A stretch of DNA of 64,000 nt, taken from positions 1-64,000 of the forward strand of contig JAFUOP010000016.1 in assembly GCA_017481875.1 (NCBI GenBank), in the 5' to 3' direction. Position 1 is the stretch's first letter. Every line of letters starts with the position of its first letter. Under the pieces are notes generated by a model. That model had not been told where the DNA came from and searched no databases. It saw only the letters and a program-made list of their open reading frames with translations. Positions 1-64,000 of this stretch are shown in pieces. A program made the position numbers and the translations under genes. This stretch comes from Bacteroidaceae bacterium (lineage in GTDB: Bacteria; Bacteroidota; Bacteroidia; Bacteroidales; Bacteroidaceae).

Positions 1-66
1 AAACAGAGGAACTCTCCAATAGAAGAAAAGGTGAGTGGGGCAATCTTTGGAAGAAATAAGATGTAG
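1..66 (+). CDS. C-terminal tail of an unidentified protein (partial)
   Basis: The first frame is open from base 1 and ends at TAG (64-66), giving 21 residues that end in SGAIFGRNKM. It is followed at once by a strong terminator, which supports it being the true end of a coding region. Too little is present to name the protein. The upstream part lies outside the window. Confidence 0.55.
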   Translation, partial: KQRNSPIEEKVSGAIFGRNKM

Positions 67-79
67 ATTTTTTCATTCA

Positions 80-118
80 ACCCCGGGTGGCGTTAGTGCC
101 ACCCGGGGTTTGTTTTTG
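80..118 (+). terminator. Rho-independent terminator
   Basis: A perfect 12-bp GC-rich stem (80-91 with 98-109) closes a 6-base loop and is followed by a T-rich tract ending near 118. It terminates the gene that ends at 66. Confidence 0.9.
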
Positions 119-154
119 TATAGCCATTGCATATAGATATTTATTGCAAGTTAT

Positions 155-295
155 TTATTCGGCTTTCCCAAAACGCTTGCGCAGCGTCTCTATCATATCC
201 ATAAATGTGCCGGCTTGAATGGGGCAAGCAAAATCCTCGCCTTTTACGGTATATTCTTTGGTTTCATAGTTTGGTATGTGGGGAGTTTTCCCCAT
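155..295 (-). CDS. Small hypothetical protein, 46 aa
   Basis: A 47-codon frame runs from ATG (complement of 293-295) to TAA (complement of 155-157). The product starts MGKTPHIPNY and ends LRKRFGKAE. It is charged, has no signal peptide and no membrane segment, and has a single Cys in a FACPIQAG stretch. Its composition looks more like protein than the A/T-rich DNA around it, and it has no coding competitor on the other strand that I believe. The frame stays open upstream of the ATG but without another ATG, so it could be the remnant of a longer gene. No family recognised. Confidence 0.4.
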   Translation of the reverse strand: MGKTPHIPNYETKEYTVKGEDFACPIQAGTFMDMIETLRKRFGKAE

Positions 296-500
296 TTTTG
301 GTTTTTCTTTTATGGTAGTTACTTTTGCAATTGTAGATAAACATTTTAATAAAAATATTTACAAGTACATAATAGATGTTAAAATTGTGCCTGTTTTAAC
401 ATTTTTATTCAAAAAGAATGGGCTTTTGATAATTAGACGTGCTATATTTGTTTTGAAAAAATATTTACGGAATAGAATAGAATAAAATAAAAAATTTATC

Positions 501-508
501 TATTTTTG
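501..508 (+). promoter_or_regulatory. Candidate -7 box for the GH29 gene
   Basis: TATTTTTG fits the Bacteroidetes -7 consensus TAnnTTTG and lies about 58 bases before the start codon. No clear TTTG -33 box is seen, so support is weak. Confidence 0.35.
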
Positions 509-565
509 TAAACCTTGCATTAATAATGCTTATAATGGAAAAATAGAAACTTTAAAAACTAACCT

Positions 566-2080
566 ATGAGAATTAAAACTTTACTTGTCGGTTTGCTTAT
601 ACCGGCACTGGGGTTTGCCCAGAACTATGAACTGCCCAACCCGGACAATGCGCCTGCGCCTTGCCACCCGGTACCACACGAACGACAGATTCTGTGGAAC
701 GAAACAGAGTTTTATGCATTCTTCCACTATGGTATGAACACATTTACAGGCTTGGAGTGGGGCTTCGGTAACGAGCCGGAGTCGAAGTATGCCCCTTTGG
801 CATTGCCCAACCCCGAGCAGTGGGTAACATCGGTGAAGGCTGCCGGTATGAATGGCGGTATTGCCGTTGTGAAGCACCACGATGGTTTTTGTTTGTGGCC
901 CACTGCAACCACAGAGCACAGCATAAAGAATGCCGGTAATGAAAATGGTCGCACTGCGAATATTCCCAAGTTGTTTGCTGAAGCAAGCCAAAAGCACAAT
1001 ATGAAGTATGGCTTCTACATCTCTCCGTGGGACCGTAACTCGGCACACTATGGCAAAGATACCTATGTTTCCGAAGTTTTCATTAAACAGTGCGAGGAGC
1101 TTGCCGAGTTTGGCTCCGACCAGTTTGAAATGTGGTTCGATGGCGCACGTGGTGGCGATGGTTACTACGGTGGTGAGGGTGGAACCCGCTCAATAGATGC
1201 CGAAATCTACTACGACGTGCCCAACTTGCGTGCCCGTGTGCACCGCATTGCTCCCAATTGTGTTATGTGGGGTGTGGGTGGCGAGGCCCGCTGGATTGGT
1301 AACGAGTCGGGCTATGCCGGTGAAACCGACTGGGCTATGACCGACTATATGTCCGAAACCGTTGTACGCGAAGAGGGCGATATAAACGGTTGGTTCTGGA
1401 ATCCCGGCGAGAGTGATGCCAAAGCTACCAACAACGGCTGGTTCTGGCACAGAGGCGAAACTATGAAAAGTGCCGAGCGTCTGTTCCAGATGTATCTGGA
1501 AACCGTAGGTCGCAATGCTACTCTTATCCTCAACTGCCCTCCCGATGAGTATGGCGTGCTTCCCACAAACACCGTGAACGAGTTGAAAAAACTGGGTAAG
1601 ATGCTCCACGAGCGTCTTGCAGTGCCTGTGTATGGGCTCGACGAGAGCACCGAAGCTACGGACTTGGCAAAGCAGGCAACCATAGAGGTGAGCGATACCC
1701 GCGCAGGCGGTAAGTATGAAAAGAGCAACCTAACCGATGGCGACAAAGAGACATACTGGGCTACCGACGATGGCGACCTCGATGCAACAATCACCCTTAC
1801 TTGGGACACACCGCAGGTAATTCGCTACCTTGTGATGCAGGAACCCATTAAGCTGGGCCAGCGCATCAAAGACTTCAAGATTGAGTACACTGAAGATGGT
1901 TCTACCTGGGTTGAGCTCTGCCCCAATATGCAGACTACTACTGTAGGGTACAAGCGCATAATACCGCTTAACGGCAGCACAAGCAGCAGCTATGGCAACG
2001 GCTACAATGCAAAGCAGTTGCGCATTACTATTCTCGACAGCCGTGCGTGCCCGTTGCTCTCTAACCTAAATGTTTACTAA
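566..2080 (+). CDS. Secreted GH29 alpha-L-fucosidase with C-terminal F5/8C-type carbohydrate-binding module
   Basis: Likely removes terminal alpha-L-fucose from glycans outside the cytoplasm. Residues 1-19 are a Sec signal peptide ending at GFAQ. The GH29 catalytic barrel covers about 35-360, with FFHYGMNTF near 52, KHHDGF near 103, and the MWFDGARGG stretch carrying the expected nucleophile Asp192. From about 375 to the end (504) a discoidin-like (CBM32-type) module follows, ending LLSNLNVY. The length is typical of Bacteroidetes GH29 enzymes. No type IX sorting tail is visible, so it is probably periplasmic or secreted by another route. The next gene begins 35 bases downstream and is probably co-transcribed. 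Family assignment is firm; linkage specificity cannot be read from sequence. Confidence 0.93.
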   Translation: MRIKTLLVGLLIPALGFAQNYELPNPDNAPAPCHPVPHERQILWNETEFYAFFHYGMNTFTGLEWGFGNEPESKYAPLALPNPEQWVTSVKAAGMNGGIAVVKHHDGFCLWPTATTEHSIKNAGNENGRTANIPKLFAEASQKHNMKYGFYISPWDRNSAHYGKDTYVSEVFIKQCEELAEFGSDQFEMWFDGARGGDGYYGGEGGTRSIDAEIYYDVPNLRARVHRIAPNCVMWGVGGEARWIGNESGYAGETDWAMTDYMSETVVREEGDINGWFWNPGESDAKATNNGWFWHRGETMKSAERLFQMYLETVGRNATLILNCPPDEYGVLPTNTVNELKKLGKMLHERLAVPVYGLDESTEATDLAKQATIEVSDTRAGGKYEKSNLTDGDKETYWATDDGDLDATITLTWDTPQVIRYLVMQEPIKLGQRIKDFKIEYTEDGSTWVELCPNMQTTTVGYKRIIPLNGSTSSSYGNGYNAKQLRITILDSRACPLLSNLNVY

Positions 2081-2115
2081 CAGACATCAACACTAATTAT
2101 AAAAAACAGAAACTT

Positions 2116-4710
2116 ATGAAAAAGAATATCATCTTTTCTGCTGCGTTGGTGTTTTTCGGGCTCACCGCGCAGGCACAGACCACGATAACATTCGATAGCG
2201 AAGATTATAAATCTATAAGCGTTTACGACTCTTGGGCGGGAAGTCCTTTCCGTGCCGAAACCCCTGTAATTGACTTTGATGCTGCAGTTGCAGCCAACCC
2301 CGACACCGAGGCCGACGAGGTGATGGGCATAGCTCCCAATGCAACAGAAAACGTCGTGAAGCTGCGCCGCAGCCGCTACGGTAGCAATACCTTTGGTGTG
2401 CGCATCGACCTCAAAGAGCCTGTTCGCGTGACCAAGCAACTACAGTATATTCACGTGATGGCCTACCTCAAAGACAAGCCTGCCGATAGCCGTATGATGG
2501 TTATAGGCCTGGGCAAGAGAGTTGAGGAGAGCTGGAATTGGCAGGACGGAGAGGACGAGCAGTTCTGGGCGGTTACAACCTCTGACATCAAGCCCAAGGC
2601 CGGCTGGCAAGATATTGTGGTGAGCTTCAAGGGCTTCTCATACTCTAAAGAAGAGAATGCCACCAGTGGTATTGACATATACTCATTGGTTATTGTTCCC
2701 GACGTTCGCTCGCCCCATGCCGATACAGAGGATTGGTATGCCTATTTCGATGAAATCGTTATTGACAACAACCCCGACAAGCGTTTCACCACCGACAAGT
2801 ATGCTCTTACCTATGACAAAGACGCTGCCACCACACGTAATGACCGCCGCCTCAACAGCGTAGGCCTCACATCGGCAGGCGTAAGTTACTCTTCATCGGC
2901 AGCAGCCGGTAAGGTTTATACCGATAATACCGCTATGAGCGTATTCTCGGCCAAAGCAGGCGAGCAGGTGCAGCCCACATTCAACTATACAGGTACTTGG
3001 ATGAGTGCCTATGTGTATGTCGATTGGAACAATGACGGCAAGTTCGAGTACACACTCAATGACAATGGCACACCTGCCGCAGGCAGCGAGGTTGTAAGTT
3101 ACAGTGCAGTGCAGATAGGCGGCACTTGGTACAAGAGCGATGGCACTACAACGGGCAATGGCAATACCATTGGTGGCGGTGTGCCCAAGTTTACAGTACC
3201 CGAAGGCACTCCCGCAGGTTTCTATCGTATGCGCTACAAGGTCGATTGGGATAATATCAACCCCGCAGGAGCCAGCACCATCATTTCAAATGGTGGCGGT
3301 TACATAGATGTTATGCTCGATGTGCACGGCGACAATGTGGCAGTGAACGCTTCTCAGCTCAATGGCGACATTGTATTGGCTGCCGACGAAAGTGCTTTGC
3401 AGGGCTACACAGCCAATTATGCCGAGCCCTTGACAGTGAAAGATATTCCTGCTCCGGGCTTTGTGCAGTACGGCTTCATTCTCAAGTATGGCTATAATGT
3501 AAATGCAGCCGAGCAACTCGACGATAACGGCAACCCCAACTGGATAGAGATAAATGTTCCCTACACTGCCATTGCGGCCGACGGTACTTATACTATCCCT
3601 GCAGAGTATATGCGCGGTAGCCAAGTAAGTATTAAGGGCGATATGCAGCAGGAGCAGCTATACACCGTAAAAGTGGTGGGTGCCGAAGGGGAAGGTGGTG
3701 TTGTGTATGCCAATATTGAAACTACCGATGGTGGCACAGTGTATGCTACACAGTTCTTCTCGACAGAGCAACTTGCTCCTATAGCTATTCAGGGCTGTAA
3801 CGCCACAATAAGTGTTGAAGATCGCGTTATCACTGTAACTTATACTGCCGGGCCCGCCCCGTGTACCAAAATAACCTCTCTCTCTGAATTGAAAAACTAT
3901 AAACTCTATCAAGTTGCAGCAAAGAGTGGTGAAGGTTATTGGGCATATAACAGCAGCATCACCGGCGAGTATATAAGCCTGCGTGGTATGACCAACCACT
4001 CATATAACAATCTCCCCGGCAATTCCTCTGTGGCTAATATATATAAAGAGGAGGTTGACCCTTTTGATGAAACTGTCGTTTGGCAGATATTTCAAGAAGA
4101 CGGCAAGTACTATATGTACCAGCCGGCAAGAAATGCTTATGTAACGCGAAGCGGCAGAGATTATAAATTTACAGAGACAAAAACTGCGCTCGATGGCATA
4201 CGCGCCAACAGCGGCGACTACCAAGGAACCTTTGGTATTCACGCCGGTGGTGGGTATAGCGATAGCTCTACCAATTTTGCCTGTATTGTAACTAACGAGG
4301 CCACAGCAGCAGTGCGTAACTGGAGATGGGACGACCACGGCTCGGTAGTGTGGCTTATAGAAAACCCCAATGTATATACTATTGATTATCTTGTGGAAGT
4401 TACAGGTAATGCCGACGGTGGCATCACTTTTGAGGGTGTCGATTATGCCAATGGTGATAATTTTATTTCTACAAGTTTTCTCACTGCAGCCGATTTCACG
4501 GTAAAGGCTATAGAACACTATACTACATCGGTGGCCTTGGATAAGGAGAACGGCAGAATTATGGTAGAATATGTTGGTGATGAAACAACAGGCATTGTTG
4601 AACTCCCTGAAGCCGAGGGCTCCACTACTGTTTACGACCTCTTTGGAAGGCGTGTGCAGAAAGCGACCAAGGGTGTGTACATAATGAATGGCAAGAAAGT
4701 TGTTCAGTAG
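2116..4710 (+). CDS. Large modular secreted protein with GEVED-like domain and type IX-like C-terminal tail
   Basis: An 864-residue exported protein with signal peptide 1-20 (ending LTAQAQ). Residues about 21-225 form a beta-rich jelly-roll-like region (ITFDSEDYKS onward). About 295-385 looks like a GEVED domain (VYVDWNNDGKFEY, then YRMRYKVDWD). About 580-755 is a Trp/Tyr-rich region that may be beta-trefoil or lectin-like. The last 30 residues (VYDLFGRRVQ, KGVYIMNGKK) resemble a type IX secretion sorting tail. I see no catalytic motif. Its position right behind a fucosidase suggests a glycan-binding or cell-surface partner, but that is inference. Transcription ends at the hairpin at 4734. 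Confidence 0.8.
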   Translation: MKKNIIFSAALVFFGLTAQAQTTITFDSEDYKSISVYDSWAGSPFRAETPVIDFDAAVAANPDTEADEVMGIAPNATENVVKLRRSRYGSNTFGVRIDLKEPVRVTKQLQYIHVMAYLKDKPADSRMMVIGLGKRVEESWNWQDGEDEQFWAVTTSDIKPKAGWQDIVVSFKGFSYSKEENATSGIDIYSLVIVPDVRSPHADTEDWYAYFDEIVIDNNPDKRFTTDKYALTYDKDAATTRNDRRLNSVGLTSAGVSYSSSAAAGKVYTDNTAMSVFSAKAGEQVQPTFNYTGTWMSAYVYVDWNNDGKFEYTLNDNGTPAAGSEVVSYSAVQIGGTWYKSDGTTTGNGNTIGGGVPKFTVPEGTPAGFYRMRYKVDWDNINPAGASTIISNGGGYIDVMLDVHGDNVAVNASQLNGDIVLAADESALQGYTANYAEPLTVKDIPAPGFVQYGFILKYGYNVNAAEQLDDNGNPNWIEINVPYTAIAADGTYTIPAEYMRGSQVSIKGDMQQEQLYTVKVVGAEGEGGVVYANIETTDGGTVYATQFFSTEQLAPIAIQGCNATISVEDRVITVTYTAGPAPCTKITSLSELKNYKLYQVAAKSGEGYWAYNSSITGEYISLRGMTNHSYNNLPGNSSVANIYKEEVDPFDETVVWQIFQEDGKYYMYQPARNAYVTRSGRDYKFTETKTALDGIRANSGDYQGTFGIHAGGGYSDSSTNFACIVTNEATAAVRNWRWDDHGSVVWLIENPNVYTIDYLVEVTGNADGGITFEGVDYANGDNFISTSFLTAADFTVKAIEHYTTSVALDKENGRIMVEYVGDETTGIVELPEAEGSTTVYDLFGRRVQKATKGVYIMNGKKVVQ

Positions 4711-4733
4711 AGAATAGCTGTCTTCAATGGATA

Positions 4734-4770
4734 AAGACGCTGCCCGATGGGCAGCGTCTTATTTTTTTTT
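4734..4770 (+). terminator. Rho-independent terminator
   Basis: A 12-bp perfect stem (4734-4745 with 4749-4760) is followed by A and nine T. It ends the GH29 operon. Confidence 0.92.
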
Positions 4771-4821
4771 TACGTTGAGCCTCTTAAATTATGGGTAACT
4801 CGCGGGCAAGAATCGGCAAAA

Positions 4822-4862
4822 CAAAACGCTAACTGCTTGGAAAATAAGTAATTAGCGTTTTG
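4822..4862. repeat. Inverted repeat next to the tRNA-derived repeat
   Basis: CAAAACGCTAA (4822-4832) pairs perfectly with TTAGCGTTTTG (4852-4862) across a 19-base spacer. It ends three bases before the tRNA-Leu-derived repeat. It could be a terminator or a structural element of an old insertion. The rest of 4771-5050 shows no gene. Confidence 0.6.
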
Positions 4863-4865
4863 TGG

Positions 4866-4883
4866 AGTACTCGAAGCGGGACT
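4866..4883. repeat. 18-bp direct repeat of the tRNA-Leu 3' end (candidate attachment site)
   Basis: AGTACTCGAAGCGGGACT is identical, and in the same orientation, to 7293-7310, which holds the last 16 bases of tRNA-Leu(TAA) plus two flanking bases. Duplication of a tRNA 3' end is the usual mark of site-specific integration, here bracketing about 2.4 kb. No integrase is present between the copies. Confidence 0.65.
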
Positions 4884-5056
4884 ATTGAATATACATTGTG
4901 TTACTTTTTATTACACCTTAATAGCACTGATTATCAATGAGATATAAAGGTGTTTCTGCAATATAGAGGGATGTTTGAAAATGTAAAAGGTGATATTTTT
5001 TATGCTTCTCCCTATATAAAATATAGAATTATACTTTATGTTTTTACTCATTTGTT

Positions 5057-5064
5057 TATATTTG
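5057..5064 (+). promoter_or_regulatory. Candidate -7 box for the adenine deaminase gene
   Basis: TATATTTG matches TAnnTTTG and is followed by CG, as at other promoters in this window. It lies about 67 bases before the start codon. No clear -33 element is seen. Confidence 0.45.
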
Positions 5065-5130
5065 CGAAAAGCTACGATTGATATTTTAACAAATTCGTAT
5101 GCATTGTTTGGCTCTTAATAAATTACTGCT

Positions 5131-6874
5131 ATGAAAAAGACACTATTTATTCTGACGGCTTTAGTTCTTATCGCGCTGGGGCCTATCTCTTGCGAAACGA
5201 GTTCATCAAGTGATTATCCTCCCAAGAAGGTACTCTATGGCAACATTGTAGATGTGAAAGCACGTAAGGTGTTCCCGGGAGAATTAACAATATGTAGTGG
5301 TAAGGTGGTTTCGGTAAAGGAAACTGCCGGTGTATATGATACATATATCCTACCCGGCTTTGTCGATTCTCATATACATATAGAGAGTACACTTATGGTG
5401 CCCGAGAATTATGCTCGTATGGCAGTGGCAAATGGTGTTGTTGCAGCTGTGTGCGACCCTCACGAAATAGCCAATGTACTGGGTGTCGAAGGTATTGATT
5501 TTATGATAGACAATGGCAAGCAAGCGCGTTTCTATTTCAATTTTATGGCTCCATCTTGTGTCCCTTCCACTATATTTGAGACATCGGGAGCCACAATAGA
5601 TGCGGAACAGGTGGCACAACTGATGCAACGCGATGATATTATGGGGCTTGCCGAGATGATGAATGTACCCGGTGTTGTGTATGATGATGCTCAGGTTTTG
5701 GCTAAACTACAGGCTGCCAAAGATGCCGGAAAACCTATAGATGGACACGCGCCAAAGACATCGGGCGACGATTTGCGAAAATATGTGGCTGCGGGTGTTT
5801 CTACCGACCATGAGTGTACCTCTATTGATGAGGCTAAGGAGAAATTGGATTTAGGAATGAAAATCATCATCAGAGAGGGAAGTGCTGCATGCGACTTCGA
5901 AGCTCTTTACCCCTTGATACAAGAATACCCCGGGCAGTTACTCTTTTGCTCCGATGATATGTATCCCGATGATGTAGAGACTATCGGATATATAAACGGC
6001 CTTGTAAAGAGGGCTGTTGCAAAGGGTATGCCTCTGTGGGAAACGCTTGAGACTGCTTGCCTTACCCCTGTTACACATTATAAACTTAAGAACGGTCTAT
6101 TAAAAGAGGGCGATGCCGCCGATTTTATTATAGTAAATAATCTTGATGAATTTAAGATTTTATCGACATACATACAGGGCTACGAGGTATATAATGCCAA
6201 TATAGGCGTGACCGATGCATTGCAATGCGCATCTGCTGCTGTAGTAACTTCGGCTTTGAATAAATTCAAAGCCGAGGAGATTGAGGAAACCGACATCTTG
6301 GTTAAGTGTGAAGGAGAAAATATGAAAGTTATTACAGCTGTCGAGGGCTCTCTCATTACAGGAAAAGAGGTGGTGGCTGCAAGGAGCGATGCACAAGGAA
6401 ATGTAGTTACCGACGTGCAGGCGGGTATAGCCAAACTTGTTGTATATAACCGATATGCTGCAGCTGCCCCCCCAAGTAGCATATATAAAAGGCTTTGGCT
6501 TGCATAAAGGTGCATTGGCTTCTACCATTGCACACGATAGTCATAACATAATAGCGGTGGGCTGCGATGACAAAGACATAGTAAATGTAATAAACAAACT
6601 GATTTCCGAAAAAGGTGGAATTGCGGTTAGCAATGGTAATGATATAAAATGTCTTCCTCTTCCCATAGCCGGATTGATGACAACCCTTAAAGCCGAGGAG
6701 GTTGCCAATAGTCATTTGGAACTGAAACAGATGGCAAAAGAACTCGGCTGTGTTATAAATGCTCCATATATGACTATGGCATTTATGGCTTTACCCGTTA
6801 TCCCCGACCTTAAACTCACCGATATGGGCCTGTTCGATGGTATTGCATTTGGCTTTACATCGTTATGGGAATAG
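5131..6874 (+). pseudogene. ade: Adenine deaminase with lipoprotein signal, frameshifted at a C7 run
   Basis: Adenine deaminases convert adenine to hypoxanthine with a dinuclear metal site. Metal-site motifs are intact: DSHIHIEST (HxH), DPHEIANV, DGHAPKT, STDHECTS and FCSDDMYPDD. The first frame (5131-6507) reads through a run of seven C (6467-6473), then goes out of frame and stops. The remaining C-terminal domain (PQVAYIKGFGLHKGA to FGFTSLWE) continues in another frame to 6874. Removing one C restores a product of about 580 residues, the family length. Unusually, the N-terminus (MKKTLFILTA, LGPISC) is a lipoprotein signal, whereas the enzyme is normally cytoplasmic. The frameshift could be real decay, phase variation, or a homopolymer sequencing error. 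The gene lies inside the tRNA-bounded islet. Confidence 0.85.
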
Positions 6875-6986
6875 TCTATAAGGCTTTTTGTAAAGAATGT
6901 TGAATTATTTATTTATAACTATAATAGTTTCAATGAGATAAAATAAAACATATAGAAAGTGTTTCCCCTATAGTGTTATTTAATAA

Positions 6987-7225
6987 TTACTTGTTCCATA
7001 TCTCCCACGATGCCAACGCCTGTAGGTACCACATTTCGTACCCGCTTTTGGTGGCTGCCCCTTGTGCCGCTCCTTTTTGCAATAATAGGGTATTTTCGGG
7101 GTTATAGACTATGTCGTACAGTAGGTGGCTTGCATTCAGTTGCTCGTAAGGGATTGTGGGGCATTGGTCTATGCCGTGCCCCACCATTCCAAGCGGTGTG
7201 CAGTTTATTATGAGCGTGTGAGTGC
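6987..7225 (-). pseudogene. aroE: Orphan C-terminal fragment of shikimate dehydrogenase
   Basis: The minus-strand frame encodes about 79 residues matching the C-terminus of AroE: IINCTPLGM, CPTIPYEQL, LLYDIVYNPENT and the closing WEIWNK before the stop at 6987. The N-terminal shikimate-binding part and most of the NADP domain, about 170 residues, are missing: upstream on this strand come a terminator and tRNA-Leu. The frame runs open to 7259, but the residues before about 7225 do not look like AroE. It is therefore a truncated gene, left by a deletion or recombination at the tRNA. A complete aroE may exist elsewhere. Confidence 0.8.
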
Positions 7226-7237
7226 GCATAATCTTGT

Positions 7238-7283
7238 AAAAAAGAATAACCCCTCGCAAGAGATTGTCTTACAAGGGATTATT
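7238..7283 (-). terminator. Terminator of the tRNA-Leu gene
   Basis: On the minus strand, arms at 7274-7283 and 7245-7254 form a 10-bp stem with one G-U pair, followed by C and six T (7243-7238). It lies just downstream of tRNA-Leu. Confidence 0.75.
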
Positions 7284-7292
7284 GAGATTTTT

Positions 7293-7310
7293 AGTACTCG
7301 AAGCGGGACT
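7293..7310. repeat. 18-bp direct repeat at the tRNA-Leu 3' end (partner of 4866-4883)
   Basis: This is the copy inside the intact tRNA gene, covering the 3' acceptor strand and part of the T arm. With 4866-4883 it brackets the adenine deaminase and the aroE fragment. Confidence 0.65.
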
Positions 7311-7380
7311 TGAACCCGCACGGCGTTTAAATGCCAAAGGATTTTAAGTCCTTCGTGTCTACCAATTCCACCATTCGAGC
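7295..7380 (-). tRNA. tRNA-Leu (anticodon TAA)
   Basis: The minus strand folds into a type II tRNA of 86 bases. The acceptor is GCTCGAA with TTCGAGT plus discriminator A. The anticodon stem is AAGGA with TCCTT around loop CTTAAAA, giving anticodon TAA. A variable arm (GGCATTTAAACGCC) and a T arm with GGTTCAAGTCC are present. CCA is not encoded. Confidence 0.95.
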
Positions 7381-7414
7381 GACCTTAAAATTTTGCTTTT
7401 TTGCAAAAGCAGTG

Positions 7415-7445
7415 CAAAGATAATTGCTTTTGCCCATAAATCAAA
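7415..7445 (-). promoter_or_regulatory. Promoter of tRNA-Leu
   Basis: On the minus strand TTTG (7445-7442) is followed after 19 bases by TATCTTTG (7422-7415), an exact match to the Bacteroidetes -33/-7 pattern, about 35 bases before the tRNA 5' end. Confidence 0.75.
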
Positions 7446-7500
7446 ACAATAGGGCGTTTTATTTTCTTTTGTACTTGGGGCTGTTTAAATTCTGAAGATA

Positions 7501-8022
7501 TTAATTGGCTACGACTATATAGGGTGGGAGCCCCTCTACAACCCTGTATCGCCACAGTGGGCGTGTGTCGCCTTCAATGGGTATTCCTCCGCTGTTGAGG
7601 TCGTATTTGCTACCACATTTGTTGCAGTGTGCGTGCCCTATTGGTAGTGTTATTGTGAGTTTTCTGCTGCGTAGGTCGCATTTGGGGCAGGCAAGGTCGA
7701 ATGCCCATTTATTCCCGTCGTAGGCTGCCGGTGTACCTATTATGAGCCCGCCCAGCCCATAGTGGAATGTACCTTGCTGCAGTTGTATTGCTGTGAGGTT
7801 TTCGGTGCGTTCTACCTCATTGCGCCCTTCGTAGTAGCGTATTTTGTATGCTGTGCCACCGCTGCGTGTTATGGTTATGAATTGCCCCAGTCCTTGTACT
7901 ATGTTGTATGGGTAGGTCGATGCATCGCAGCTGAAATATACCGGGTACCCCGAATTGCTCCTTTCGTCGTCGCAAGCGGCAAGCATTAGTATTGTGGCTA
8001 TTATGAATATTGTTCTTTTCAT
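7501..8022 (-). CDS. Lipoprotein with paired CxxC motifs, Rieske-like or zinc-ribbon-like
   Basis: A 173-residue lipoprotein: MKRTIFIIAT, lipobox LAAC. I chose the ATG at 8022 because the signal peptide begins there; an upstream in-frame start adds 14 unlikely residues. The body is beta-rich. The C-terminal third holds ACPKCD and HCNKCGS followed by YDLNSGG, the layout of a Rieske fold, but both ligand loops are CxxC rather than the Cys-His pairs of a Rieske cluster. It may bind zinc or iron without being a true Rieske protein. It is preceded on the same strand by argH and a terminator, so it is probably expressed on its own. Confidence 0.75.
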   Translation of the reverse strand: MKRTIFIIATILMLAACDDERSNSGYPVYFSCDASTYPYNIVQGLGQFITITRSGGTAYKIRYYEGRNEVERTENLTAIQLQQGTFHYGLGGLIIGTPAAYDGNKWAFDLACPKCDLRSRKLTITLPIGHAHCNKCGSKYDLNSGGIPIEGDTRPLWRYRVVEGLPPYIVVAN

Positions 8023-8048
8023 CGTGTGTTTTTTATGTGTATGTGCAA

Positions 8049-8095
8049 TTAAAAACGCAACCACGCTGCATTTATTATGCTGCGCGGTTGCGTTT
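8049..8095 (-). terminator. Terminator downstream of argH
   Basis: Arms at about 8077-8095 and 8053-8071 pair over 19 positions with one mismatch. On the minus strand the hairpin is followed by a short T-rich stretch. Confidence 0.75.
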
Positions 8096-8109
8096 AACTG
8101 TTTTTATCA

Positions 8110-9450
8110 TCAGAGGGTAAGCAGTGCCTTCTCGGCCTCTTTTACTTTTTCAAAGTTCATTGAACCGTATATGTTTTCCATAATGGCTGTTATCTGCTCG
8201 TTGCACAGGTTGCCTATGCTGCCTTCGTGCGTGTGGTTTATCTTCTTGTTGGGGGTGAATGTACCGGCCTCAATGTCGAGCCCCACCTTCTTGTATGCGT
8301 CGCGGAAGGGCATTCCCTCGGCTGCAAGGCGGTTCACCTCCTCCACGCTGAACATTGCGTCGTAGCGACTGTCTTGCAGTATATTCTCGTTTACCTCTAT
8401 GCGCTTTATTATGTAGGTTGCCATTGCAAGGCACTCTTTAAGCTCGCCGAAGGCGGGCAGGAAGAGTTCTTTTATTATTTGCAGGTCGCGGAAGTAACCG
8501 CTGGGCAGGTTGTTCATTATGAGAATTATGTCGGTGGGCAGTGCTTGCAGGCGGTTGCACTTGGCGCGCAGCAGCTCAAACACATCGGGGTTCTTCTTGT
8601 GTGGCATGATGCTGCTGCCTGTGGTGCACTCGGCAGGCAGTTTCACAAAACCGAAATTCTGCGAGTTGAACATACAGGCATCGAATGCCATCTTAGCAAG
8701 TGTGCCGGCTACGGTTGCGAGGGCGTATGCTACGTTCCTTTCGCACTTGCCGCGCCCCATTTGTGCATATACCACGTTGTAGTTCATTGAGTCGAACCCA
8801 AGCAGTTCGGTGGTCATTGTGCGGTTGAGCGGGAACGACGAGCCGTAGCCTGCTGCCGAACCAAGCGGGTTGCGGTTGCACATCTTGTAGGCTGCCTGCA
8901 GAAAGAGCATATCATCGGCAAGGCTCTCGGCGTATGCGCCGAACCATAGTCCGAACGAAGAGGGCATCGCCACCTGCAGGTGGGTGTAGCCGGGCATAAG
9001 CACCTCTTTGTGCTTGTTGCTCTGCTCAATGAGTGCATAGAACAACTCCTTTACAGCCTCGCACACATCTTGCAGCTCCTTGCGGGTGAAGAGCTTGAGG
9101 TCGAGAAGAACTTGGTCGTTGCGTGAACGGCCGCTGTGTATCTTCTTGCCGGTGTCGCCAAGCTTGCGAGTGAGCATAAGCTCCACCTGTGAGTGTACGT
9201 CTTCCACGCCCTCTTCAATTACAAATTCACCTTTTTCAATGGTGCCGTAAATGTTGCGCAGTTCAGCGTGCAGGCTCTCTTTCTCCTCATTGGTGAGCAT
9301 GCCTATTGTGGCAAGCATAGCACTGTGTGCCAGTGAGCCCAGCACATCGTAGCGGGCAAGGAAGAGGTCGAGTTCGCGGTCTTTGCCCACTGTGAAACGC
9401 TCAATCTCGGGGTTTACGTCTATATTCTTTTCCCAAAGTTTTTTTGCCAT
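8110..9450 (-). CDS. argH: Argininosuccinate lyase
   Basis: Cleaves argininosuccinate to arginine and fumarate, the last step of arginine synthesis, in the cytoplasm. The start MAKKLWEKN (9450) is preferred over the in-frame ATG at 9462, as ArgH proteins usually begin this way; it gives 446 residues. Seen are DVHSQVE, HSGRSRNDQV near 105, the YTHLQVAMPSS segment and the fumarase-superfamily signature GSSIMPHKKNPD with its catalytic serine. Last gene of a pyrE, SRPBCC, argH unit, 16 bases behind its neighbour. argB lies at the far end of the window, so the arginine genes are not clustered. Confidence 0.96.
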   Translation of the reverse strand: MAKKLWEKNIDVNPEIERFTVGKDRELDLFLARYDVLGSLAHSAMLATIGMLTNEEKESLHAELRNIYGTIEKGEFVIEEGVEDVHSQVELMLTRKLGDTGKKIHSGRSRNDQVLLDLKLFTRKELQDVCEAVKELFYALIEQSNKHKEVLMPGYTHLQVAMPSSFGLWFGAYAESLADDMLFLQAAYKMCNRNPLGSAAGYGSSFPLNRTMTTELLGFDSMNYNVVYAQMGRGKCERNVAYALATVAGTLAKMAFDACMFNSQNFGFVKLPAECTTGSSIMPHKKNPDVFELLRAKCNRLQALPTDIILIMNNLPSGYFRDLQIIKELFLPAFGELKECLAMATYIIKRIEVNENILQDSRYDAMFSVEEVNRLAAEGMPFRDAYKKVGLDIEAGTFTPNKKINHTHEGSIGNLCNEQITAIMENIYGSMNFEKVKEAEKALLTL

Positions 9451-9466
9451 AGATTTAAACAACTTC

Positions 9467-9877
9467 TTAGTATGCTATTAGTGCAAGCGCATCGGCAATC
9501 TTCTCCAGACCCTCTTTCAATGGTTTTTCAATCATTGCACGGAGCATAAAGTTTATTTCGGCCTTTGCCACCACGCGCATTTTTGAGGCCTGCTCACCGT
9601 CGGGGATTATCTGTACCCAGAAATTGGCGGGCATAGGCGAGCCCTCGGTCTCGAATTTTATGCATTTGGGTGCCTCGCGCTCCACCACTTTGAGGGTGAT
9701 TTTGCCCATGGGCGGCACATCTACTGTAACGTGGTCGCGGTCGTATGTGAGCTCTTTTACTTTGTCCTGGGGCACACGGTCCTTTATGCTCTCGAGGTTG
9801 TTTAGGTCCTCTAATTTGCTATAAACCCTCTCTTGTGGGTAGGGTATGTTTTTTACACTGCTTTCGTATTGGCTCAT
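9467..9877 (-). CDS. SRPBCC-family (START/Bet v1-like) protein
   Basis: A 136-residue soluble protein beginning MSQYESSVKNIPY and ending EKIADALALIAY. The size, the amphipathic N-terminal strand, the alternating beta pattern and the long C-terminal helix fit the SRPBCC hydrophobic-ligand fold seen in Bacteroidales next to pyrE. There is no signal peptide. Ligand and role are unknown. It sits 6 bases after pyrE and 16 before argH, so it is co-transcribed with them. Confidence 0.75.
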   Translation of the reverse strand: MSQYESSVKNIPYPQERVYSKLEDLNNLESIKDRVPQDKVKELTYDRDHVTVDVPPMGKITLKVVEREAPKCIKFETEGSPMPANFWVQIIPDGEQASKMRVVAKAEINFMLRAMIEKPLKEGLEKIADALALIAY

Positions 9878-9883
9878 AACGGT

Positions 9884-10528
9884 TTATTTTAGGTCGTTTC
9901 TCCACTCCGAGGGGTTGGCACGCCACTCCTTCAATGTGGGCATTACCTCCTCTGTTATGTAACCTGTCTCTTTTGCTGCCTCCAACACAGCCTCGTAGTT
10001 TGTGAGGGTGATGAGTCTTACGCCTGCCTTTGCAAAAGCCTCTTGGGCAACGCTGAACCCGTATGTGAACGATGCCACCATACCCACTACCTCAACGCCT
10101 GCTGCACGCAGTGCATCGACAGCTTTAAGGCTGCTGAGGCCTGTAGATACAAGGTCTTCTATTACAACCACCTTTGCGCCTGGTTGTATGTCGCCTTCAA
10201 TCTGGTTGCCAAGGCCGTGGTCTTTGGCTTTGGGGCGTACATAAACAAATGGTTTTGCGAGTTCTTCGGCAACAAGGGCACCCTGAGCAATAGCTCCTGT
10301 GGCAACGCCTGCAACGGTGTCGGCCTCGGGGAATTCCTGGAGTATGAGGTTTGCAAGCCCCAATTTTACACGTGTGCGCAGTTCGGGGAACGATAGTGTT
10401 TTGCGGTTGTCGCAGTAGAAAGGCGATTTCCAGCCCGATGCCCAGGTGAAAGGCTCTGTGGGTTGCAATTTTACGGCTTTAATTTTGAGCAGCTCGGCTG
10501 CAAGGATAAGTTCTGATTTTGTTGCCAT
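9884..10528 (-). CDS. pyrE: Orotate phosphoribosyltransferase
   Basis: Joins orotate to PRPP to give OMP in pyrimidine synthesis. The 214-residue length is normal. The PRPP-binding loop VVVIEDLVSTG (near 120), the KSPFYCDNRKTL segment and GNQIEG mark the family. First gene of the minus-strand unit with the SRPBCC protein and argH. Confidence 0.96.
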   Translation of the reverse strand: MATKSELILAAELLKIKAVKLQPTEPFTWASGWKSPFYCDNRKTLSFPELRTRVKLGLANLILQEFPEADTVAGVATGAIAQGALVAEELAKPFVYVRPKAKDHGLGNQIEGDIQPGAKVVVIEDLVSTGLSSLKAVDALRAAGVEVVGMVASFTYGFSVAQEAFAKAGVRLITLTNYEAVLEAAKETGYITEEVMPTLKEWRANPSEWRNDLK

Positions 10529-10580
10529 AATTGTATAGTATTAAAAGTTTATAAATCGTTTTTTATTTGGTTTATCTTTG

Positions 10581-10588
10581 CGAAGATA
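10581..10588 (-). promoter_or_regulatory. Candidate -7 box for pyrE
   Basis: TATCTTCG on the minus strand, about 53 bases before the pyrE start. It matches the TAnnTTCG variant found before many genes here. No -33 box is clear. Confidence 0.4.
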
Positions 10589-10619
10589 GTAAAAAGTAAA
10601 TTAAGCGGGCACTTTTTTA

Positions 10620-10958
10620 TTATTTTGTTTGTGTGTAGCCCTCTTTTTTGAGCAATTCAATTATTTTCTCCTTGAACTCTCCTTGCACAAGAATTTCCCC
10701 ATCTTTCACGCTGCCACCGCTCCCGCATTTGGTTTTCAGCAGCTTGCCCAACTCTTTAATGTCGTCGTTGCTGCCTATAAAATTTTTAATAAGAGTAACT
10801 GTTTTGCCGCCGCGGTGGTTCTTTTCTATGCTCACGCGCAATTTCTGCTGTTGCTTGGGCAGGGTGCAAATTTCCTCCTTTTCATCGGTGGAATATTGGA
10901 AATCGGGGTTTGTGGAATATACTATATTCAGCCTCTCCTTCCAGTCGTTCTTTTTCAT
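10620..10958 (-). CDS. SUI1/eIF1-family translation factor (YciH-like)
   Basis: A 112-residue protein whose C-terminal two thirds is a SUI1 domain: KLRVSIEKNHRGGKTVTLI, LKTKCGSGG and the closing FKEKIIELLKKEGY. The family influences start-codon selection on the ribosome. The N-terminal 35 residues are a charged extension. It stands alone, divergent from rex. Confidence 0.9.
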   Translation of the reverse strand: MKKNDWKERLNIVYSTNPDFQYSTDEKEEICTLPKQQQKLRVSIEKNHRGGKTVTLIKNFIGSNDDIKELGKLLKTKCGSGGSVKDGEILVQGEFKEKIIELLKKEGYTQTK

Positions 10959-11000
10959 TGTACAAAGTTTTTTTGTGGGTTGTTTTTCTCTTTACCACTG

Positions 11001-11008
11001 CGAAGATA
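11001..11008 (-). promoter_or_regulatory. Candidate -7 box for the SUI1 gene
   Basis: TATCTTCG on the minus strand, 43 bases before the start codon. Confidence 0.45.
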
Positions 11009-11062
11009 CTATAATTTTGAACATTTTATATATAAATTTTTTATGTGCTCGTAAAATAACAC

Positions 11063-11070
11063 TATTTTTG
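11063..11070 (+). promoter_or_regulatory. Candidate -7 box for rex
   Basis: TATTTTTG followed by C, 37 bases before the rex start codon. No Rex-type TTGTGA dyad is apparent nearby. Confidence 0.45.
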
Positions 11071-11106
11071 CTACGTTATAGTTTATACACGCGTGAGAAA
11101 CACATT

Positions 11107-11763
11107 ATGCCAGCAATAAACAACATAGAAAAAGTTCCTGAGCCCACCTTGCGTCGCCTGCCGTGGTATTTGTCGGTGTGTCGCCTGCTTAAATCGCGTG
11201 GCGAGCAGTTTGTGTCATCTACCCGCTTGTCGAAAGAGACCAATATTGTTGCGTCGCAAATAGCCAAAGACCTCTCTTGTGTGAATATCATAGGCCGCAC
11301 CCGTGTGGGCTACGACATCGACAACCTGTTGCAGGTGCTTGAGGATTTTCTTGGTTTCACCCGTATGCACAAGGCATTTTTGTTTGGCGTGGGTCGCTTG
11401 GGCACCGCCTTGCTCAACGACTCGGGCTTGAAGCAGTTCGGCCTTGAGGTGGTGGCAGCTTTCGATGTGAACCAGCGTGTTGTGGGGCATAATATCTCGG
11501 GTATCCCTGTATATCACATAAGCGAGCTCGAAAAGCAGATGCGCCGCCACAATGCAAAAATAGGGGTTCTCACAGTGCCCATCGACAGTGCGCAGGAGGT
11601 TGCCGACAAAATGGTGGTGTGGGGCGTGAAGGCTATTTGGAATTTTACCCCTTTGCGCATAAGGGTGCCCGAAAATATTGTGGTGCAGAATACGTCGCTT
11701 TACGCGCACTTGTCGTTGATGTTTAATCGTCTCGAGGGCCTTGCTGCCATCGATGAAAAATAG
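11107..11763 (+). CDS. rex: Redox-sensing transcriptional repressor Rex
   Basis: Senses the NADH/NAD ratio and represses fermentation and redox genes when NADH is low. The start MPAINNIEKVPEPTL (11107) gives 218 residues, the family norm; the frame is open further upstream but that part is not Rex-like. A winged-helix N-terminus (TLRRLPWYLSVCRLL, SSTRLSKE) precedes a Rossmann domain with FGVGRLGTAL near 93. It ends 13 bases before the next start and may head a long operon that includes porU and porV. Confidence 0.94.
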   Translation: MPAINNIEKVPEPTLRRLPWYLSVCRLLKSRGEQFVSSTRLSKETNIVASQIAKDLSCVNIIGRTRVGYDIDNLLQVLEDFLGFTRMHKAFLFGVGRLGTALLNDSGLKQFGLEVVAAFDVNQRVVGHNISGIPVYHISELEKQMRRHNAKIGVLTVPIDSAQEVADKMVVWGVKAIWNFTPLRIRVPENIVVQNTSLYAHLSLMFNRLEGLAAIDEK

Positions 11764-11776
11764 TGCTTTTTTTGAA

Positions 11777-12391
11777 ATGAAGATAATAGCTGTTGGGAAA
11801 AACTACCCTTGCCACGCATACGAGTTTGACGGAACTACAGAGAAACCTCAGTTTCCAATGATTTTTATGAAGCCCGATTCGGCGATTCTAAAGAACGGGA
11901 AGCATTTTTATATGCCCGATTTTCTTGGTCGCATAGATTACGAGGCCGAGGTTGTGGTGCGCATAAACCAGCTTGGCAAGAGTATTCCGGCTCGCTTTGC
12001 TCACCGTTACTACGATGCTATAACCGTGGGCATTGATTTCACTGCCCGCGATATGCAGCGTGCATTCATAGAGGCTGGTGCTCCGTGGGAGCTCTCAAAG
12101 GGTTTCGATGGCGCGGCGGTGCTTGGCGAGTTCCGCCCCATTGAACAGTTCAATATAAAAGATACAAGTTTTTCACTTACAATAGACGATGAAACCGTGC
12201 AGAGTGCAAGCACAGCGCAGATGCTCTTCTCGGTTGATGAGGTTATTGCCTATGTGAGCCGTTTTTGTACGTTGAAAACAGGTGATTTAATTTTTACAGG
12301 AACCCCCGCGGGTGTGGGTGAGGCGCGTATAGGCACACACTTAAAAGGGTTTCTTGGCAGTGAAAAAGTTCTCGATTTTCATATACGATAG
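11777..12391 (+). CDS. Fumarylacetoacetate hydrolase-family enzyme
   Basis: A 204-residue single-domain FAH protein. The metal-site motif IDYEAEVVV, then GIDFTARDMQ, KGFDGAAVLG and TGTPAGVG, are in the family order. Such small members act on 2-hydroxyhepta-2,4-diene-dioate-type substrates or as oxaloacetate tautomerases or acylpyruvases, and the sequence does not decide between these. The start MKIIAVGKNY (11777) is chosen over an upstream ATG that overlaps rex. porU starts three bases after its stop. Confidence 0.9.
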   Translation: MKIIAVGKNYPCHAYEFDGTTEKPQFPMIFMKPDSAILKNGKHFYMPDFLGRIDYEAEVVVRINQLGKSIPARFAHRYYDAITVGIDFTARDMQRAFIEAGAPWELSKGFDGAAVLGEFRPIEQFNIKDTSFSLTIDDETVQSASTAQMLFSVDEVIAYVSRFCTLKTGDLIFTGTPAGVGEARIGTHLKGFLGSEKVLDFHIR

Positions 12392-12394
12392 ATT

Positions 12395-15300
12395 ATGAAC
12401 ATTAGAAAATTGTTTGTTACAGTTTTGTTGCTCCTTCCCGCTATTGTGTGGGCACAGTTTACCGATGTCCGCTGGGGCGCAGCGCAAGGCGATACAATAT
12501 TGCCTGTATGTACATTTGTACAGCAATTGCCCGGGGATTATGCCGGCTATAAATATACTGCACAGATAGAATACCCCGAATTTCAGCCAATGACTGCCGA
12601 AGAGGTGGCTCGCTATGGCTTGGAACAACGCAAGGAACAGTTCTGTGCTTGGCCTGTAATAGATACTCACGTAGCCATAGCCGCAAAAGAGCCGCAGCTC
12701 GATGTGTCGTTTGTGCCGGTTGTGTTTGTCGATGGCAAGTTCCTGCGCATAAATTCATATAAATTGGTTATAAACAGGGAGGTTGTAAGCCGCCCTGCAA
12801 AAGCAGCCACCCGCTCTGTGGCGGAGCGTTATGCTGCCAATTCGGCTCTTTCTGCTGGGCGTTGGGTGAAAATAAAGGTTTCTGCTACGGGAGTGCACCA
12901 AATAACATCTTCCGAGCTTTCTAAAATGGGCTTCAAAGAGCCCGCAAAAGTTCGTCTCTATGGCTATGGTGGTAACCAATTGCCCGAAACAAACTTGCAC
13001 ACCCTCATAGACGACCTGTGCGAGATACCCCTATGGCGCGAGGGCAATCGCCTGCTCTTTTATGCCCAAGGCCCTGTGTCGTGGAGTTTCTCTGCGGGGC
13101 GTTATGTGCACAAATCCAATGTCTATTCTACCTATGGCTGCTATTTCCTCACAGAAAGCGACGAAGAGCCAATGGCATTCCCTGTGGCAGGTAGAGAGGA
13201 AAGTTATGCAACTACATATACCTCTTTCCCCGATTACACTTTCTATGAAAAAGACGCGGTGTCGCTTTGTAACTATGGTCGCGTGCTTTTAGATGGGTAC
13301 AATTTTGCACAAGGGCGTGTGAAGAGCTACTCTTTTGATATTCCGGAAATTACAGGTGAAAGTATGGTGCTCGACGTCGCTTTTGGCAGCAGTGCCGAGG
13401 AGCAGAGCAGTATAACAATGGAGGTTAATGGCACCCGTGCCGGCTCTCTGAACATATCCCAAAAATCAACAACCGATTTAGGCCGAATTGCTTCGGGGCG
13501 TTACAACGTATCGTCGGTGAGTGCAAAAACCACCGTGAAGGTAACTCATAACGTCTCTTCTTCTGCTCTGTCGGGTTATCTCGATTATATACGTTTAAAT
13601 TATCGTCGCAATCTTCTTCTCTCGCGCGGGCAATTGAATTTCCGTGGTGCAAGCACATCGTCATTGAATGCTAAATATGTGATAGGCGGTGCCGATAGCT
13701 CTGTGCGCGTGTGGCGTGTAACTGCACAGAATAATATATGTGAAATAAAGGGTGAATTGGCGGGTAGCGAATACTCCGTTGTGGCTCCTGCAATATTTAA
13801 TGAAGAGTATGTTGCGCTGCGCACAACAGAAACATTCCCGTCGGTAGAGGTGGTGGGCACGGTGCCCAATCAAAACCTCCATTCTCTGGGGCAAGTGGAT
13901 ATGGTTATAATTGTTCCTTCGAATGGGGCGTTCGTTGAGCCTGCCGAGCGTCTTGCCGAGGCACACCGCACTATAGATGGTATCACGGTTGCTGTGGTAA
14001 CTGCCGAGCAGGTGTATAATGAATTCTCGTCGGGAACTCCCGATGCAACGGCCTATCGTCGTCTTATGAAAATGCTCTACGACCGTGCTTCATCGGCTGC
14101 CGATGCTCCAAAATACTTGTTGCTCTTTGGCGACGCTCTTGTAGATAATAGAATGCTTTCGTCTTCGGGTCGCAGGCCCGAAGATTATCTCCTCTGCTAC
14201 GAGTCGGAAAACTCTGTCAGCGCAATATATTCTTATGTTCTTGAGGATTATTATGGCTATCTCGACGACGACGAAGGCGCAAATCATGTTCGTGATAAAG
14301 TGGATTTAGGAGTAGGGCGTTTCCCGGTGCAGAGTGTAATAGAAGCCAACGCTGTTGTGGATAAAACAATAGCATATATGAAAAACAAAGAGGCCGGTGC
14401 CTGGCAGAATGTGATAGCTCTTCTGGGCGACGATGGCGATAAAGATATTCCCAATCAGCATATGAAAGATGCAGAAAGCATTGCGGAGGTCGTTTCGGCG
14501 AACAACCCTGCGTATATACTTGACCGCATATATTGGGATAATTTTGAACCTGTGGCCAATTCCACAGGAAATAGCTACCCGCTTGTAACAGATGCTATAT
14601 ATGAACGTCTTAACAAAGGTGCTTTGGTGATGAATTATTCGGGGCACGGTAGCGCAAATATGCTTTCGCACGAAATGACCTGGCTCTCGTCAGATATGCA
14701 GGAGACTGCCTCTCCACGTCTTCCTTTTTGGGTAACAGCATCTTGCGATATAGGTCCTTTTGATATGGGCGATGGCTCGCTTGCCGAGTTGGCAATCATA
14801 AACCCGAAAGGTGCAGCTGTGGGGCTCTTTACCACCACCCGCACAGTGTTGCAGGTGTATAACGCCATAATAAATCGTGCGTTTATGAAGGTGTTGCTTG
14901 AGCCTGTACACAACGGGCTGCCCCAGGCGGTGGGCGATGCAGTGCGCAGGGCCAAAAACGATGTTATCACAAGTAATGTGCCCGGTAGCATCGACCTTAG
15001 TGAAAATAAACTTCAGTTTGTGCTTTTGGGCGACCCGGCTCTGCGCCTTAAACTGCCACAACATAGTTTTGTGGTAGAGGAGTTCAATGGTGCTTCTGCT
15101 GCAGAAACAACCAATGTGTCGGCAGGAGGGAAATTCACCGTTAAAGGGTATGTGGCCAATGCCGACGGCTCTGTTGCAACCAATTTTACAGGTGTGCTTA
15201 CCTCGGAGCTCTATGATAGCGCAGAAGAGATTCAAACAAGGAATAATACAGGGCTTGGAGTGTTTAATTACACAGCCTACGAAAAGAAACTCTACTCCGG

Positions 15301-16147
15301 AACCGATTCTGTGAAGAACGGCTATTTCAACATTACAATTCCTGTTCCAATGGATATAAGCTATAGTGGAGAGCAGGGCTTGTTCAGCCTTTTTGCAGTG
15401 GATAATTCAAAAAGCGGTATTGCCCAAGGAAAGTTTGATAACTTCCGCATTGCCGGTACTGCGTCTTCACCCGAAGATGATGGTGAAGGCCCGCAAATAA
15501 GTGTATATCTAAACAGCCCTTCGTTTGTAGATGGCGGTGAAGTTAATTCTACCCCTTACTTCTGTGCAGAGCTATACGATGAAAACGGTGTAAACACGGT
15601 GGGTACAGGTGTAGGCCACGATATTATGCTTATTATAGACAACGATATAAACCACACATACAATCTTAATAGTATATATGTACCGGTGGTGGGTGATTAT
15701 ACCCGTGGCTCGGTTGCTTTCACTCTTAATGAATTGCCGGCCGGCGAGCATACTTTGCTGTTGCGTGCGTGGGATTTGTTCAATAACTCATCGGTTGCCG
15801 AGTTGTCGTTTGTGGTTGTGCCCGGTTTTGCACCCTCTATCTCAAGCCTTGCTCTTAACCCTTCTCCTGCTCGTTTCGGGCAAGTATCCACATTTGTGCT
15901 CACCCACACTCTCCCCGGCAGTGCTCTCGATGTTACGCTTGAGGTCTTTAATATGCAGGGGCAGGTAATATGGAAAAACAGTGAGAAGGTTGTGTGTGAA
16001 GGAAATACATATACTTACGACTGGGACGTTACTGCTGCGGGTGGCTCTCCAATGCCTACAGGGGTTTATCTCTGCCGTGCATCAATCTCTTCGGGTGGTG
16101 CGGCTGCGGTAGAAACAGGAAAATTCGTGGTCATAAACAATAAATAG
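12395..16147 (+). CDS. porU: Type IX secretion system sortase PorU (C25 peptidase family)
   Basis: Cell-surface sortase that removes the C-terminal sorting domain of type IX cargo and attaches the cargo to lipopolysaccharide. It has 1250 residues with a signal peptide (1-21, ending IVWAQ). A beta-rich N-terminal region reaches about 500, and the gingipain-like C25 domain covers about 500-885. Its His-Cys dyad is visible: His751 in YSGHGSANM and Cys784 in TASCDIG. The C-terminal part, with Ig-like and FlgD-like segments, ends in a VYLCRASISSGG strand. The product is followed by porV, as in Porphyromonas. Confidence 0.93.
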   Translation: MNIRKLFVTVLLLLPAIVWAQFTDVRWGAAQGDTILPVCTFVQQLPGDYAGYKYTAQIEYPEFQPMTAEEVARYGLEQRKEQFCAWPVIDTHVAIAAKEPQLDVSFVPVVFVDGKFLRINSYKLVINREVVSRPAKAATRSVAERYAANSALSAGRWVKIKVSATGVHQITSSELSKMGFKEPAKVRLYGYGGNQLPETNLHTLIDDLCEIPLWREGNRLLFYAQGPVSWSFSAGRYVHKSNVYSTYGCYFLTESDEEPMAFPVAGREESYATTYTSFPDYTFYEKDAVSLCNYGRVLLDGYNFAQGRVKSYSFDIPEITGESMVLDVAFGSSAEEQSSITMEVNGTRAGSLNISQKSTTDLGRIASGRYNVSSVSAKTTVKVTHNVSSSALSGYLDYIRLNYRRNLLLSRGQLNFRGASTSSLNAKYVIGGADSSVRVWRVTAQNNICEIKGELAGSEYSVVAPAIFNEEYVALRTTETFPSVEVVGTVPNQNLHSLGQVDMVIIVPSNGAFVEPAERLAEAHRTIDGITVAVVTAEQVYNEFSSGTPDATAYRRLMKMLYDRASSAADAPKYLLLFGDALVDNRMLSSSGRRPEDYLLCYESENSVSAIYSYVLEDYYGYLDDDEGANHVRDKVDLGVGRFPVQSVIEANAVVDKTIAYMKNKEAGAWQNVIALLGDDGDKDIPNQHMKDAESIAEVVSANNPAYILDRIYWDNFEPVANSTGNSYPLVTDAIYERLNKGALVMNYSGHGSANMLSHEMTWLSSDMQETASPRLPFWVTASCDIGPFDMGDGSLAELAIINPKGAAVGLFTTTRTVLQVYNAIINRAFMKVLLEPVHNGLPQAVGDAVRRAKNDVITSNVPGSIDLSENKLQFVLLGDPALRLKLPQHSFVVEEFNGASAAETTNVSAGGKFTVKGYVANADGSVATNFTGVLTSELYDSAEEIQTRNNTGLGVFNYTAYEKKLYSGTDSVKNGYFNITIPVPMDISYSGEQGLFSLFAVDNSKSGIAQGKFDNFRIAGTASSPEDDGEGPQISVYLNSPSFVDGGEVNSTPYFCAELYDENGVNTVGTGVGHDIMLIIDNDINHTYNLNSIYVPVVGDYTRGSVAFTLNELPAGEHTLLLRAWDLFNNSSVAELSFVVVPGFAPSISSLALNPSPARFGQVSTFVLTHTLPGSALDVTLEVFNMQGQVIWKNSEKVVCEGNTYTYDWDVTAAGGSPMPTGVYLCRASISSGGAAAVETGKFVVINNK

Positions 16148-16192
16148 GGAAAAACAGAGTTTTAATAAAGAATAACAGTTACAGAATAAAAT

Positions 16193-17383
16193 ATGGATAA
16201 AAATAGAGTTGTTTTTATGTTGTTGCTGGCGGTGCTTTTCTTGCCCGCCTATGCGCAGAAAGAGCAGTTTAACCCTGTTTATACAGGAGTAACCTCTTTG
16301 TCTATTGCTCCCGACGCTCGTGCCGGTGCTATGGGTGATGTGGGTGTTGCAACCGACCCCGATGTTTTTTCGCAGTATTGGAATCCTGCAAAATATCCGT
16401 TTAATATTGCTCGTGCAGGAGTGGCAATGTCATACACTCCTTGGCTACGTCAGTTGGTTAATGATATCGACCTCATAAACCTTGCAGGCTTCTACCGCAT
16501 TGGCGATTATTCGGCAGTGAGTGCATCGCTTACATATTTTTCGCTTGGCGAGGTTACTATGCTCAACAATGATATGACTATAAAGCCTTATGAAATGGCT
16601 TTTGATGTCGCTTATTCGCGTATGCTGTCTGAAAAACTATCGGCTGCCATCGCTCTGCGTGCAATCTATTCCGACCTGCAATACTCAATGGACGAAGACG
16701 TTGAACCCGGTACGGCTTTTGCTGCCGATGTAGCACTGTACTACAATAATTATATAATACTGAATGACCGCGAGTGTATGCTTGGCCTTGGTATGAATAT
16801 CTCTAACATAGGTACAAAAATATCGTATGATGGCGGTGCTACCAATGAATTTATACCCACTAATTTGCGTTTGGGAGCGTCGTTGCTTTATCCCATCGAT
16901 GAATATAATACTATATCGTTTAGCGTTGATATAAACAAGCTGCTTGTGCCTACGCGTCCCACCTATGCGCAATTTCTGGAGGAAAAGGGTTATGGCCCGG
17001 ACGAGCAGGGTTTGCAGGCGGAGTATGCTTCTTGGCTCGACGAGGAGGGGTATAATGATATATCTTCCATCTCGGGTATATTCAAGTCGTTTAATGATGC
17101 TCCCGGCGGAATGAGCGAGGAGATTAAAGAGATTTATGGAGGTATAGGTGTGGAATATTGCTACAATCAACAATTCTCCTTGCGTGCCGGTTATCATTAT
17201 GAGAATGAGTTCAAGGGCAATAGAAAGTACTATACGCTGGGTGCCGGCTTTAGAATGAGTGTGTTCTCGCTTGACGGAGCATACCTTATCTCTGCTGCAC
17301 AGAGCAACCCGCTTGACCAGACATTGCGTTTCTCTCTCTCATTTGATATGGACGGCTTGCGTGAACTGTTCCGCCGTTATTAA
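16193..17383 (+). CDS. porV: Type IX secretion system outer membrane protein PorV
   Basis: Outer-membrane beta-barrel of the FadL type that shuttles cargo from the translocon to PorU. Signal peptide 1-21 (ending AYAQ). The diagnostic N-terminal stretch SIAPDARAGAMGDVG, then YWNPAKYPF, is complete. At 396 residues it has the family length and ends in a beta-strand with alternating aromatic residues. It follows porU by 45 bases, the conserved gene order. Confidence 0.94.
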   Translation: MDKNRVVFMLLLAVLFLPAYAQKEQFNPVYTGVTSLSIAPDARAGAMGDVGVATDPDVFSQYWNPAKYPFNIARAGVAMSYTPWLRQLVNDIDLINLAGFYRIGDYSAVSASLTYFSLGEVTMLNNDMTIKPYEMAFDVAYSRMLSEKLSAAIALRAIYSDLQYSMDEDVEPGTAFAADVALYYNNYIILNDRECMLGLGMNISNIGTKISYDGGATNEFIPTNLRLGASLLYPIDEYNTISFSVDINKLLVPTRPTYAQFLEEKGYGPDEQGLQAEYASWLDEEGYNDISSISGIFKSFNDAPGGMSEEIKEIYGGIGVEYCYNQQFSLRAGYHYENEFKGNRKYYTLGAGFRMSVFSLDGAYLISAAQSNPLDQTLRFSLSFDMDGLRELFRRY

Positions 17384-17400
17384 TTGAATAATAGTATATT

Positions 17401-17874
17401 ATGATACGTGTAGGTTTTGGTATTGATGTTCACCGTTTTGTCGAGGGGCGCGACCTTTGGATTGGTGGTGTGAAGGTTCCTTATGAGCTGGGCCTTGACG
17501 GGCATTCCGATGCCGATGTGCTCATACATGCAATATGCGATGCTTTGCTGGGTGCTGCAAATTTGCGCGACATTGGCTTTCAGTTCCCCGACAACTCTGA
17601 TGAGTTTCTAAATATTGACAGTAAAATATTGTTGCGTCGCACAGGTGAACTGCTTGCAGAAAAAGGGTATAAAATAGGTAATATAGATGCTACGGTGGCT
17701 GCACAGGCACCAAAGTTGAACCCGCATATTCCTGCTATGCAGGAAACTATGGCTGCGGTGCTTGGTATCGGCTCGGATATGCTTTCAATTAAGGCAACAA
17801 CAACCGAAAGATTGGGCTTTGAGGGGCGCAAAGAGGGCATTACGGCCTACGCAACGGTGCTTATCGAAAAGTAA
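17401..17874 (+). CDS. ispF: 2-C-methyl-D-erythritol 2,4-cyclodiphosphate synthase
   Basis: Non-mevalonate isoprenoid pathway enzyme. It has 157 residues, with the zinc ligands in GIDVHRF and GHSDADVL, and with DIGFQFPD and TTTERLGFEGR. It follows porV by 17 bases. Confidence 0.97.
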   Translation: MIRVGFGIDVHRFVEGRDLWIGGVKVPYELGLDGHSDADVLIHAICDALLGAANLRDIGFQFPDNSDEFLNIDSKILLRRTGELLAEKGYKIGNIDATVAAQAPKLNPHIPAMQETMAAVLGIGSDMLSIKATTTERLGFEGRKEGITAYATVLIEK

Positions 17875-17887
17875 CTCCTTAAAAAGA

Positions 17888-18715
17888 ATGAAGAGAATAC
17901 TCTCTCGCATTATATTATCGGCAGCATTCGTGCTGCTGATTTCATCTTGTGCAACATTGTCGGGCAACGGTGTGGGGCGTGTGAAGCATTATGTTGTTGA
18001 GAGCGATAGGTTGCCCGCTTCTTTTGACGGGCTTGTGGTGGCCTTCCTTTCCGACTTGCACTTTCCAAGTAAGTTTACACCTAAACGTTTGCAGAAGGTT
18101 GTTGCCTGCTTGCAGGGTTTCTCTCCCGATGCCCTGTTTTTTGGTGGCGACTATGTCCCCTCGCAAGAGTATGCCGAAAAGCTGTTTTCCTCCTTTTCAT
18201 CGGTAAAAACGCTGCACGGTAAATATGCTGTGCTGGGTAACCACGATTACGCTTTGCGTGATACTCTTGCTGCGTCTATGGAGAATGCCGGGGTGCAGCT
18301 TCTTGCCGACGAGGTCGTTTACATTTGTAACGGAACAGATAGTGTGGCAATTGTAGGTGTGCAAAATTCCTTCAGGCCTTCGGCTGCGGTGCAAGAGCTT
18401 GTCGCTAGTGTGCAGGAGCGTTTTTTCACGTTTGTCCTTTCACATACACCCGATTTCGCGCAAGATACCCGTGTGCAGTGCGACTTGGTTCTTGCAGGGC
18501 ACACTCACGGTGGGCAGGTAAGCCTTTTAGGGCTTTATACCCCTGTGAAGAATACAAAATATGGTACCCGCTTTTTGCGTGGGTATAATTGCACTACCGA
18601 AGGAGTGCCTGTGATTACTACAAACGGTGTAGGCACGTCGCGTAGAAAATTGCGTGTATGTGTGCCCAGTGAGATTGTGTTGATAACTATTAAAAGAATG
18701 GGTGAGGATAAATAA
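17888..18715 (+). CDS. Lipoprotein metallophosphoesterase (YkuE-like)
   Basis: A 275-residue calcineurin-like phosphoesterase with a lipoprotein signal (MKRILSRII, ISSC at Cys21). The metal motifs are in order: DLHFPS, FGGDYV, LGNHDYA, SHTPDF and AGHTHGGQ. Related proteins remove phosphate from lipid or cell-wall substrates on the membrane; the substrate here is unknown. The ATG at 17888 begins the signal peptide, 13 bases behind ispF. The same frame is open upstream within ispF but cannot be coding. Confidence 0.9.
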   Translation: MKRILSRIILSAAFVLLISSCATLSGNGVGRVKHYVVESDRLPASFDGLVVAFLSDLHFPSKFTPKRLQKVVACLQGFSPDALFFGGDYVPSQEYAEKLFSSFSSVKTLHGKYAVLGNHDYALRDTLAASMENAGVQLLADEVVYICNGTDSVAIVGVQNSFRPSAAVQELVASVQERFFTFVLSHTPDFAQDTRVQCDLVLAGHTHGGQVSLLGLYTPVKNTKYGTRFLRGYNCTTEGVPVITTNGVGTSRRKLRVCVPSEIVLITIKRMGEDK

Positions 18716-18723
18716 TATTTTCT

Positions 18724-18731
18724 TATATTCG
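18724..18731 (+). promoter_or_regulatory. Candidate -7 box for ribD
   Basis: TATATTCG followed by C, 21 bases before the ribD start. It would give a very short leader. Confidence 0.35.
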
Positions 18732-18752
18732 CACAATATTAATTAAATAATT

Positions 18753-19835
18753 ATGGAACCACAAATATCCTCGGCCGATAAATTGTATATGCACCGTTGC
18801 TTGCAGCTTGCTCGTTGCGGGGCAGGCAGCACATCGCCCAATCCTATGGTTGGTGCCGTTATAGTGTGCGATGGTCGCATAATAGGTGAGGGGTACCACA
18901 TACGTGCAGGTGAGCCTCACGCCGAGGTAAATGCTGTTGCTTCGGTAAAAGATTGCGACAAGCCACTGCTTGCGCGTTCCACTATTTATGTAAGCCTTGA
19001 GCCCTGCTCGCATTATGGAAAAACACCGCCTTGCGCTGCTCTTATACTATCTTGTGGAATTCCTCGTGTGGTGGTTGCAGTTACCGACGCCAATGCGCAA
19101 GTGAACGGTGGAGGTATAGCTCTTTTGCGCAATGCCGGCGTGGAAGTTCTGGTGGGAGTTTTACAGCAAGAGGCGTTTTGTGTCAATGAAAATTTCTTTA
19201 CATTTCATCAAAAGCACCGCCCCCGCGTTGTTCTTAAATGGGCAGAGAGTGCCGACGGCTTTATAGATGCCGTGCGTGATAGCTCCACCGAGCCTGCGGC
19301 GAGAATATCTACACCGGTGTCGCAGGTAAGCGTGCACAGGCTGCGTGCGCAAAACGATGCTATATTGGTGGGAACGCGCACTGCACTTCTCGACAATCCC
19401 TCGCTTAATGTGCGCTATTGGGCCGGTCGCTCTCCGCTACGTTTGGTAATAGACCGTGAGGGTAGCTTGCCTTTGTCTCTTAAACTGTTCGACGGCTCAT
19501 TGCCCACTGTGGTTTATACAGCCAAGGAAATTGCGGGTAAGTTTGGTAAAAATATTGAACAGGTGGTGCTCGATTTTTCCACCGATGTCCTGCCGCAGAT
19601 ACTTGCACACCTGCATTCGCGCAAGGTGAATAGTCTGTTGGTCGAAGGTGGTGCACAACTGTTGCAAAGTTTTATAGATTCCTCTTTGTGGGATTGCATC
19701 AGAGTAGAGCGTAATCTATCGCTCTTTTTAGGCAGCGGAGTGCGTGCGCCACGCGTTCCAAGCGGCTCCAATGCTTGTGAAATATCCGATTATGGTGCAA
19801 GAATTGTGCTAATTACCCCTAAAAAAGCTCTTTAA
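18753..19835 (+). CDS. ribD: Bifunctional riboflavin deaminase/reductase
   Basis: Deaminates and then reduces the pyrimidine intermediate of riboflavin synthesis. The N-terminal half is a cytidine-deaminase-like zinc domain with PHAEVNAV near 49 and PCSHYGKTPPC near 83. The C-terminal half (about 150-360) is the NADPH-dependent reductase with LKWAESADGFI and LLVEGGAQLL. Length 360 is typical. No FMN riboswitch is evident upstream. ribF lies 23 kb away. Confidence 0.95.
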   Translation: MEPQISSADKLYMHRCLQLARCGAGSTSPNPMVGAVIVCDGRIIGEGYHIRAGEPHAEVNAVASVKDCDKPLLARSTIYVSLEPCSHYGKTPPCAALILSCGIPRVVVAVTDANAQVNGGGIALLRNAGVEVLVGVLQQEAFCVNENFFTFHQKHRPRVVLKWAESADGFIDAVRDSSTEPAARISTPVSQVSVHRLRAQNDAILVGTRTALLDNPSLNVRYWAGRSPLRLVIDREGSLPLSLKLFDGSLPTVVYTAKEIAGKFGKNIEQVVLDFSTDVLPQILAHLHSRKVNSLLVEGGAQLLQSFIDSSLWDCIRVERNLSLFLGSGVRAPRVPSGSNACEISDYGARIVLITPKKAL

Positions 19836-19890
19836 GTTATAAAATATTATAAATAACGCGCGAAAAGTCGTGTAAACCAAAAAATGTTGC

Positions 19891-19898
19891 TAATTTTG
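19891..19898 (+). promoter_or_regulatory. Candidate -7 box for the DUF6242 gene
   Basis: TAATTTTG, 27 bases before the start codon at 19925. It may drive the outer-membrane biogenesis cluster that follows. Confidence 0.4.
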
Positions 19899-19924
19899 TA
19901 GATTGAATGTTTATAACTAAATCT

Positions 19925-21280
19925 ATGAAAAAGAACATTGCTATATATTTGTCAATCTTCTCGTTGTTGTTTATTGGGGCATCTTGTTCGTCCGACGATG
20001 ATAATAATACAAATTTAGGAACTCCCTATGCTTTTATTTCTTCGTTTTCGATAGATAATATTGTTTGCCCGTTTCACGATATTACAATAGAGGGCAATGA
20101 TACAGTTGTAGAAAGGACCGTTTCGGGTGATGAGTTTAAGTTTGTTGTAGATCAACGGACAAAGGAGATATACAACATCGACTCTCTTACTTTTGGCACA
20201 AAGGTAGATAAAGTGGTAACCTCTTTGTCATATACGGGAGTTCCTTATCGCTACGATGCCGGGTTGAGCGATTATGTCTATTATTATTCGGTCGATTCCC
20301 TGGATTTCACCTCTCCTGTTAATGTACGTGTTACATCTACCGACGGAACATACGAAAATTATTACACAATAAAACTCAATGTGCACCAAGTAGATCCCGA
20401 GTTGCTTGTGTGGGATTCTTTTGCAATGGCAGGCGATGTCGCTGCATTGGCTCCCTGTCGTCTCATAGAAAAAGATGGCACTCTTTATCTTTTTGGGAAA
20501 AATAATGCCGACAAAGTTTGTGTTGCTGTGCTGAAAGACACAGAATCGGCTTCTTGGGAGCTTCTCCCGGTAAATTTGCCCTTGGCCGATGTCTCCTCTG
20601 TTCAGCTTTTCAAAAACAGTTTCTATCTGCTTGCCGGTGGAGTGCTCTATGCCTCTGCCGACGTAAAGAGCTGGGTTGCCTCGGCTAATACAGGCCTTCG
20701 TTCTTTGCTCGCAGTGTCCGACGAGAATGGCAAAATGTGGGCGGCTACTGACGAAAAAATCGTTTGCACAACCGATGGCGTCTCTTTTGTGGCGGTGGAG
20801 GATATTCCCGAAAATTTCCCACTCTATGGCTGCAGCAGTGCGTCGTATCCTCTTGTTACAAACGACAGAATCTACCGTACAATGCTCATTGGCTATGCCG
20901 ACGAGGCTAAAAGTGGCGGTGTAAAGGTGTGGAGCAAGCTATCCACAGAGGATAATTGGTGTGCCTACGAGCAGTCGAATAGTGAATATATGTGTCCGCC
21001 ATTAGCCGGCTTGCAGGTATTGTACTACGACAATGCTCTTTTTGCCGTAGGTGGTGCCGCTGTTGCCGGCAATAAAAATATTGAGCCTTTTGGCACTTTT
21101 TATATATCAAAAGACAATGGCATTGCCTGGCGTGTCTGCAAAGATTATAATTTAAAATTGCCGGCCGAGTTAAAAGGTTGTACAAGTCCCTTTGCTGCTG
21201 CTGTTACAGCCGATGATTATATGTGGATAATTACTCCCGATGCCGCTTGGCGTGGCCGAATAAACCGTTTGGGCTTCTAA
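19925..21280 (+). CDS. DUF6242-type lipoprotein
   Basis: A 451-residue lipoprotein: MKKNIAIYLS, lipobox GASC followed by SSDDDNN. The N-terminal part is a beta-sandwich-like module (about 25-165). The C-terminal part has repeated strands with Asp-box-like features (FYISKDNGIAWRVCK, ASADVKSW) suggesting a beta-propeller. This matches the two-domain DUF6242 proteins of Bacteroidales, which have no assigned function. The ATG at 19925 is preferred, since an in-frame ATG six codons earlier would weaken the signal. It precedes DUF6089 by ten bases. Confidence 0.8.
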   Translation: MKKNIAIYLSIFSLLFIGASCSSDDDNNTNLGTPYAFISSFSIDNIVCPFHDITIEGNDTVVERTVSGDEFKFVVDQRTKEIYNIDSLTFGTKVDKVVTSLSYTGVPYRYDAGLSDYVYYYSVDSLDFTSPVNVRVTSTDGTYENYYTIKLNVHQVDPELLVWDSFAMAGDVAALAPCRLIEKDGTLYLFGKNNADKVCVAVLKDTESASWELLPVNLPLADVSSVQLFKNSFYLLAGGVLYASADVKSWVASANTGLRSLLAVSDENGKMWAATDEKIVCTTDGVSFVAVEDIPENFPLYGCSSASYPLVTNDRIYRTMLIGYADEAKSGGVKVWSKLSTEDNWCAYEQSNSEYMCPPLAGLQVLYYDNALFAVGGAAVAGNKNIEPFGTFYISKDNGIAWRVCKDYNLKLPAELKGCTSPFAAAVTADDYMWIITPDAAWRGRINRLGF

Positions 21281-21290
21281 TAAGAGTGCT

Positions 21291-21992
21291 ATGAGAAACG
21301 CCATTTCAAATAAATTATTGCTGCTTTGCGTAGCTTTGTTATGCACTGCGTCTGCATTGCATGCCGATGACCTTGAGTATCGTTTCGAGGTTGGTGGCAT
21401 GTTGGGTGGCAGCAGTTATTATGGCGATGCCAACTACAGTAGCTTGCTCAAAGGCACGGGCTTTATGGGCGGTTTTGTCGGGCGATACAACATAAACCCT
21501 CGAATGGCAGTGAAAGCAAACCTTGCTATTGCAAATATTTCGGGCAGTACTGCCGATGGCGACAATCGCTTCCCCGGTGGCGAAGCCGAGTTTAGCCGTG
21601 CAATATATGACCTTGGCGCGCAGTTTGAGTGCAACTTTTTTGCCTATGGCAGTGGTGCTTCGTATAAAGGAACTCGTCGCTTGGTGCCATATATATCGGC
21701 CGGTCTTGGCTTTACATTTGCCCCGGAGCCGGCAGAGAATGTTTTTACGGTCAATATCCCGGTGGGTGTTGGCGTTAAGTATAAATTTGCTCCACGCTGG
21801 AATGTGGGGTGCGAGCTTTCGTTCCGCTTCACAGCAAGTGATAAATTAGATGTTACAAATGAGACTGCGCCTATTTTGAACGACCCCTACGGTATAAAAA
21901 GCAGTGGATTAAAGAACAAAGACAGCTACTCGTTTCTGTCGATATCTGTAACTTATGATATATCACCCAAGTACCGTAGATGCAATAATTGA
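21291..21992 (+). CDS. DUF6089 outer membrane beta-barrel protein
   Basis: A 233-residue protein with signal peptide (ending SALHAD) and alternating beta-strands ([39 protein letters not shown]). This is the DUF6089 family, usually found just before uppS and bamA in Bacteroidetes. The function is unknown; location suggests a part in outer-membrane assembly. Confidence 0.85.
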
Positions 21993-22014
21993 TAATACAC
22001 AAAAATATAAAGAT

Positions 22015-22752
22015 ATGAACTACTCTCAGCAGGTAAATAAAGAGAATGTACCACAGCATATTGCAATTATAATGGACGGAAATGGTCGTTGGGCCCAGCA
22101 ACGTGGTCTCGACCGTTCTCAAGGTCATCAGGCAGGTGCGGCAACAGTGCGTCAGTTGGTGGAGAATGCTATAAATATAGGGGTTAAATACCTTACCCTC
22201 TACACTTTCTCAACGGAAAACTGGAAACGCCCGCAGGCCGAGGTGGCAGCCTTGATGGCATTGCTGTTCGAGTCTATCGAAGAAGAGATTTTTGTAAAAA
22301 ACAATGTGGCATTCCGCATAATTGGCGACCTGAGCAAGCTTCCACAAAATGTGCGTGAACGCTTGGAGGCTTGTATGGCACGTACAGCCAATAACGACCG
22401 TATGACACTTGTGCTTGCTCTCAGCTATTCGGCAAAGTGGGAAATTACCGAAGCGGTACGTTCTATTGCTGCCCGTGCCAAGAGTGGCGAGCTTTCGGTA
22501 GATGAAATAGACGACGAATTGATATCGTCGGCATTGACAACCTCATTTATGCCCGACCCCGATTTGCTTATCCGCACCGGCAAAGAGCAACGCTTGAGTA
22601 ACTTCCTCCTGTGGCAGTGTGCCTATTCCGAGTTCTACTTTACCGAAGTTCTTTGGCCCGATTTTGACAATGAGGAGCTATGCAAGGCTGTGTGTGAGTA
22701 CCAAAAGCGTCAGCGTCGCTACGGGCTCACCGGAGAGCAGGTTACAAAATGA
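22015..22752 (+). CDS. uppS: Isoprenyl transferase (undecaprenyl diphosphate synthase)
   Basis: Makes the C55 lipid carrier for cell-wall synthesis by cis-prenyl addition. [10 protein letters not shown] holds the catalytic Asp; [26 protein letters not shown] and [10 protein letters not shown] follow. I chose the ATG at 22015, giving 245 residues, because an earlier in-frame ATG lies inside the DUF6089 gene. The stop overlaps the bamA start region (ATGA). Confidence 0.95.
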
Positions 22753-25403
22753 TAAAAGATATAAAAATGAGATATTTTTCATTGTTTAAAACGTTCTTTT
22801 TGGTGTTGCTGTTGCTTGTCGTGGCACAAGTGGCGGCACAGCAAACTGTTGTAAAGCCTACAATACTATACACCGGCAACCCGCACACATACACAATAGG
22901 TGGAATAAACCTGTCGGGAGTGGATAATTACGAGCCTTATGTAATTATTGGAATCTCGGGCTTGTCGGTGGGCGATGTGATAGATGTCCCCGGTGATGCC
23001 ATTACCACCGCTGTGAAGAATTATTGGAAACATGGCCTTTTTGCCGATGTAAGCATAGAGGCAGACAGTATTGTGGGCAATAAAATATACCTTGGCATAA
23101 ATCTCAAGCAACGCCCTCGTATTTCAAATATAAACTACAACGGTGTGAAAAAAGGTGAGCGTGAGGACCTTGAACTAAAGCTCCCATTGCGTAAGGGCAA
23201 CCAGATTACTCCCAATATTGTAGACCGTGCAAAAAAGATAGTTAAACAATATTTTGAGGACAAGGGCTACAACAATGCAGAGGTGGTTATAATGCAACGC
23301 CCCGATGTTACAGCCGACAATCAAATGATTGTTGATGTTAATGTCGATAAAAAAGAGAAGATAAAAATAAACCGCATATATATAAACGGAGTAGAGGAAG
23401 TACCCCTGAAAAAGATAAAGTATGCAATGAAGATGCGCGAGAGGGTGCGTTGGAGCACGTTGAAAAACACCTTTTTGCGTTCTAAAAAGTTTACCCCCGA
23501 AAAGTACAAAGAGGACAAGGAGAATATACTCTCACGCTATGCCGAGCTTGGCTACCGCGACGCTCGTATAGTGTCGGACAGCGTGGTGCCCTATGATGCA
23601 AAACACGTAGATATTCACATAAATGTAGAAGAGGGTAACCGCTATTATTTGCGTAGTGTGAAGTGGGTAGGTAACAGCGTCTTCTCGACCGCATACCTCG
23701 ATTACCTTTTGCGCTTAAAGCCCGGTGATGTATATAACCAGACAGAACTCGACAAACGCCTCTTTACCGACACCGATGCCGTTAAAAATGAGTACTACAA
23801 TAAAGGATATGTGTTCCTGCATCTGTTGCCCATTGAGGTGAGCGTGGTAAACGACTCTGTAGATTTGGAGATTCGTATGTCGGAAGGCGTGCAGGCAACA
23901 ATAGACCGCGTGCGCATTTCGGGCAATGAGCGTCTCTACGAAGATGTCGTGCGTCGTGAGTTGCGTACCGTGCCCGGCGACCTATTCTCTATGACCGCAT
24001 TGGAGCGTTCGTTCCGTGAGATTGCCAATATGGGCCATTTTAACCCCGAGACAATACAGCCCGATGTGCTCGATAACCGCGAGGCCGGTACCGTGGATAT
24101 AAATTGGGGGCTAGAGACAAAGAGCAGCGACCAGATAGAGCTATCGGCCGGCTGGGGCCAAACAGGTGTGATAGGCAAGCTGTCTCTGAAGCTCACAAAC
24201 TTTTCAATGCGTAATCTTTTCCGCAAAGGCTCTTTGCGTCGTGGAATTCTTCCCCAGGGCGATGGCCAGACATTGACTCTCAGTGCTCAATCGAACGGAA
24301 AATATTATCAAGCATATAGTATCTCATTCTTCGACCCTTGGTTTGGTCGTAAACGTCCCAATTCTCTTTCTGTGTCGGCGTTTATGTCTATACAGACCGA
24401 TGTTGCCGACAGCTATTATAATTCGGCCTATTACAACAACTATAACAACTACCTCTATGGTTATGGTAACTATAATGGCTATGGTTACGGGTATAATAAT
24501 ATGGCTTCGTATTACGACCCCGACAAATACATAAGAATGTATGGCTTTTCAATAGGCTGGGGACGTCCGCTTAAGTGGCCCGATGACTATTTTACATTGT
24601 CGGCAGAGCTGAATTACCAGTTATACTCATTGAAAGATTGGCAGTACTTCCTCATTACCGATGGTAATTGTAATAATATAAATCTTTCAATGACACTTTC
24701 GCGCCGTTCAATAGACAACCCCTATTTCCCACGTCAAGGTTCCGATTTCTCTTTGCAGGTGTCGGCAACACCTCCTTATTCTCTGTGGGACGGCAAAGAT
24801 TACGCCTCACTTGCCAAAAATCCGAAGAACTCGAGTTACAAGGCGGAATTGCGCGACAAGCATAAGTGGATAGAGTATTACAAAATAAAATTCCGCAGCA
24901 AAACATTTACCTCGCTCACAGAGGGCAAGCATAACCTGGTGCTTATGACACGTGCCGATTTTGGTATCCTGGGAAGCTACGACAAGCATAAAAAATCGCC
25001 CTTTGAAACATTTTATGTGGGTGGCGATGGTATGAGTGGCTACTCATACAATTATGCAACAGATATGGTTGCTTTGCGTGGATATGAAAACGGTAGCCTC
25101 ACACCTTATGGCTATGAGGGCTATGCATACACCCGCTTGGGTTTGGAGCTCCGTTTCCCATTTATGTTGCAGAGCTCAACAACAATATATGGTCTTGCTT
25201 TTGTTGAGGGTGGTAACTCTTGGGCCGATGCTTCAAAATTCAACCTGTTCGACTTGAAACGTAGTGCCGGTGTGGGTATTCGCGTGTTCCTGCAGATGAT
25301 AGGTCTTATAGGTCTCGATTGGGCCTATGGCTTTGATGATGTTTACGGCTCAACACAATACAGTGGTAGCCAGTTCCATTTTATCTTAGGACAAGAATTT
25401 TAA
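22749..25403 (+). CDS. bamA: Outer membrane protein assembly factor BamA
   Basis: Inserts beta-barrel proteins into the outer membrane. A signal peptide (ending QVAAQ) is followed by five POTRA-like domains to about residue 430 and a 16-strand barrel to residue 884, with [12 protein letters not shown] near the C-terminus. The start at 22749 overlaps uppS by four bases; an ATG at 22767 (MRYFSLFK) gives a cleaner signal peptide and is equally possible. Oddity: residues about 553-590 are a Tyr/Asn/Gly-rich low-complexity insert within the barrel. Confidence 0.94.
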
Positions 25404-25417
25404 ATATATATATGATT

Positions 25418-25933
25418 ATGAAAAGGGTATTGACAATATTGCTGTTTACGGCTTTTGCGGCAGTGGCAGCGCAAGCGCAAAAATTTGCACTTGTAGATAT
25501 GGAGTATATATTGAAAAATATTCCGGCATACGAGCGTGCCAATGAACAAATGGCACAGCAGTCGAAAAGGTGGCAGGGTGAGATAGACGAGTTGTCGTTG
25601 GAGGCGGAGTCTCTGTATAAGAAGTATCAAAGTGAGTCGGCTTTCTTGTCCGACGAACAGCGTACGGCCCGCGAGGAGGAGATTCTTGCAAAGGAAAAAG
25701 AGGCTGCCGAGCTTAAGCGTCTCTATTTCGGCCCCAATGGTGAGTTGTTTAAAAAACGCGAGAGCCTTATGGCCCCAATACAAGACGAAATCTATAATGC
25801 AGTAAAAGAGATTTGCGAGCAGAAAAAGTTTTCAATGGTCATCGACCGTGCATCTGCCGGTAGCGTTATATATGCCTCTCCCAAAATAGATATAAGCAAT
25901 GAGGTGCTTGGCAAGCTTGGTTATTCAAATTAA
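25418..25933 (+). CDS. OmpH/Skp-family periplasmic chaperone (first of three)
   Basis: A 171-residue periplasmic protein with signal peptide (ending AQAQ). KFALVDMEYILKNIPAYE, then a long charged coiled coil (about 45-120) and VIDRASAGSVIYASP are the OmpH pattern. Skp-type chaperones hold unfolded outer-membrane proteins for BamA, its upstream neighbour. The start MKRVLTIL (25418) is preferred over an ATG two codons earlier. Confidence 0.9.
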   Translation: MKRVLTILLFTAFAAVAAQAQKFALVDMEYILKNIPAYERANEQMAQQSKRWQGEIDELSLEAESLYKKYQSESAFLSDEQRTAREEEILAKEKEAAELKRLYFGPNGELFKKRESLMAPIQDEIYNAVKEICEQKKFSMVIDRASAGSVIYASPKIDISNEVLGKLGYSN

Positions 25934-25946
25934 TTGTTTACCTTTG
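25916..25946 (+). promoter_or_regulatory. Candidate internal promoter before the second ompH gene
   Basis: CTTG (25916-25919), 19 bases, then TACCTTTG (25939-25946), 48 bases before the next start. It overlaps the end of the previous coding region. Confidence 0.5.
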
Positions 25947-25994
25947 CGCTGTTTGTGAAGTAATAAATGGAATTTATATAAAAAAGACAATACA

Positions 25995-26513
25995 ATGAAA
26001 AAGATTTTAATTTTAATTTTGATGATGGCTCCTTTGAGCCTTTTTGCACAGAAATTCGGTTATGTAAATGCACCCGAAATAGCACAGGTTATGCCGGAAT
26101 TTGCAAAAGCAAACAATGAATTGCAAACATTGCAGAAACAGTATGCCGACGAGTATGAGCGTATGCGAACAGAGCTCGAAAAGAAAGGTAAGGAGTATGA
26201 AGCGGTAAAGGATTCTCTTCCTGTAGGCATTGTGCAGCGTCGCGAGCGCGATTTGCAAGAGCTCATCACACGTATGCAGGAGTATGAGCAGGCAAGCTAT
26301 CAGAACTTGCAACAGGCACAGCAGACAAAACTGGCCGAAGTAAACAATAAGTTGCAGAAGGCAATACAAGATGTTGGCCGTGAGGGTGGTTATATCTGTG
26401 TGTTCGACATAGCAAGCGGTATTCCTTATATTAGTGAAACCTTGTGCGACGACCTAAATGCAAAGGTTAAAGCAAAGCTCGGTATATCTGCTGCTGCGGC
26501 ACCGGTAAAATAA
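25995..26513 (+). CDS. OmpH/Skp-family periplasmic chaperone (second)
   Basis: A 172-residue paralogue with signal peptide (ending LFAQ), then KFGYVNAPEIAQVMPEF, a Gln/Glu-rich coiled coil (about 40-125) and YICVFDIASGIPYIS. It likely forms Skp-like trimers alone or with its neighbours. A strong terminator follows, so it ends the bamA transcript. Confidence 0.9.
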   Translation: MKKILILILMMAPLSLFAQKFGYVNAPEIAQVMPEFAKANNELQTLQKQYADEYERMRTELEKKGKEYEAVKDSLPVGIVQRRERDLQELITRMQEYEQASYQNLQQAQQTKLAEVNNKLQKAIQDVGREGGYICVFDIASGIPYISETLCDDLNAKVKAKLGISAAAAPVK

Positions 26514-26520
26514 AATATTA

Positions 26521-26548
26521 AAGGCTGTGCAGGCACAGCCTTTTTTTT
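26521..26548 (+). terminator. Terminator after the second ompH gene
   Basis: AAGGCTGTG pairs with CACAGCCTT around a 4-base loop and is followed by a run of T. It lies between ompH 2 and ompH 3 and may attenuate read-through into murI. Confidence 0.9.
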
Positions 26549-26562
26549 AAATCTTTAAATAA

Positions 26563-27210
26563 ATGCGTAAATTACTTTTTCTTATACTTCTAATACCTGC
26601 CGGCCTGTTTGCACAAACAACCGAGTTTGGCTATTTTAGTCTGGCAGAAGTTATGGACGTGTTGCCTGAGTATAGAACTGCGCAAGACGAATATAATTTA
26701 TTGTTGGAACATTGCGACAAAGAGGTGGTGCGCAACGAGGAGGAGCTTACACGCGTATATGTCTCTTTTCTCGATGGCCAGCATTCATTCCCCGAGCCCA
26801 TTTTGCGCAAACGTCAAAAGGAGTTGCAGGATATGATAGACCGCAGCATAGTTTTGCGTGAACAGATGAAAGACTGGCTGGCACAGGCCCACGACTCTCT
26901 CTTCAATCCCATTATAAAAAAAATAGATGATGCGGTAGAAAGAGTGTGCCTGCGCAATAATCTTGCTTATGCGATAGACACCGACAAGGCTGTTTATCGT
27001 TTTGTAAATCCCAATTTTGGTGTAGATATAACCAATATTGTTGCTCAGGAGGTGATATCTCCCAGGTTTGCAGAACCCGAATCTACCGAGATTGTCGATA
27101 CGGTTTTAGTGCCCGAGCAGAACGCCACAGAACCCGAAGGAGAGGCCACTGAGGGTGCCGAAGAGCAGGCTGAAACTTCTGCCACCATAGAAATAGTTAC
27201 AGAGGAGTAG
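26563..27210 (+). CDS. OmpH-like periplasmic protein with acidic C-terminal tail (third)
   Basis: A 215-residue protein with signal peptide (ending LFAQ), FGYFSLAEVMDVLPEY, a predicted coiled coil (about 45-110) and NNLAYAIDTDKAVYRFVNP. The core is OmpH-like. The last 45 residues form an unstructured Glu/Thr/Ala-rich tail (EPEGEATEGAEEQAE) absent from the other two copies. It starts 50 bases behind the terminator and ends 5 bases before murI, so it depends on read-through or an unseen promoter. Confidence 0.8.
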   Translation: MRKLLFLILLIPAGLFAQTTEFGYFSLAEVMDVLPEYRTAQDEYNLLLEHCDKEVVRNEEELTRVYVSFLDGQHSFPEPILRKRQKELQDMIDRSIVLREQMKDWLAQAHDSLFNPIIKKIDDAVERVCLRNNLAYAIDTDKAVYRFVNPNFGVDITNIVAQEVISPRFAEPESTEIVDTVLVPEQNATEPEGEATEGAEEQAETSATIEIVTEE

Positions 27211-27215
27211 AACCA

Positions 27216-28064
27216 ATGAAAGATATTTCACAAAATAAAAATGTTGCCGGCCCGATAGGAATTTTCGATTCGGGTTACGGTGGCCTTACCATATACCGTG
27301 AGATTCAAGAGCTGTTGCCACAGTATAACTACTTGTATCTTGGCGACAACGCCCGCACTCCTTACGGTACACGCTCTTTCGGCGTGGTATATGAGTTTAC
27401 CCGTCAATGTGTGAAATATCTTTTCTCGCAAGGCTGTCATTTGGTTATTCTCGCGTGCAATACGGCATCGGCTAAGGCTCTGCGTAGCATACAACAAATA
27501 GATTTGCCCGCAATATCATCGCAAAAACGAGTGCTTGGTATAATACGTCCTACGGTAGAAACCATAGGTGATATTACGCAAAGTCGCCACGTTGGTGTGC
27601 TTGCAACCGAGGGTACGATAAAATCCAATTCATACCCCCTGGAAATTCAAAAACTATTCCCCGATATTGTGGTAACCGGTGAGGCTTGCCCTATGTGGGT
27701 GCCGCTTGTGGAAACCTGTGAGCATAAGAGCCCAGGTGCCGACTATTTCATAAAAAGGCATGTAGATAATTTGCTGTCGCGCGACTCACAGATAGACACC
27801 ATTATACTTGGTTGCACCCATTATCCAATGCTTATAGAAAAGATAAAACAATATGTGCCACAGGGGGTGAAAGTTCTTACTCAGGGTGCAGCGGTGGCTG
27901 CATCGTTGAAGAATTATCTTGCCCGCCACCCCGAAATGGATACTCTTTGTGCCAAAGAAGGTAATAGAGTGTTCTGCACCACAGAGTCGGACAGCCGTTT
28001 TTGCGAGCAAGCATCGCGTTTTCTCGAACAACATATAGATGTTCAGCACGTTACGCTCGATTAA
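27216..28064 (+). CDS. murI: Glutamate racemase
   Basis: Makes D-glutamate for peptidoglycan. PIGIFDSGYGGLT, LGDNARTPYG, the first catalytic Cys in LACNTASA and the second in GCTHYPM are all present. It has 282 residues, normal length. It follows the OmpH genes as in other Bacteroidetes and is convergent with the permease gene. Confidence 0.95.
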   Translation: MKDISQNKNVAGPIGIFDSGYGGLTIYREIQELLPQYNYLYLGDNARTPYGTRSFGVVYEFTRQCVKYLFSQGCHLVILACNTASAKALRSIQQIDLPAISSQKRVLGIIRPTVETIGDITQSRHVGVLATEGTIKSNSYPLEIQKLFPDIVVTGEACPMWVPLVETCEHKSPGADYFIKRHVDNLLSRDSQIDTIILGCTHYPMLIEKIKQYVPQGVKVLTQGAAVAASLKNYLARHPEMDTLCAKEGNRVFCTTESDSRFCEQASRFLEQHIDVQHVTLD

Positions 28065-28100
28065 AAGACAACGGTGCTTCTTTGTGTAGGGCCGCAACAG

Positions 28101-29342
28101 CTATTGGTCTTTATTAAGGAATCTCTTGGTTAGTATCTTCACAGGCACCCACACTGCAGTGAGGCCCACGGCAACCACTGTGCCGAATATGGCAAGAATA
28201 TCTCCCATTTCCACTTTTACCGGGTAGCTGCTGACAATAAAATCGCCTGCATTGTCGCCCAACGTTAGCAGCCCGTATTTCTGTTGCAAAAGGCACGCTG
28301 CAAGCCCGATAATAATTCCGCCAATAGCTCCTATTGTAGAGATAACAGAGCCTTCAAAAACAAAAATGTTTGTTATAATATCATCGGTCGCGCCAAGGGA
28401 GCGCAGTGTTTCCATGTTTTCTCTTTTTTCAATAATGAGCATAGATAATGAGCCTATAATATTGAAGCAAGCAATTAATAGAATAAATGAAAGAAATATG
28501 TAGGAAATGAATTTCTCTATTTTCATTACCTTGAACACATCTTTTTGTTGCTCATACCTGTCCTCTACCAAAAAATCTGAGCCTGTTATGCTTTCAATGT
28601 CGCGCTTTGCTTGTGCCACATTATACCCATCGTTAAGCTTTATCTCAATGCTTGTAGCTTCATTCGGCTTGCGCCCCAAAATATTCCTTGCAAACTTTGC
28701 CGAAGTGAGAATATAGTGGTCGTCGTATTTTGGCTGGTTCATAATGAATGTTACACCCGAGGAGTGCAAGAATCCCTTCTTGAAATTGCTTGCCGGGTTG
28801 CTCATACTCACCTTGCTCCTTCTCTTGGGTGCAAAAATCTCCAATGGTGCAACGTGGTATATTCCACTGTTTAAGCTGCTTACCAGCCCTATGCCGGGCA
28901 CGGCATAGCTGTTTATGCTGTCCTGTAGCGTGAAAGAACCATTGCCTACAAGCGCAGCTTCAATGTTTGTGAGTGCAGTGAAGTTGTCTTCAACACCTTT
29001 TAGCACAATCATCACTTGCCTGCCATTGTATTGTGCCATAGCTTTGTCCTCAACGGCAATGCTTGCTACGGCCACGCAGGGTAATGCCCGCAATTTTGTG
29101 CAGGTTAAGCTGTCTATAGTGAAGCTTTTGCCACGCTCTGCCGTAATCTTAATATCAGGGTCAAATGCCGTGAATTGCTGTGCAACCATCTCTTTGAACC
29201 CGTTAAAAACAGATAGAGTGCATACCATTGCAATGGTGGCAAGTGCTACTCCTGCTATTGCAACGCCCGATATTATGTTAATAACCTGGTGGCTCTTTTT
29301 GGAAAAAAGGTATCGCTTAGCTATGTAAAACGAAAGGTTCAT
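28101..29342 (-). CDS. LolC/LolE-type ABC transporter permease
   Basis: A 413-residue FtsX-family inner-membrane protein: one N-terminal membrane helix (about 22-45), a large periplasmic domain (about 46-270) and three C-terminal helices (ILLIACFNIIGSLSML, GAIGGIIIGLAACLL, TVVAVGLTAVWVP). The family releases lipoproteins from the inner membrane to LolA. No ATPase gene is next to it. Last gene of the methyltransferase, rbfA, permease unit. Confidence 0.88.
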   Translation of the reverse strand: MNLSFYIAKRYLFSKKSHQVINIISGVAIAGVALATIAMVCTLSVFNGFKEMVAQQFTAFDPDIKITAERGKSFTIDSLTCTKLRALPCVAVASIAVEDKAMAQYNGRQVMIVLKGVEDNFTALTNIEAALVGNGSFTLQDSINSYAVPGIGLVSSLNSGIYHVAPLEIFAPKRRSKVSMSNPASNFKKGFLHSSGVTFIMNQPKYDDHYILTSAKFARNILGRKPNEATSIEIKLNDGYNVAQAKRDIESITGSDFLVEDRYEQQKDVFKVMKIEKFISYIFLSFILLIACFNIIGSLSMLIIEKRENMETLRSLGATDDIITNIFVFEGSVISTIGAIGGIIIGLAACLLQQKYGLLTLGDNAGDFIVSSYPVKVEMGDILAIFGTVVAVGLTAVWVPVKILTKRFLNKDQ

Positions 29343-29350
29343 TCTTGGTG

Positions 29351-29686
29351 TCAGTCTTTCAGCAGCTCATCAATGTGCTCGATATAATCGAGAGAGTCAT
29401 CTAAGTAGAAACGAATCTCGGGGATAATCCTCAATTGGTGGCGCACACGGTTTCCCAGCTCAAAACGTATGGCCTTTATATTGTTGTTGAGGTGCTCGAC
29501 AACCTCGTTGCCTTTGTCCGAAGGGAAAACACTTAAATATGCTTTTGCAATGCCCAGGTCGGGGCTTACTCGCACAATGCTTACCGATACCATTATGCCG
29601 CGTGTCTCCTTTGCGAGTTTCAATAATATGTCGCTAAGCTCTTTTTGAATGAGACGCGAAATTTTGTTCTGTCTTGTACTGTCCAT
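29351..29686 (-). CDS. rbfA: Ribosome-binding factor A
   Basis: A 111-residue KH-fold factor that helps mature the 16S rRNA 5' end. The start RQNKISRLIQKELSDIL, then DLGIAKAYLSVFP and PEIRFYLDDSLDY, are diagnostic. It sits 8 bases from both neighbours. Confidence 0.94.
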   Translation of the reverse strand: MDSTRQNKISRLIQKELSDILLKLAKETRGIMVSVSIVRVSPDLGIAKAYLSVFPSDKGNEVVEHLNNNIKAIRFELGNRVRHQLRIIPEIRFYLDDSLDYIEHIDELLKD

Positions 29687-29694
29687 ATTGTAAT

Positions 29695-30330
29695 TTATTT
29701 CTTTCTAATAATTGTAAGTCCATCGCGTAATGGCAAAATAACCTCTTCAACACGTGCGTCGTTGCGCACAAGGTCGTTGAATGCCCTTACACCATTGGTT
29801 TGTGCATCTTGTCGTTTGTCGTCAATCACCCAGCCGTCCCACAACGTGTTGTCGGCAAGAATCCACCCGCCTTCGTTTAAATGGGCGAGTGCGAGTTCGT
29901 AGTAGGCGGTGTATTCGCGTTTGTTGCCATCGATGAACACGAGGTCAAATTTTTCGCCCAACGTAGGTACAATGTCGAGTGCGCTGCCAATGGTGAAAAC
30001 AATCTTGTCGGCAACGGGGGAGCCTTCAATCCACCGACGTGTAAAATCCTCCAACTCATCGTCTATTTCAAATGTGAAGAGCTTGCCATCGCAGTCGAGC
30101 CCTTCGGCCATGCATATTGCCGAATATCCGGTGTATGTGCCTATCTCTAATATACGTTTTGGGCGCATCATCTTCACAAGCAGTTTCAGTAGCCTTCCCT
30201 GCACCTGCCCCGATGCCATATGAGGGTTTATGATTTCTACATTCGTGGCCCTGTACAGCCTGTAAAGGTATTCTCCCTCGGGGCTGCTGTGTGCTGCAAT
30301 ATAGTCGTCAAGCCTGCTGTCGATGCTCAT
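29695..30330 (-). CDS. Class I SAM-dependent O-methyltransferase
   Basis: A 211-residue catechol-O-methyltransferase-like protein. LEIGTYTGYSAICMAE is the SAM-binding motif, and FDLVFIDGNKREY and LADNTLWDG carry the metal ligands. The start MSIDSRLDDY (30330) is preferred, because the promoter box lies between it and an upstream in-frame ATG. It heads the unit with rbfA and the permease. The substrate is unknown. Confidence 0.9.
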   Translation of the reverse strand: MSIDSRLDDYIAAHSSPEGEYLYRLYRATNVEIINPHMASGQVQGRLLKLLVKMMRPKRILEIGTYTGYSAICMAEGLDCDGKLFTFEIDDELEDFTRRWIEGSPVADKIVFTIGSALDIVPTLGEKFDLVFIDGNKREYTAYYELALAHLNEGGWILADNTLWDGWVIDDKRQDAQTNGVRAFNDLVRNDARVEEVILPLRDGLTIIRKK

Positions 30331-30348
30331 AAAGTATTTAATTTTGTG

Positions 30349-30356
30349 CGAAGATA
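30349..30356 (-). promoter_or_regulatory. Candidate -7 box for the methyltransferase operon
   Basis: TATCTTCG on the minus strand, 19 bases before the chosen start codon. It supports that start over the upstream ATG. Confidence 0.45.
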
Positions 30357-30406
30357 CAATAATTAAATGAAAATGAGAAATCACCCTGCTTGTACAAGCT
30401 TTTTTT

Positions 30407-30437
30407 GTTGCTTTTCAATTAATAATTAGTAAATTCG
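30407..30437 (+). promoter_or_regulatory. Candidate promoter of xerD
   Basis: GTTG (30407-30410), 19 bases, then TAAATTCG (30430-30437). It lies just before the xerD start and would give a very short leader. Confidence 0.45.
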
Positions 30438-30451
30438 CGGCGTTGAAAACA

Positions 30452-31417
30452 ATGAAGAGTAGTAGTGAAAATAGCGTGAAAAGCAGTGGCGGGTACGAAA
30501 AGTCGCCCGTCGCCCGCTTTCGCATATATCTGCGTCTCGAAAAATCGCTCTCTCCCAAAACAGTGGAGGCGTATATGAGTGATGTACATAAGTTTAGAGA
30601 ATATTTGCGAGAGGGTGGTAAAGATATGTTGGAAGCTACGCTGGAGGATTTCCGCGCATTCCTGGGCGCACTGAACGACGTGGGTATTCAACCGCGCTCA
30701 CAAGCTCGTATCCTCTCCTCGCTCCGTTCTTTCTATGGATTTTTGCGTGTCGATGGTTTCTTGGAAGCAGACCCGACGGAGCTGCTGCGCACGCCCAAAA
30801 TAGGAGTGCGCTTGCCGGCAGTGCTCACTCTGCAAGAGATTGATAGCATAATTAACAGCATAGACCTTTCTAAGCCCGAGGGGCAGCGCAACCGTGCAAT
30901 GGTTGAAATGCTCTATAGTTGTGGCCTGCGTGTGTCGGAGCTGTGCAATCTTAAACTCCCCGATTTATATCTCTCCGAAGGCTTTGTTCGTGTAACAGGG
31001 AAAGGCAATAAGCAGCGTCTGGTGCCCCTCTCTTCACGTGCTATGGCCGAGCTGAAGGCCTATTTCTGCGACCGTAACCACATTGAAATAAAACCAGGTT
31101 ACGAAGATTTTGTGTTCATTAGTGAACGACGTAAAAAGTCTCTCTCGCGTATAATGGTATTTCATTTCATAAAAGAGCTTGCCGTGCTTGCCGGTGTTTC
31201 AAAAATTATAAGCCCACACACCTTCAGGCACTCTTTTGCTACACATCTTTTGGAGGGTGGTGCCAACCTGCGCATCATACAAGCGATGCTTGGGCACGAA
31301 AGCATTGCAACCACAGAAATATATACACACATAGACCGTACACGCTTGCGTGAGGAGATAATAGAGCATCACCCGCGTAATAGGGCTGGTTTAAATAAAA
31401 AAGTTGAAAAAGTGTGA
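30452..31417 (+). CDS. xerD: Site-specific tyrosine recombinase XerD
   Basis: Resolves chromosome dimers at dif together with XerC. A SAM-like N-terminal DNA-binding domain (about 25-110) precedes the catalytic domain with Arg in YSCGLRVSEL, HTFRHSFATHLLEGG, GHESIATTEIYTH and the nucleophile Tyr near the end. It has 321 residues, with a charged 20-residue N-terminal extension. The setting is housekeeping, not a mobile element. Confidence 0.92.
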   Translation: MKSSSENSVKSSGGYEKSPVARFRIYLRLEKSLSPKTVEAYMSDVHKFREYLREGGKDMLEATLEDFRAFLGALNDVGIQPRSQARILSSLRSFYGFLRVDGFLEADPTELLRTPKIGVRLPAVLTLQEIDSIINSIDLSKPEGQRNRAMVEMLYSCGLRVSELCNLKLPDLYLSEGFVRVTGKGNKQRLVPLSSRAMAELKAYFCDRNHIEIKPGYEDFVFISERRKKSLSRIMVFHFIKELAVLAGVSKIISPHTFRHSFATHLLEGGANLRIIQAMLGHESIATTEIYTHIDRTRLREEIIEHHPRNRAGLNKKVEKV

Positions 31418-31435
31418 TAATCGCCTGTTTTTATA

Positions 31436-31466
31436 TTGGTAGAATAAAGAAATAAGACTATCTTCG
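31436..31466 (+). promoter_or_regulatory. Promoter of the TPR lipoprotein gene
   Basis: TTG (31436-31438), 20 bases, then TATCTTCG (31459-31466), about 40 bases before the start codon. Confidence 0.6.
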
Positions 31467-31505
31467 CATAAATTTTGATAAATAAACAACAATATTATAA
31501 AAACA

Positions 31506-33203
31506 ATGAAAAAATTATCGTTCCTGCTATCTTTATTGGTAGTTATTTTTTGTTCTTGCAGCTCTAAAATGCGCGAGATTCCCGCAGAATATTTTACAGT
31601 AACACCCTCGGTTCTTGAGGTTGTTGGTAGTGAAATTCCCGTAACTATTGACGGAAAGTTTCCTGCGAAGTTCTTTAATAAAAAATCGGTGCTTGTAATT
31701 ACCCCTGTACTTAAATACGATGGAGGTGTAGCTACAGCTGAGTCGGTAACATTCCAAGGTGAGAAGGTGCGTGGTAACAACCGCACAATTCTCTATGACA
31801 AAGGCGGTAACTTTACTATAAAAATGGCCTTTGACTATATTCCCGCAATGGAGAAGTCTTCTCTCTATCTCAAGTTTAGCGTGAAGAAGGGCGACAAAGT
31901 ATATAGCATTCCTGAGGTGAAAATTGCCGATGGCTGTATTGCAACATCGCAGCTCTACCGCACAACAGCAAAGAATGCCAATATTGCATTGGGCGAGGAC
32001 GCTTTCCAGCGTGTTATCAAGCAGGCAAAAGAGGCAAACATCATGTTCCTTATACAGCAGACCAACCTGCGTGCAGCCGAGCTCAACAGTGATGCCATAA
32101 AGGAGCTTACTGCAACAATGAAAGACATTGCTACCGATGTTGAAAACAAGGTAATAGATAATGTGGAGGTATCGGCCTATGCTTCTCCCGATGGTGGAAT
32201 GTCGCTTAACACCGATATTGCAACCGGTCGCGAGAATAACACCTCTTCATATGTGAAAAAGCAGATGGACAAAGCCAAGTTGGAGGGTTATGTCGATGCT
32301 AGCTACACAGCTGAGGATTGGGACGGTTTCCGCGAATTGGTGTCAAAGTCAAATCTTCCCGACAAAGAGATTATTTTGCGTGTGCTTTCAATGTACACCG
32401 AGCCCGAGGAGCGTGAGCAGCAAATAAAGAATATCTCTTCTGTTTATAGCGACTTGGCCGATGAAATTTTGCCACAATTGCGTCGTGCACGCATCACACT
32501 CAACTACCAACTTATCGGCCGTTCCGACGATGAGATTGTGGAGCAGTTTGCCGCAGATCCCAAGGTTCTTTCTCTCGAAGAGATTCTCTATTCGGCAATA
32601 CTCACCGATGACGTAAATGAGAAAGAGAAAATCTATAAAACAGCAACAACTCTCTATCCCGCCGACTATCGCGGTTACAACAACCTTGGCGTGCTTGCAT
32701 ACAACGCCGGTGACTACACCACAGCAGCCGACTACTTTGCACAGGCTGCTAACGTAGATAAAAAAGCTCCCGAGGTAAATGTAAACCTTGGATATATGGA
32801 GCTCTTGAAGGGTAATGTTGCCGCAGCCGAGTCTTATATGGCACTTGGTGCCGGTGCAAAGGCCGGTGATGAGGCTCTTGGCAACCTTTACATAGCACAA
32901 GGCTTGTATGGTCGCGCTGCTTATATGCTTGAGAAGAATGCAACTAATAGCACAGCATTGGCACAGTTGCTCGATGGCGATTACAGCGTAGCTAAAAAGA
33001 CTATAGCTTCTATTAAAGAGCCCGATGCTACAACACATTATATAAAGGCTGTTCTTGGTGCACGTACCGGTAATGCAGCACTCATCTACGATGGTTTGAG
33101 AAATGCTGTTAAGCTCGATCCTTCTTTGGCTGCTAAAGCTCTCACCGACCTTGAATTTGCAAAATACGCAAACGATTCAGCATTTAAGTCAATCTTTAAA
33201 TAG
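31506..33203 (+). CDS. TPR-containing lipoprotein
   Basis: A 565-residue lipoprotein (MKKLSFLLSL, FCSC). Residues about 20-140 are a beta-rich domain (YFTVTPSVLEVVG onward). About 170-330 is a mixed region holding VEVSAYASPDGGMSLN, which looks like an OmpA-type peptidoglycan-binding turn. From about 365 on there are TPR repeats (YRGYNNLGVLAYNAGDYTTAA, VNVNLGYMELLKGNVAAAESY). Bacteroidales carry close relatives of unknown function; a scaffold at the cell envelope is a fair guess. The dprA start overlaps its stop by one base. Confidence 0.82.
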   Translation: MKKLSFLLSLLVVIFCSCSSKMREIPAEYFTVTPSVLEVVGSEIPVTIDGKFPAKFFNKKSVLVITPVLKYDGGVATAESVTFQGEKVRGNNRTILYDKGGNFTIKMAFDYIPAMEKSSLYLKFSVKKGDKVYSIPEVKIADGCIATSQLYRTTAKNANIALGEDAFQRVIKQAKEANIMFLIQQTNLRAAELNSDAIKELTATMKDIATDVENKVIDNVEVSAYASPDGGMSLNTDIATGRENNTSSYVKKQMDKAKLEGYVDASYTAEDWDGFRELVSKSNLPDKEIILRVLSMYTEPEEREQQIKNISSVYSDLADEILPQLRRARITLNYQLIGRSDDEIVEQFAADPKVLSLEEILYSAILTDDVNEKEKIYKTATTLYPADYRGYNNLGVLAYNAGDYTTAADYFAQAANVDKKAPEVNVNLGYMELLKGNVAAAESYMALGAGAKAGDEALGNLYIAQGLYGRAAYMLEKNATNSTALAQLLDGDYSVAKKTIASIKEPDATTHYIKAVLGARTGNAALIYDGLRNAVKLDPSLAAKALTDLEFAKYANDSAFKSIFK

Positions 33204-34330
33204 TGGCCAATAATGCTATAATAAACGAGCAGGTTTGTGTGCTTGCCCTTTCGAGGGTGCAGGTACACAAGCCTGCTCTTCTTCGTCAAATAATGGATAT
33301 TGCGGGTAGTGCAAAAGAACTGTTCGACAACCTGCAATATATAAATGACATTCTTCCCGGGGTGTCTCCAACTCTTGTAGAAGCTTTGAAGGCTCCCGAA
33401 ACAATGGAGCGTGCAAAGCGTGAAATGGATTTCTTGTCGTTAAAAGGTATAAAACTTATCTGCTTGAACGACAGCGACTATCCTGCTCGTCTTTTTGAGT
33501 GCTGCGACGCTCCCATAGCTCTCTACTCCTTGGGTAATATACCTTTTAATGCAAAACATATAGTATCTATAGTGGGTACTCGCCACGCAACAGAGTACGG
33601 CAAAGAGCTTTGCCGTAGTTTTGTGCGCGACCTTGCACGTTTGTTGCCCGGTACTCTTGTGGTCAGCGGTTTGGCCTATGGCATAGATATCTGTGCTCAT
33701 CGTGCTGCGCTTGAGGCCGGCTTGCCCACTGTGGGCGTGCTTGCTCACGGGCTCGATATGATATACCCGCAGGCACACCGTTCTGTGGCAAAAAATATGA
33801 TAGAACAAGGTGGTGGGCTTCTCACGGAATTTATGAGTGAAACAAACCCATTGCCACCATTTTTTGTACAGCGGAACAGAATAGTTGCCGGTATGGCCGA
33901 TGCAACAGTTGTAGTGGAGTCGGCATCAAAAGGCGGTTCTCTCATCACTGCATCTATGGCGCAAGGCTACTCGCGCGACTGCTTTGCATTCCCCGGGCGC
34001 GTGAACGACCAATACTCTTGTGGTTGTAATGAACTTGTTGCCCGCAACCGAGCTGCCCTCATAACCTCGGCTTACGATTTTGTGGAGGCTATGAATTGGG
34101 GTGGTGGCACGGCAAAGAAAGAGTACCAGGCAGAAATTTTTCCGCAATTTACACAGCAAGAAGAGACTGTGATTAAATTGCTTAAATCAAACTCCGATGG
34201 TTTGCAGATAAATCAGTTGGTTGTGCAGGCCGATATGCCCATTAACGAGCTTATGCCATTGCTGTTCAATATGGAGATGAAAGGGTATGTTAAGGCCGTT
34301 GCCGGTGGCTGCTATCGTGCTGTTATATGA
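33203..34330 (+). CDS. dprA: DNA processing protein DprA
   Basis: Loads RecA on incoming single-stranded DNA. A GTG start overlapping the previous stop by one base gives 375 residues and the normal N-terminal SAM-like domain. The Rossmann core shows VGTRHATEYG, SGLAYGIDICAHR, AHGLDMIYPQ, QRNRIVAGMAD and SKGGSLITA. A C-terminal winged helix (about 315-375) follows. ATG codons downstream would remove conserved residues. Confidence 0.92.
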   Translation: MANNAIINEQVCVLALSRVQVHKPALLRQIMDIAGSAKELFDNLQYINDILPGVSPTLVEALKAPETMERAKREMDFLSLKGIKLICLNDSDYPARLFECCDAPIALYSLGNIPFNAKHIVSIVGTRHATEYGKELCRSFVRDLARLLPGTLVVSGLAYGIDICAHRAALEAGLPTVGVLAHGLDMIYPQAHRSVAKNMIEQGGGLLTEFMSETNPLPPFFVQRNRIVAGMADATVVVESASKGGSLITASMAQGYSRDCFAFPGRVNDQYSCGCNELVARNRAALITSAYDFVEAMNWGGGTAKKEYQAEIFPQFTQQEETVIKLLKSNSDGLQINQLVVQADMPINELMPLLFNMEMKGYVKAVAGGCYRAVI

Positions 34331-34413
34331 TACTTTTGAAGGGCTGAGTTGTTGTTTCTTTAAATACGTTAGCTCTCTGTTCTTGTGCAGGCGTGTTAAT
34401 ATTGTGCTCTGTT

Positions 34414-34447
34414 TTTGGATACCTTTGAAAAAATATCACTATCTTCG
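34414..34447 (+). promoter_or_regulatory. Candidate promoter region of hflX, perhaps two overlapping
   Basis: TATCTTCG (34440-34447) with TTTG 22 bases before it (34414-34417), and a second -7-like TACCTTTG at 34420-34427. The start codon is at 34473. Confidence 0.5.
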
Positions 34448-34472
34448 CATAGAAAACGAATAGAATTGTTTA

Positions 34473-35735
34473 ATGAAAGAATTTGTAATATCTACCACCA
34501 AAAAGGAGACTGCCATTCTTGTGGGCCTTATAACCTCCACACAGAACGAGCGCAAGACCAACGAGTACCTCGATGAGCTTGAATTCCTCGCTCAAACAGC
34601 AGGTGCCGAGGTGGTGAAACGTTTCACGCAACGCTTGGAGCACCCACACTCGGCAACATATGTGGGCAGCGGCAAACTTGTAGAGATAGCCGAGTATGTT
34701 GAAATGCGCAAAGATACCGACGAAGAAATTGGTATGGTTATCTTTGACGACGAGCTATCGGCAAAGCAGTTGCGCAATATTGAAAAAGAACTTAAAATAA
34801 AGATACTCGACCGCACATCACTAATATTGGATATATTTGCTATGCGTGCACAAACCGCACACGCCAAGGTGCAGGTGGAGCTTGCGCAATACAAATATAT
34901 GCTCCCCCGCTTGCAACGTTTGTGGACTCACCTTGAACGCCAAGGTGGTGGCTCGGGTAGTGGCAAGGGTGGCAGCGTGGGCCTTCGTGGCCCGGGTGAG
35001 ACACAGCTTGAGATGGACCGTCGTATAATCCTCGGGCGTATGTCGTTGCTCAAAGAGCAATTGGCACAAATAGACCGCCAGAAGTCCATTCAGCGCAAGA
35101 ACCGTGGCCGTCTTATTCGTGTGGCACTTGTGGGCTATACAAATGTGGGAAAATCAACACTTATGAATCTGCTTGCCAAGAGCGAGGTGTTTGCCGAAAA
35201 CAAGCTCTTTGCAACACTCGACACCACAGTGCGTAAAGTGATAATAGAAAACCTCCCGTTCTTGCTTTCCGACACGGTAGGTTTCATACGCAAGCTACCC
35301 ACCGACCTTGTAGAGTCTTTTAAATCAACCCTCGACGAGGTACGCGAGGCCGACCTGCTCTTGCACGTGGTAGATATATCACACCCCGAGTTTGAGGACC
35401 AGATAGCCGTTGTGAACAAAACTCTTGCCGACCTTAACTGTGGCGACAAGCCAATGATGGTTGTATTTAACAAAATAGATGCATTTACATATGTGCAGAA
35501 GGAAGAAGACGACCTCACGCCCAAAACACGTGAGAATCTCAGTCTTGACGAGTTAAAAACGTCGTGGCTCTCGAAACTTGCCGATAACTGCATCTTTATA
35601 TCGGCACGCGAGCGCAGCAACATCGACGACCTTAAAGATATAATATACAAACGAGTGTGCGAGTTACACGTTCAAAAATACCCCTATAACGACTTCCTCT
35701 ATCAAACATACGACGAGGAGCAGTGGAAAGAGTAA
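34473..35735 (+). CDS. hflX: GTPase HflX
   Basis: Ribosome-associated GTPase that splits stalled or heat-damaged ribosomes. The N-terminal HflX domain (SATYVGSGKLVEIAEYV, IFDDELSAKQLRN) leads to the glycine-rich GGGSGSGKGG linker and GPGETQLEMDRR. The G domain has GYTNVGKST, DTVGFIRKLP and FNKID. Length 420 is normal. Fumarase follows by 32 bases. Confidence 0.95.
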   Translation: MKEFVISTTKKETAILVGLITSTQNERKTNEYLDELEFLAQTAGAEVVKRFTQRLEHPHSATYVGSGKLVEIAEYVEMRKDTDEEIGMVIFDDELSAKQLRNIEKELKIKILDRTSLILDIFAMRAQTAHAKVQVELAQYKYMLPRLQRLWTHLERQGGGSGSGKGGSVGLRGPGETQLEMDRRIILGRMSLLKEQLAQIDRQKSIQRKNRGRLIRVALVGYTNVGKSTLMNLLAKSEVFAENKLFATLDTTVRKVIIENLPFLLSDTVGFIRKLPTDLVESFKSTLDEVREADLLLHVVDISHPEFEDQIAVVNKTLADLNCGDKPMMVVFNKIDAFTYVQKEEDDLTPKTRENLSLDELKTSWLSKLADNCIFISARERSNIDDLKDIIYKRVCELHVQKYPYNDFLYQTYDEEQWKE

Positions 35736-35767
35736 AAATAATTTGTTAAACATAAAAATAGAAAACT

Positions 35768-37411
35768 ATGGCAGCAATTCCCGAATTTAAGTATGCCCAT
35801 ATGTTCCAGCAGGGCAAAGACACTACAGAGTACTATCTCCTCTCAAAAGAGGGTGTGTCGGTGGGCGAGTTTGAGGGTAAACCCATATTGAAAGTTACCC
35901 CCGAAGCATTGACCCTTATGTCGCGCACAGCGTTCCGCGATGTGTCGTTTATGCTCCGTCGCTCGCACAACGAGCAGGTGGCAAAAATTCTCACCGACCC
36001 CGAGGCGAGTGAGAACGATAAATATGTGGCACTCACATTTTTGCGTAATGCCGAGGTAGCTTGCAAAGGCCTGTTGCCTTTGTGCCAGGACACAGGCACC
36101 GCTATCATTCACGGTGAGAAGGGTCAGCAGGTGTGGACAGGCTTCTGCGACGAGGAGGCTCTTGCACGTGGTGTATATGACACATACACACAAGAAAACC
36201 TTCGCTACAGCCAGAATGCTCCTCTTAATATGTACGACGAGGTAAACACACGTTGCAACCTCCCTGCGCAGATAGATTTGGAGGCTACCGAGGGTATGGA
36301 GTACCGCTTCCTTATGGTAACAAAGGGTGGTGGTTCTGCCAATAAAACATATCTCTATCAAGAGACAAAGGCTTTGCTTAACCCTGCAACACTTGTTCCT
36401 TTCCTCGTGGAAAAAATGAAGAGCCTGGGTACAGCAGCCTGCCCCCCTTACCACATTGCATTTGTAATAGGTGGAACATCGGCCGAGAAGAACCTCCTTA
36501 CCGTTAAACTTGCATCTACACATTTCTATGATAATCTACCCACAACGGGCGACGAGACAGGCCGTGCCTTCCGCGATATTGAGCTGGAAAAACAACTGCT
36601 CGACGAGGCTCACCGCATAGGCCTTGGTGCACAGTTCGGTGGTAAATACCTTGCTCACGACATTCGTGTTGTTCGTCTGCCCCGTCACGGAGCAAGCTGC
36701 CCCGTGGGTATGGGTGTGAGCTGTTCGGCCGACCGCAATATAAAAGCAAAAATCAACAAGGACGGTATCTGGATTGAAAAACTCGACGACCAGCCTGCTA
36801 CACTCATTCCCGAGGAGCTGCGCAACGCAGGCGAGGGCGACATCGTGCGCGTAGATCTCAACCGCCCGATGAAAGAGGTTTGTGCACAGTTGTCGCAGTA
36901 CCCCATAGCCACACGCCTGTCGCTCAACGGTACAATAATCGTTGGTCGCGACATTGCTCATGCAAAACTCAAAGAGCGTATCGACCGTGGTGAGGGCCTT
37001 CCCCAGTACATAAAAGACCACCCCATCTACTACGCAGGCCCTGCAAAAACTCCCGCCGGAATGCCTTGTGGCTCTATGGGCCCCACTACTGCAGGCCGTA
37101 TGGACTCTTACGTCGATTTGTTCCAGGAGAATGGCGGTTCAATGATTATGCTTGCCAAGGGTAACCGTAGCCAGCAGGTAACAGACGCTTGTAAAAAGCA
37201 CGGTGGTTTCTACCTTGGTTCAATAGGTGGTCCCGCAGCTATTCTTGCACAGAACAACATTAAGAGCATCGAGTGCGTTGAATATCCCGAGCTTGGTATG
37301 GAGGCTATCTGGAAAATCGAGGTTGAGGACTTCCCCGCATTCATCTTGGTAGATGACAAGGGCAACGATTTCTTCAAGCAGATAAAACCCCGCTGTGCTG
37401 GTTGCAAGTAA
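35768..37411 (+). CDS. Class I (iron-sulfur) fumarate hydratase
   Basis: Interconverts fumarate and malate with an oxygen-sensitive [4Fe-4S] cluster. It has 547 residues with the N-terminal ([30 protein letters not shown]) and C-terminal ([15 protein letters not shown]) domains fused, as in FumA/FumB. Cys residues in PLCQDTG, SCSADRN and MPCGSMG are the cluster candidates. The enzyme suits the reductive fumarate branch of gut Bacteroidales. Confidence 0.95.
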
Positions 37412-37509
37412 AATTTGAAATTTTAAGATTTATTTTGAGAGAAACTATTGCAACTATTCCAAAAAAGTGCGATAATTGCAAAGGATAAACAATTTAACAA
37501 TTAAGGATT

Positions 37510-38049
37510 ATGGACAAATCATTGAAAGGAACAAAGACCGAGGCTAACTTGTGGGCAGCGTTTGCAGGTGAGAGCCAGGCACGTAATAAATATACATATT
37601 ACGCAAGCAAAGCAAAGAAAGATGGTTTTGAGCAGATAGCAGCTATCTTCCAAGAGACTGCCGACCAAGAGAAGGAGCACGCAAAATTGTGGTTCAAGCT
37701 GGTACACGGCATCGAGGGTACAGCCGAGAACCTTGTAGATGCAGCCGCAGGTGAGAACTATGAGTGGACCGATATGTACCCCACAATGGCCAAAGAGGCC
37801 CGCGAGGAGGGCTTTATGGAAATTGCAGCAATGTTTGAAATGGTAGCAAAGGTTGAGGCTGCTCACGAGGAGCGTTATAAAAAGCTCTTGCAGAACGTTC
37901 AAGGTGGCGTGGTATTCAGCCGCGACAACGACTGCATCTGGCAGTGCCGCAATTGTGGCCACTTGCACTTTGGCAAAATGGCTCCCGAAATGTGCCCCGT
38001 ATGCGCTCACCCCAAAGCATACTTCCAAATTAAGCCCGAGAATTATTAA
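37510..38049 (+). CDS. rbr: Rubrerythrin
   Basis: Non-haem diiron peroxidase that reduces hydrogen peroxide. The ferritin-like N-terminal four-helix domain carries the Glu/His iron ligands ([30 protein letters not shown]). The C-terminal rubredoxin module has CRNCG and CPVCAHP. It has 179 residues. Single-gene unit ending in a long perfect hairpin. It pairs functionally with the flavodiiron protein at 56.5 kb. Confidence 0.96.
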
Positions 38050-38056
38050 TTTCTCT

Positions 38057-38106
38057 TATATAAACAAGGAGGTGGCTTGCATTGCAAGCCACCTCCTTGT
38101 TTATAT
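38057..38106. terminator. Long perfect inverted repeat after rubrerythrin
   Basis: Arms 38057-38081 and 38082-38106 are exact complements, forming a 50-bp palindrome with almost no loop. It is placed to end rubrerythrin from one side and the small minus-strand gene from the other. No T run of the usual kind follows, but the flank is A/T-rich. A 10-bp sequence is repeated in tandem at 38101-38120. Confidence 0.75.
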
Positions 38107-38128
38107 ACCTTTATATACCTTTGTGTTT

Positions 38129-38221
38129 TTATGCAATAAAGTTTATGAATATAACGTAGGCCACCACGCCTATTGCGGTGAGGAGCAGTGATTTCAGTAT
38201 TATGTGAATGAGTAGTTTCAT
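38129..38221 (-). CDS. Small membrane peptide, 30 aa
   Basis: An ATG (complement of 38219-38221) opens 30 codons ending in TAA at 38129. The product starts MKLLIHIILKSLLLTA and ends VIFINFIA: one hydrophobic helix with two or three positive residues at the N-terminus, the form of a small inner-membrane protein. It sits between two hairpins, so it would be its own unit or read through from ferredoxin. I do not recognise a family. Short length leaves some chance that it is an accident. Confidence 0.55.
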   Translation of the reverse strand: MKLLIHIILKSLLLTAIGVVAYVIFINFIA

Positions 38222-38239
38222 TGTTTTGTGGGAATTTGA

Positions 38240-38269
38240 AAATAGCCTGCCCTTGTGGGCAGGCTATTT
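38240..38269 (-). terminator. Terminator after ferredoxin
   Basis: A 13-bp perfect stem (38257-38269 with 38240-38252) around a 4-base loop. On the minus strand it is followed by TTTTC. Confidence 0.85.
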
Positions 38270-38293
38270 CTCTGTTTTTGTTTACAGCGTTAA

Positions 38294-38461
38294 TTAACCC
38301 TCGTGAATAGCCTCTGAAGGACAAACACTTGCACAAGAACCGCAATCGATGCACATATCGGGGTTGATAGAATATTTCTCACCCTCTGAAATTGCACCCT
38401 GAGGACACTCGTCGATACATGTACCGCAAGCAACGCAGTCATCTGAAATTACGTAAGCCAT
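38294..38461 (-). CDS. 2[4Fe-4S] ferredoxin
   Basis: A 55-residue ferredoxin with two cluster motifs, CVACGTCIDECP and CIDCGSCASVCP, four Cys each. The start MAYVISDDC (38461) is the family norm; the frame upstream to 38515 contains the promoter box and is not coding. It is likely an electron carrier for pyruvate oxidation or similar anaerobic reactions. Confidence 0.96.
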   Translation of the reverse strand: MAYVISDDCVACGTCIDECPQGAISEGEKYSINPDMCIDCGSCASVCPSEAIHEG

Positions 38462-38494
38462 AGTTGTAAATATTAAATTTGTATTATCCGTGTG

Positions 38495-38527
38495 CGAAGA
38501 TACTCTTTTTTGCAATACAGTATCAAA
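38495..38527 (-). promoter_or_regulatory. Promoter of the ferredoxin gene
   Basis: On the minus strand TTTG (38527-38524), 21 bases, then TATCTTCG (38502-38495), 34 bases before the start codon. Confidence 0.65.
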
Positions 38528-38587
38528 GAAATTAGCGATTTAACATATTTTTACAATTGTGTTTTCTCAATAATTCTCTCTCTTTTA

Positions 38588-38595
38588 TATCTTCG
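38588..38595 (+). promoter_or_regulatory. Candidate -7 box for porT
   Basis: TATCTTCG, 40 bases before the porT start. No convincing -33 box. Confidence 0.45.
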
Positions 38596-38635
38596 CACAG
38601 CAATAATAGCCAATAATATTCGTTATTAATTTGAA

Positions 38636-39337
38636 ATGAAAAGAATAATATACATATTACTACTGTTTGCACTCCCTGTTGCACTTTTTTCCCAGGAGCG
38701 CAAGGTGCAGAATAAGCCATACATAGATTACCGCCGTTTGCATTACGGTTTTTTTGTGGGTACACATTTGCAAGATATGGAATTTATGAACAACGGTTTT
38801 GTTACCGAAACCGGTGAGCAGTGGTATGCCGATATTGCATCGTATAACCCGGGTTTTACAGTTGGAGTACTTGCCGACTTGCGTTTGAACAACTATTTTT
38901 CGTTGCGTGCATTGCCTACTTTGCATTTTGGCCAAAATACAATCATATTCCGTGAGCAAAATAGTGGCGAGGAGGAGCGTCAGTCGCTTAAAACAACATA
39001 CTTGGCATTGCCACTGCACGTGAAATGTGCTGCCGAGCGTTTCAATAATTATAGGCCATACATTACCGCAGGTATTTCTCCAATGGTCAACCTGACGGTA
39101 AAAAAGCAACGTCCTATTCTTTTCAAGAAGTTCGATTGTATGTTCGAGGTGGGCTTCGGTTGCGATTTCTACTTGCCGTTCTTTAAGCTTATACCGGAGC
39201 TTAAATTTGCTTTCAGCCTTGTAGATGTGCTCGACAAGGACCGTAAGGATTTGCTCGACGATAACCTCCTAAAATATACCCAGTCGGTAGATAAAATTGT
39301 GTCAAAGATGATAGTGCTATCATTCTATTTTGAGTGA
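38636..39337 (+). CDS. porT: Type IX secretion system protein PorT
   Basis: An outer-membrane beta-barrel of 233 residues with signal peptide (ending LFSQ). The N-terminal stretch KPYIDYRRLHYGFFVGTHLQD, then LRALPTLHFG, PLHVKCAAERFNNYRPYI and a final strand ending LSFYFE match PorT, a component required for type IX secretion. It is away from porU and porV, as expected for dispersed T9SS genes. The assignment rests on the N-terminal motif and size. Confidence 0.85.
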   Translation: MKRIIYILLLFALPVALFSQERKVQNKPYIDYRRLHYGFFVGTHLQDMEFMNNGFVTETGEQWYADIASYNPGFTVGVLADLRLNNYFSLRALPTLHFGQNTIIFREQNSGEEERQSLKTTYLALPLHVKCAAERFNNYRPYITAGISPMVNLTVKKQRPILFKKFDCMFEVGFGCDFYLPFFKLIPELKFAFSLVDVLDKDRKDLLDDNLLKYTQSVDKIVSKMIVLSFYFE

Positions 39338-39362
39338 TTCGGTGTAAAAAATATAAGAAATA

Positions 39363-39393
39363 TTTGGTAGGAGAAAAAATATATATATCTTCG
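39363..39393 (+). promoter_or_regulatory. Promoter of the trp leader and trpB
   Basis: TTTG (39363-39366), exactly 19 bases, TATCTTCG (39386-39393). This is the best -33/-7 pair on the plus strand here. Transcription would start near 39400, ahead of the leader peptide. Confidence 0.75.
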
Positions 39394-39438
39394 CAACGAA
39401 GAAGTTAAGGAATGCCCTGTGTGGCAGTTAATAAGAAT

Positions 39439-39495
39439 ATGACAAGCAACGTGAACAGATATTGGTGGTGGCGTCTCTCGAGAAAACACTCGTGA
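39439..39495 (+). CDS. Trp leader peptide (attenuator), 18 aa
   Basis: MTSNVNRYWWWRLSRKHS, with three consecutive Trp codons (39463-39471), followed about 45 bases later by a terminator hairpin and then trpB. An in-frame ATG at 39412 would lengthen it to 27 residues. Ribosome stalling on the Trp codons when Trp-tRNA is scarce should prevent the terminator from forming. The stop region can form a small competing hairpin (about 39477-39496). Confidence 0.82.
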   Translation: MTSNVNRYWWWRLSRKHS

Positions 39496-39539
39496 GTCTC
39501 AGTCGCGTGTATCTGTAAACCGCTAAGTTTATAAAATAC

Positions 39540-39574
39540 AAGGACCAGCCTCACAAGGCCGGTCCTTGCTTTTT
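39540..39574 (+). terminator. Attenuator terminator before trpB
   Basis: Arms 39540-39550 and 39557-39567 form an 11-bp stem with one mismatch, followed by GCTTTTT. It lies 40 bases before trpB and downstream of the WWW leader peptide. Confidence 0.85.
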
Positions 39575-39614
39575 CACATAATTATGGAATAATGAACAAA
39601 TAAACAATATTATT

Positions 39615-40973
39615 ATGAAACAGAAACGTTTCTTTTTACAAGAGAGTGAAATTCCTACACAGTGGTACAATATTCAGGCAGATATGGTTAATAAGCCACA
39701 GCCTATGCTCAACCCCAAAACCCGAGAGCCGGTAACGGTTGAGGAACTTTCAAAGTTACTCACAAAAGAGGCTGCCCGCCAGGAACTGAATATTACCGAT
39801 GCGTGGATAGATATTCCCGAGCCGGTGCAAGAGATGTACCGCTACTATCGTTCCACCCCTCTTGTGCGTGCTTACGCGCTCGAAGAGGCTTTAGGAACCC
39901 CTGCACACATATATTTCAAGAACGAGAGTGTCAGCCCGGTGGGCTCTCATAAACTTAACTCGGCTCTCCCGCAAGCATATTACTGCAAAATTGAGGGAAC
40001 TACCAATGTTACCACCGAAACCGGTGCAGGGCAGTGGGGTACGGCACTCTCATACGCTGCCAAAGTCTTTGGTGTGGAATGCGCTGTGTATCAGGTGAAG
40101 CTGAGCTACGAGCAGAAACCCTATCGTCGCAGTGTGATGCAGGCATTCGGTGCACAGGTAACACCCTCTCCCTCTATGTCCACTCGTGCGGGCAAGGATA
40201 TCATTACACAAATGCCCAATCACCAAGGCTCGCTCGGCACGGCTATCAGCGAGGCCGTGGAGCTTGCAATGACTACCCCCAACTGTAAATACGCTCTCGG
40301 TTCGGTTATGAGCCACGTGAGCCTGCACCAGACAATCATAGGCCTGGAGGCCGAAAAACAGATGGCTATGGCAGGTGAGTATCCCGATGTCGTAATTGCC
40401 TGTTTTGGCGGTGGCTCAAACTTTTCGGGGCTTGCTTTCCCCTTTATGCGCCACAATATAAAAGGTGATAAGAAAACACGTTTTGTGGCAGCAGAGCCTG
40501 AGTCGTGCCCAAAATTGTCTCGTGGCCGTTTCTGCTACGACTTTGGCGATGAGACTGGTTATACACCTCTTATGCCTATGTTCTCTCTGGGCCACAAGTT
40601 TAAACCCGCAAATATCCACGCAGGCGGCTTGCGCTACCACGGTGCGGGTGTCATTGTGTCGCAGTTGCTCAAAGACGGTCTTATGGAGGCTGCAGATATA
40701 AGCCAGCTCGACTCCTTCAAGGCAGGTCTTCTCTTTGCAAAAACCGAGGGTATAGTGCCTGCGCCCGAGTCGTGCCACGCAATAGCTGCAACCATTAACG
40801 AGGCTCTTAAGTGCAAGGAGAGTGGCGAAGAAAAGGTGTTGCTTTTTGCTCTTTCAGGCCACGGGCTTATGGATATGCCCTCGTACAATCAATATATATC
40901 GGGCAGCCTTGGCAATTATACAATAAGTGACGAGGAGATAGAGCAGAACCTCCAAGGTTCCATTAAAGGATAA
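39615..40973 (+). CDS. trpB: Tryptophan synthase beta chain, TrpB2 type
   Basis: Condenses indole and serine to tryptophan, or salvages free indole. At 452 residues and with the N-terminus RFFLQESEIPTQWYNIQADM it belongs to the longer TrpB2 group, not the TrpA-partnered type. PLP Lys113 lies in VGSHKLNSA; the phosphate-binding loop CFGGGSNF and ETGAGQWGTA are intact. No trpA or other trp gene is adjacent, yet it has a full trp attenuator. Confidence 0.95.
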   Translation: MKQKRFFLQESEIPTQWYNIQADMVNKPQPMLNPKTREPVTVEELSKLLTKEAARQELNITDAWIDIPEPVQEMYRYYRSTPLVRAYALEEALGTPAHIYFKNESVSPVGSHKLNSALPQAYYCKIEGTTNVTTETGAGQWGTALSYAAKVFGVECAVYQVKLSYEQKPYRRSVMQAFGAQVTPSPSMSTRAGKDIITQMPNHQGSLGTAISEAVELAMTTPNCKYALGSVMSHVSLHQTIIGLEAEKQMAMAGEYPDVVIACFGGGSNFSGLAFPFMRHNIKGDKKTRFVAAEPESCPKLSRGRFCYDFGDETGYTPLMPMFSLGHKFKPANIHAGGLRYHGAGVIVSQLLKDGLMEAADISQLDSFKAGLLFAKTEGIVPAPESCHAIAATINEALKCKESGEEKVLLFALSGHGLMDMPSYNQYISGSLGNYTISDEEIEQNLQGSIKG

Positions 40974-40986
40974 TAGGTATATTTCT

Positions 40987-41601
40987 ATGGAAAGACGAAA
41001 AATGATGTATGTCCACGGCTTTGGCTCATCGGGTAGCTCGGGAACGGTAATGGCTCTGCGTCATCACCTGCCTCATTGGCAGGTGATAGCCCCCGACCTC
41101 CCTGTCGATCCCTTTGAGGCTCTGGAGTTGTTGCGCTCCATTGTAGAGCGCGAGAAGCCCGAAATTGTTGTGGGCACTTCAATGGGTGGAATGTACACTC
41201 AACAATTATGGGGCGTGCCTCGTGTGGTTGTGAATCCTTCATTTGAGATGTCGCGCTCGTTGCTCTTTGGTAAAATGGGGCGCAATAAGTATACATCTAA
41301 AAGGCAAGACGGTGCAACGGAGTTTCGCATAGATAAACACATTGTGGAGCAGTTTAGGCTCATGGAGAAGGATCAGTTTGCCGGTATAAATGAGGAAGAG
41401 AAACAGCTTGTAATAGGGCTGTTTGGCGACAAAGACCCGGTGGTGCATTTTCAGCCTCTTATGGCAAGCCTTTATGGCGAGGAGCGGTGTCGCTGGTTCA
41501 GTGGGGAGCATCGGCTCAACGATAAAATTGTGAAAAACGTGCTTCTGCCTCTGTTGCAGGAGTTGTTAGGAACGGCTATAGACCAAACCTGGCAGGGCTA
41601 G
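40987..41601 (+). CDS. YqiA/YcfP-family alpha/beta-hydrolase
   Basis: A 204-residue esterase-like protein: YVHGFGSSGSSGT (oxyanion region), nucleophile Ser in VGTSMGGMY, Asp in FGDKDPVV and His in GEHRLND. It follows trpB by 13 bases and may share its transcript. Its last eight codons and stop lie in a perfect palindrome shared with the gene opposite. The substrate is unknown. Confidence 0.88.
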   Translation: MERRKMMYVHGFGSSGSSGTVMALRHHLPHWQVIAPDLPVDPFEALELLRSIVEREKPEIVVGTSMGGMYTQQLWGVPRVVVNPSFEMSRSLLFGKMGRNKYTSKRQDGATEFRIDKHIVEQFRLMEKDQFAGINEEEKQLVIGLFGDKDPVVHFQPLMASLYGEERCRWFSGEHRLNDKIVKNVLLPLLQELLGTAIDQTWQG

Positions 41602-41624
41602 CCCTGCCAGGTTTGGTCTATAGC
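41575..41624. terminator. 50-bp perfect palindrome ending two convergent genes
   Basis: Bases 41575-41599 and 41600-41624 are exact reverse complements. The stop codons of the hydrolase (41599-41601) and of the CPBP protease (complement of 41618-41620) both fall inside. It probably serves as a terminator in both directions, though neither side has a long T run. Confidence 0.75.
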
Positions 41625-42484
41625 ATATCACTGGCCTCGTGCCATGGCTTGGGCACTGCGGGCTGTATCTGGTTTATAACGAAGGCAAGTATTGCAGCGA
41701 GTATTGCAGCTACAATAACAGTTGTAATATCGGCATTTGTGCTGTTTACAACCTCTTCGGTGCCGGTGGGGCCATAGAGCAGGTTGCTTACCACGGCCAG
41801 CGAGTTGTTTATAATATGCCCCACAATAGCGGGCAACAGGCTGCCTGTGCGGTAGTATATCCAGCCGAAACTTATTCCCAGGCAGGTTGCGTAAAATATT
41901 TGAACAGGGTTGCCGTGTATTGCTCCAAAAAGCAGGGAAGCTATAACAATTCCGGTCCACGGGTTTTTAAAGAAGTGTAGCAGTGTACCTTGTATTGCTC
42001 CACGAAAGAGCAACTCTTCCAGAACAGGAGCAATAATAGCCATAGAAATTATGCCGGCTCCGCTGTTCAGCATCAGTTCTATCTCATTTTGCATATTATT
42101 GTCAAGCCCAAGCCACACGGCAATAATATTAAACACTACCATCATGCAACCAATAAACAGGGTAGATAAAACAAGCACGTTGCGCTTTACCTCGTGCAGG
42201 AATCCTTTGCTTATGCGCACGTGCTTGAAGACAAGCAAGTGCGCTATCATAGCCAATGAAGATAGTAGCATACCCGCAGCCACGCCATTTGCGTTGTACA
42301 GCTTGGCAAGTTCGGCAGTGCTTGTTATAAATTGCTTGTATGTGGTAGGTTCCACCCCAAAATCGTACAGCAAGTAGCTTATATACTGCCCGACAATTGT
42401 AAAAACCAATTGATATATAAGAAAATAGGCTATAAGCTTTGCCACTCTGGCAAAAAGGTATATACGTTTTACTATTACGCCCAT
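41618..42484 (-). CDS. CPBP (CAAX-like) intramembrane metalloprotease
   Basis: A 288-residue protein with about seven hydrophobic helices. The Abi/CPBP motifs are LEELLFRGAIQG (EExxxR), LFGAIHGNP and GHIINNSLA. Such proteases act on membrane substrates; the target is unknown. The ATG at 42484 (MGVIVKR) is preferred over a TTG at 42526 next to the ribF stop. Third gene of HAD, ribF, CPBP. Confidence 0.9.
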   Translation of the reverse strand: MGVIVKRIYLFARVAKLIAYFLIYQLVFTIVGQYISYLLYDFGVEPTTYKQFITSTAELAKLYNANGVAAGMLLSSLAMIAHLLVFKHVRISKGFLHEVKRNVLVLSTLFIGCMMVVFNIIAVWLGLDNNMQNEIELMLNSGAGIISMAIIAPVLEELLFRGAIQGTLLHFFKNPWTGIVIASLLFGAIHGNPVQIFYATCLGISFGWIYYRTGSLLPAIVGHIINNSLAVVSNLLYGPTGTEEVVNSTNADITTVIVAAILAAILAFVINQIQPAVPKPWHEASDML

Positions 42485-42526
42485 AGTTGTAAATTTTAAA
42501 AGTGGTACACTTTGCTCCTTTGTCAA

Positions 42527-43450
42527 TTATATACCGCGTTTTACACGTGCAACATCAACACCAATCTGTAGTTTCAGGTCGTCAATGCTGTTGAAAGGTA
42601 TCTCGTCGCGCAAGCGGCGCAGGAACGACACTGTAATTTTATGCCCGTATATGTCCTGCGAGAAATCGAGAATGTGCACCTCGGCAGTGCGTAAATCGAC
42701 TCCTTGCAATGTGGGTTTTATGCCAATATTCATTACTCCTTTGTGGCGGTTGCCGGCAACGGTTACTGCAACCTCGTAAACACCGTCTTTGGGGAGCATC
42801 TTCATATCGTCGCTCACTGTTATGTTTGCTGTGGGGTATCCAATCTTGCGCCCTAATGCCGCACCGTGTGCAACAGTCCCCTCAAGCGAGTATGGGCGGC
42901 CCAGAAATTTTTGTGCTACCTCTATGTTGCCGGCTGCAAGTGCACGACGCACCGCAGAGGAACTTAAATTGCTGCCATTGGGGGCATATTGTGCTGTCTG
43001 AAAGACCTCTATTCCAAGCTTTTTACCATATTTTATATACTCTTCAATGCCTTCGTTCTCTTGTGGAGTGCCAAAGTGGTGGTCGTAACCCACAGCAAGC
43101 AACTCTACACCGAGCTTCTCTTTGAGCACCTCCGCCATAAAGCGTTCTGCCGTCATCGCTGCCATGTAACTGTCAAAATCGAGCAGTATGCAACGCTCTA
43201 CTCCCTGCTGTTCCAGCAATGCCACCTTCTCCTTGTTTGTTGTGAGCATGAATGGCTCGCACTCTGCCCCGAACAGTATGCGTGGGTGCTGCATAAAGGT
43301 TATTACGGTTATGGGTAGCCCGCGCTCGGCAGCAGCCTCGCGTAGTTCTTTTATCATTGCAACGTGTCCCTTGTGTACCCCGTCGTATGAGCCTATTGTG
43401 GCTGCTGTAGGCTTAATAGTTACGTTGTCTATATTTGTTATAATTTCCAT
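42527..43450 (-). CDS. ribF: Bifunctional riboflavin kinase/FAD synthetase
   Basis: Turns riboflavin into FMN and FAD. The N-terminal nucleotidyltransferase has GSYDGVHKGHVAMI and YDHHFG. The C-terminal flavokinase has GAALGRKIGYPTANI and MNIGIKPT. It has 307 residues. It starts 4 bases after the HAD gene stop. Confidence 0.96.
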   Translation of the reverse strand: MEIITNIDNVTIKPTAATIGSYDGVHKGHVAMIKELREAAAERGLPITVITFMQHPRILFGAECEPFMLTTNKEKVALLEQQGVERCILLDFDSYMAAMTAERFMAEVLKEKLGVELLAVGYDHHFGTPQENEGIEEYIKYGKKLGIEVFQTAQYAPNGSNLSSSAVRRALAAGNIEVAQKFLGRPYSLEGTVAHGAALGRKIGYPTANITVSDDMKMLPKDGVYEVAVTVAGNRHKGVMNIGIKPTLQGVDLRTAEVHILDFSQDIYGHKITVSFLRRLRDEIPFNSIDDLKLQIGVDVARVKRGI

Positions 43451-43454
43451 AGTG

Positions 43455-44099
43455 TCAGTCTTTTGTTAAAAAGTCTCCCCATTGTGCATTTCTCTCTATA
43501 AGCACTGTTTCAATGCCCACACTCCCGGCCGCTGCGCAGTTTTCGGCAGAGTCGTCAAAGAAAATTGTGTCGCAAGCATCAATTTCTGCCTCTTGCAGCA
43601 TCTGTGTAAATATCTCCTTGTCGGGCTTGCAACGGTGCATCTTGTATGAAAGAAAAATATGGTCGAAATACTCATCGACCTTGCGCCCTTCTATATTTTC
43701 AATATTCAAAGCTATCTGCTTCCAATGCAGTGCATTGGTGTTGCTTAAAAGGAATGTTTTGTGCCCTTGCTTGCGCAATTCATTGATACGCTGCCACTTG
43801 TAGTGCGGTAGCTCGCCTATGAGGGCACACCATGCATTGCGTATATGTGCTTGCCTTGCTTCTGCCGGCATGTCCTTTACCTGTTGTGGCAATAGGTTTG
43901 TAATAAAATCATATAGTTCCTCGGTTGATATAAGCCCTTTTTCATAGCCCATCATAGTGCTGTTGGCAAGGGTATAGGCTTCGCTCAGAATGGCTCTGTC
44001 TGCACCAAGCGTGGCAAATGCTTCGAATGTGCGTTGCGGGTGTATATCAAGCAATATACCACCGAGGTCGAACACAATATTTTTCTTTTCTATAGCCAT
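43455..44099 (-). CDS. HAD-family hydrolase
   Basis: A 214-residue HAD-IA phosphatase. Motif I VFDLGGILLD (nucleophile Asp), motif II LLSNTNA, motif III KPDKEIF and motif IV FFDDSAENC are in order. The second Asp of the usual DxD is Gly, as in the YihX-like branch. Head of the operon with ribF. An FMN or sugar-phosphate substrate is possible but not shown. Confidence 0.9.
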   Translation of the reverse strand: MAIEKKNIVFDLGGILLDIHPQRTFEAFATLGADRAILSEAYTLANSTMMGYEKGLISTEELYDFITNLLPQQVKDMPAEARQAHIRNAWCALIGELPHYKWQRINELRKQGHKTFLLSNTNALHWKQIALNIENIEGRKVDEYFDHIFLSYKMHRCKPDKEIFTQMLQEAEIDACDTIFFDDSAENCAAAGSVGIETVLIERNAQWGDFLTKD

Positions 44100-44141
44100 A
44101 AATATTTGCAGTTTTACACGTATAAAAGCTGTTATTACTTG

Positions 44142-44149
44142 CGAAGATA
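44142..44149 (-). promoter_or_regulatory. Candidate -7 box for the HAD-ribF operon
   Basis: TATCTTCG on the minus strand, 43 bases before the start codon. Confidence 0.45.
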
Positions 44150-44168
44150 TATTTTTTTTTGGAAAAAC

Positions 44169-44200
44169 CTTGTTTCTGTGAATAAAATGTATTACTTTTG
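44169..44200 (+). promoter_or_regulatory. Promoter of the tRNA(CAT) gene
   Basis: CTTG (44169-44172), 20 bases, then TACTTTTG (44193-44200), 28 bases before the tRNA 5' end. Confidence 0.65.
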
Positions 44201-44227
44201 CGTTGTATTTCTATACAAGGAGTACAC

Positions 44228-44301
44228 GGGCTTTTAGCTCAGTTGGTTAGAGCAACAGACTCATAATCTGGAGGTCCTAGGTTCAAGTCCTAGATGGCCC
44301 A
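44228..44301 (+). tRNA. tRNA with anticodon CAT (Met elongator, or Ile2)
   Basis: A 74-base tRNA: D arm GCTC with GAGC, anticodon loop CTCATAA, T arm CTAGG with CCTAG around TTCAAGT. The acceptor GGGCTTT with ATGGCCC has one T-T mismatch and a G-U pair. Elongator Met and lysidine-modified Ile2 share this anticodon and cannot be told apart here. CCA is not fully encoded. Confidence 0.9.
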
Positions 44302-44311
44302 CAACTACGGA

Positions 44312-44358
44312 AAGAGGTTAAATATCTGAGAATAAAGATGTTTAATCTCTTTTCTTTT
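44312..44358 (+). terminator. Terminator of the tRNA gene
   Basis: Arms 44312-44327 and 44336-44351 pair over 16 positions with two wobble pairs and are followed by a T-rich tract. Confidence 0.8.
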
Positions 44359-44425
44359 ATGTATAATCCATTGGTCGCGGGGTGAAGGAGAGAGGGGCAG
44401 AATGATTATGTGTTTAATAGCTAAA

Positions 44426-44452
44426 AAGTTTGTCTATGGACAGACTTTTTTT
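44426..44452 (+). terminator. Terminator-like hairpin before the nucleotidase gene
   Basis: A 9-bp stem around loop TATG followed by seven T. It overlaps the candidate -33 box of the next gene, so it may be a leftover of an earlier gene or a regulatory hairpin. Confidence 0.5.
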
Positions 44453-44462
44453 CATATATTTG
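44429..44462 (+). promoter_or_regulatory. Candidate promoter of the nucleotidase gene
   Basis: TTTG (44429-44432), 22 bases, then TATATTTG (44455-44462), 25 bases before the start codon. Confidence 0.45.
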
Positions 44463-44486
44463 TACAGAGTTAAAATTCATCTACTT

Positions 44487-46121
44487 ATGTATATTAAAAA
44501 TGTTTTAATGTTATCTTTGGTTGTTTGCTCTTGCATATTCTGTGCTTGTAGCGATGAAATCCCCGAGCAGATTCAGCTTCCGGATTTGCCAACTCAACCA
44601 ATTATTATTTTGTATGATAACGATGTTCATTGCAGTATAGACGGCTATCCGATGCTTGTATCGTATCGCGGCGAGTGTTTGTCTATCACTGATTATGTTT
44701 CGACTATATCTTGTGGCGATTTCGCAAGTGGAGGCCTTGCTGGTGCTATATCAAAAGGTGAACGGATTGTCGAGATTATGAATTATGTAGGCTATGATGT
44801 TGTAACTTTAGGTAATCACGAACTTGACTATTGAATGGAACAGATGTTCAACATTACCGAGGCCCTAGATGCACCCGTTGTGTGTGCCAACTTTAAGAAT
44901 GTACAAACCAACACTTATCCATACCCGGCCTATCATATTGTTCGTTATGGCGAAGTTGATGTGGCTTACATCGGGTTTACCACAACGACGAGCGGCACAG
45001 TAACAAGCCTGAGTGATGAGCAGGGCAATCCGCTTTATAGCTTCATGCGCGAGGGATTTTACGAGAATGCCCAATATTTTATAGACGAAGCCCGCCGGAA
45101 CGGGGCCGATTATGTCATTGCGCTCTCTCATTTGGGCGATAGTGAGAAGACGGGAGGCCATCCCAATTCTACGAGTTTAATCGCCCACACTACGGGTTTG
45201 GATGCAGTAATTGATGGTCACGACCATCACGTTATTGAAAAACAAATTGTGAACAACAAAGACGGCAAGCCTGTTTTGCTAACTTCTTCCGGCACAAACT
45301 TTCAATATATCGGCCAACTAACTATCAAAACCGACGGAACTATACATTCTTCGCTTACAGATATAGTTAATGGCGAAGTTTCAGCCGATAATAAGGCGCA
45401 AGATTTCATCAATTGCTTGAAAGAAGATATTGGGAGCCAGGGTAATTTTGTCATTGGAAATAGCGAAGTGGACCTTATGATTTATAATGCCGATGGAACA
45501 CGTATCGTCCGCAAACAGGAATCCAACCTCGGTGATTTCTGTGCAGATGCCTTGCGCGTTTTCACTGATGCCGATATTGCTTTAATTAATGGTGGTGGTA
45601 TTCGCACCAATATAAATCGTGGTAACATTCTGTTCAACGACCTTTATAATGTAATGCCTTTTGGTGATATGATTACTACGGGAATCATTACCGGACAACA
45701 ACTACTTGATGTATTGGAGTTTTCAGTTTCTTCTCTACCTGCCGAATCGGGTTCTTTCATGCAAGTTAGCGGTTTGCGCTTTTATGTTAATCCCTCTATT
45801 CCATCTCCCGTAGTGAAAGATTCGGAAACTTCGTTATTCTCGTATGTGGGAGAGGGTAATCGCCGTGTCTCTAATGTAGAGGTTTTGGATAAAGAAAGTG
45901 GAAAGTACAAAGAGATAGAATTATCACACCAATATATAATGGCGACATTGGATTACCTAATCCTCGAACAAGGCGCTTCGGGTATATTTAATCAGGTAAA
46001 ACCAATTTCAACCTATTGGGGAGCGGATATAGAAATTCTACGTCATTACCTTGAAGATAGTCTTGGTGGTTACGTTGGCGTTGAGTATAGTGAACCTCAA
46101 GGACGTATTATATTCAAATAA
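44487..46121 (+). pseudogene. 5'-nucleotidase/UshA-family lipoprotein interrupted by TGA
   Basis: Family members dephosphorylate extracellular nucleotides. The first part (44487-44834) has a lipoprotein signal (MYIKNVLMLS, IFCAC) and metal motifs YDNDVHCSID, SCGDFASGG and LGNHELDY. A TGA (44832-44834) stands where the family has Gly (GNHE-DYG), a single-base change from GGA. The same frame resumes at once with ATG (44835) and runs 428 residues to 46121 with GHDHHVI, the C-terminal substrate domain (GGGIRTNINRG, YNVMPFGDM) and a normal end. Neither half alone holds the full metal site. Start chosen at the signal peptide. Confidence 0.88.
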
Positions 46122-46181
46122 ATATTGTTCTATAGGTCAGAAAGTGAGATGATGCACGATTTGTGGTCAAAAACAAACAAT

Positions 46182-46216
46182 AAAAAACTCACTTACAGTT
46201 CTTTGCTGCAAGTGAG
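46182..46216 (-). terminator. Terminator after the DUF234-type ATPase gene
   Basis: CTCACTTACAG (46188-46198) pairs with 46206-46216 with one mismatch. On the minus strand it is followed by six T. Confidence 0.8.
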
Positions 46217-46239
46217 GTCATAATGTGAAACTATTTTTA

Positions 46240-47679
46240 TCAGTCGAATAAAGAGTCCATTGTTATGACATTTTGGATACGACCGCTATATTCGTTCTTT
46301 GTAAGTCCATAGGTGGTTACCAGCGTTGTATGCAATGCCTTGCGACATTTTGTTTCATTGGCAAAAACATCCAACTTGCGTCGCAGTTCCGCATCATATT
46401 TCTTGTCAATGGTGTAGTTGGAGGTGGAATACTTCATTTCGCAAACATTCACAACCCTGTCTGCCCTGTCTATAAGCATATCTATTTGCGCTCTATCTCC
46501 TTCTGTCAGTTTGCTTCGCCAAGGAGAAATTTCTGCCTGCACGGCTGCTATGCCCAATGCCTGTTTTATCTTCTCGCGGTGCACAAAGCATACCTCTTCA
46601 AAAGCAAAGCCACGCCAAGCGTTCAAGGCCGGCGACATAAGATTGTTTTTCCAGTAGTTTGGCCCGGCATTCTTCTTGTCGATAAAGTAAAGATAGAACA
46701 ATGTGTACAGGTCGGTGAGTTTGTAATATACCTCACGCAGCGAGTGGTTGTAATATACATAGGACATGATAAAGTCGCTGCTCTCCAATGCTCGGAGCAT
46801 TTTTGTCAATCCACCGCCGTATGGCAGCCCGGTTTCCTTTGCAATCTCCTCCCTTGTATATCCTTCACGTTTTCGTGATAGTAGTTTTATTATTTTTATA
46901 TATTTTTCCGGCGATGCAAAAAGCGAGGCGTACAAGCGGTCAAATTCACCTCTCAGTTTCCCTTTTTTGTCAAAGAAGAGGCGGTCTATATTCTGTGTGA
47001 GGCTTTCACTCTTATCTATATAAGAAAGGTAATATGGTATTCCGCCCATTGCCATATAACATTGCAATTGCTCGTAACGGTCCATAATGATGCCCTCGTT
47101 GTTCATATACTCCTCACACTCACCAAGGGTAAACGGAGAAAGGCGCATTTCGTAGGTTGTACGCCCGTAAAGTCCACCTTTGTTTTGTAGAAGTTTGTCG
47201 GAAATCCACGATGTTGCAGAGCCGCACACAATGAGCATAATATGTTTTTGCCCTGCGGCCCAACCATTCCAAAAATGCTCAAAAGCTGTAATGAAACCCG
47301 AACGCGGGGTATCCATCCACGGCAGTTCATCTATAAAAACAACCAGCCTTTTATCTTTACCTTTACTCTCGAGTAAAGTGATGAGCATCTCAAAAGCCTC
47401 GAACCAATCTTTCGGTTTTTTCTCAACATCTACTGCACCATAGCGTTTCAAAGAGTGATAGAACGCTTGCAGTTGTTTCTCTGCTAAATATTCATCTTCA
47501 AGTTCTATTGGCGAAAGTGCAGTGTGGTAAAAATCCAATCTATCCTGAAAAAATTCTCTCACAAGATATGTCTTACCCACTCGCCTTCTTCCGTAAACAA
47601 CCACGAACTCGGCCTTGTTTGAATTGTAAACCTGCTCCAGTTCCTTTTGCTCTTTTTTGCGACCAATTATACCCTCCAT
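46240..47679 (-). CDS. Archaeal-type AAA ATPase with DUF234/PD-(D/E)XK-like C-terminus
   Basis: A 479-residue cytoplasmic protein. Walker A YGRRRVGKTYL near 25, Walker B LVVFIDELPWMD near 118, a sensor region IVCGSATSWI and a winged-helix segment (about 270-330, REGYTREEIAKETGLP) are followed by a DUF234 domain. In that domain GDRAQIDMLIDR then VCEMKYS resembles a nuclease core (D, then ExK). The start MEGIIGRKKEQ is chosen because the promoter box lies just before it. Such ATPases are patchily distributed and of unknown function, and often lie in variable regions. Two 41-bp repeats cover its promoter. Confidence 0.88.
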   Translation of the reverse strand: MEGIIGRKKEQKELEQVYNSNKAEFVVVYGRRRVGKTYLVREFFQDRLDFYHTALSPIELEDEYLAEKQLQAFYHSLKRYGAVDVEKKPKDWFEAFEMLITLLESKGKDKRLVVFIDELPWMDTPRSGFITAFEHFWNGWAAGQKHIMLIVCGSATSWISDKLLQNKGGLYGRTTYEMRLSPFTLGECEEYMNNEGIIMDRYEQLQCYMAMGGIPYYLSYIDKSESLTQNIDRLFFDKKGKLRGEFDRLYASLFASPEKYIKIIKLLSRKREGYTREEIAKETGLPYGGGLTKMLRALESSDFIMSYVYYNHSLREVYYKLTDLYTLFYLYFIDKKNAGPNYWKNNLMSPALNAWRGFAFEEVCFVHREKIKQALGIAAVQAEISPWRSKLTEGDRAQIDMLIDRADRVVNVCEMKYSTSNYTIDKKYDAELRRKLDVFANETKCRKALHTTLVTTYGLTKNEYSGRIQNVITMDSLFD

Positions 47680-47687
47680 AGTTCTAT

Positions 47688-47728
47688 TATTTTGCCACAA
47701 AGATACTAAAAATTTATTTCGTGGCAAG
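47688..47728. repeat. 41-bp tandem repeat, copy 1 (covers ATPase promoter)
   Basis: The unit starts TATTTTGCCACAAAGATA and ends TTTATTTCGTGGCAAG. Inside it TTGCCAC and GTGGCAA form a dyad. Copy 2 is at 47741-47781, 53 bases on. The start of the ATPase gene lies 9 bases away. Confidence 0.8.
47698..47728 (-). promoter_or_regulatory. Promoter of the ATPase gene inside repeat copy 1
   Basis: On the minus strand CTTG (47728-47725), 19 bases, then TATCTTTG (47705-47698), 19 bases before the start codon. Both boxes lie in the repeat dyad, so a protein bound there would cover the promoter. Confidence 0.6.
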
Positions 47729-47740
47729 TTTATATCGGTT

Positions 47741-47781
47741 TATTTTGCCATAAAGACATTGAAAACTTATTTCGTGGCAGG
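47741..47781. repeat. 41-bp tandem repeat, copy 2
   Basis: The same unit as 47688-47728, about 80% identical, with the outer TTGCCA and GTGGCA best kept. Its -7 position has changed (TGTCTTTA), so it is more likely a second operator than a second promoter. Confidence 0.75.
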
Positions 47782-48132
47782 ATAAAAAAAGGACCACCTT
47801 ACCACATAGCTCTCCGCTACGGGTTTGGTGGTTTAATAGTTTGGTACGTTCATCAAAGGGACTAAAGCCTCAATGATTACTTGCACCTCGCTATTCTTCC
47901 AATAAAATATAGACGCTCTTCGCCCTTCTATATCTTATCAGGTATATAATTGTTTTTATTGTTTGTTAGTTGCTATGTCCCCTCTTGTTAAAGGTCGGAC
48001 TATAGCTCTTTCTATTTATAAGGCGGTCAAGGGTTTTGAGACGGAGAAAAAATGCAGGCTTTTAATCGTTTTTTATCTACAATATTCTATCCTTGCAAAC
48101 GGTATGTTTCTATCATTGCTACTAAAAATTTT
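47782..48132. other. Intergenic stretch without a recognised gene
   Basis: About 350 bases between the ATPase repeats and the aminopeptidase promoter. An imperfect hairpin (about 47792-47833) is visible. A 65-codon frame at 47963-48160 runs over the aminopeptidase promoter and has no protein character. It may be old accessory DNA. I see no RNA gene. Confidence 0.4.
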
Positions 48133-48140
48133 TATCTTTG
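48133..48140 (+). promoter_or_regulatory. Candidate -7 box for the M1 aminopeptidase gene
   Basis: TATCTTTG followed by CG, 114 bases before the start codon at 48255, giving a long leader. Confidence 0.45.
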
Positions 48141-48254
48141 CGGTAAACAGCAATTCGTAACTCTTTTTTTTACTATTTTTATACCCCGAATTTGAACTGT
48201 GATGGGCGTGATGCCCTGTGTGCCGTTTTAAAAACTGTTTATGGTATATTGTTT

Positions 48255-50771
48255 ATGAAAAACATAATAAAAACAATTGCTTTGGTGTTGCTTTGTGTAC
48301 TGTATGCGGCTTGTGCCGGGCAGGGCGGTAATGAGTCCCTTTACTGTGCAGGCGTGTCGCAGCAACTTGCCGAGCATCGTGCGCAGAATATCTCCGATGT
48401 ACATTATTCGCTATCCTTCTCAATCCCTTATGAAAAGGATAGTGCTGTGGTTGGCTGTGCCGAAATCTCTTTTAAAATAGCAGCCCCGCAGGAAGTTGTC
48501 CTCGATTTCAGGGATTTGCAGAATGTGAGCAGTGTGGCGGTGAATGGCACAGCCTTGCAGCCTGTTTTGTGCAACGAACATATAATTCTGCCTGCTACGG
48601 CAATGGTGGCAGGCGAGAATAGCGTTTTGCTCTCTTTTGTTGCCGGCAACCAATCGCTTAACAGGAATAACGAGTATCTATATACTCTTTTTGTGCCCGA
48701 CCGTGCCCGCACGGCCTTCCCCTGCTTCGACCAGCCATCGATGAAGGCTCTTTTTGAGCTTACACTCGAGATTCCTGCTGAGTGGGTGGCCGTGTCCAAT
48801 ACTGCAGTGGTTACCGATAGCGTGGTGGGTGGCCGAAGGCTGGTCTCCTTTGGCCGAACCGAGCCGTTGAGCACCTATCTTTTCTCTTTTGTTGCGGGCA
48901 AGTTCAGCCACAGCACGTATAACGATAAAGGACGCACCATCACTGCCTATCACCGCGAGACCGATGCGGCACGTGTGGCGCAGCTGCCTGTGATATTCAA
49001 TCAGGTGGTGGCATCGCTCGATTGGCTCGAGGAATACACCGGTATTGCCTACCCCTTTGCAAAATACGATTTTGTTATTCTCCCCGGCTTCCAATACGGT
49101 GGTATGGAGCACACAGGGGCCACCCTCTACAATGATGCAGCCCTCTTCCTCGGTGCGCACCCGACACCCGACGAGGTGCTCTCCCGTGCCCAAATCATAG
49201 CCCACGAAACTGCACATATGTGGTTCGGCGACTTGGTTACAATGGAGTGGTTCGATGATGTGTGGACAAAAGAGGTCTTTGCCAACTACTTCGAGGCGCG
49301 TATGACGGAGCCGCTCTTCCCGCAGGTGAATCACCGCCTTGAGCGGTTACGCCGTGTGGTGGTTTCGGCAATGAGCGAGGACCGCACAATGGGCACCACG
49401 CCCATAAAGCAGCCGCTTGGCAATTTAAACGATGCCGGGCTTGTCTATAGCAATATAATATATGACAAAGCACCCGTGATGCTCGAAAAACTTGTGGAGA
49501 TAATGGGTGAAGACGCCTTCCGCGAGGGGGTGCGCGACTATCTACACCGTTTTTCCTATGGCAACGCCACGTGGGAAGGATTGATAGATATCTTCGATTC
49601 CAAGTGCAGTGCCGACTTGCGTGCATTCAGCAACGCGTGGGTGCACGAACGTGGTATGCCGCACATATCTTTTTTGCTCGACGGGCAAAATCTTGTCGTG
49701 CGCCAGAGCGACCCTCTGGGCCGTGGGCTTGTGTGGCCGCAGCGTTTTAATGTGCGGCTTGTGGGCGACACGGTGTGCGATGTGAGGGTAAGCATTGCCG
49801 ATACCCTGCAGGTGGTGTCTCTGCCGTGCAAGGCGCAATATATATTGCCCAATAGCGATGGGCGTGGCTATGGTTATTTCCGCCCCTGCGACGGTAGCAT
49901 AGCATGGTTGCTCTCCAATTGGTGGAAGATAGATGACGAGGTATGTCGTCAGGCGCAGTTGATAAACCTTCACGAGTGCTACCAACTGGGTGTTGTAGAG
50001 GCCACGGAATGGATAAATTCTGTTATTGCCGGCCTTGAGGTGGAGAGCGATGCACTTGTGGCATCTACTCTGTGCAGTTATCTTCCGTTGCCATTGAGCG
50101 AGTTACGGGATAGTGCTCTGGAGCAGCGTTTGCTTGCTTTGTCGCAGAATCACAGCTTGGCGTCGTGTCGGCTCCAGTTGTTGCGCACCTTGGTGTCGTC
50201 GGCCTCTTCGCCTGCAGTGTGCAACTATATATACAATGTGTGGGAGGGTGGTGCACACCCATTGGCAAGCGAGAGCGATTATATGAATATGGCCTACGAG
50301 CTTGCTTTGCACTACCCTCAAAAATATCAATATATTGTGGAGAAACAGGCTACCCGAATAAAGAACCCCGACAGAGCACGGCAGTTTGCCTTTATATCGC
50401 AGGCTGTGAACCCGTCGGTAGCCGAGCAGGAGCGGTTGTTTAATCATCTGCTCACGCCCGAAGGCCGCCGCACCGAGCCGTGGGCCATAAAAGCTCTCTC
50501 GCTCCTGTGCCACCCGTCGCGCGAGAAACAGGCGGTAAAATATATCCGCCCTGCGCTCGATGCCTTGCAGGGGATACAGCGCACCAACGATATATTCTTC
50601 CCCACACGCTGGGTAAGGGCTCTGTTGCGTCCCTGCAGGAGTGCTGCTGCCGCTGCCGCCCTCAACGGTTTCTTGAGCGACAACCCAGCCTACCCCCCAT
50701 TGCTCAAAAGCAAAATATTGCAAGCCGCGTGGCTGCTCTACAGGGCACAAGGCATCACTCCCACCTATTAA
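48255..50771 (+). CDS. M1-family aminopeptidase, lipoprotein
   Basis: An 838-residue zinc aminopeptidase with a lipoprotein signal (MKNIIKTIAL, YAAC). An N-terminal beta domain (about 40-215) precedes the catalytic domain with HETAH (317-321), the third ligand Glu in WTKEVFANYFE near 340, and a C-terminal helical ERAP1-like domain (about 560-838). The exopeptidase motif reads GGMEH where GxMEN is the norm. The ATG at 48255 starts the signal peptide; the frame opens earlier, at 48192, without one. Its last 17 bases overlap the end of the gene opposite. Confidence 0.92.
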   Translation: MKNIIKTIALVLLCVLYAACAGQGGNESLYCAGVSQQLAEHRAQNISDVHYSLSFSIPYEKDSAVVGCAEISFKIAAPQEVVLDFRDLQNVSSVAVNGTALQPVLCNEHIILPATAMVAGENSVLLSFVAGNQSLNRNNEYLYTLFVPDRARTAFPCFDQPSMKALFELTLEIPAEWVAVSNTAVVTDSVVGGRRLVSFGRTEPLSTYLFSFVAGKFSHSTYNDKGRTITAYHRETDAARVAQLPVIFNQVVASLDWLEEYTGIAYPFAKYDFVILPGFQYGGMEHTGATLYNDAALFLGAHPTPDEVLSRAQIIAHETAHMWFGDLVTMEWFDDVWTKEVFANYFEARMTEPLFPQVNHRLERLRRVVVSAMSEDRTMGTTPIKQPLGNLNDAGLVYSNIIYDKAPVMLEKLVEIMGEDAFREGVRDYLHRFSYGNATWEGLIDIFDSKCSADLRAFSNAWVHERGMPHISFLLDGQNLVVRQSDPLGRGLVWPQRFNVRLVGDTVCDVRVSIADTLQVVSLPCKAQYILPNSDGRGYGYFRPCDGSIAWLLSNWWKIDDEVCRQAQLINLHECYQLGVVEATEWINSVIAGLEVESDALVASTLCSYLPLPLSELRDSALEQRLLALSQNHSLASCRLQLLRTLVSSASSPAVCNYIYNVWEGGAHPLASESDYMNMAYELALHYPQKYQYIVEKQATRIKNPDRARQFAFISQAVNPSVAEQERLFNHLLTPEGRRTEPWAIKALSLLCHPSREKQAVKYIRPALDALQGIQRTNDIFFPTRWVRALLRPCRSAAAAAALNGFLSDNPAYPPLLKSKILQAAWLLYRAQGITPTY

Positions 50772-51249
50772 CCCAATGCTTTTCTATAAGCGGTTGCAGC
50801 TCGGCGGGGTCGCCGAGCTTCGCTTTTTTGCACTCTTCCATTATGTAGTCGCGCAGCTCGGTGGGGAAATCTTTGGCCTTTTCCCAATACTCTATGCGCC
50901 CCATCCAAGAGCCGTGGAAGGTAGTGTCGCTGGTTAGTGTTAGTTCCCCTTTTCGCCCGCACTCGGTATATTCTCCATTGCGGTATATGTATGTGCAGTA
51001 CAGGTAGGGCATAATTTTGTACGCACCGCTGCGTAGCTTGCTCACCTGAGCACTATAGTATTTACCATCGTCGCCAAAAATCTTTATAGATGCAAAGTCG
51101 TTGTCAAAGTAGCGGTCGCCCACGCTATACGACTTGTATATCCACACCCCTTTGAGTGCGTCGGCCGGTATTGTCTGTGCGTGTGCGCAGGCAATGATAT
51201 GCGCAAAAATGCATAGCAACAAAAAATGTTTAATAATACCTCTTTTCAT
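50755..51249 (-). CDS. Small secreted lipocalin-like protein (DUF4488-like)
   Basis: A 164-residue exported protein with signal peptide (ending ACAHAQ). KGVWIYKSYSVG, then GDDGKYYSAQ, ELTLTSDTTFHGSWMGRIEYWEK, look like a small eight-stranded barrel of the lipocalin or DUF4488 type. It resembles the periplasmic sensor part of the regulator encoded 42 bases upstream on the same strand. It may bind the same ligand or modulate the regulator; this is inference. Its 3' end overlaps the aminopeptidase gene by 17 bases. Confidence 0.7.
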   Translation of the reverse strand: MKRGIIKHFLLLCIFAHIIACAHAQTIPADALKGVWIYKSYSVGDRYFDNDFASIKIFGDDGKYYSAQVSKLRSGAYKIMPYLYCTYIYRNGEYTECGRKGELTLTSDTTFHGSWMGRIEYWEKAKDFPTELRDYIMEECKKAKLGDPAELQPLIEKHWVNRWE

Positions 51250-51291
51250 AATTGTTTCATTTAACGTTAATAAAGGTGTTTTTTATCTCTG

Positions 51292-52323
51292 TCATAGTGT
51301 TGCAATGAAATTGTCCCACTCCTTTGAACTCCCTTTCTTGCCGAACACTTTGTAGTATAGGCGGCTGCGAGTGCTGCTTATGCTACTTGTCTCTTTGCAT
51401 AGAATGGTTGCTATCTGTGAAGGTGGAACGCCTATTTTCAGCAGCAGACATACTCGGAACTCGTGTACGGACATATGGCATAAGTGGCGCAAGCGGCTTG
51501 TGAAACTCGGATATACAGGTTTCAGCTTTTGCTCAAGTTCATAGAACTCCTCATCTTTCAATATTTCGCCACGTTCAATGCGTCCCAGCAATATTCTATA
51601 GTACTCTGAACCAAAGAAATCCTGTTCCACTTGTTGCATTGCCATTGCCACAGGCTGTGGGAGCAGGTTGTTCTGCTCGCGTATCTGCTCCAGTTCCTGC
51701 TTTATTACTATGTTCTTTTTGAATGCCTGCCACCCGTAGAGGGCAAGAATGCCGATGAAAAGGAGAGAAATTGTGAGTAGATATATAAGCTCGTTGTTGG
51801 TGCGGCGCAGTTCCCGTTCCGATGTGGATAGTACAAAATTGGTGGTGGCACTGTCGCGCTTGTCTATATTGTGTTTTACAATGTTTTTAATCTCATTTCG
51901 TCTGTGGTTGCTCATTGTATTTACCTTTACCCACGTCTCCAGTTCCAAATTGTTTTGTACGGTGTAGGTGGTGTCGTTTACGAAACTCATATACATCATA
52001 AAACGCCCATTCTCTACAAGTAGCGTGTCGCTGTTGTCGTGTACAAATGTGTATTTTGCCATCTCTTGTGGAATAACAATCATATCGCTCCCTGCCGATA
52101 ACAGTTCTACGTGGTAAAATGTACTGTCGGGCTCATAAATTTTACATCGGGTGTAGCCTTGCTTGTCGGGGTAGGCATATGTGTATCCTGTGGGGAATGT
52201 AACCTTTTGCAAGGCCCACACCCCTGTCATTGTCAGCTCCTGTGTGTTCTTATCGCCACTGCTATTGCAGTTATAAAATAGAGTGGTCGCAAGCAGCAAT
52301 AGAGTGAAATCTGTTATTTTCAT
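51292..52323 (-). CDS. Membrane-anchored HTH regulator with periplasmic lipocalin-like sensor
   Basis: A 343-residue one-component regulator. An N-terminal signal (LLLLATTLFYNC) leads to a beta-rich domain (about 32-145, TGVWALQKVTFP to NNLELETWVKV). A short helical linker (to about 180) precedes a membrane helix (YLLTISLLFIGILALYGW) and a coiled-coil segment. The cytoplasmic C-terminus (about 265-343) has a LuxR/GerE-like helix-turn-helix (VCLLLKIGVPPSQIATILCK, SSTRSRLYYKVF). It has no kinase or receiver domain. Its gene is divergent from the GH95 fucosidase, a likely target. Confidence 0.78.
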   Translation of the reverse strand: MKITDFTLLLLATTLFYNCNSSGDKNTQELTMTGVWALQKVTFPTGYTYAYPDKQGYTRCKIYEPDSTFYHVELLSAGSDMIVIPQEMAKYTFVHDNSDTLLVENGRFMMYMSFVNDTTYTVQNNLELETWVKVNTMSNHRRNEIKNIVKHNIDKRDSATTNFVLSTSERELRRTNNELIYLLTISLLFIGILALYGWQAFKKNIVIKQELEQIREQNNLLPQPVAMAMQQVEQDFFGSEYYRILLGRIERGEILKDEEFYELEQKLKPVYPSFTSRLRHLCHMSVHEFRVCLLLKIGVPPSQIATILCKETSSISSTRSRLYYKVFGKKGSSKEWDNFIATL

Positions 52324-52387
52324 TGCATACGGTTTATGTCTGTGGCAAATTTATATAATAGTGATTGTAAATTCATTGGCTTTGCTT

Positions 52388-52402
52388 TGCAAAAAGTTTG
52401 CA
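52388..52402. promoter_or_regulatory. Dyad in the regulator-GH95 intergenic region
   Basis: TGCAAA-AAG-TTTGCA is a perfect 6+3+6 dyad, 65 bases before the regulator start and 175 before the GH95 start. It could be the operator of the membrane regulator. The 253-base region is A/T-rich and has no clear TAnnTTTG box toward GH95. Confidence 0.35.
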
Positions 52403-52576
52403 TTTCTGAATTATTGCATTTATATGGTCTATTGTTTAAATTTAATAGAACTTATTTGTATAAGTCGCAAAAATTTATCAATTTTACAAAGAAATTCCTT
52501 AATATAGCATAAACTACCCGTTTATGTGCAGGGGATTGTAAAAACAAAATCTATTAACTAACTAAATATCAACACT

Positions 52577-55500
52577 ATGATTAAAAGAATTTATACCCTT
52601 TTAATTGCGCTTTGCGCATTTGCTGCGGTTAAAGCGCAGGCACCTTCGCCCACCTTCTCAACAGAGGAGGCACCTGTATGGTATTATATCCAGTTCAAGA
52701 CAGGTGAGGCAATTCTTGGCGACCAGGGCGATGGCAACAACCTTCTCACAATGAAGGGAGCCGAAAGCCCCAACCAGTGGGCACTTATCGGAGATGCCGA
52801 CAATTTTTATCTAAAGAGCCGTTGGGGTAATTATGTCTATTACACCAACAGCAAGTTTACATCAAGTTCAACCAGTAAAACTCCGTTACGTCTTGTTTCA
52901 AGCCCCAATTATAATGGTTACTTTGAGATTCAGCGTACAGCTGCGGCCGGAAATAGCATGAACCAATGGGGTGGTGCCGGTGTCGGTAAAGAGCTTGGCG
53001 AGTGGAATGCGGGCGACGTGAATAATCCCATCTCTTTTGTAACAGAGATGCCTGCTCCCGTGCCTGATTATTTCAGCTACGAGGACGCTCCCGAGTATTA
53101 TTATATACAGTTTGCCAATGGCGAGAATCTTCTCGTAGATAATGGCGATGGCGCGAATATCACGACCGCGCTTGTTAAAAACGAGACAAAAAACCAGTGG
53201 ATGATGATGGGTAGCCCCTCAATGTTCTATATGAAGAGCCAGGCCGGCAATTGGGTATATTACGACGAGGGCAACAACCTCTTTACCACATCATCTACAA
53301 GCCGCACACCCTTGCGCCTTGTTACTACCGGCAATGCTACATATCCCGGTTGCTACGAGATACAGCGCACTGCAGCATCTAATAAGTCAATGAACCAGAA
53401 TGGTGGTACTGCTGTAGGAGTAACCATTTGTGAATGGAATGCAGGCGACTCCAATAACCCCCTTACAATAAATTCCTGTGTTCCGCCCGTTCCTGCTATG
53501 AGTGAAGGCGACGACGAGTATTGGTATGTAATTCACTTCTTGGGGGTCGATCAATATCTCCGCGATGGTGAAGTGGGTACCGTTCCCGGGCACGTAGATC
53601 CCATTGTGAAGAAAGAGACACTTTGGAAGTTCACAGGGTCAAAGGACAATATGCAGATTATAAGCAACAGTGGCAAGTATTTAAGTATTGTAGATGATGC
53701 ACCCGTGCTTTCTGATGAGGCTTATGCTGCAGGTTTCAAATTGGTTGAAACAAACTATTCAACAAACCCCTATAAGTGGGAGATTCACTCAGCCGATGCC
53801 AATCTGTCAAAATATAAATTGCAGTTGGGAAAAGCATCGGGTAAGATAAAAGACCTTGCTCTTGCAAGTACCTCTAAAAGTGGTTACTACCCTGTTGTGT
53901 TTATGTCGCCCGATGATATAAGAGGCAATTACGACGATTTCTATGTTGCAGGTATCGAGGGCTATACCCCCGAGCACAAACACACATTGTGGTACACCAA
54001 ACCTGCTACCCTCACCGGTGTTTCAAATACTTGGATGGAATACTCTCTGCCCATTGGTAACGGCCAGTTCGGAGCTTCGCTCTTCGGTGGCGTGCAGACA
54101 GATGAAATTCAGTTCAATGAAAAAACTTTATGGAGTGGTGGCCCGTCGCAGTATGGTATATACGAGAACTTTGGTAGCGTGTTCGTAGATGATATGAGCT
54201 ACGAGTTTGGTTACGGAGCACAGAATGGTGTAACCGATTATTACCGTCAGCTCGACCTTGAAAATGCTACAGGTACCGTATGCTACAAAAACTCCGACAA
54301 GAGTGTTGAGTACAAGCGTGAGTATATTGCAAGCTACCCCGACAAAGCAGTTGTGTGGCGTTACACCGCAAGCGAGGAGGGCAAAATAAGTCTCCGTTTC
54401 TCAATGGCAAGCGGTGCCCCCGGCATTGTTGCCACAACTACCTACAGCGACGGAACAGCTTCGTTCAGCGGCTCATTACAGACAATCAGCTACGCTGCTC
54501 ATTTGAAGGTTGTTCCCGATGGTGGTACAATGAAAACAACCTCTAATGGAATTACTGTCGAGAATGCAAATTCAGTACTTGTGGTGCTTGTGGGTATCAC
54601 CGACTTTGTTGCCGACCAGGTATCGCACGTGTCGGGTCGCAAGGACGACCTTCCTGCCGATGCCGCAGCACAAGCCGATGCTGCAGCTTCACAGGGCTGG
54701 GAGTCGCTTTACAGCAAGCACGTTGCCGATTTTGAGCAATACTTTGGCCGTGTGTCGTTTGAAATTGCAGGTACCGAGAACGTAATGCCTACAAATGAAA
54801 TGGTTGATGCCTACAATGCAGGCTCAATGGCAGGTAACCTAATGCTCGAGCAACTATACTTCCATTATGGCCGTTATTTGGAAATATCTTCATCACGCGG
54901 TGTTGATTTGCCCAGTAACCTGCAGGGTATTTGGAATAACCGTTCCGATGCTCCTTGGCACTCCGATATTCACGCCAACATTAATGTGCAGATGAACTAT
55001 TGGCCTGCAGAGCCCACCAATTTGAGCGAGATGCACGTTCCCTTCCTCAACTATATTATAAATGAAGCATCGCAGCCCGAGTGGCAGAATAGAGCGAATA
55101 TAGCAGGCGAGAGCCGTGGTTGGACTTGCCTCACCGAGAACAATATCTTTGGCGGTATCAGTGGCTTTGCACCCAACTATGTAATTGCAAATGCTTGGTA
55201 CGGCACACACTTGTGGCAGCACTACCGTTACACCCTCGACAAGGAGTATCTTGCAAAAGCCTTCCCCGCAATGCTTGGTGCAGCGCAGTTCTGGGCCGAC
55301 CGTATGGTGCTTGCTGCCGACGGTACATACGAGTGCCCCAATGAGTACTCGCCCGAGCATGGTCCCGGCAGCGAGAATGCCGTTGCCCACGCACAGCAGA
55401 TTGTTTGGGAGGTACTCGACAACACAATTAAGGCTGCAGATATTCTTGGTGGCGTTGAGGCCGGCGTTATTACCGAAGCCGACTATAGCCTCATTACCGA

Positions 55501-56410
55501 CCGCTTTGCAAAAATGGACAAAGGTATTGCTACAGAAACCTATACAGGCGACTGGGGCGCAACATACAACGATGTTCCCACCGGTGCCAAGCTTATCCGT
55601 GAGTGGAAATACAGCACATTCACAGCGTCGAGCGACCGCGGCCACCGTCATATGTCGCACCTGATGGCTCTCTACCCCTTCGGTCAGATTACTCCCTCAA
55701 GCGAGTTCTTTGAGCCTGCAATCAACTCAATGAAGTTGCGTGGCGACGAATCTACCGGTTGGTCAATGGGTTGGAAGATTAACCTATGGGCACGTGCTCT
55801 TATGGGCGACCGTTCACACGCTATTTTGCGCAAGGCATTGAAGCACTCAACAAGCTATGGTACAAACCAGTATGCAGGTGGTATCTACTACAACCTCTAC
55901 GACTCACACGCACCCTTCCAAATCGACGGAAACTTCGGTGCTTGCTCGGGTATTGCCGAGATGATGTTGCAAAGCCACAGCGATACATTGCAGATTCTTC
56001 CCGCATTGCCTACCGAGTGGGCCGAAGGTAAGTTTGCCGGCCTTAAGGCTGTAGGCGACTTTACAGTAGGTGCAGAATGGGCCGAGGGCAAGGCTACACA
56101 TATAAGCATAAGCAACAACCAGGGCCAGCCTCTCTTTGTAAACTACCCGGGTCTCGACCAGGCTGCAATATATGTAAATAATGTTGCAGTTGCTCCCGAA
56201 AAGCTGAGCGACAATGTATATTCTATTCCCAGCAAGGCTGCCGACAACATTAGCATTTTCTTTGGCGAGGCAGCCACAGGCATTGAAGATACTGTAGCAG
56301 ATAAAGTAAATAGCAACAGCCCTGTTTATGACCTTGTAGGTCGCAAGATAATTGCACCCATAAAAGGCCATGTATATATTCAGGACAATAAAAAATTCAT
56401 TGCAGAATAA
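52577..56410 (+). CDS. Secreted GH95 alpha-L-fucosidase with three N-terminal lectin-like repeats
   Basis: A 1277-residue inverting fucosidase of the kind that cuts alpha-1,2-fucose from mucin or milk-type glycans. Signal peptide 1-21. Residues about 30-155 and 170-300 are clear repeats of one another (YYIQF, NQW, TPLRLV, EIQRTAA, EWNAGD), and about 308-455 is a third, diverged copy. GH95 begins near 472 (LWYTKPAT, LPIGNGQFGASLFGG). Expected catalytic residues are Glu927 (SPEHGP), Asn801 and Asn803 (NIN before MNYWPAE) and Asp1117 (IDGNFGA). The last 30 residues (VYDLVGRKI, KGHVYIQDNKK) resemble a type IX sorting tail. Confidence 0.93.
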   Translation: MIKRIYTLLIALCAFAAVKAQAPSPTFSTEEAPVWYYIQFKTGEAILGDQGDGNNLLTMKGAESPNQWALIGDADNFYLKSRWGNYVYYTNSKFTSSSTSKTPLRLVSSPNYNGYFEIQRTAAAGNSMNQWGGAGVGKELGEWNAGDVNNPISFVTEMPAPVPDYFSYEDAPEYYYIQFANGENLLVDNGDGANITTALVKNETKNQWMMMGSPSMFYMKSQAGNWVYYDEGNNLFTTSSTSRTPLRLVTTGNATYPGCYEIQRTAASNKSMNQNGGTAVGVTICEWNAGDSNNPLTINSCVPPVPAMSEGDDEYWYVIHFLGVDQYLRDGEVGTVPGHVDPIVKKETLWKFTGSKDNMQIISNSGKYLSIVDDAPVLSDEAYAAGFKLVETNYSTNPYKWEIHSADANLSKYKLQLGKASGKIKDLALASTSKSGYYPVVFMSPDDIRGNYDDFYVAGIEGYTPEHKHTLWYTKPATLTGVSNTWMEYSLPIGNGQFGASLFGGVQTDEIQFNEKTLWSGGPSQYGIYENFGSVFVDDMSYEFGYGAQNGVTDYYRQLDLENATGTVCYKNSDKSVEYKREYIASYPDKAVVWRYTASEEGKISLRFSMASGAPGIVATTTYSDGTASFSGSLQTISYAAHLKVVPDGGTMKTTSNGITVENANSVLVVLVGITDFVADQVSHVSGRKDDLPADAAAQADAAASQGWESLYSKHVADFEQYFGRVSFEIAGTENVMPTNEMVDAYNAGSMAGNLMLEQLYFHYGRYLEISSSRGVDLPSNLQGIWNNRSDAPWHSDIHANINVQMNYWPAEPTNLSEMHVPFLNYIINEASQPEWQNRANIAGESRGWTCLTENNIFGGISGFAPNYVIANAWYGTHLWQHYRYTLDKEYLAKAFPAMLGAAQFWADRMVLAADGTYECPNEYSPEHGPGSENAVAHAQQIVWEVLDNTIKAADILGGVEAGVITEADYSLITDRFAKMDKGIATETYTGDWGATYNDVPTGAKLIREWKYSTFTASSDRGHRHMSHLMALYPFGQITPSSEFFEPAINSMKLRGDESTGWSMGWKINLWARALMGDRSHAILRKALKHSTSYGTNQYAGGIYYNLYDSHAPFQIDGNFGACSGIAEMMLQSHSDTLQILPALPTEWAEGKFAGLKAVGDFTVGAEWAEGKATHISISNNQGQPLFVNYPGLDQAAIYVNNVAVAPEKLSDNVYSIPSKAADNISIFFGEAATGIEDTVADKVNSNSPVYDLVGRKIIAPIKGHVYIQDNKKFIAE

Positions 56411-56427
56411 TTCTGCAATGAATGTAT

Positions 56428-56462
56428 AAAAAACTCGCTCCCTGTTGGGGAGCGAGTTTTTT
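56428..56462. terminator. Shared terminator of GH95 and flavodiiron genes
   Basis: A GC-rich stem flanked by A on the left and T on the right (56428-56442 with about 56448-56462), able to act in both directions between convergent genes. Confidence 0.9.
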
Positions 56463-56482
56463 ATATACTATTCTATTGTTAA

Positions 56483-57646
56483 CTATTTCAACAACTCCTC
56501 TATAAGCTGTTGCATTGCGGGGAGGTCGCTCTCCTTCATACGCGAGCGTATGGTAACCATAGGCTCCACAATATCAATTGCCTTCATCTCCTCAAGCATA
56601 GAACGCATTACACGCCCTGCGGTGGGTGCCCACGAGCCATTTTCAAGCAATGCTACCTTGCGACGTTGGAAGTTTTTGCTTTTAAGGTGGTGCAGAAAAT
56701 CGGCCATAGGGGGGAATACTCCCGCATCGTAAGACGATGCACACAGCACCATGTGGCTGTATCGGAAAGCGTCTTCAACGGCTTCGGCAAGGTCGCAGCG
56801 GGCAAGGTCGGTTACGGCTACTTTTGGTGCACCTGCAGCAGTGAGCATTTCGGCAAGTTTACGTGCTGCCACCCCTGTACCACCGTGTATCGACGCATAG
56901 GCTACAAACACGCCTTCAGTCTCTGGTTCATACTTGCTCCAAGTGTCATAAAGCCCCACATAATAGCCCAGGTCTTCGGTGAGCACAGGGCCGTGCAAGG
57001 GGCATATAATCTCCACAGGGAGTGTTGCCACCTTTTTTAGCAGTGTCTGCACCTGAGCACCATATTTACCACAAATGTTAAAATAGTAACGGCGTGCCTC
57101 GCAGGCCCAGGGCTCGTCTGTTGCAAGGGTACCGAATTTCCCAAAAGCATCGGCCGAGAAAAGCACCTTGTCGGTGGTGTCGAACGTTACCATTACCTCG
57201 GGCCAGTGCACCATAGGTGCGTGCAGGAATTGCAAAGTGTGCTGGCCTGTGGTGAGTGTGTCGCCCTCCTTCACTGCGATTGAGCGTGCTGCAAAGTCTA
57301 TGCCTTCAAAAAACTGTGGCATCATTTGTATGGCTTTGGGTGTAGCCACAATGTGCAGTGTTGGATATCTTTTCATAGCCTCAGCTATGAGCGAGCTGTG
57401 GTCGGGCTCGGCGTGGTGCACAATAAGGTACGAAGGCTCGCGCCCGTCGAGTGCTGTTGTTAAGTTCTGCCACCATTCATCGGCTTTGCGTGCATCGGCA
57501 GTGTCCAGTATTGTTATCTGCTCGTCTTCTATTATATATGAGTTATAGGCCATTCCATTGGGAACAATGTATTGGCTCTCGAAGAGGTCAATGTCGTGGT
57601 CATCAACCCCTATGTATTTAATGCTGTCTGTAATGTTTTTTACCAT
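56483..57646 (-). CDS. Flavodiiron protein (A-type flavoprotein)
   Basis: Reduces oxygen to water, or nitric oxide to nitrous oxide, in anaerobes. The metallo-beta-lactamase-like domain (about 1-250) has the diiron motif HAEPDH (78-83) and later HWPEVM, SADAFG and CPLHGPV. The flavodoxin domain (about 255-387) has YASIHGGTG for FMN. It has 387 residues. The gene lies 4 bases behind the GH123-like gene, an odd operon partner. Confidence 0.94.
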   Translation of the reverse strand: MVKNITDSIKYIGVDDHDIDLFESQYIVPNGMAYNSYIIEDEQITILDTADARKADEWWQNLTTALDGREPSYLIVHHAEPDHSSLIAEAMKRYPTLHIVATPKAIQMMPQFFEGIDFAARSIAVKEGDTLTTGQHTLQFLHAPMVHWPEVMVTFDTTDKVLFSADAFGKFGTLATDEPWACEARRYYFNICGKYGAQVQTLLKKVATLPVEIICPLHGPVLTEDLGYYVGLYDTWSKYEPETEGVFVAYASIHGGTGVAARKLAEMLTAAGAPKVAVTDLARCDLAEAVEDAFRYSHMVLCASSYDAGVFPPMADFLHHLKSKNFQRRKVALLENGSWAPTAGRVMRSMLEEMKAIDIVEPMVTIRSRMKESDLPAMQQLIEELLK

Positions 57647-57650
57647 AGTT

Positions 57651-59339
57651 CTAATATCTATTCAATTGGTTGCGGAAATTATTTACAATCTTCGCACTCT
57701 CTTTCTCAATTTTTTTCACATCAACTGTTTTCAGCAGCTTTTCAAGGCTTTTAATAGTTTGTTTGTTGCCTTTTTCTGTGGCCTCGGCAAGCAGAATCTT
57801 GTATTTTTCAAATTGCTGTATGCCCTGTACCAATCGTTCCCAGCGCACAGAACTTATACTGTGCGGGTATATCACGTATGTGTCGCCTGCGGGCCAAGCC
57901 GTGAAGCGTGAATCCTTTTCGGGCTCCACAGTCCAGCTGTTGTATGCCCAACGTAGGTAGCCGTCGAGGTCCTTTGCAAGTGCTTCAAGAGCTATGAACT
58001 CGGCATCGGCAGGGGCAGTGAAGGTGAATAGGTTGGGGTACTCGGCCGAGCAGCAGGTGTAGTAGGTCGATACCTTGCCCTCGCTGCGGCGGCGTGCAAG
58101 CAATTCGGGGGTGTATGCCGTGTATGCAAAAATATCAAGGCAATAGTCTGTAATGTCTGCCTCAATCTCGGGGTGGTAGTTGCCCGCCATAGAAATTTTC
58201 ATTCCAGGTGCATATTTTTTTATAACCTCTATTGCCGCTTGCATTTGCGGCAAGCTGCGCTCGTCCATTGAAATAAAAGTCTTTTCGAACCACCCCTTCT
58301 CCTTAAGGTGCTGTGCGAACGCCTGCAACATACCGCCCCAGAATTGCTCGTAGGCCTTCTCACCGGGGGCGCATTGTATGTATTTGTGGCTGTGTGTTGC
58401 TTGGTCGTAGTAGCGGAACGATAGCTTCCACGGAATCATAGAGAAACAGGTAATCTCCTTGTCTATGCCGCAGTCCATCATAAATTGCACCCATTTATCA
58501 AAGATAGTAAAGTCGTAGTACCAGCTACCGTCGGCTTTGCGCAGCCAGGTTACCATGCTGCCAAAGGGGTCGTGTGTCTGTCCGTTCCAGGGGCGGTCTA
58601 TGAGTGTGGCGGTTATAGCTTTTTGCCCTGCACCGGCCAATTTAGTCATATATGGGCGCAGTTTTTGGAAATGCTCTGCCGACCAAGGCTCCACACCGTG
58701 TACGCGGGCCACAGCGTATGGGTTCTGCCACAGGTCGAGGTGGAATTTCCACTCCTTGGGCGCGGGTAGTGTGCGGTTAATCACCTTCACGGTGTAGTTC
58801 ATTGTAGTGCTCTCACCGTTGCTGCTTATGGTTACCGTTCCTTTGTATCTGCCGGGTACGGCATCGGCGGGTATGCTCACTGTGAGCCATAGGCCGTTGT
58901 ATGTGTCGGCTGCAAGCTCCGCAGGGTTGGTGTCGGTTATCTTATCGGCCGAAAAGTTCTCGCCGTGCGCATCTACAGCGTGTTTGCCACAGCCTGTAAA
59001 GCGGTCGGTAATAATGTCTTGTACAAAGCCGCCTATAACATTGCCGTTGCTTATAGTGTGTTTGCCACATTTAAGGTCGCCAAAGCTATATTCAACCGTG
59101 TGTGCTGCATTTTTGCATGCTATAAGTAATTGAAAATTCACGCGCTCACCACGCCAGGCGGTGGTGCTGTTCACTGCTGTTGTGGAAATGTTGTTTGCAC
59201 TACTGCGGGGGTAGCGGGTGTCGGTGTTCCCCCACTCTACGGTGATATCTTTGTCTATAATGTTTTTGGGCGTTGTTGCACCTAACGATTGCAGTGCTAT
59301 TATAGCTATTAAAGCAAGTGAATATAGTCGTGTTGCCAT
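57651..59339 (-). CDS. GH123-like glycoside hydrolase (DUF4091)
   Basis: A 562-residue exported protein (signal peptide ending SLGAT). An N-terminal beta-sandwich (about 30-190) leads to a TIM-barrel-like region and a C-terminal DUF4091 segment. FISMDERSLPQ holds an adjacent Asp359-Glu360 pair, the arrangement used by GH123 beta-N-acetylgalactosaminidases. WAYNSWTVEP matches the DUF4091 core. The C-terminal 70 residues are a charged helix. Activity on amino-sugar glycans is likely but unproven. Confidence 0.78.
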   Translation of the reverse strand: MATRLYSLALIAIIALQSLGATTPKNIIDKDITVEWGNTDTRYPRSSANNISTTAVNSTTAWRGERVNFQLLIACKNAAHTVEYSFGDLKCGKHTISNGNVIGGFVQDIITDRFTGCGKHAVDAHGENFSADKITDTNPAELAADTYNGLWLTVSIPADAVPGRYKGTVTISSNGESTTMNYTVKVINRTLPAPKEWKFHLDLWQNPYAVARVHGVEPWSAEHFQKLRPYMTKLAGAGQKAITATLIDRPWNGQTHDPFGSMVTWLRKADGSWYYDFTIFDKWVQFMMDCGIDKEITCFSMIPWKLSFRYYDQATHSHKYIQCAPGEKAYEQFWGGMLQAFAQHLKEKGWFEKTFISMDERSLPQMQAAIEVIKKYAPGMKISMAGNYHPEIEADITDYCLDIFAYTAYTPELLARRRSEGKVSTYYTCCSAEYPNLFTFTAPADAEFIALEALAKDLDGYLRWAYNSWTVEPEKDSRFTAWPAGDTYVIYPHSISSVRWERLVQGIQQFEKYKILLAEATEKGNKQTIKSLEKLLKTVDVKKIEKESAKIVNNFRNQLNRY

Positions 59340-59349
59340 AGTTTGGTTT

Positions 59350-60204
59350 TTATTCTGTTATTTTGGTAAAGCTCATAGTTCCGGTATAGCCCTCGGCTGT
59401 GGCTGTGGCAGTGTATCGCAAATATCCCATTGGGAATTTGAGTGTCAGTTGCAGGCTCTCATCTGTAATGTTGCAAGCAACATCTGTCATTGTGTATCGC
59501 TCCATGGGAGTGTACTCGCTGCCACGCATCGATACTGTGGGGATAACAACAGGGCTGTAGTAGCTGTTGTCGTCGGCCTGTGGAATATCGGCAATTCGGA
59601 TATTCATAGCGGGCATTCCTTGTGCAAATGATATGTTGTTAAGTGTAACGGTTGCTTTGTTCTCTTCTACAGTGGCTGTGCTTGTAGTGTTCTCATATAC
59701 CTGGGCATCGACAACAGGGACATCGGTTGGTGCTTCGCCATCGGGGTAGGTTGTGGTGGTTGTTCCCTTGTAAGCATTGCCCTCTTTGTTGCCTTTGAAT
59801 TCAATCTTTCCCAGGTGCATAAATCCTTGGAAGGCAAGCTCTCCCTCGGTTGTTATTCTGCCCGAAAAATTGTTGATGGTATAGTTCTCGTATGGGCCCA
59901 TTATACCGCCAAACATCACCTCGGGGATAACGGTATGTGCGAGCAACTGTTTGTTGCCACCCTCAACAAAGCAGGGTATATTGGGCAGGTAAATATCCAT
60001 CGCAGGCATTTTGCTTGCAAATTTTGCCGCTTTCATTATTATGGTTACAGTGGCATCGCTGTTGTCTGTTATTTCACACACGGTACCCTCTACCTGGTAA
60101 ACATTATCGGGTAGCGGTGGTGTGGGCGTGTTGTTGTCATCGTCGGAACAGGCGGCGAATAATGTAATTGCCATAAAAAGTGATAGTAACTGAAATTTTT
60201 TCAT
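59350..60204 (-). CDS. Calycin-like lipoprotein with two barrel repeats
   Basis: A 284-residue lipoprotein (MKKFQLLSLF, FAAC followed by SDDDNN). Two similar halves each hold a beta-barrel-like module: MPAMDIYLPNIPC near 67 and MPAMNIRIADIPQ near 195. This fits the Bacteroidales calycin-like family found beside TonB-dependent receptors. It probably binds a small ligand at the cell surface and passes it to the receptor encoded 18 bases upstream. The ligand is unknown. Confidence 0.8.
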   Translation of the reverse strand: MKKFQLLSLFMAITLFAACSDDDNNTPTPPLPDNVYQVEGTVCEITDNSDATVTIIMKAAKFASKMPAMDIYLPNIPCFVEGGNKQLLAHTVIPEVMFGGIMGPYENYTINNFSGRITTEGELAFQGFMHLGKIEFKGNKEGNAYKGTTTTTYPDGEAPTDVPVVDAQVYENTTSTATVEENKATVTLNNISFAQGMPAMNIRIADIPQADDNSYYSPVVIPTVSMRGSEYTPMERYTMTDVACNITDESLQLTLKFPMGYLRYTATATAEGYTGTMSFTKITE

Positions 60205-60222
60205 AATCCGTTATTTGATAGT

Positions 60223-62397
60223 TTATAAATTTATGTGGAAAGAGACTCCTGCTTGCAAGGGCTTGCCCTCGGCAAAAAAGTCGTTCCCTATTGAGCGGAA
60301 GTAAAATGTATTATATCTTTTGTTAAGCAGGTTCTTGCCCCACAGCGATGCACCAAAATGCCCTTTCTCCCACGACAGCGATGCCTGCCACAGGCTGTAG
60401 AACGACTGTGAAAGGCTGTTTGCCTCGTTCCAATATATTCTGCCTATGCCGTTCCAGCCAATGTTAAGTATCAGGTGGTTGGCAATGGTGTGTGGAGCAG
60501 GTATTTTGTATGCAATATTCAACGATGCGGTCTCCCGTGGAGCGTATGGAAGGTGATTGCCTTTGTAATTGGTACCCTCGTTTATGAATTTCTCGAATTT
60601 TGCATTGGTATAGCCGTATGTGGCATTGATAACAAAATCGCCTATATTGTATTTTGTGGCCAATTCGCAACCATAGCTGCGCGACTCGCCTGCATTGGAC
60701 ATTATTCGGCCTGTGCCTGTAGCGGGGTGAATGGTCAGCTGCTGGTCGGTGCAGGATATGTAGAAGAGCGACGCTGAAATATTTAAATTGTCGTCGAGCA
60801 ACGAAAGGTTACTGCCAATTTCATAGTTCCAGCTCTCTTCGGGCCTGTATTTGGTTGCCGAAGCATCGGTCTCATCGCTTATGCCCTGCATATTCCTTAT
60901 CATTTTGTTTTGCAGAATATCGGAAAATATCTGTGTGTTGAAGCCGCCGGCTTTGAATCCTTTGCGTGCCGATGCATATATATTGCCGTGTCGGTGTCGG
61001 TAGGTTATAGAGAAGCCGGGTAGTAGTTCAAGTGCGTTTACACTCTCTTTGCCATCGAAAAGTGTCTCTATAGGCTCGTGCAACATAGCTCCCGGTATTG
61101 TGTAGTGTACAAGCGAGTGGCTGTAGTAGTCCATGGTCGATTTCTCATAATCTACGCGCAGGCCTGCCTCAAAATCAAAATCTCCTGTAATGTAACCGGC
61201 CTGCAGGTATGCTGCTGCGCCAAATGTGGGAATAACAAAGTCATCGGTAATGTCAAAAGTATTCTCGTCAATAAAGAACCACGATGGCAGGCGTTTTGTA
61301 ATCAACTCTCTTACACCCACTTCGTGAAAATGCACGGGTGCATTCATTTTCATTCTCTTGTAGAATGTAAACACACCGGCTGTCCACCTTAAATCTTCAC
61401 TGTTTTTTGACTTTATAACAAACTCCTGCGTGATAGAGTGCTCGCGCTGTGCCTGCTCCATAGTAAAGTAATCATCAACAAGAAAGTCGTTGTCCAGGTG
61501 CATTTTGTCGTCGGTATATTGGTAGCCTGTAGCCGAAGATATTGTAAAATCGTCAAAAAAACGCTTTATAACCAACCCATCGGATATATTGAAACGGCGG
61601 TAGAAGCACTCCTCGTTGTACGCTATTGGGGCGAGTGTGCCGCTTGCAGCATCGTATAGACGATAACCCCAGCCACCCTCGTCAGTGTATCCAACGGTGA
61701 GGGTATTGTCTATGCTCCACCTGTCGGCAGGCAACCATTGAACGCGTGCTCGCACAGTGGCATTGTCGCCACCATCGCATTTGTTCCCGGTGTAGTTGTT
61801 AGTGAAAAAGCCGTCGCTGTGGTTGTAGTATGTACCCACCGACCAACCGAAACGCCTGCTTGCTGCCTCATAGTGTGCAGCCTTTACGCGTATGTTGTTC
61901 TCGTTGCCATACTCTACCGATAGTCTTTTGCCTTGGAAATTAAGGGGCGATAGAGTGGTTATGTTTATTGCCCCCCCCGACGTGTTGCGCCCGAAGAGAG
62001 TGCTTTGTGCTCCGCGTATAATCTGCACCTTGTCTATGTCGAACAGCTCAAAATCGTAGTTGTTCTTGTTCATCAGCGGTATCTGGTCAATGTTCATACC
62101 CACAACCGGCTGGTCTATGCGTGAGCCGAAACCGCGTACATAAATGGACGACGTCATTCGTGAACCATAGTCGGGTTGATAGAAATTGGGGGCAATGGCG
62201 GTGAGCTCTTTTATTGTGTTTATGTGCCTGTTTTCAATGTCGGCACGGCCGATTGTGGTTGCGGAGTATGGCTGCATATTTGTATCATCAGATAGCTTTA
62301 CCGACGACACGATATCTATGCCTGCAAGCATAACGGTATCTGCCGTCTCTGTAAATGCAGTAATGAATAAAGATATAAATGCAGCAATAAATGTCAT
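60223..62397 (-). CDS. TonB-dependent outer membrane receptor
   Basis: A 724-residue receptor of the FecA/CirA kind, without the carboxypeptidase-like extension of SusC. A signal peptide is followed by a plug domain (about 40-150: SATTIGRADIENRH, SIYVRGFGSRIDQPVVG, VQIIRGAQSTLFGRNTSGG). The 22-strand barrel ends FGASLWGKNLLNKRY and a final Leu. It begins a minus-strand unit with the calycin-like lipoprotein, GH123-like enzyme and flavodiiron protein. Size and plug suggest a small ligand such as a metal chelate or haem rather than a glycan. Confidence 0.9.
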   Translation of the reverse strand: MTFIAAFISLFITAFTETADTVMLAGIDIVSSVKLSDDTNMQPYSATTIGRADIENRHINTIKELTAIAPNFYQPDYGSRMTSSIYVRGFGSRIDQPVVGMNIDQIPLMNKNNYDFELFDIDKVQIIRGAQSTLFGRNTSGGAINITTLSPLNFQGKRLSVEYGNENNIRVKAAHYEAASRRFGWSVGTYYNHSDGFFTNNYTGNKCDGGDNATVRARVQWLPADRWSIDNTLTVGYTDEGGWGYRLYDAASGTLAPIAYNEECFYRRFNISDGLVIKRFFDDFTISSATGYQYTDDKMHLDNDFLVDDYFTMEQAQREHSITQEFVIKSKNSEDLRWTAGVFTFYKRMKMNAPVHFHEVGVRELITKRLPSWFFIDENTFDITDDFVIPTFGAAAYLQAGYITGDFDFEAGLRVDYEKSTMDYYSHSLVHYTIPGAMLHEPIETLFDGKESVNALELLPGFSITYRHRHGNIYASARKGFKAGGFNTQIFSDILQNKMIRNMQGISDETDASATKYRPEESWNYEIGSNLSLLDDNLNISASLFYISCTDQQLTIHPATGTGRIMSNAGESRSYGCELATKYNIGDFVINATYGYTNAKFEKFINEGTNYKGNHLPYAPRETASLNIAYKIPAPHTIANHLILNIGWNGIGRIYWNEANSLSQSFYSLWQASLSWEKGHFGASLWGKNLLNKRYNTFYFRSIGNDFFAEGKPLQAGVSFHINL

Positions 62398-62418
62398 ACT
62401 CTTTGTTTGTGATTCGCG

Positions 62419-62426
62419 CGAAGATA
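62419..62426 (-). promoter_or_regulatory. Candidate -7 box for the TonB receptor operon
   Basis: TATCTTCG on the minus strand, 22 bases before the start codon. No clear -33 box or Fur-type dyad found. Confidence 0.45.
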
Positions 62427-62531
62427 CGAAAAAAATATGGATTATTATCTATATAGATGTTAAAGGGAACTATGCGGAGATGACTAAAACTACATCTTTT
62501 TATTCATCTCCTTAATAGATAATGGCAGTTA

Positions 62532-63239
62532 TTACAAAATATCGCATTTATACTTTTTCAACGCCTGTCGCAGGGTGCGCGAGTCGCATTGGCACACTTT
62601 GTCAAGCAATGCCCAAAAACTGTCGCTGTGGTTCATCTCCACAGTATGGCACAATTCGTGCAGCAGAACATAATTTATGAGCTCGTCGGGTAGCAGCACT
62701 AAATATATGCTGAGGCTTATGTTCCCTTGGCTGCTGCAGCTGCCCCAACGAGAGTGGCTGTCGCGCAGGCTCACGTTGCTGAAATGCAGGCCGTGCTGTG
62801 TGGATAGTTTTTGCAAACGCCCGGGCAGAATCTCTTTTGCTCTGTGGCGCAAGCTCTTTTTGATAACCTTGCGCAACCAGGCCTGTCGCTCTGCACTTTG
62901 TAGGTTTATGCCGGCAGGGCAGAGCAGGGTGTAGTGCCTCCCATTGTGCTTTATAAAGAATTTATCTCCGCTGTGTGGTTGCAGTTCAAATGTAAAATGT
63001 GTGGTGTCTATGCGGTAGGCCACATCAATGGTTTTCAATTGAATGTCGTTCTGTTGTGCAAGCAGTTTCTTGCCGTGTATCTCCAAAGCCCTTTCCAAGT
63101 CTTTTTTTGTAGCGAGCGTGGGCATTGTGATGCATATAATATTAGGGCGCGCACGCAATATTATGCGACGCGCCCGTGGGTTGCGGGTAATCTCAATATT
63201 ACCATATTCGGGGTGTGAGATAAAGCTCTTCTTGAGCAT
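62532..63239 (-). CDS. YgjP-like zinc metallopeptidase (DUF45)
   Basis: A 235-residue cytoplasmic protein. NPRARRIILRARPN at the N-terminus, then SRWGSCSSQGNISLS and the zinc motif LLHELCHTVEMNHSDSFW define the YgjP/DUF45 family. Members accompany type I restriction genes in some genomes, but none is present here. It follows argB by 12 bases. The substrate is unknown. Confidence 0.9.
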   Translation of the reverse strand: MLKKSFISHPEYGNIEITRNPRARRIILRARPNIICITMPTLATKKDLERALEIHGKKLLAQQNDIQLKTIDVAYRIDTTHFTFELQPHSGDKFFIKHNGRHYTLLCPAGINLQSAERQAWLRKVIKKSLRHRAKEILPGRLQKLSTQHGLHFSNVSLRDSHSRWGSCSSQGNISLSIYLVLLPDELINYVLLHELCHTVEMNHSDSFWALLDKVCQCDSRTLRQALKKYKCDIL

Positions 63240-63251
63240 ATCAACAGTTTC

Positions 63252-64000
63252 TTATGCTATGATGTGTGTGCCACTCTGCCCATCAATTGCATCTGCACGG
63301 GTTATTACCACCTGCGACACTCCGTTGTCTATAGCATTGAAGGCGTTGTCTATTTTGGGTATCATTCCTCCGCTTACAGTGCCGTCGGCAAGCAGTTCCT
63401 TGTAGCTCTCTTTGTTGATAGTGGCGATGAGGCTGTCGGCGTCGTCGGGGTTGCGCATTACTCCGGGGAATTCAAAGCAATATGTAAGTGTTACATCATA
63501 AAATTCTGCAAGTCCCTTGGCTGTTTCTGCCGCCATAGTATCGGCATTGGTGTTCAGCAGGTTGCCATTCCCGTCGTGCGTGAGAGGTGCCACAATAGGT
63601 ACTATGCCTTGCTCAATGAGTCTGCCAAGCATCTGACCGTCGGCATAATCGACATCACCCACAAAACCATAATCAACCTCACCTACAGGGCGTTTGTGTG
63701 CTCTTATTATATTGCAGTCGGCACCTGTGAGGCCCAATGCGTTCACTCCGCGTGCTTGCAGGCCTGCAACAATGTTTTTGTTTACCAGGCCACCATATAC
63801 CATTGTAACCACTTGCAGGGTTTCGGCGTCGGTTATGCGTCTGCCACCAACCATTTTGCTCTCTATACCCAATCTCTCGGCTATCTTTGTTGCCGAGCGG
63901 CCACCGCCGTGAATGAGCACCTTTGCTCCTTCAATGGCTGCAAAGCGGTTGAGCAGGGCTGCAAGCGATGCGGGCTCTTCCACAATTTTGCCACCCACTT
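63252..64000 (-). CDS. argB: Acetylglutamate kinase (N-terminus beyond window)
   Basis: Phosphorylates N-acetylglutamate in arginine synthesis. VGGKIVEEP at the window edge is the phosphate-binding start, followed by IHGGGRSATKIAER, VGGRRITDAETL, the N-terminal kinase core, PLTHDGNGNLLNTNADTMA and SGGMIPKIDNAF. About 8-10 N-terminal residues are cut off by the end of the window. No in-window codon is the true start. Confidence 0.95.
   Translation of the reverse strand, partial: VGGKIVEEPASLAALLNRFAAIEGAKVLIHGGGRSATKIAERLGIESKMVGGRRITDAETLQVVTMVYGGLVNKNIVAGLQARGVNALGLTGADCNIIRAHKRPVGEVDYGFVGDVDYADGQMLGRLIEQGIVPIVAPLTHDGNGNLLNTNADTMAAETAKGLAEFYDVTLTYCFEFPGVMRNPDDADSLIATINKESYKELLADGTVSGGMIPKIDNAFNAIDNGVSQVVITRADAIDGQSGTHIIA

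Follow-up and report, generated by a model that had tools for sequence, protein, structure and literature searches.

The window, by which we mean the whole 64,000-nucleotide stretch analysed here (Bacteroidaceae bacterium, contig JAFUOP010000016.1, positions 1 to 64,000), contains on its minus strand a gene for a regulator (REG) followed by a gene for a secreted partner (PAR), and on the opposite strand, across their promoter region, a glycosidase gene of family GH95. The features are as follows:

50755..51249, minus strand: PAR, 164 aa, secreted homologue of the REG sensor, 42 nt behind REG
51292..52323, minus strand: REG, 343 aa, with a signal ending in Cys19, a sensor, one membrane helix and an HTH
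51295..51678, minus strand: C-terminal region of REG with the HTH, about residues 216-343
51733..51792, minus strand: membrane helix of REG, about residues 178-197, hydrophobic
51919..52233, minus strand: sensor domain of REG, about residues 31-135, with a G-x-W motif
52267..52269, minus strand: Cys19 of REG, the presumed lipidated residue, from the alignment
52346..52353, minus strand: promoter -7 box TAAATTTG of REG; distance to the operator start, 49 nt
52385..52402, minus strand: operator, tandem repeat TGCAAAC-TTTT-TGCAAAG read towards REG, containing the dyad 52388-52402
52437..52444, plus strand: promoter-like TAAATTTA facing GH95, 49 nt from the operator in its other reading direction
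52577..56410, plus strand: GH95 (alpha-fucosidase family), 1277 aa, divergent and secreted, the proposed target

An earlier note, made from the sequence alone, had described REG as a membrane one-component regulator facing a divergent GH95 gene. Both calls hold: the glycosidase matches PF22124 with E=1.3e-119, and REG consists of a signal, a sensor, one membrane helix and an HTH, with no phosphotransfer domain, histidine kinase and receiver domains included, detected in it by Pfam or NCBIfam. These two databases leave both REG and PAR without an assigned family; no Pfam HTH family matches the window REG at E 1 or better, DUF6377 is weakly matched by 4 of 11 members (best E 0.015), and a PDB sequence search with set A1 returned no chain at E 1 or better. 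The C-terminal domain is shared with TPR-type membrane regulators and with one receiver-domain protein. Cys19 is invariant in the alignment (11/11 regulators); the window lipobox, L-F-Y-N-C, is non-canonical, its relatives having L-C-S-C, L-G-A-C or M-T-G-C. Under a lenient rule a lipobox with a cysteine after the signal occurs in all 64 scorable partnered REGs and in 4 of the 13 partnerless ones, and an earlier regular expression recovered it in 57/68 REGs.

The resemblance of PAR to the sensor, likewise claimed at the outset, was confirmed by several comparisons. The window pair gives a BLASTP E of 0.022 (equally good shuffles, 5/500), the window REG as query reaches the PARs of related genomes at E 4e-5 and 6e-5, and a PAR profile matches REG sensors with E down to 2.4e-16. 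The G-x-W motif at the start of the first strand, a hallmark of the lipocalin/calycin fold, is present in 73/73 PARs, 65/67 REGs and 12/13 partnerless REGs. That fold is an eight-stranded up-and-down barrel; the predicted structure, computed for PAR only (mean pLDDT 85), is all-beta with nine strands and two terminal helices. No Pfam lipocalin family matches the 12 PARs of set A2 at E 1 or better, and the single PDB sequence match for that set (0.12) is unrelated. Because the REG sensor is homologous to PAR and shares its G-x-W motif, it too is called a putative barrel. The PARs form an old separate clade (73/73, support 1.0) with a mean identity of 0.50, compared with 0.33 for the REG sensors and 0.17 between PAR and REG. 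Three cysteine columns are well conserved in PARs (97, 81 and 67%), one of these residues being replaced in the window PAR by the Ser of a YYSAQ stretch. Distances among the sensors correlate with those among the PARs after the HTH is accounted for (partial r 0.62; 54 pairs; 0/1000 permutations), though this may stem from both putative barrels evolving fast.

A survey of gene neighborhoods bears out the pair as a conserved unit, with a same-strand REG lying 0-400 nt upstream of 66 of the 73 PARs in the fetched loci, and PAR being absent from the fetched stretch at 13 REG loci. The cassette is found mainly in one bacterial family, and members of the REG family occur in no fewer than 11 of the 30 genera sampled within a major gut family. 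No earlier account of the pair or of its operator was found in the open literature. In REG-PAR a gut bacterium would have a membrane-bound switch of gene expression not described before, along with a free protein matching its sensor.

The operator has the consensus TGCAAAC-N4-TGCAAAC, with a TAnnTTTG box 49-50 nt further downstream, for which the -7 box consensus is given in the accessible text of PMC7366714. It scores at least 16/18 in 49 of 66 REG promoters, compared with none of 330 randomised (Markov) sequences at 15 or more; of the 17/66 promoters without it, 3 come from partnerless REGs. At a repeat spacing of 11 there are 49 sites, as against 0-2 at each spacing of 8-10 and 12-15, and the distance to the box is 49 nt in 26 and 50 nt in 20, with 0-3 at others from 40 to 61. 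The dyad remarked on in the earlier note is exact, TGCAAA-aag-TTTGCA, and we accept it as real because it is conserved and stands at a fixed position within this operator; across the family, however, the element is a direct tandem repeat, the right arm TTTGCA being exact in only 18/49 sites. As a stand-alone signal the dyad had to be rejected, since at least one 6+6 dyad appears in 74% of 300 shuffles of the intergenic stretch (5 observed, shuffle mean 1.8). The operator is primarily that of REG's own promoter, and in the window clade it also faces the glycosidase, a single operator standing 49-50 nt from both the REG box and a GH95-side box in 4/4 genomes, which are closely related; the latter box was defined post hoc and has its last base off consensus.

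Operator copies also track the partner. Where PAR lies 100-300 nt behind REG it has its own copy in 48/51 cases, as against 0/11 at less than 100 nt; at 300 nt or more a copy is present in 2/5, and 2/3 PARs without REG have none. An exact operator-plus-box occurs in 45/75 genomes with the PAR profile versus 9/324 without it (Fisher 2.7e-30), and the reversed pattern, used as a control, has no match in the 399 genomes. At partnerless loci the downstream half-site reads TGCCAAC in 8/13 and both half-sites do so in 4/13, at the same spacing; the two subfamilies are told apart by exact half-sites only, the TGCCAA half-site score failing as a marker as 46/66 REG promoters also reach 16.

Within the window's genus, glycosidases adjoin REG-PAR in cis, GH95 in 4 genomes and GH2 in 6, and the operator recurs in trans. 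It precedes an unlinked GH2 gene in 4/4 REG-bearing genomes (scores 18, 16, 17, 17) and is found before none of its orthologues in 10 assessable REG-less genomes (score at most 12; one upstream region, G003/L238, excised at the wrong position, was left out of the count); in the GH2 null set 0/1200 reach 16 or more. A second unlinked GH2, with a ricin-type lectin domain, has the operator in the same 4/4 genomes (scores 15, 17, 17, 18). A GH109 gene has it in 3/3 REG-bearing relatives (scores 17, 16, 16), a count that is partly circular because the sites came from the scan itself, and its orthologues in 10 assessable REG-less genomes lack it (0/10, score at most 13). A two-mismatch scan of four genomes gave 26 sites, lying before REG (4), GH2 (4), the lectin-GH2 (3), GH109 (3), a thioredoxin-like gene cluster (3; in the window's genome and two relatives) and an unknown 1253-aa protein (1); of the other 8, three are inside ORFs and two are without a clear gene. 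The reversed pattern gave 1 match in these scans. This conserved DNA site suggests that REG controls itself and several secreted sugar-cutting enzymes, and that the unlinked glycosidases are co-ordinated by a PUL-independent route. GH2 genes that adjoin REG-PAR have no operator of their own (0/5 scored), nor does the GH109 of the clade in which they do so (0/5). The unlinked targets have long leaders, with the operator 190-280 nt before the start codon, and a further promoter-like element stands closer to the unlinked GH2.

The reading of the earlier note is partly supported: in the window's genus REG-PAR is tied to glycosidases, with GH95 and GH2 in cis and GH2 twice and GH109 in trans. It does not generalize: in many other genera REG-PAR has no glycan gene nearby, the outcome that the earlier note had named as refuting its reading, and the next genes there encode outer-membrane barrels and GLPGLI-type or thioredoxin-like proteins. 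Among the matches listed, with counts covering the best 25 families in each set, the next same-strand genes outside the genus (35 of 45, six GH2 loci, L050 and L120-L122 being left out) comprise outer-membrane barrels (6), Porph_ging (4), GH3 (3), GH106 (1) and BNR_4 (1); upstream same-strand genes (30 of 35) comprise TonB_C (5), M56 (4) and GH31 (3); and opposite-strand control genes (26 of 38) comprise GH43, a rhamnosidase and RGL11 (1 each). A general glycosidase link was rejected, as next-gene glycosidases in other genera are not clearly commoner than among opposite-strand neighbours. In other genera REG-PAR most likely controls other genes.

We propose, with a probability of roughly 55%, that REG-PAR is an autoregulated, co-component-like sensor pair that drives glycan enzymes in the window's clade. 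REG would be a one-component transcription factor held at the membrane. A lipidated N-terminal cysteine and the membrane helix would give its periplasmic lipocalin-like sensor two tethers, and PAR, a free periplasmic sister barrel, would contact that sensor and act as co-sensor, as in VtrA/VtrC. In the presence of ligand the HTH in the cytoplasm, which is probably dimeric, would bind the pair of TGCAAAC half-sites, repeated in tandem with a period of 11 bp and with their centre some 50 nt before the transcription start. From there it would activate rather than repress the TAnnTTTG promoter, which lies 49-50 nt beyond the first half-site, thereby amplifying its own operon and switching its targets on. 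In the window clade these would be GH95, through the shared divergent site, and two GH2 beta-galactosidases, with GH109 added in three relatives. The ligand, going by the enzyme families, would at a guess be a product of host-type glycans.

PAR could instead be a decoy that takes up the ligand of the REG sensor and damps the response, as the earlier note imagined. Its resemblance to a sensor shorn of membrane and DNA-binding parts fits this, as does its co-regulation with REG, which a feedback sink would be expected to show. However, PAR is better conserved than the sensor and belongs to an old separate clade, and a dedicated partner therefore fits better than a sensor copy; the mean PAR-REG identity of 0.17 and the 13 REG loci without PAR also weigh against a decoy, which we consider unlikely, a co-sensor being more likely than a competitor for ligand. 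A function in sensing the envelope or thiol state, with the glycan link of this genus secondary, is possible but doubtful. Operator copies in other genera precede thioredoxin-like DUF4369/AhpC-TSA and redoxin proteins and outer-membrane barrels, partnerless REGs often stand before a DUF4369-like gene, and the thioredoxin-like cluster and the conserved PAR cysteines point the same way; yet in the window's genus position or operator ties REG-PAR to four glycosidase genes, which represent four families or subtypes, and the window PAR lacks one of those very cysteines.

The operator itself admits other readings. We think it quite improbable that it belongs to a more general regulator with REG-PAR as one regulon member: although the pattern occurs in those 9/324 genomes without the PAR profile, in some cases before unrelated genes such as an alpha-amylase (L218), and TPR-type relatives with the shared HTH could read similar sites, two of the nine genomes (G163, G417) hold REG or sensor fragments, the GH2 and GH109 orthologues carry the operator only with REG in the genome, and the TGCCAAC variant of partnerless loci looks as if the operator tracked the regulator subfamily. 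That the repeat acts as a terminator, or forms some other structure belonging to the gene upstream, is very improbable indeed, for most sites are direct repeats at a fixed distance from a promoter box and copies recur before PAR and unlinked targets, even if a few are fully palindromic with a run of T behind them (for example L114 and copies downstream of partnerless REGs).

The autoregulated sensor pair invites comparison with VtrA/VtrC and ToxR/ToxS as described in the accessible text of PMC9214523; these systems share with it a membrane-held factor, fast-evolving sensors and an adjacent downstream periplasmic lipocalin-like partner, the co-component feature of an adjacent same-orientation partner gene being present here for 66/73 PARs. 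Those factors, however, have an N-terminal CadC-like HTH, whereas that of REG is C-terminal and of another kind, in reversed order; their periplasmic domain is no lipocalin, whereas REG and PAR have related putative barrels; and REG, unlike them, has a lipobox. In VtrA/VtrC-type systems partner and sensor form an obligate heterodimer; for a putative complex of REG and PAR the correlated distances are an indirect hint. No sequence match links REG or PAR to the PDB chains of VtrA and VtrC, and the text of PMC9214523, as far as accessible, does not mention 'Bacteroid'. Should the heterodimer prove real, Bacteroidota would have evolved lipocalin co-component sensing with reversed topology. More speculatively, and with considerable doubt, this may be a lipocalin co-component system of Bacteroidota whose factor is itself a lipoprotein. 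Two related barrels, one tethered by lipid and membrane and the other free, would together sense a ligand of host or envelope, perhaps lipid-linked or hydrophobic, and a positively autoregulated bidirectional tandem operator would call up scattered enzymes removing galactose, fucose and N-acetylgalactosamine from host-type glycans. For a REG family left unnamed by Pfam and NCBIfam we offer a predicted sensor, partner, operator and regulon; with the operator rule, an 11-bp tandem repeat 49-50 nt from a promoter box, the regulon can be read off a genome sequence, and a single reporter would be enough to test the idea.

The SusR-like regulators of Bacteroides, as described in the accessible part of PMC3878776, resemble REG in their periplasmic sensor, inner-membrane helix, cytoplasmic C-terminal HTH, local glycan-gene control and direct-repeat sites; their predicted repeats lie 67 or 77 bp between centres, as against 11 bp in the REG operator, and no partner protein is described there. 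Transmembrane transcription regulators (TTRs), said to be enriched in Bacteroidia, are likewise one-component regulators acting from the membrane, a broad functional class in which the accessible text of PMC10269533 does not name the REG family. Hybrid two-component systems have histidine kinase and receiver domains, unlike the window REG. The TPR-membrane helix-HTH regulators of Bacteroidales, which came up in this analysis, have a C-terminal domain homologous to that of REG and differ in having a TPR sensor (Pfam TPR in 2/7 tested) in place of the barrel. We know of no partner for them, and several start with a lipobox-like signal.

In the window, the gene for a membrane regulator (REG, 343 aa) is followed by that for a secreted homologue of its sensor (PAR, 164 aa), among these features:

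51292-52323, minus strand: REG, ORF
50755-51249, minus strand: PAR, ORF, 42 nt downstream of REG
52577-56410, plus strand: GH95, ORF with family match, divergent from REG
48192-50771, convergent with PAR: M1-family peptidase, ORF with family match
57651-59339, minus strand: GH123 (PF13320, E=1e-107), two genes past GH95

The source genome (2.0 Mb, 76% complete) has its closest named relatives among ruminant-gut 'Bacteroidaceae' MAGs from sheep rectum, roe deer caecum and sheep colon. Among 101 relatives, a sensor-bearing REG match was found in 12 genomes, all of which (12/12) also have PAR, adjacent to REG in the loci read. A PAR sequence profile run against 399 genomes of the family recovered matches at 89 places in 75 genomes and 11 of 30 genera, and the surroundings of 81 places were read. 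Of the 73 PARs read, 66 have a same-strand REG 0-400 nt upstream, and the pair singled out in the earlier note is thus a conserved cassette. The exceptions are loci L098, L115 and L116, where REG was not found near PAR in the stretches read, L119 with reversed order, L123 and L127, where 1.7 kb separates the genes, and L131, for its second PAR. L115 and L116 come from one genome (G302) and hold two PAR paralogues with neither REG nearby nor operator. A further 13 REG loci are partnerless in the stretch fetched. Among another 295 genomes sampled from the order, the profile matched four: the source genome itself, two from another family and one fragment.

The proposal that PAR resembles the sensor alone gained support at each step from pairwise to profile comparison. 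The window's two sequences score marginally against each other (E=0.022), direct matches to distant partners reach 4e-5 and 6e-5, and the partner profile matches REG sensors down to 2.4e-16. The G-x-W motif, a lipocalin hallmark, is found in 73/73 PARs and 65/67 REGs, and the structure model of PAR is predicted to be all-beta with two terminal helices (pLDDT 85). A tree built from 153 barrels places all 73 PARs in a single clade (support 1.0), apart from all 80 REG sensors, from which we infer that the split is old. Three well-conserved PAR cysteines (barrel columns 57, 80 and 193; 67, 81 and 97%) are absent from the sensors of partnered REGs; the window's PAR retains the last.

REG starts with a signal that has a terminal cysteine, continues with a sensor of roughly 105 residues and a single membrane helix, and ends in a C-terminal HTH. 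TPR-type membrane regulators and one receiver-domain protein also carry its output domain, which supports a predicted DNA-binding role; none of the Pfam DNA-binding families matches REG itself. Under a lenient rule a lipobox is present in 64/64 scorable partnered REGs but in just 4/13 partnerless ones (an earlier regular expression found it in 57/68 overall), so the predicted lipid anchor seems to accompany PAR. TPR-type membrane regulators with a REG-type HTH in L015, L020 and L086 (15315-16961) also start with lipobox-like signals, which raises the possibility that transcription factors with a lipid anchor are common in Bacteroidales.

The perfect dyad reported earlier at 52388-52402 does recur ahead of REG at all nine loci tested from the genus, even with GH95 replaced by other genes, but when 66 REG upstreams are compared the recurrent element is a TGCAAA(C) direct repeat whose period is 11. 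The palindrome is complete at this predicted operator in the window and L042, and has one mismatch in L041 and L043. A TAnnTTTG box, given as the -7 consensus of Bacteroides promoters in PMC7366714, sits 49 or 50 nt from the start of the repeat. Operator plus box score 16-18 of 18 in 49/66 upstreams, none of 330 Markov sequences scores 15 or more, and no comparable peak occurs at other repeat spacings (0-2) or other box distances from 40 to 61 (0-3). The exact operator pattern occurs in 45/75 genomes with the partner profile versus 9/324 without, and its reverse in none of the 399. An operator and box of their own are present for 48/51 PARs situated 100-300 nt behind REG and for 0/11 of those within 100 nt, including the window's; at 300 nt or more, 2/5 have an operator. 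At partnerless loci the next gene's promoter keeps the spacing with a half-site that is often TGCCAAC (second half-site in 8/13, both in 4/13). With its centre some 50 nt ahead of the start, the operator would suit an activator.

Within the window's genus, the glycan link suggested by the neighbouring GH95 is supported. Two arrangements occur: a secreted GH2 after REG-PAR on the same strand (six genomes) and a divergent GH95 (four, including the window's). In the latter, operator-to-box distances are 49, 49, 49 and 50 nt on the REG side and 49, 49, 50 and 49 nt to a TAAATTTA or TAAAATTA box on the GH95 side. The only other exact operator-plus-box copy in the window's genome lies ahead of an unlinked GH2 that shares about 75% identity with the GH2 adjoining REG-PAR elsewhere. 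Its orthologues in the clade's other three genomes score 16, 17 and 17; those of 10 assessable REG-less genomes score at most 12. The five scored GH2s adjoining REG-PAR do not exceed 11, as would be expected were they read together with PAR. A second GH2, carrying a ricin-type lectin domain, has scores of 15, 17, 17 and 18 across the four genomes. Behind it on the same strand, L304 (G000:C15, 1481-8183, minus) carries a large MG2/Sel1-repeat protein, a CstA carbon-starvation transporter and a second GH109. A GH109 scores 17, 16 and 16 in three genomes of this clade, its orthologue being absent from the assembled part of the window's genome; five orthologues from the GH2-type clade and 10 from REG-less genomes score at most 13. 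Three genomes have an operator site at a thioredoxin-like gene cluster. Taken together, the enzyme families (beta-galactosidase, alpha-fucosidase and N-acetylgalactosaminidase) point to host-type glycans as possible substrates of these candidate targets; GH123, lacking a scored operator, is a possible further member.

A general link is not supported: in other genera glycosidases are not clearly enriched relative to opposite-strand neighbours. Operator copies there precede PAR itself, DUF4369/AhpC-TSA and redoxin-like proteins, outer-membrane barrels and, judged by eye, one sigma-factor-like gene; one precedes an alpha-amylase in a genome that the partner profile does not match. The commonest same-strand next genes outside the genus encode outer-membrane barrels (6/35), then Porph_ging proteins (4/35).

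We propose that REG and PAR would form a co-sensor pair, with REG acting as an activator under positive autoregulation and governing a small, scattered regulon. REG sensor and PAR evolution are correlated, also once the HTH is taken into account (r 0.81 over 54 non-redundant pairs, partial 0.62), which favours contact between them, weakly since both evolve fast. PAR may instead act as a decoy competing with the sensor for ligand, as the earlier note envisaged. The proposed co-sensor pair would resemble co-component systems (PMC9214523) in manner of working, and it resembles SusR-type regulators (PMC3878776) in build. However, the HTH position is reversed relative to the former, neither protein shows sequence relation to the solved VtrA/VtrC chains, and the operator repeat is 11-bp rather than the 67/77-bp predicted for SusR; on these features REG-PAR falls outside both classes.

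Elsewhere in the window, the 3' ends of PAR and the M1 peptidase gene overlap by 17 nt (50755-50771), as also in L041-L043. Two same-frame plus-strand ORFs (44430-44834 and 44835-46121), separated by a single stop codon, resemble two parts of a single, longer secreted enzyme (5'-nucleotidase-like by eye), the interruption possibly reflecting a broken gene or a sequence error.
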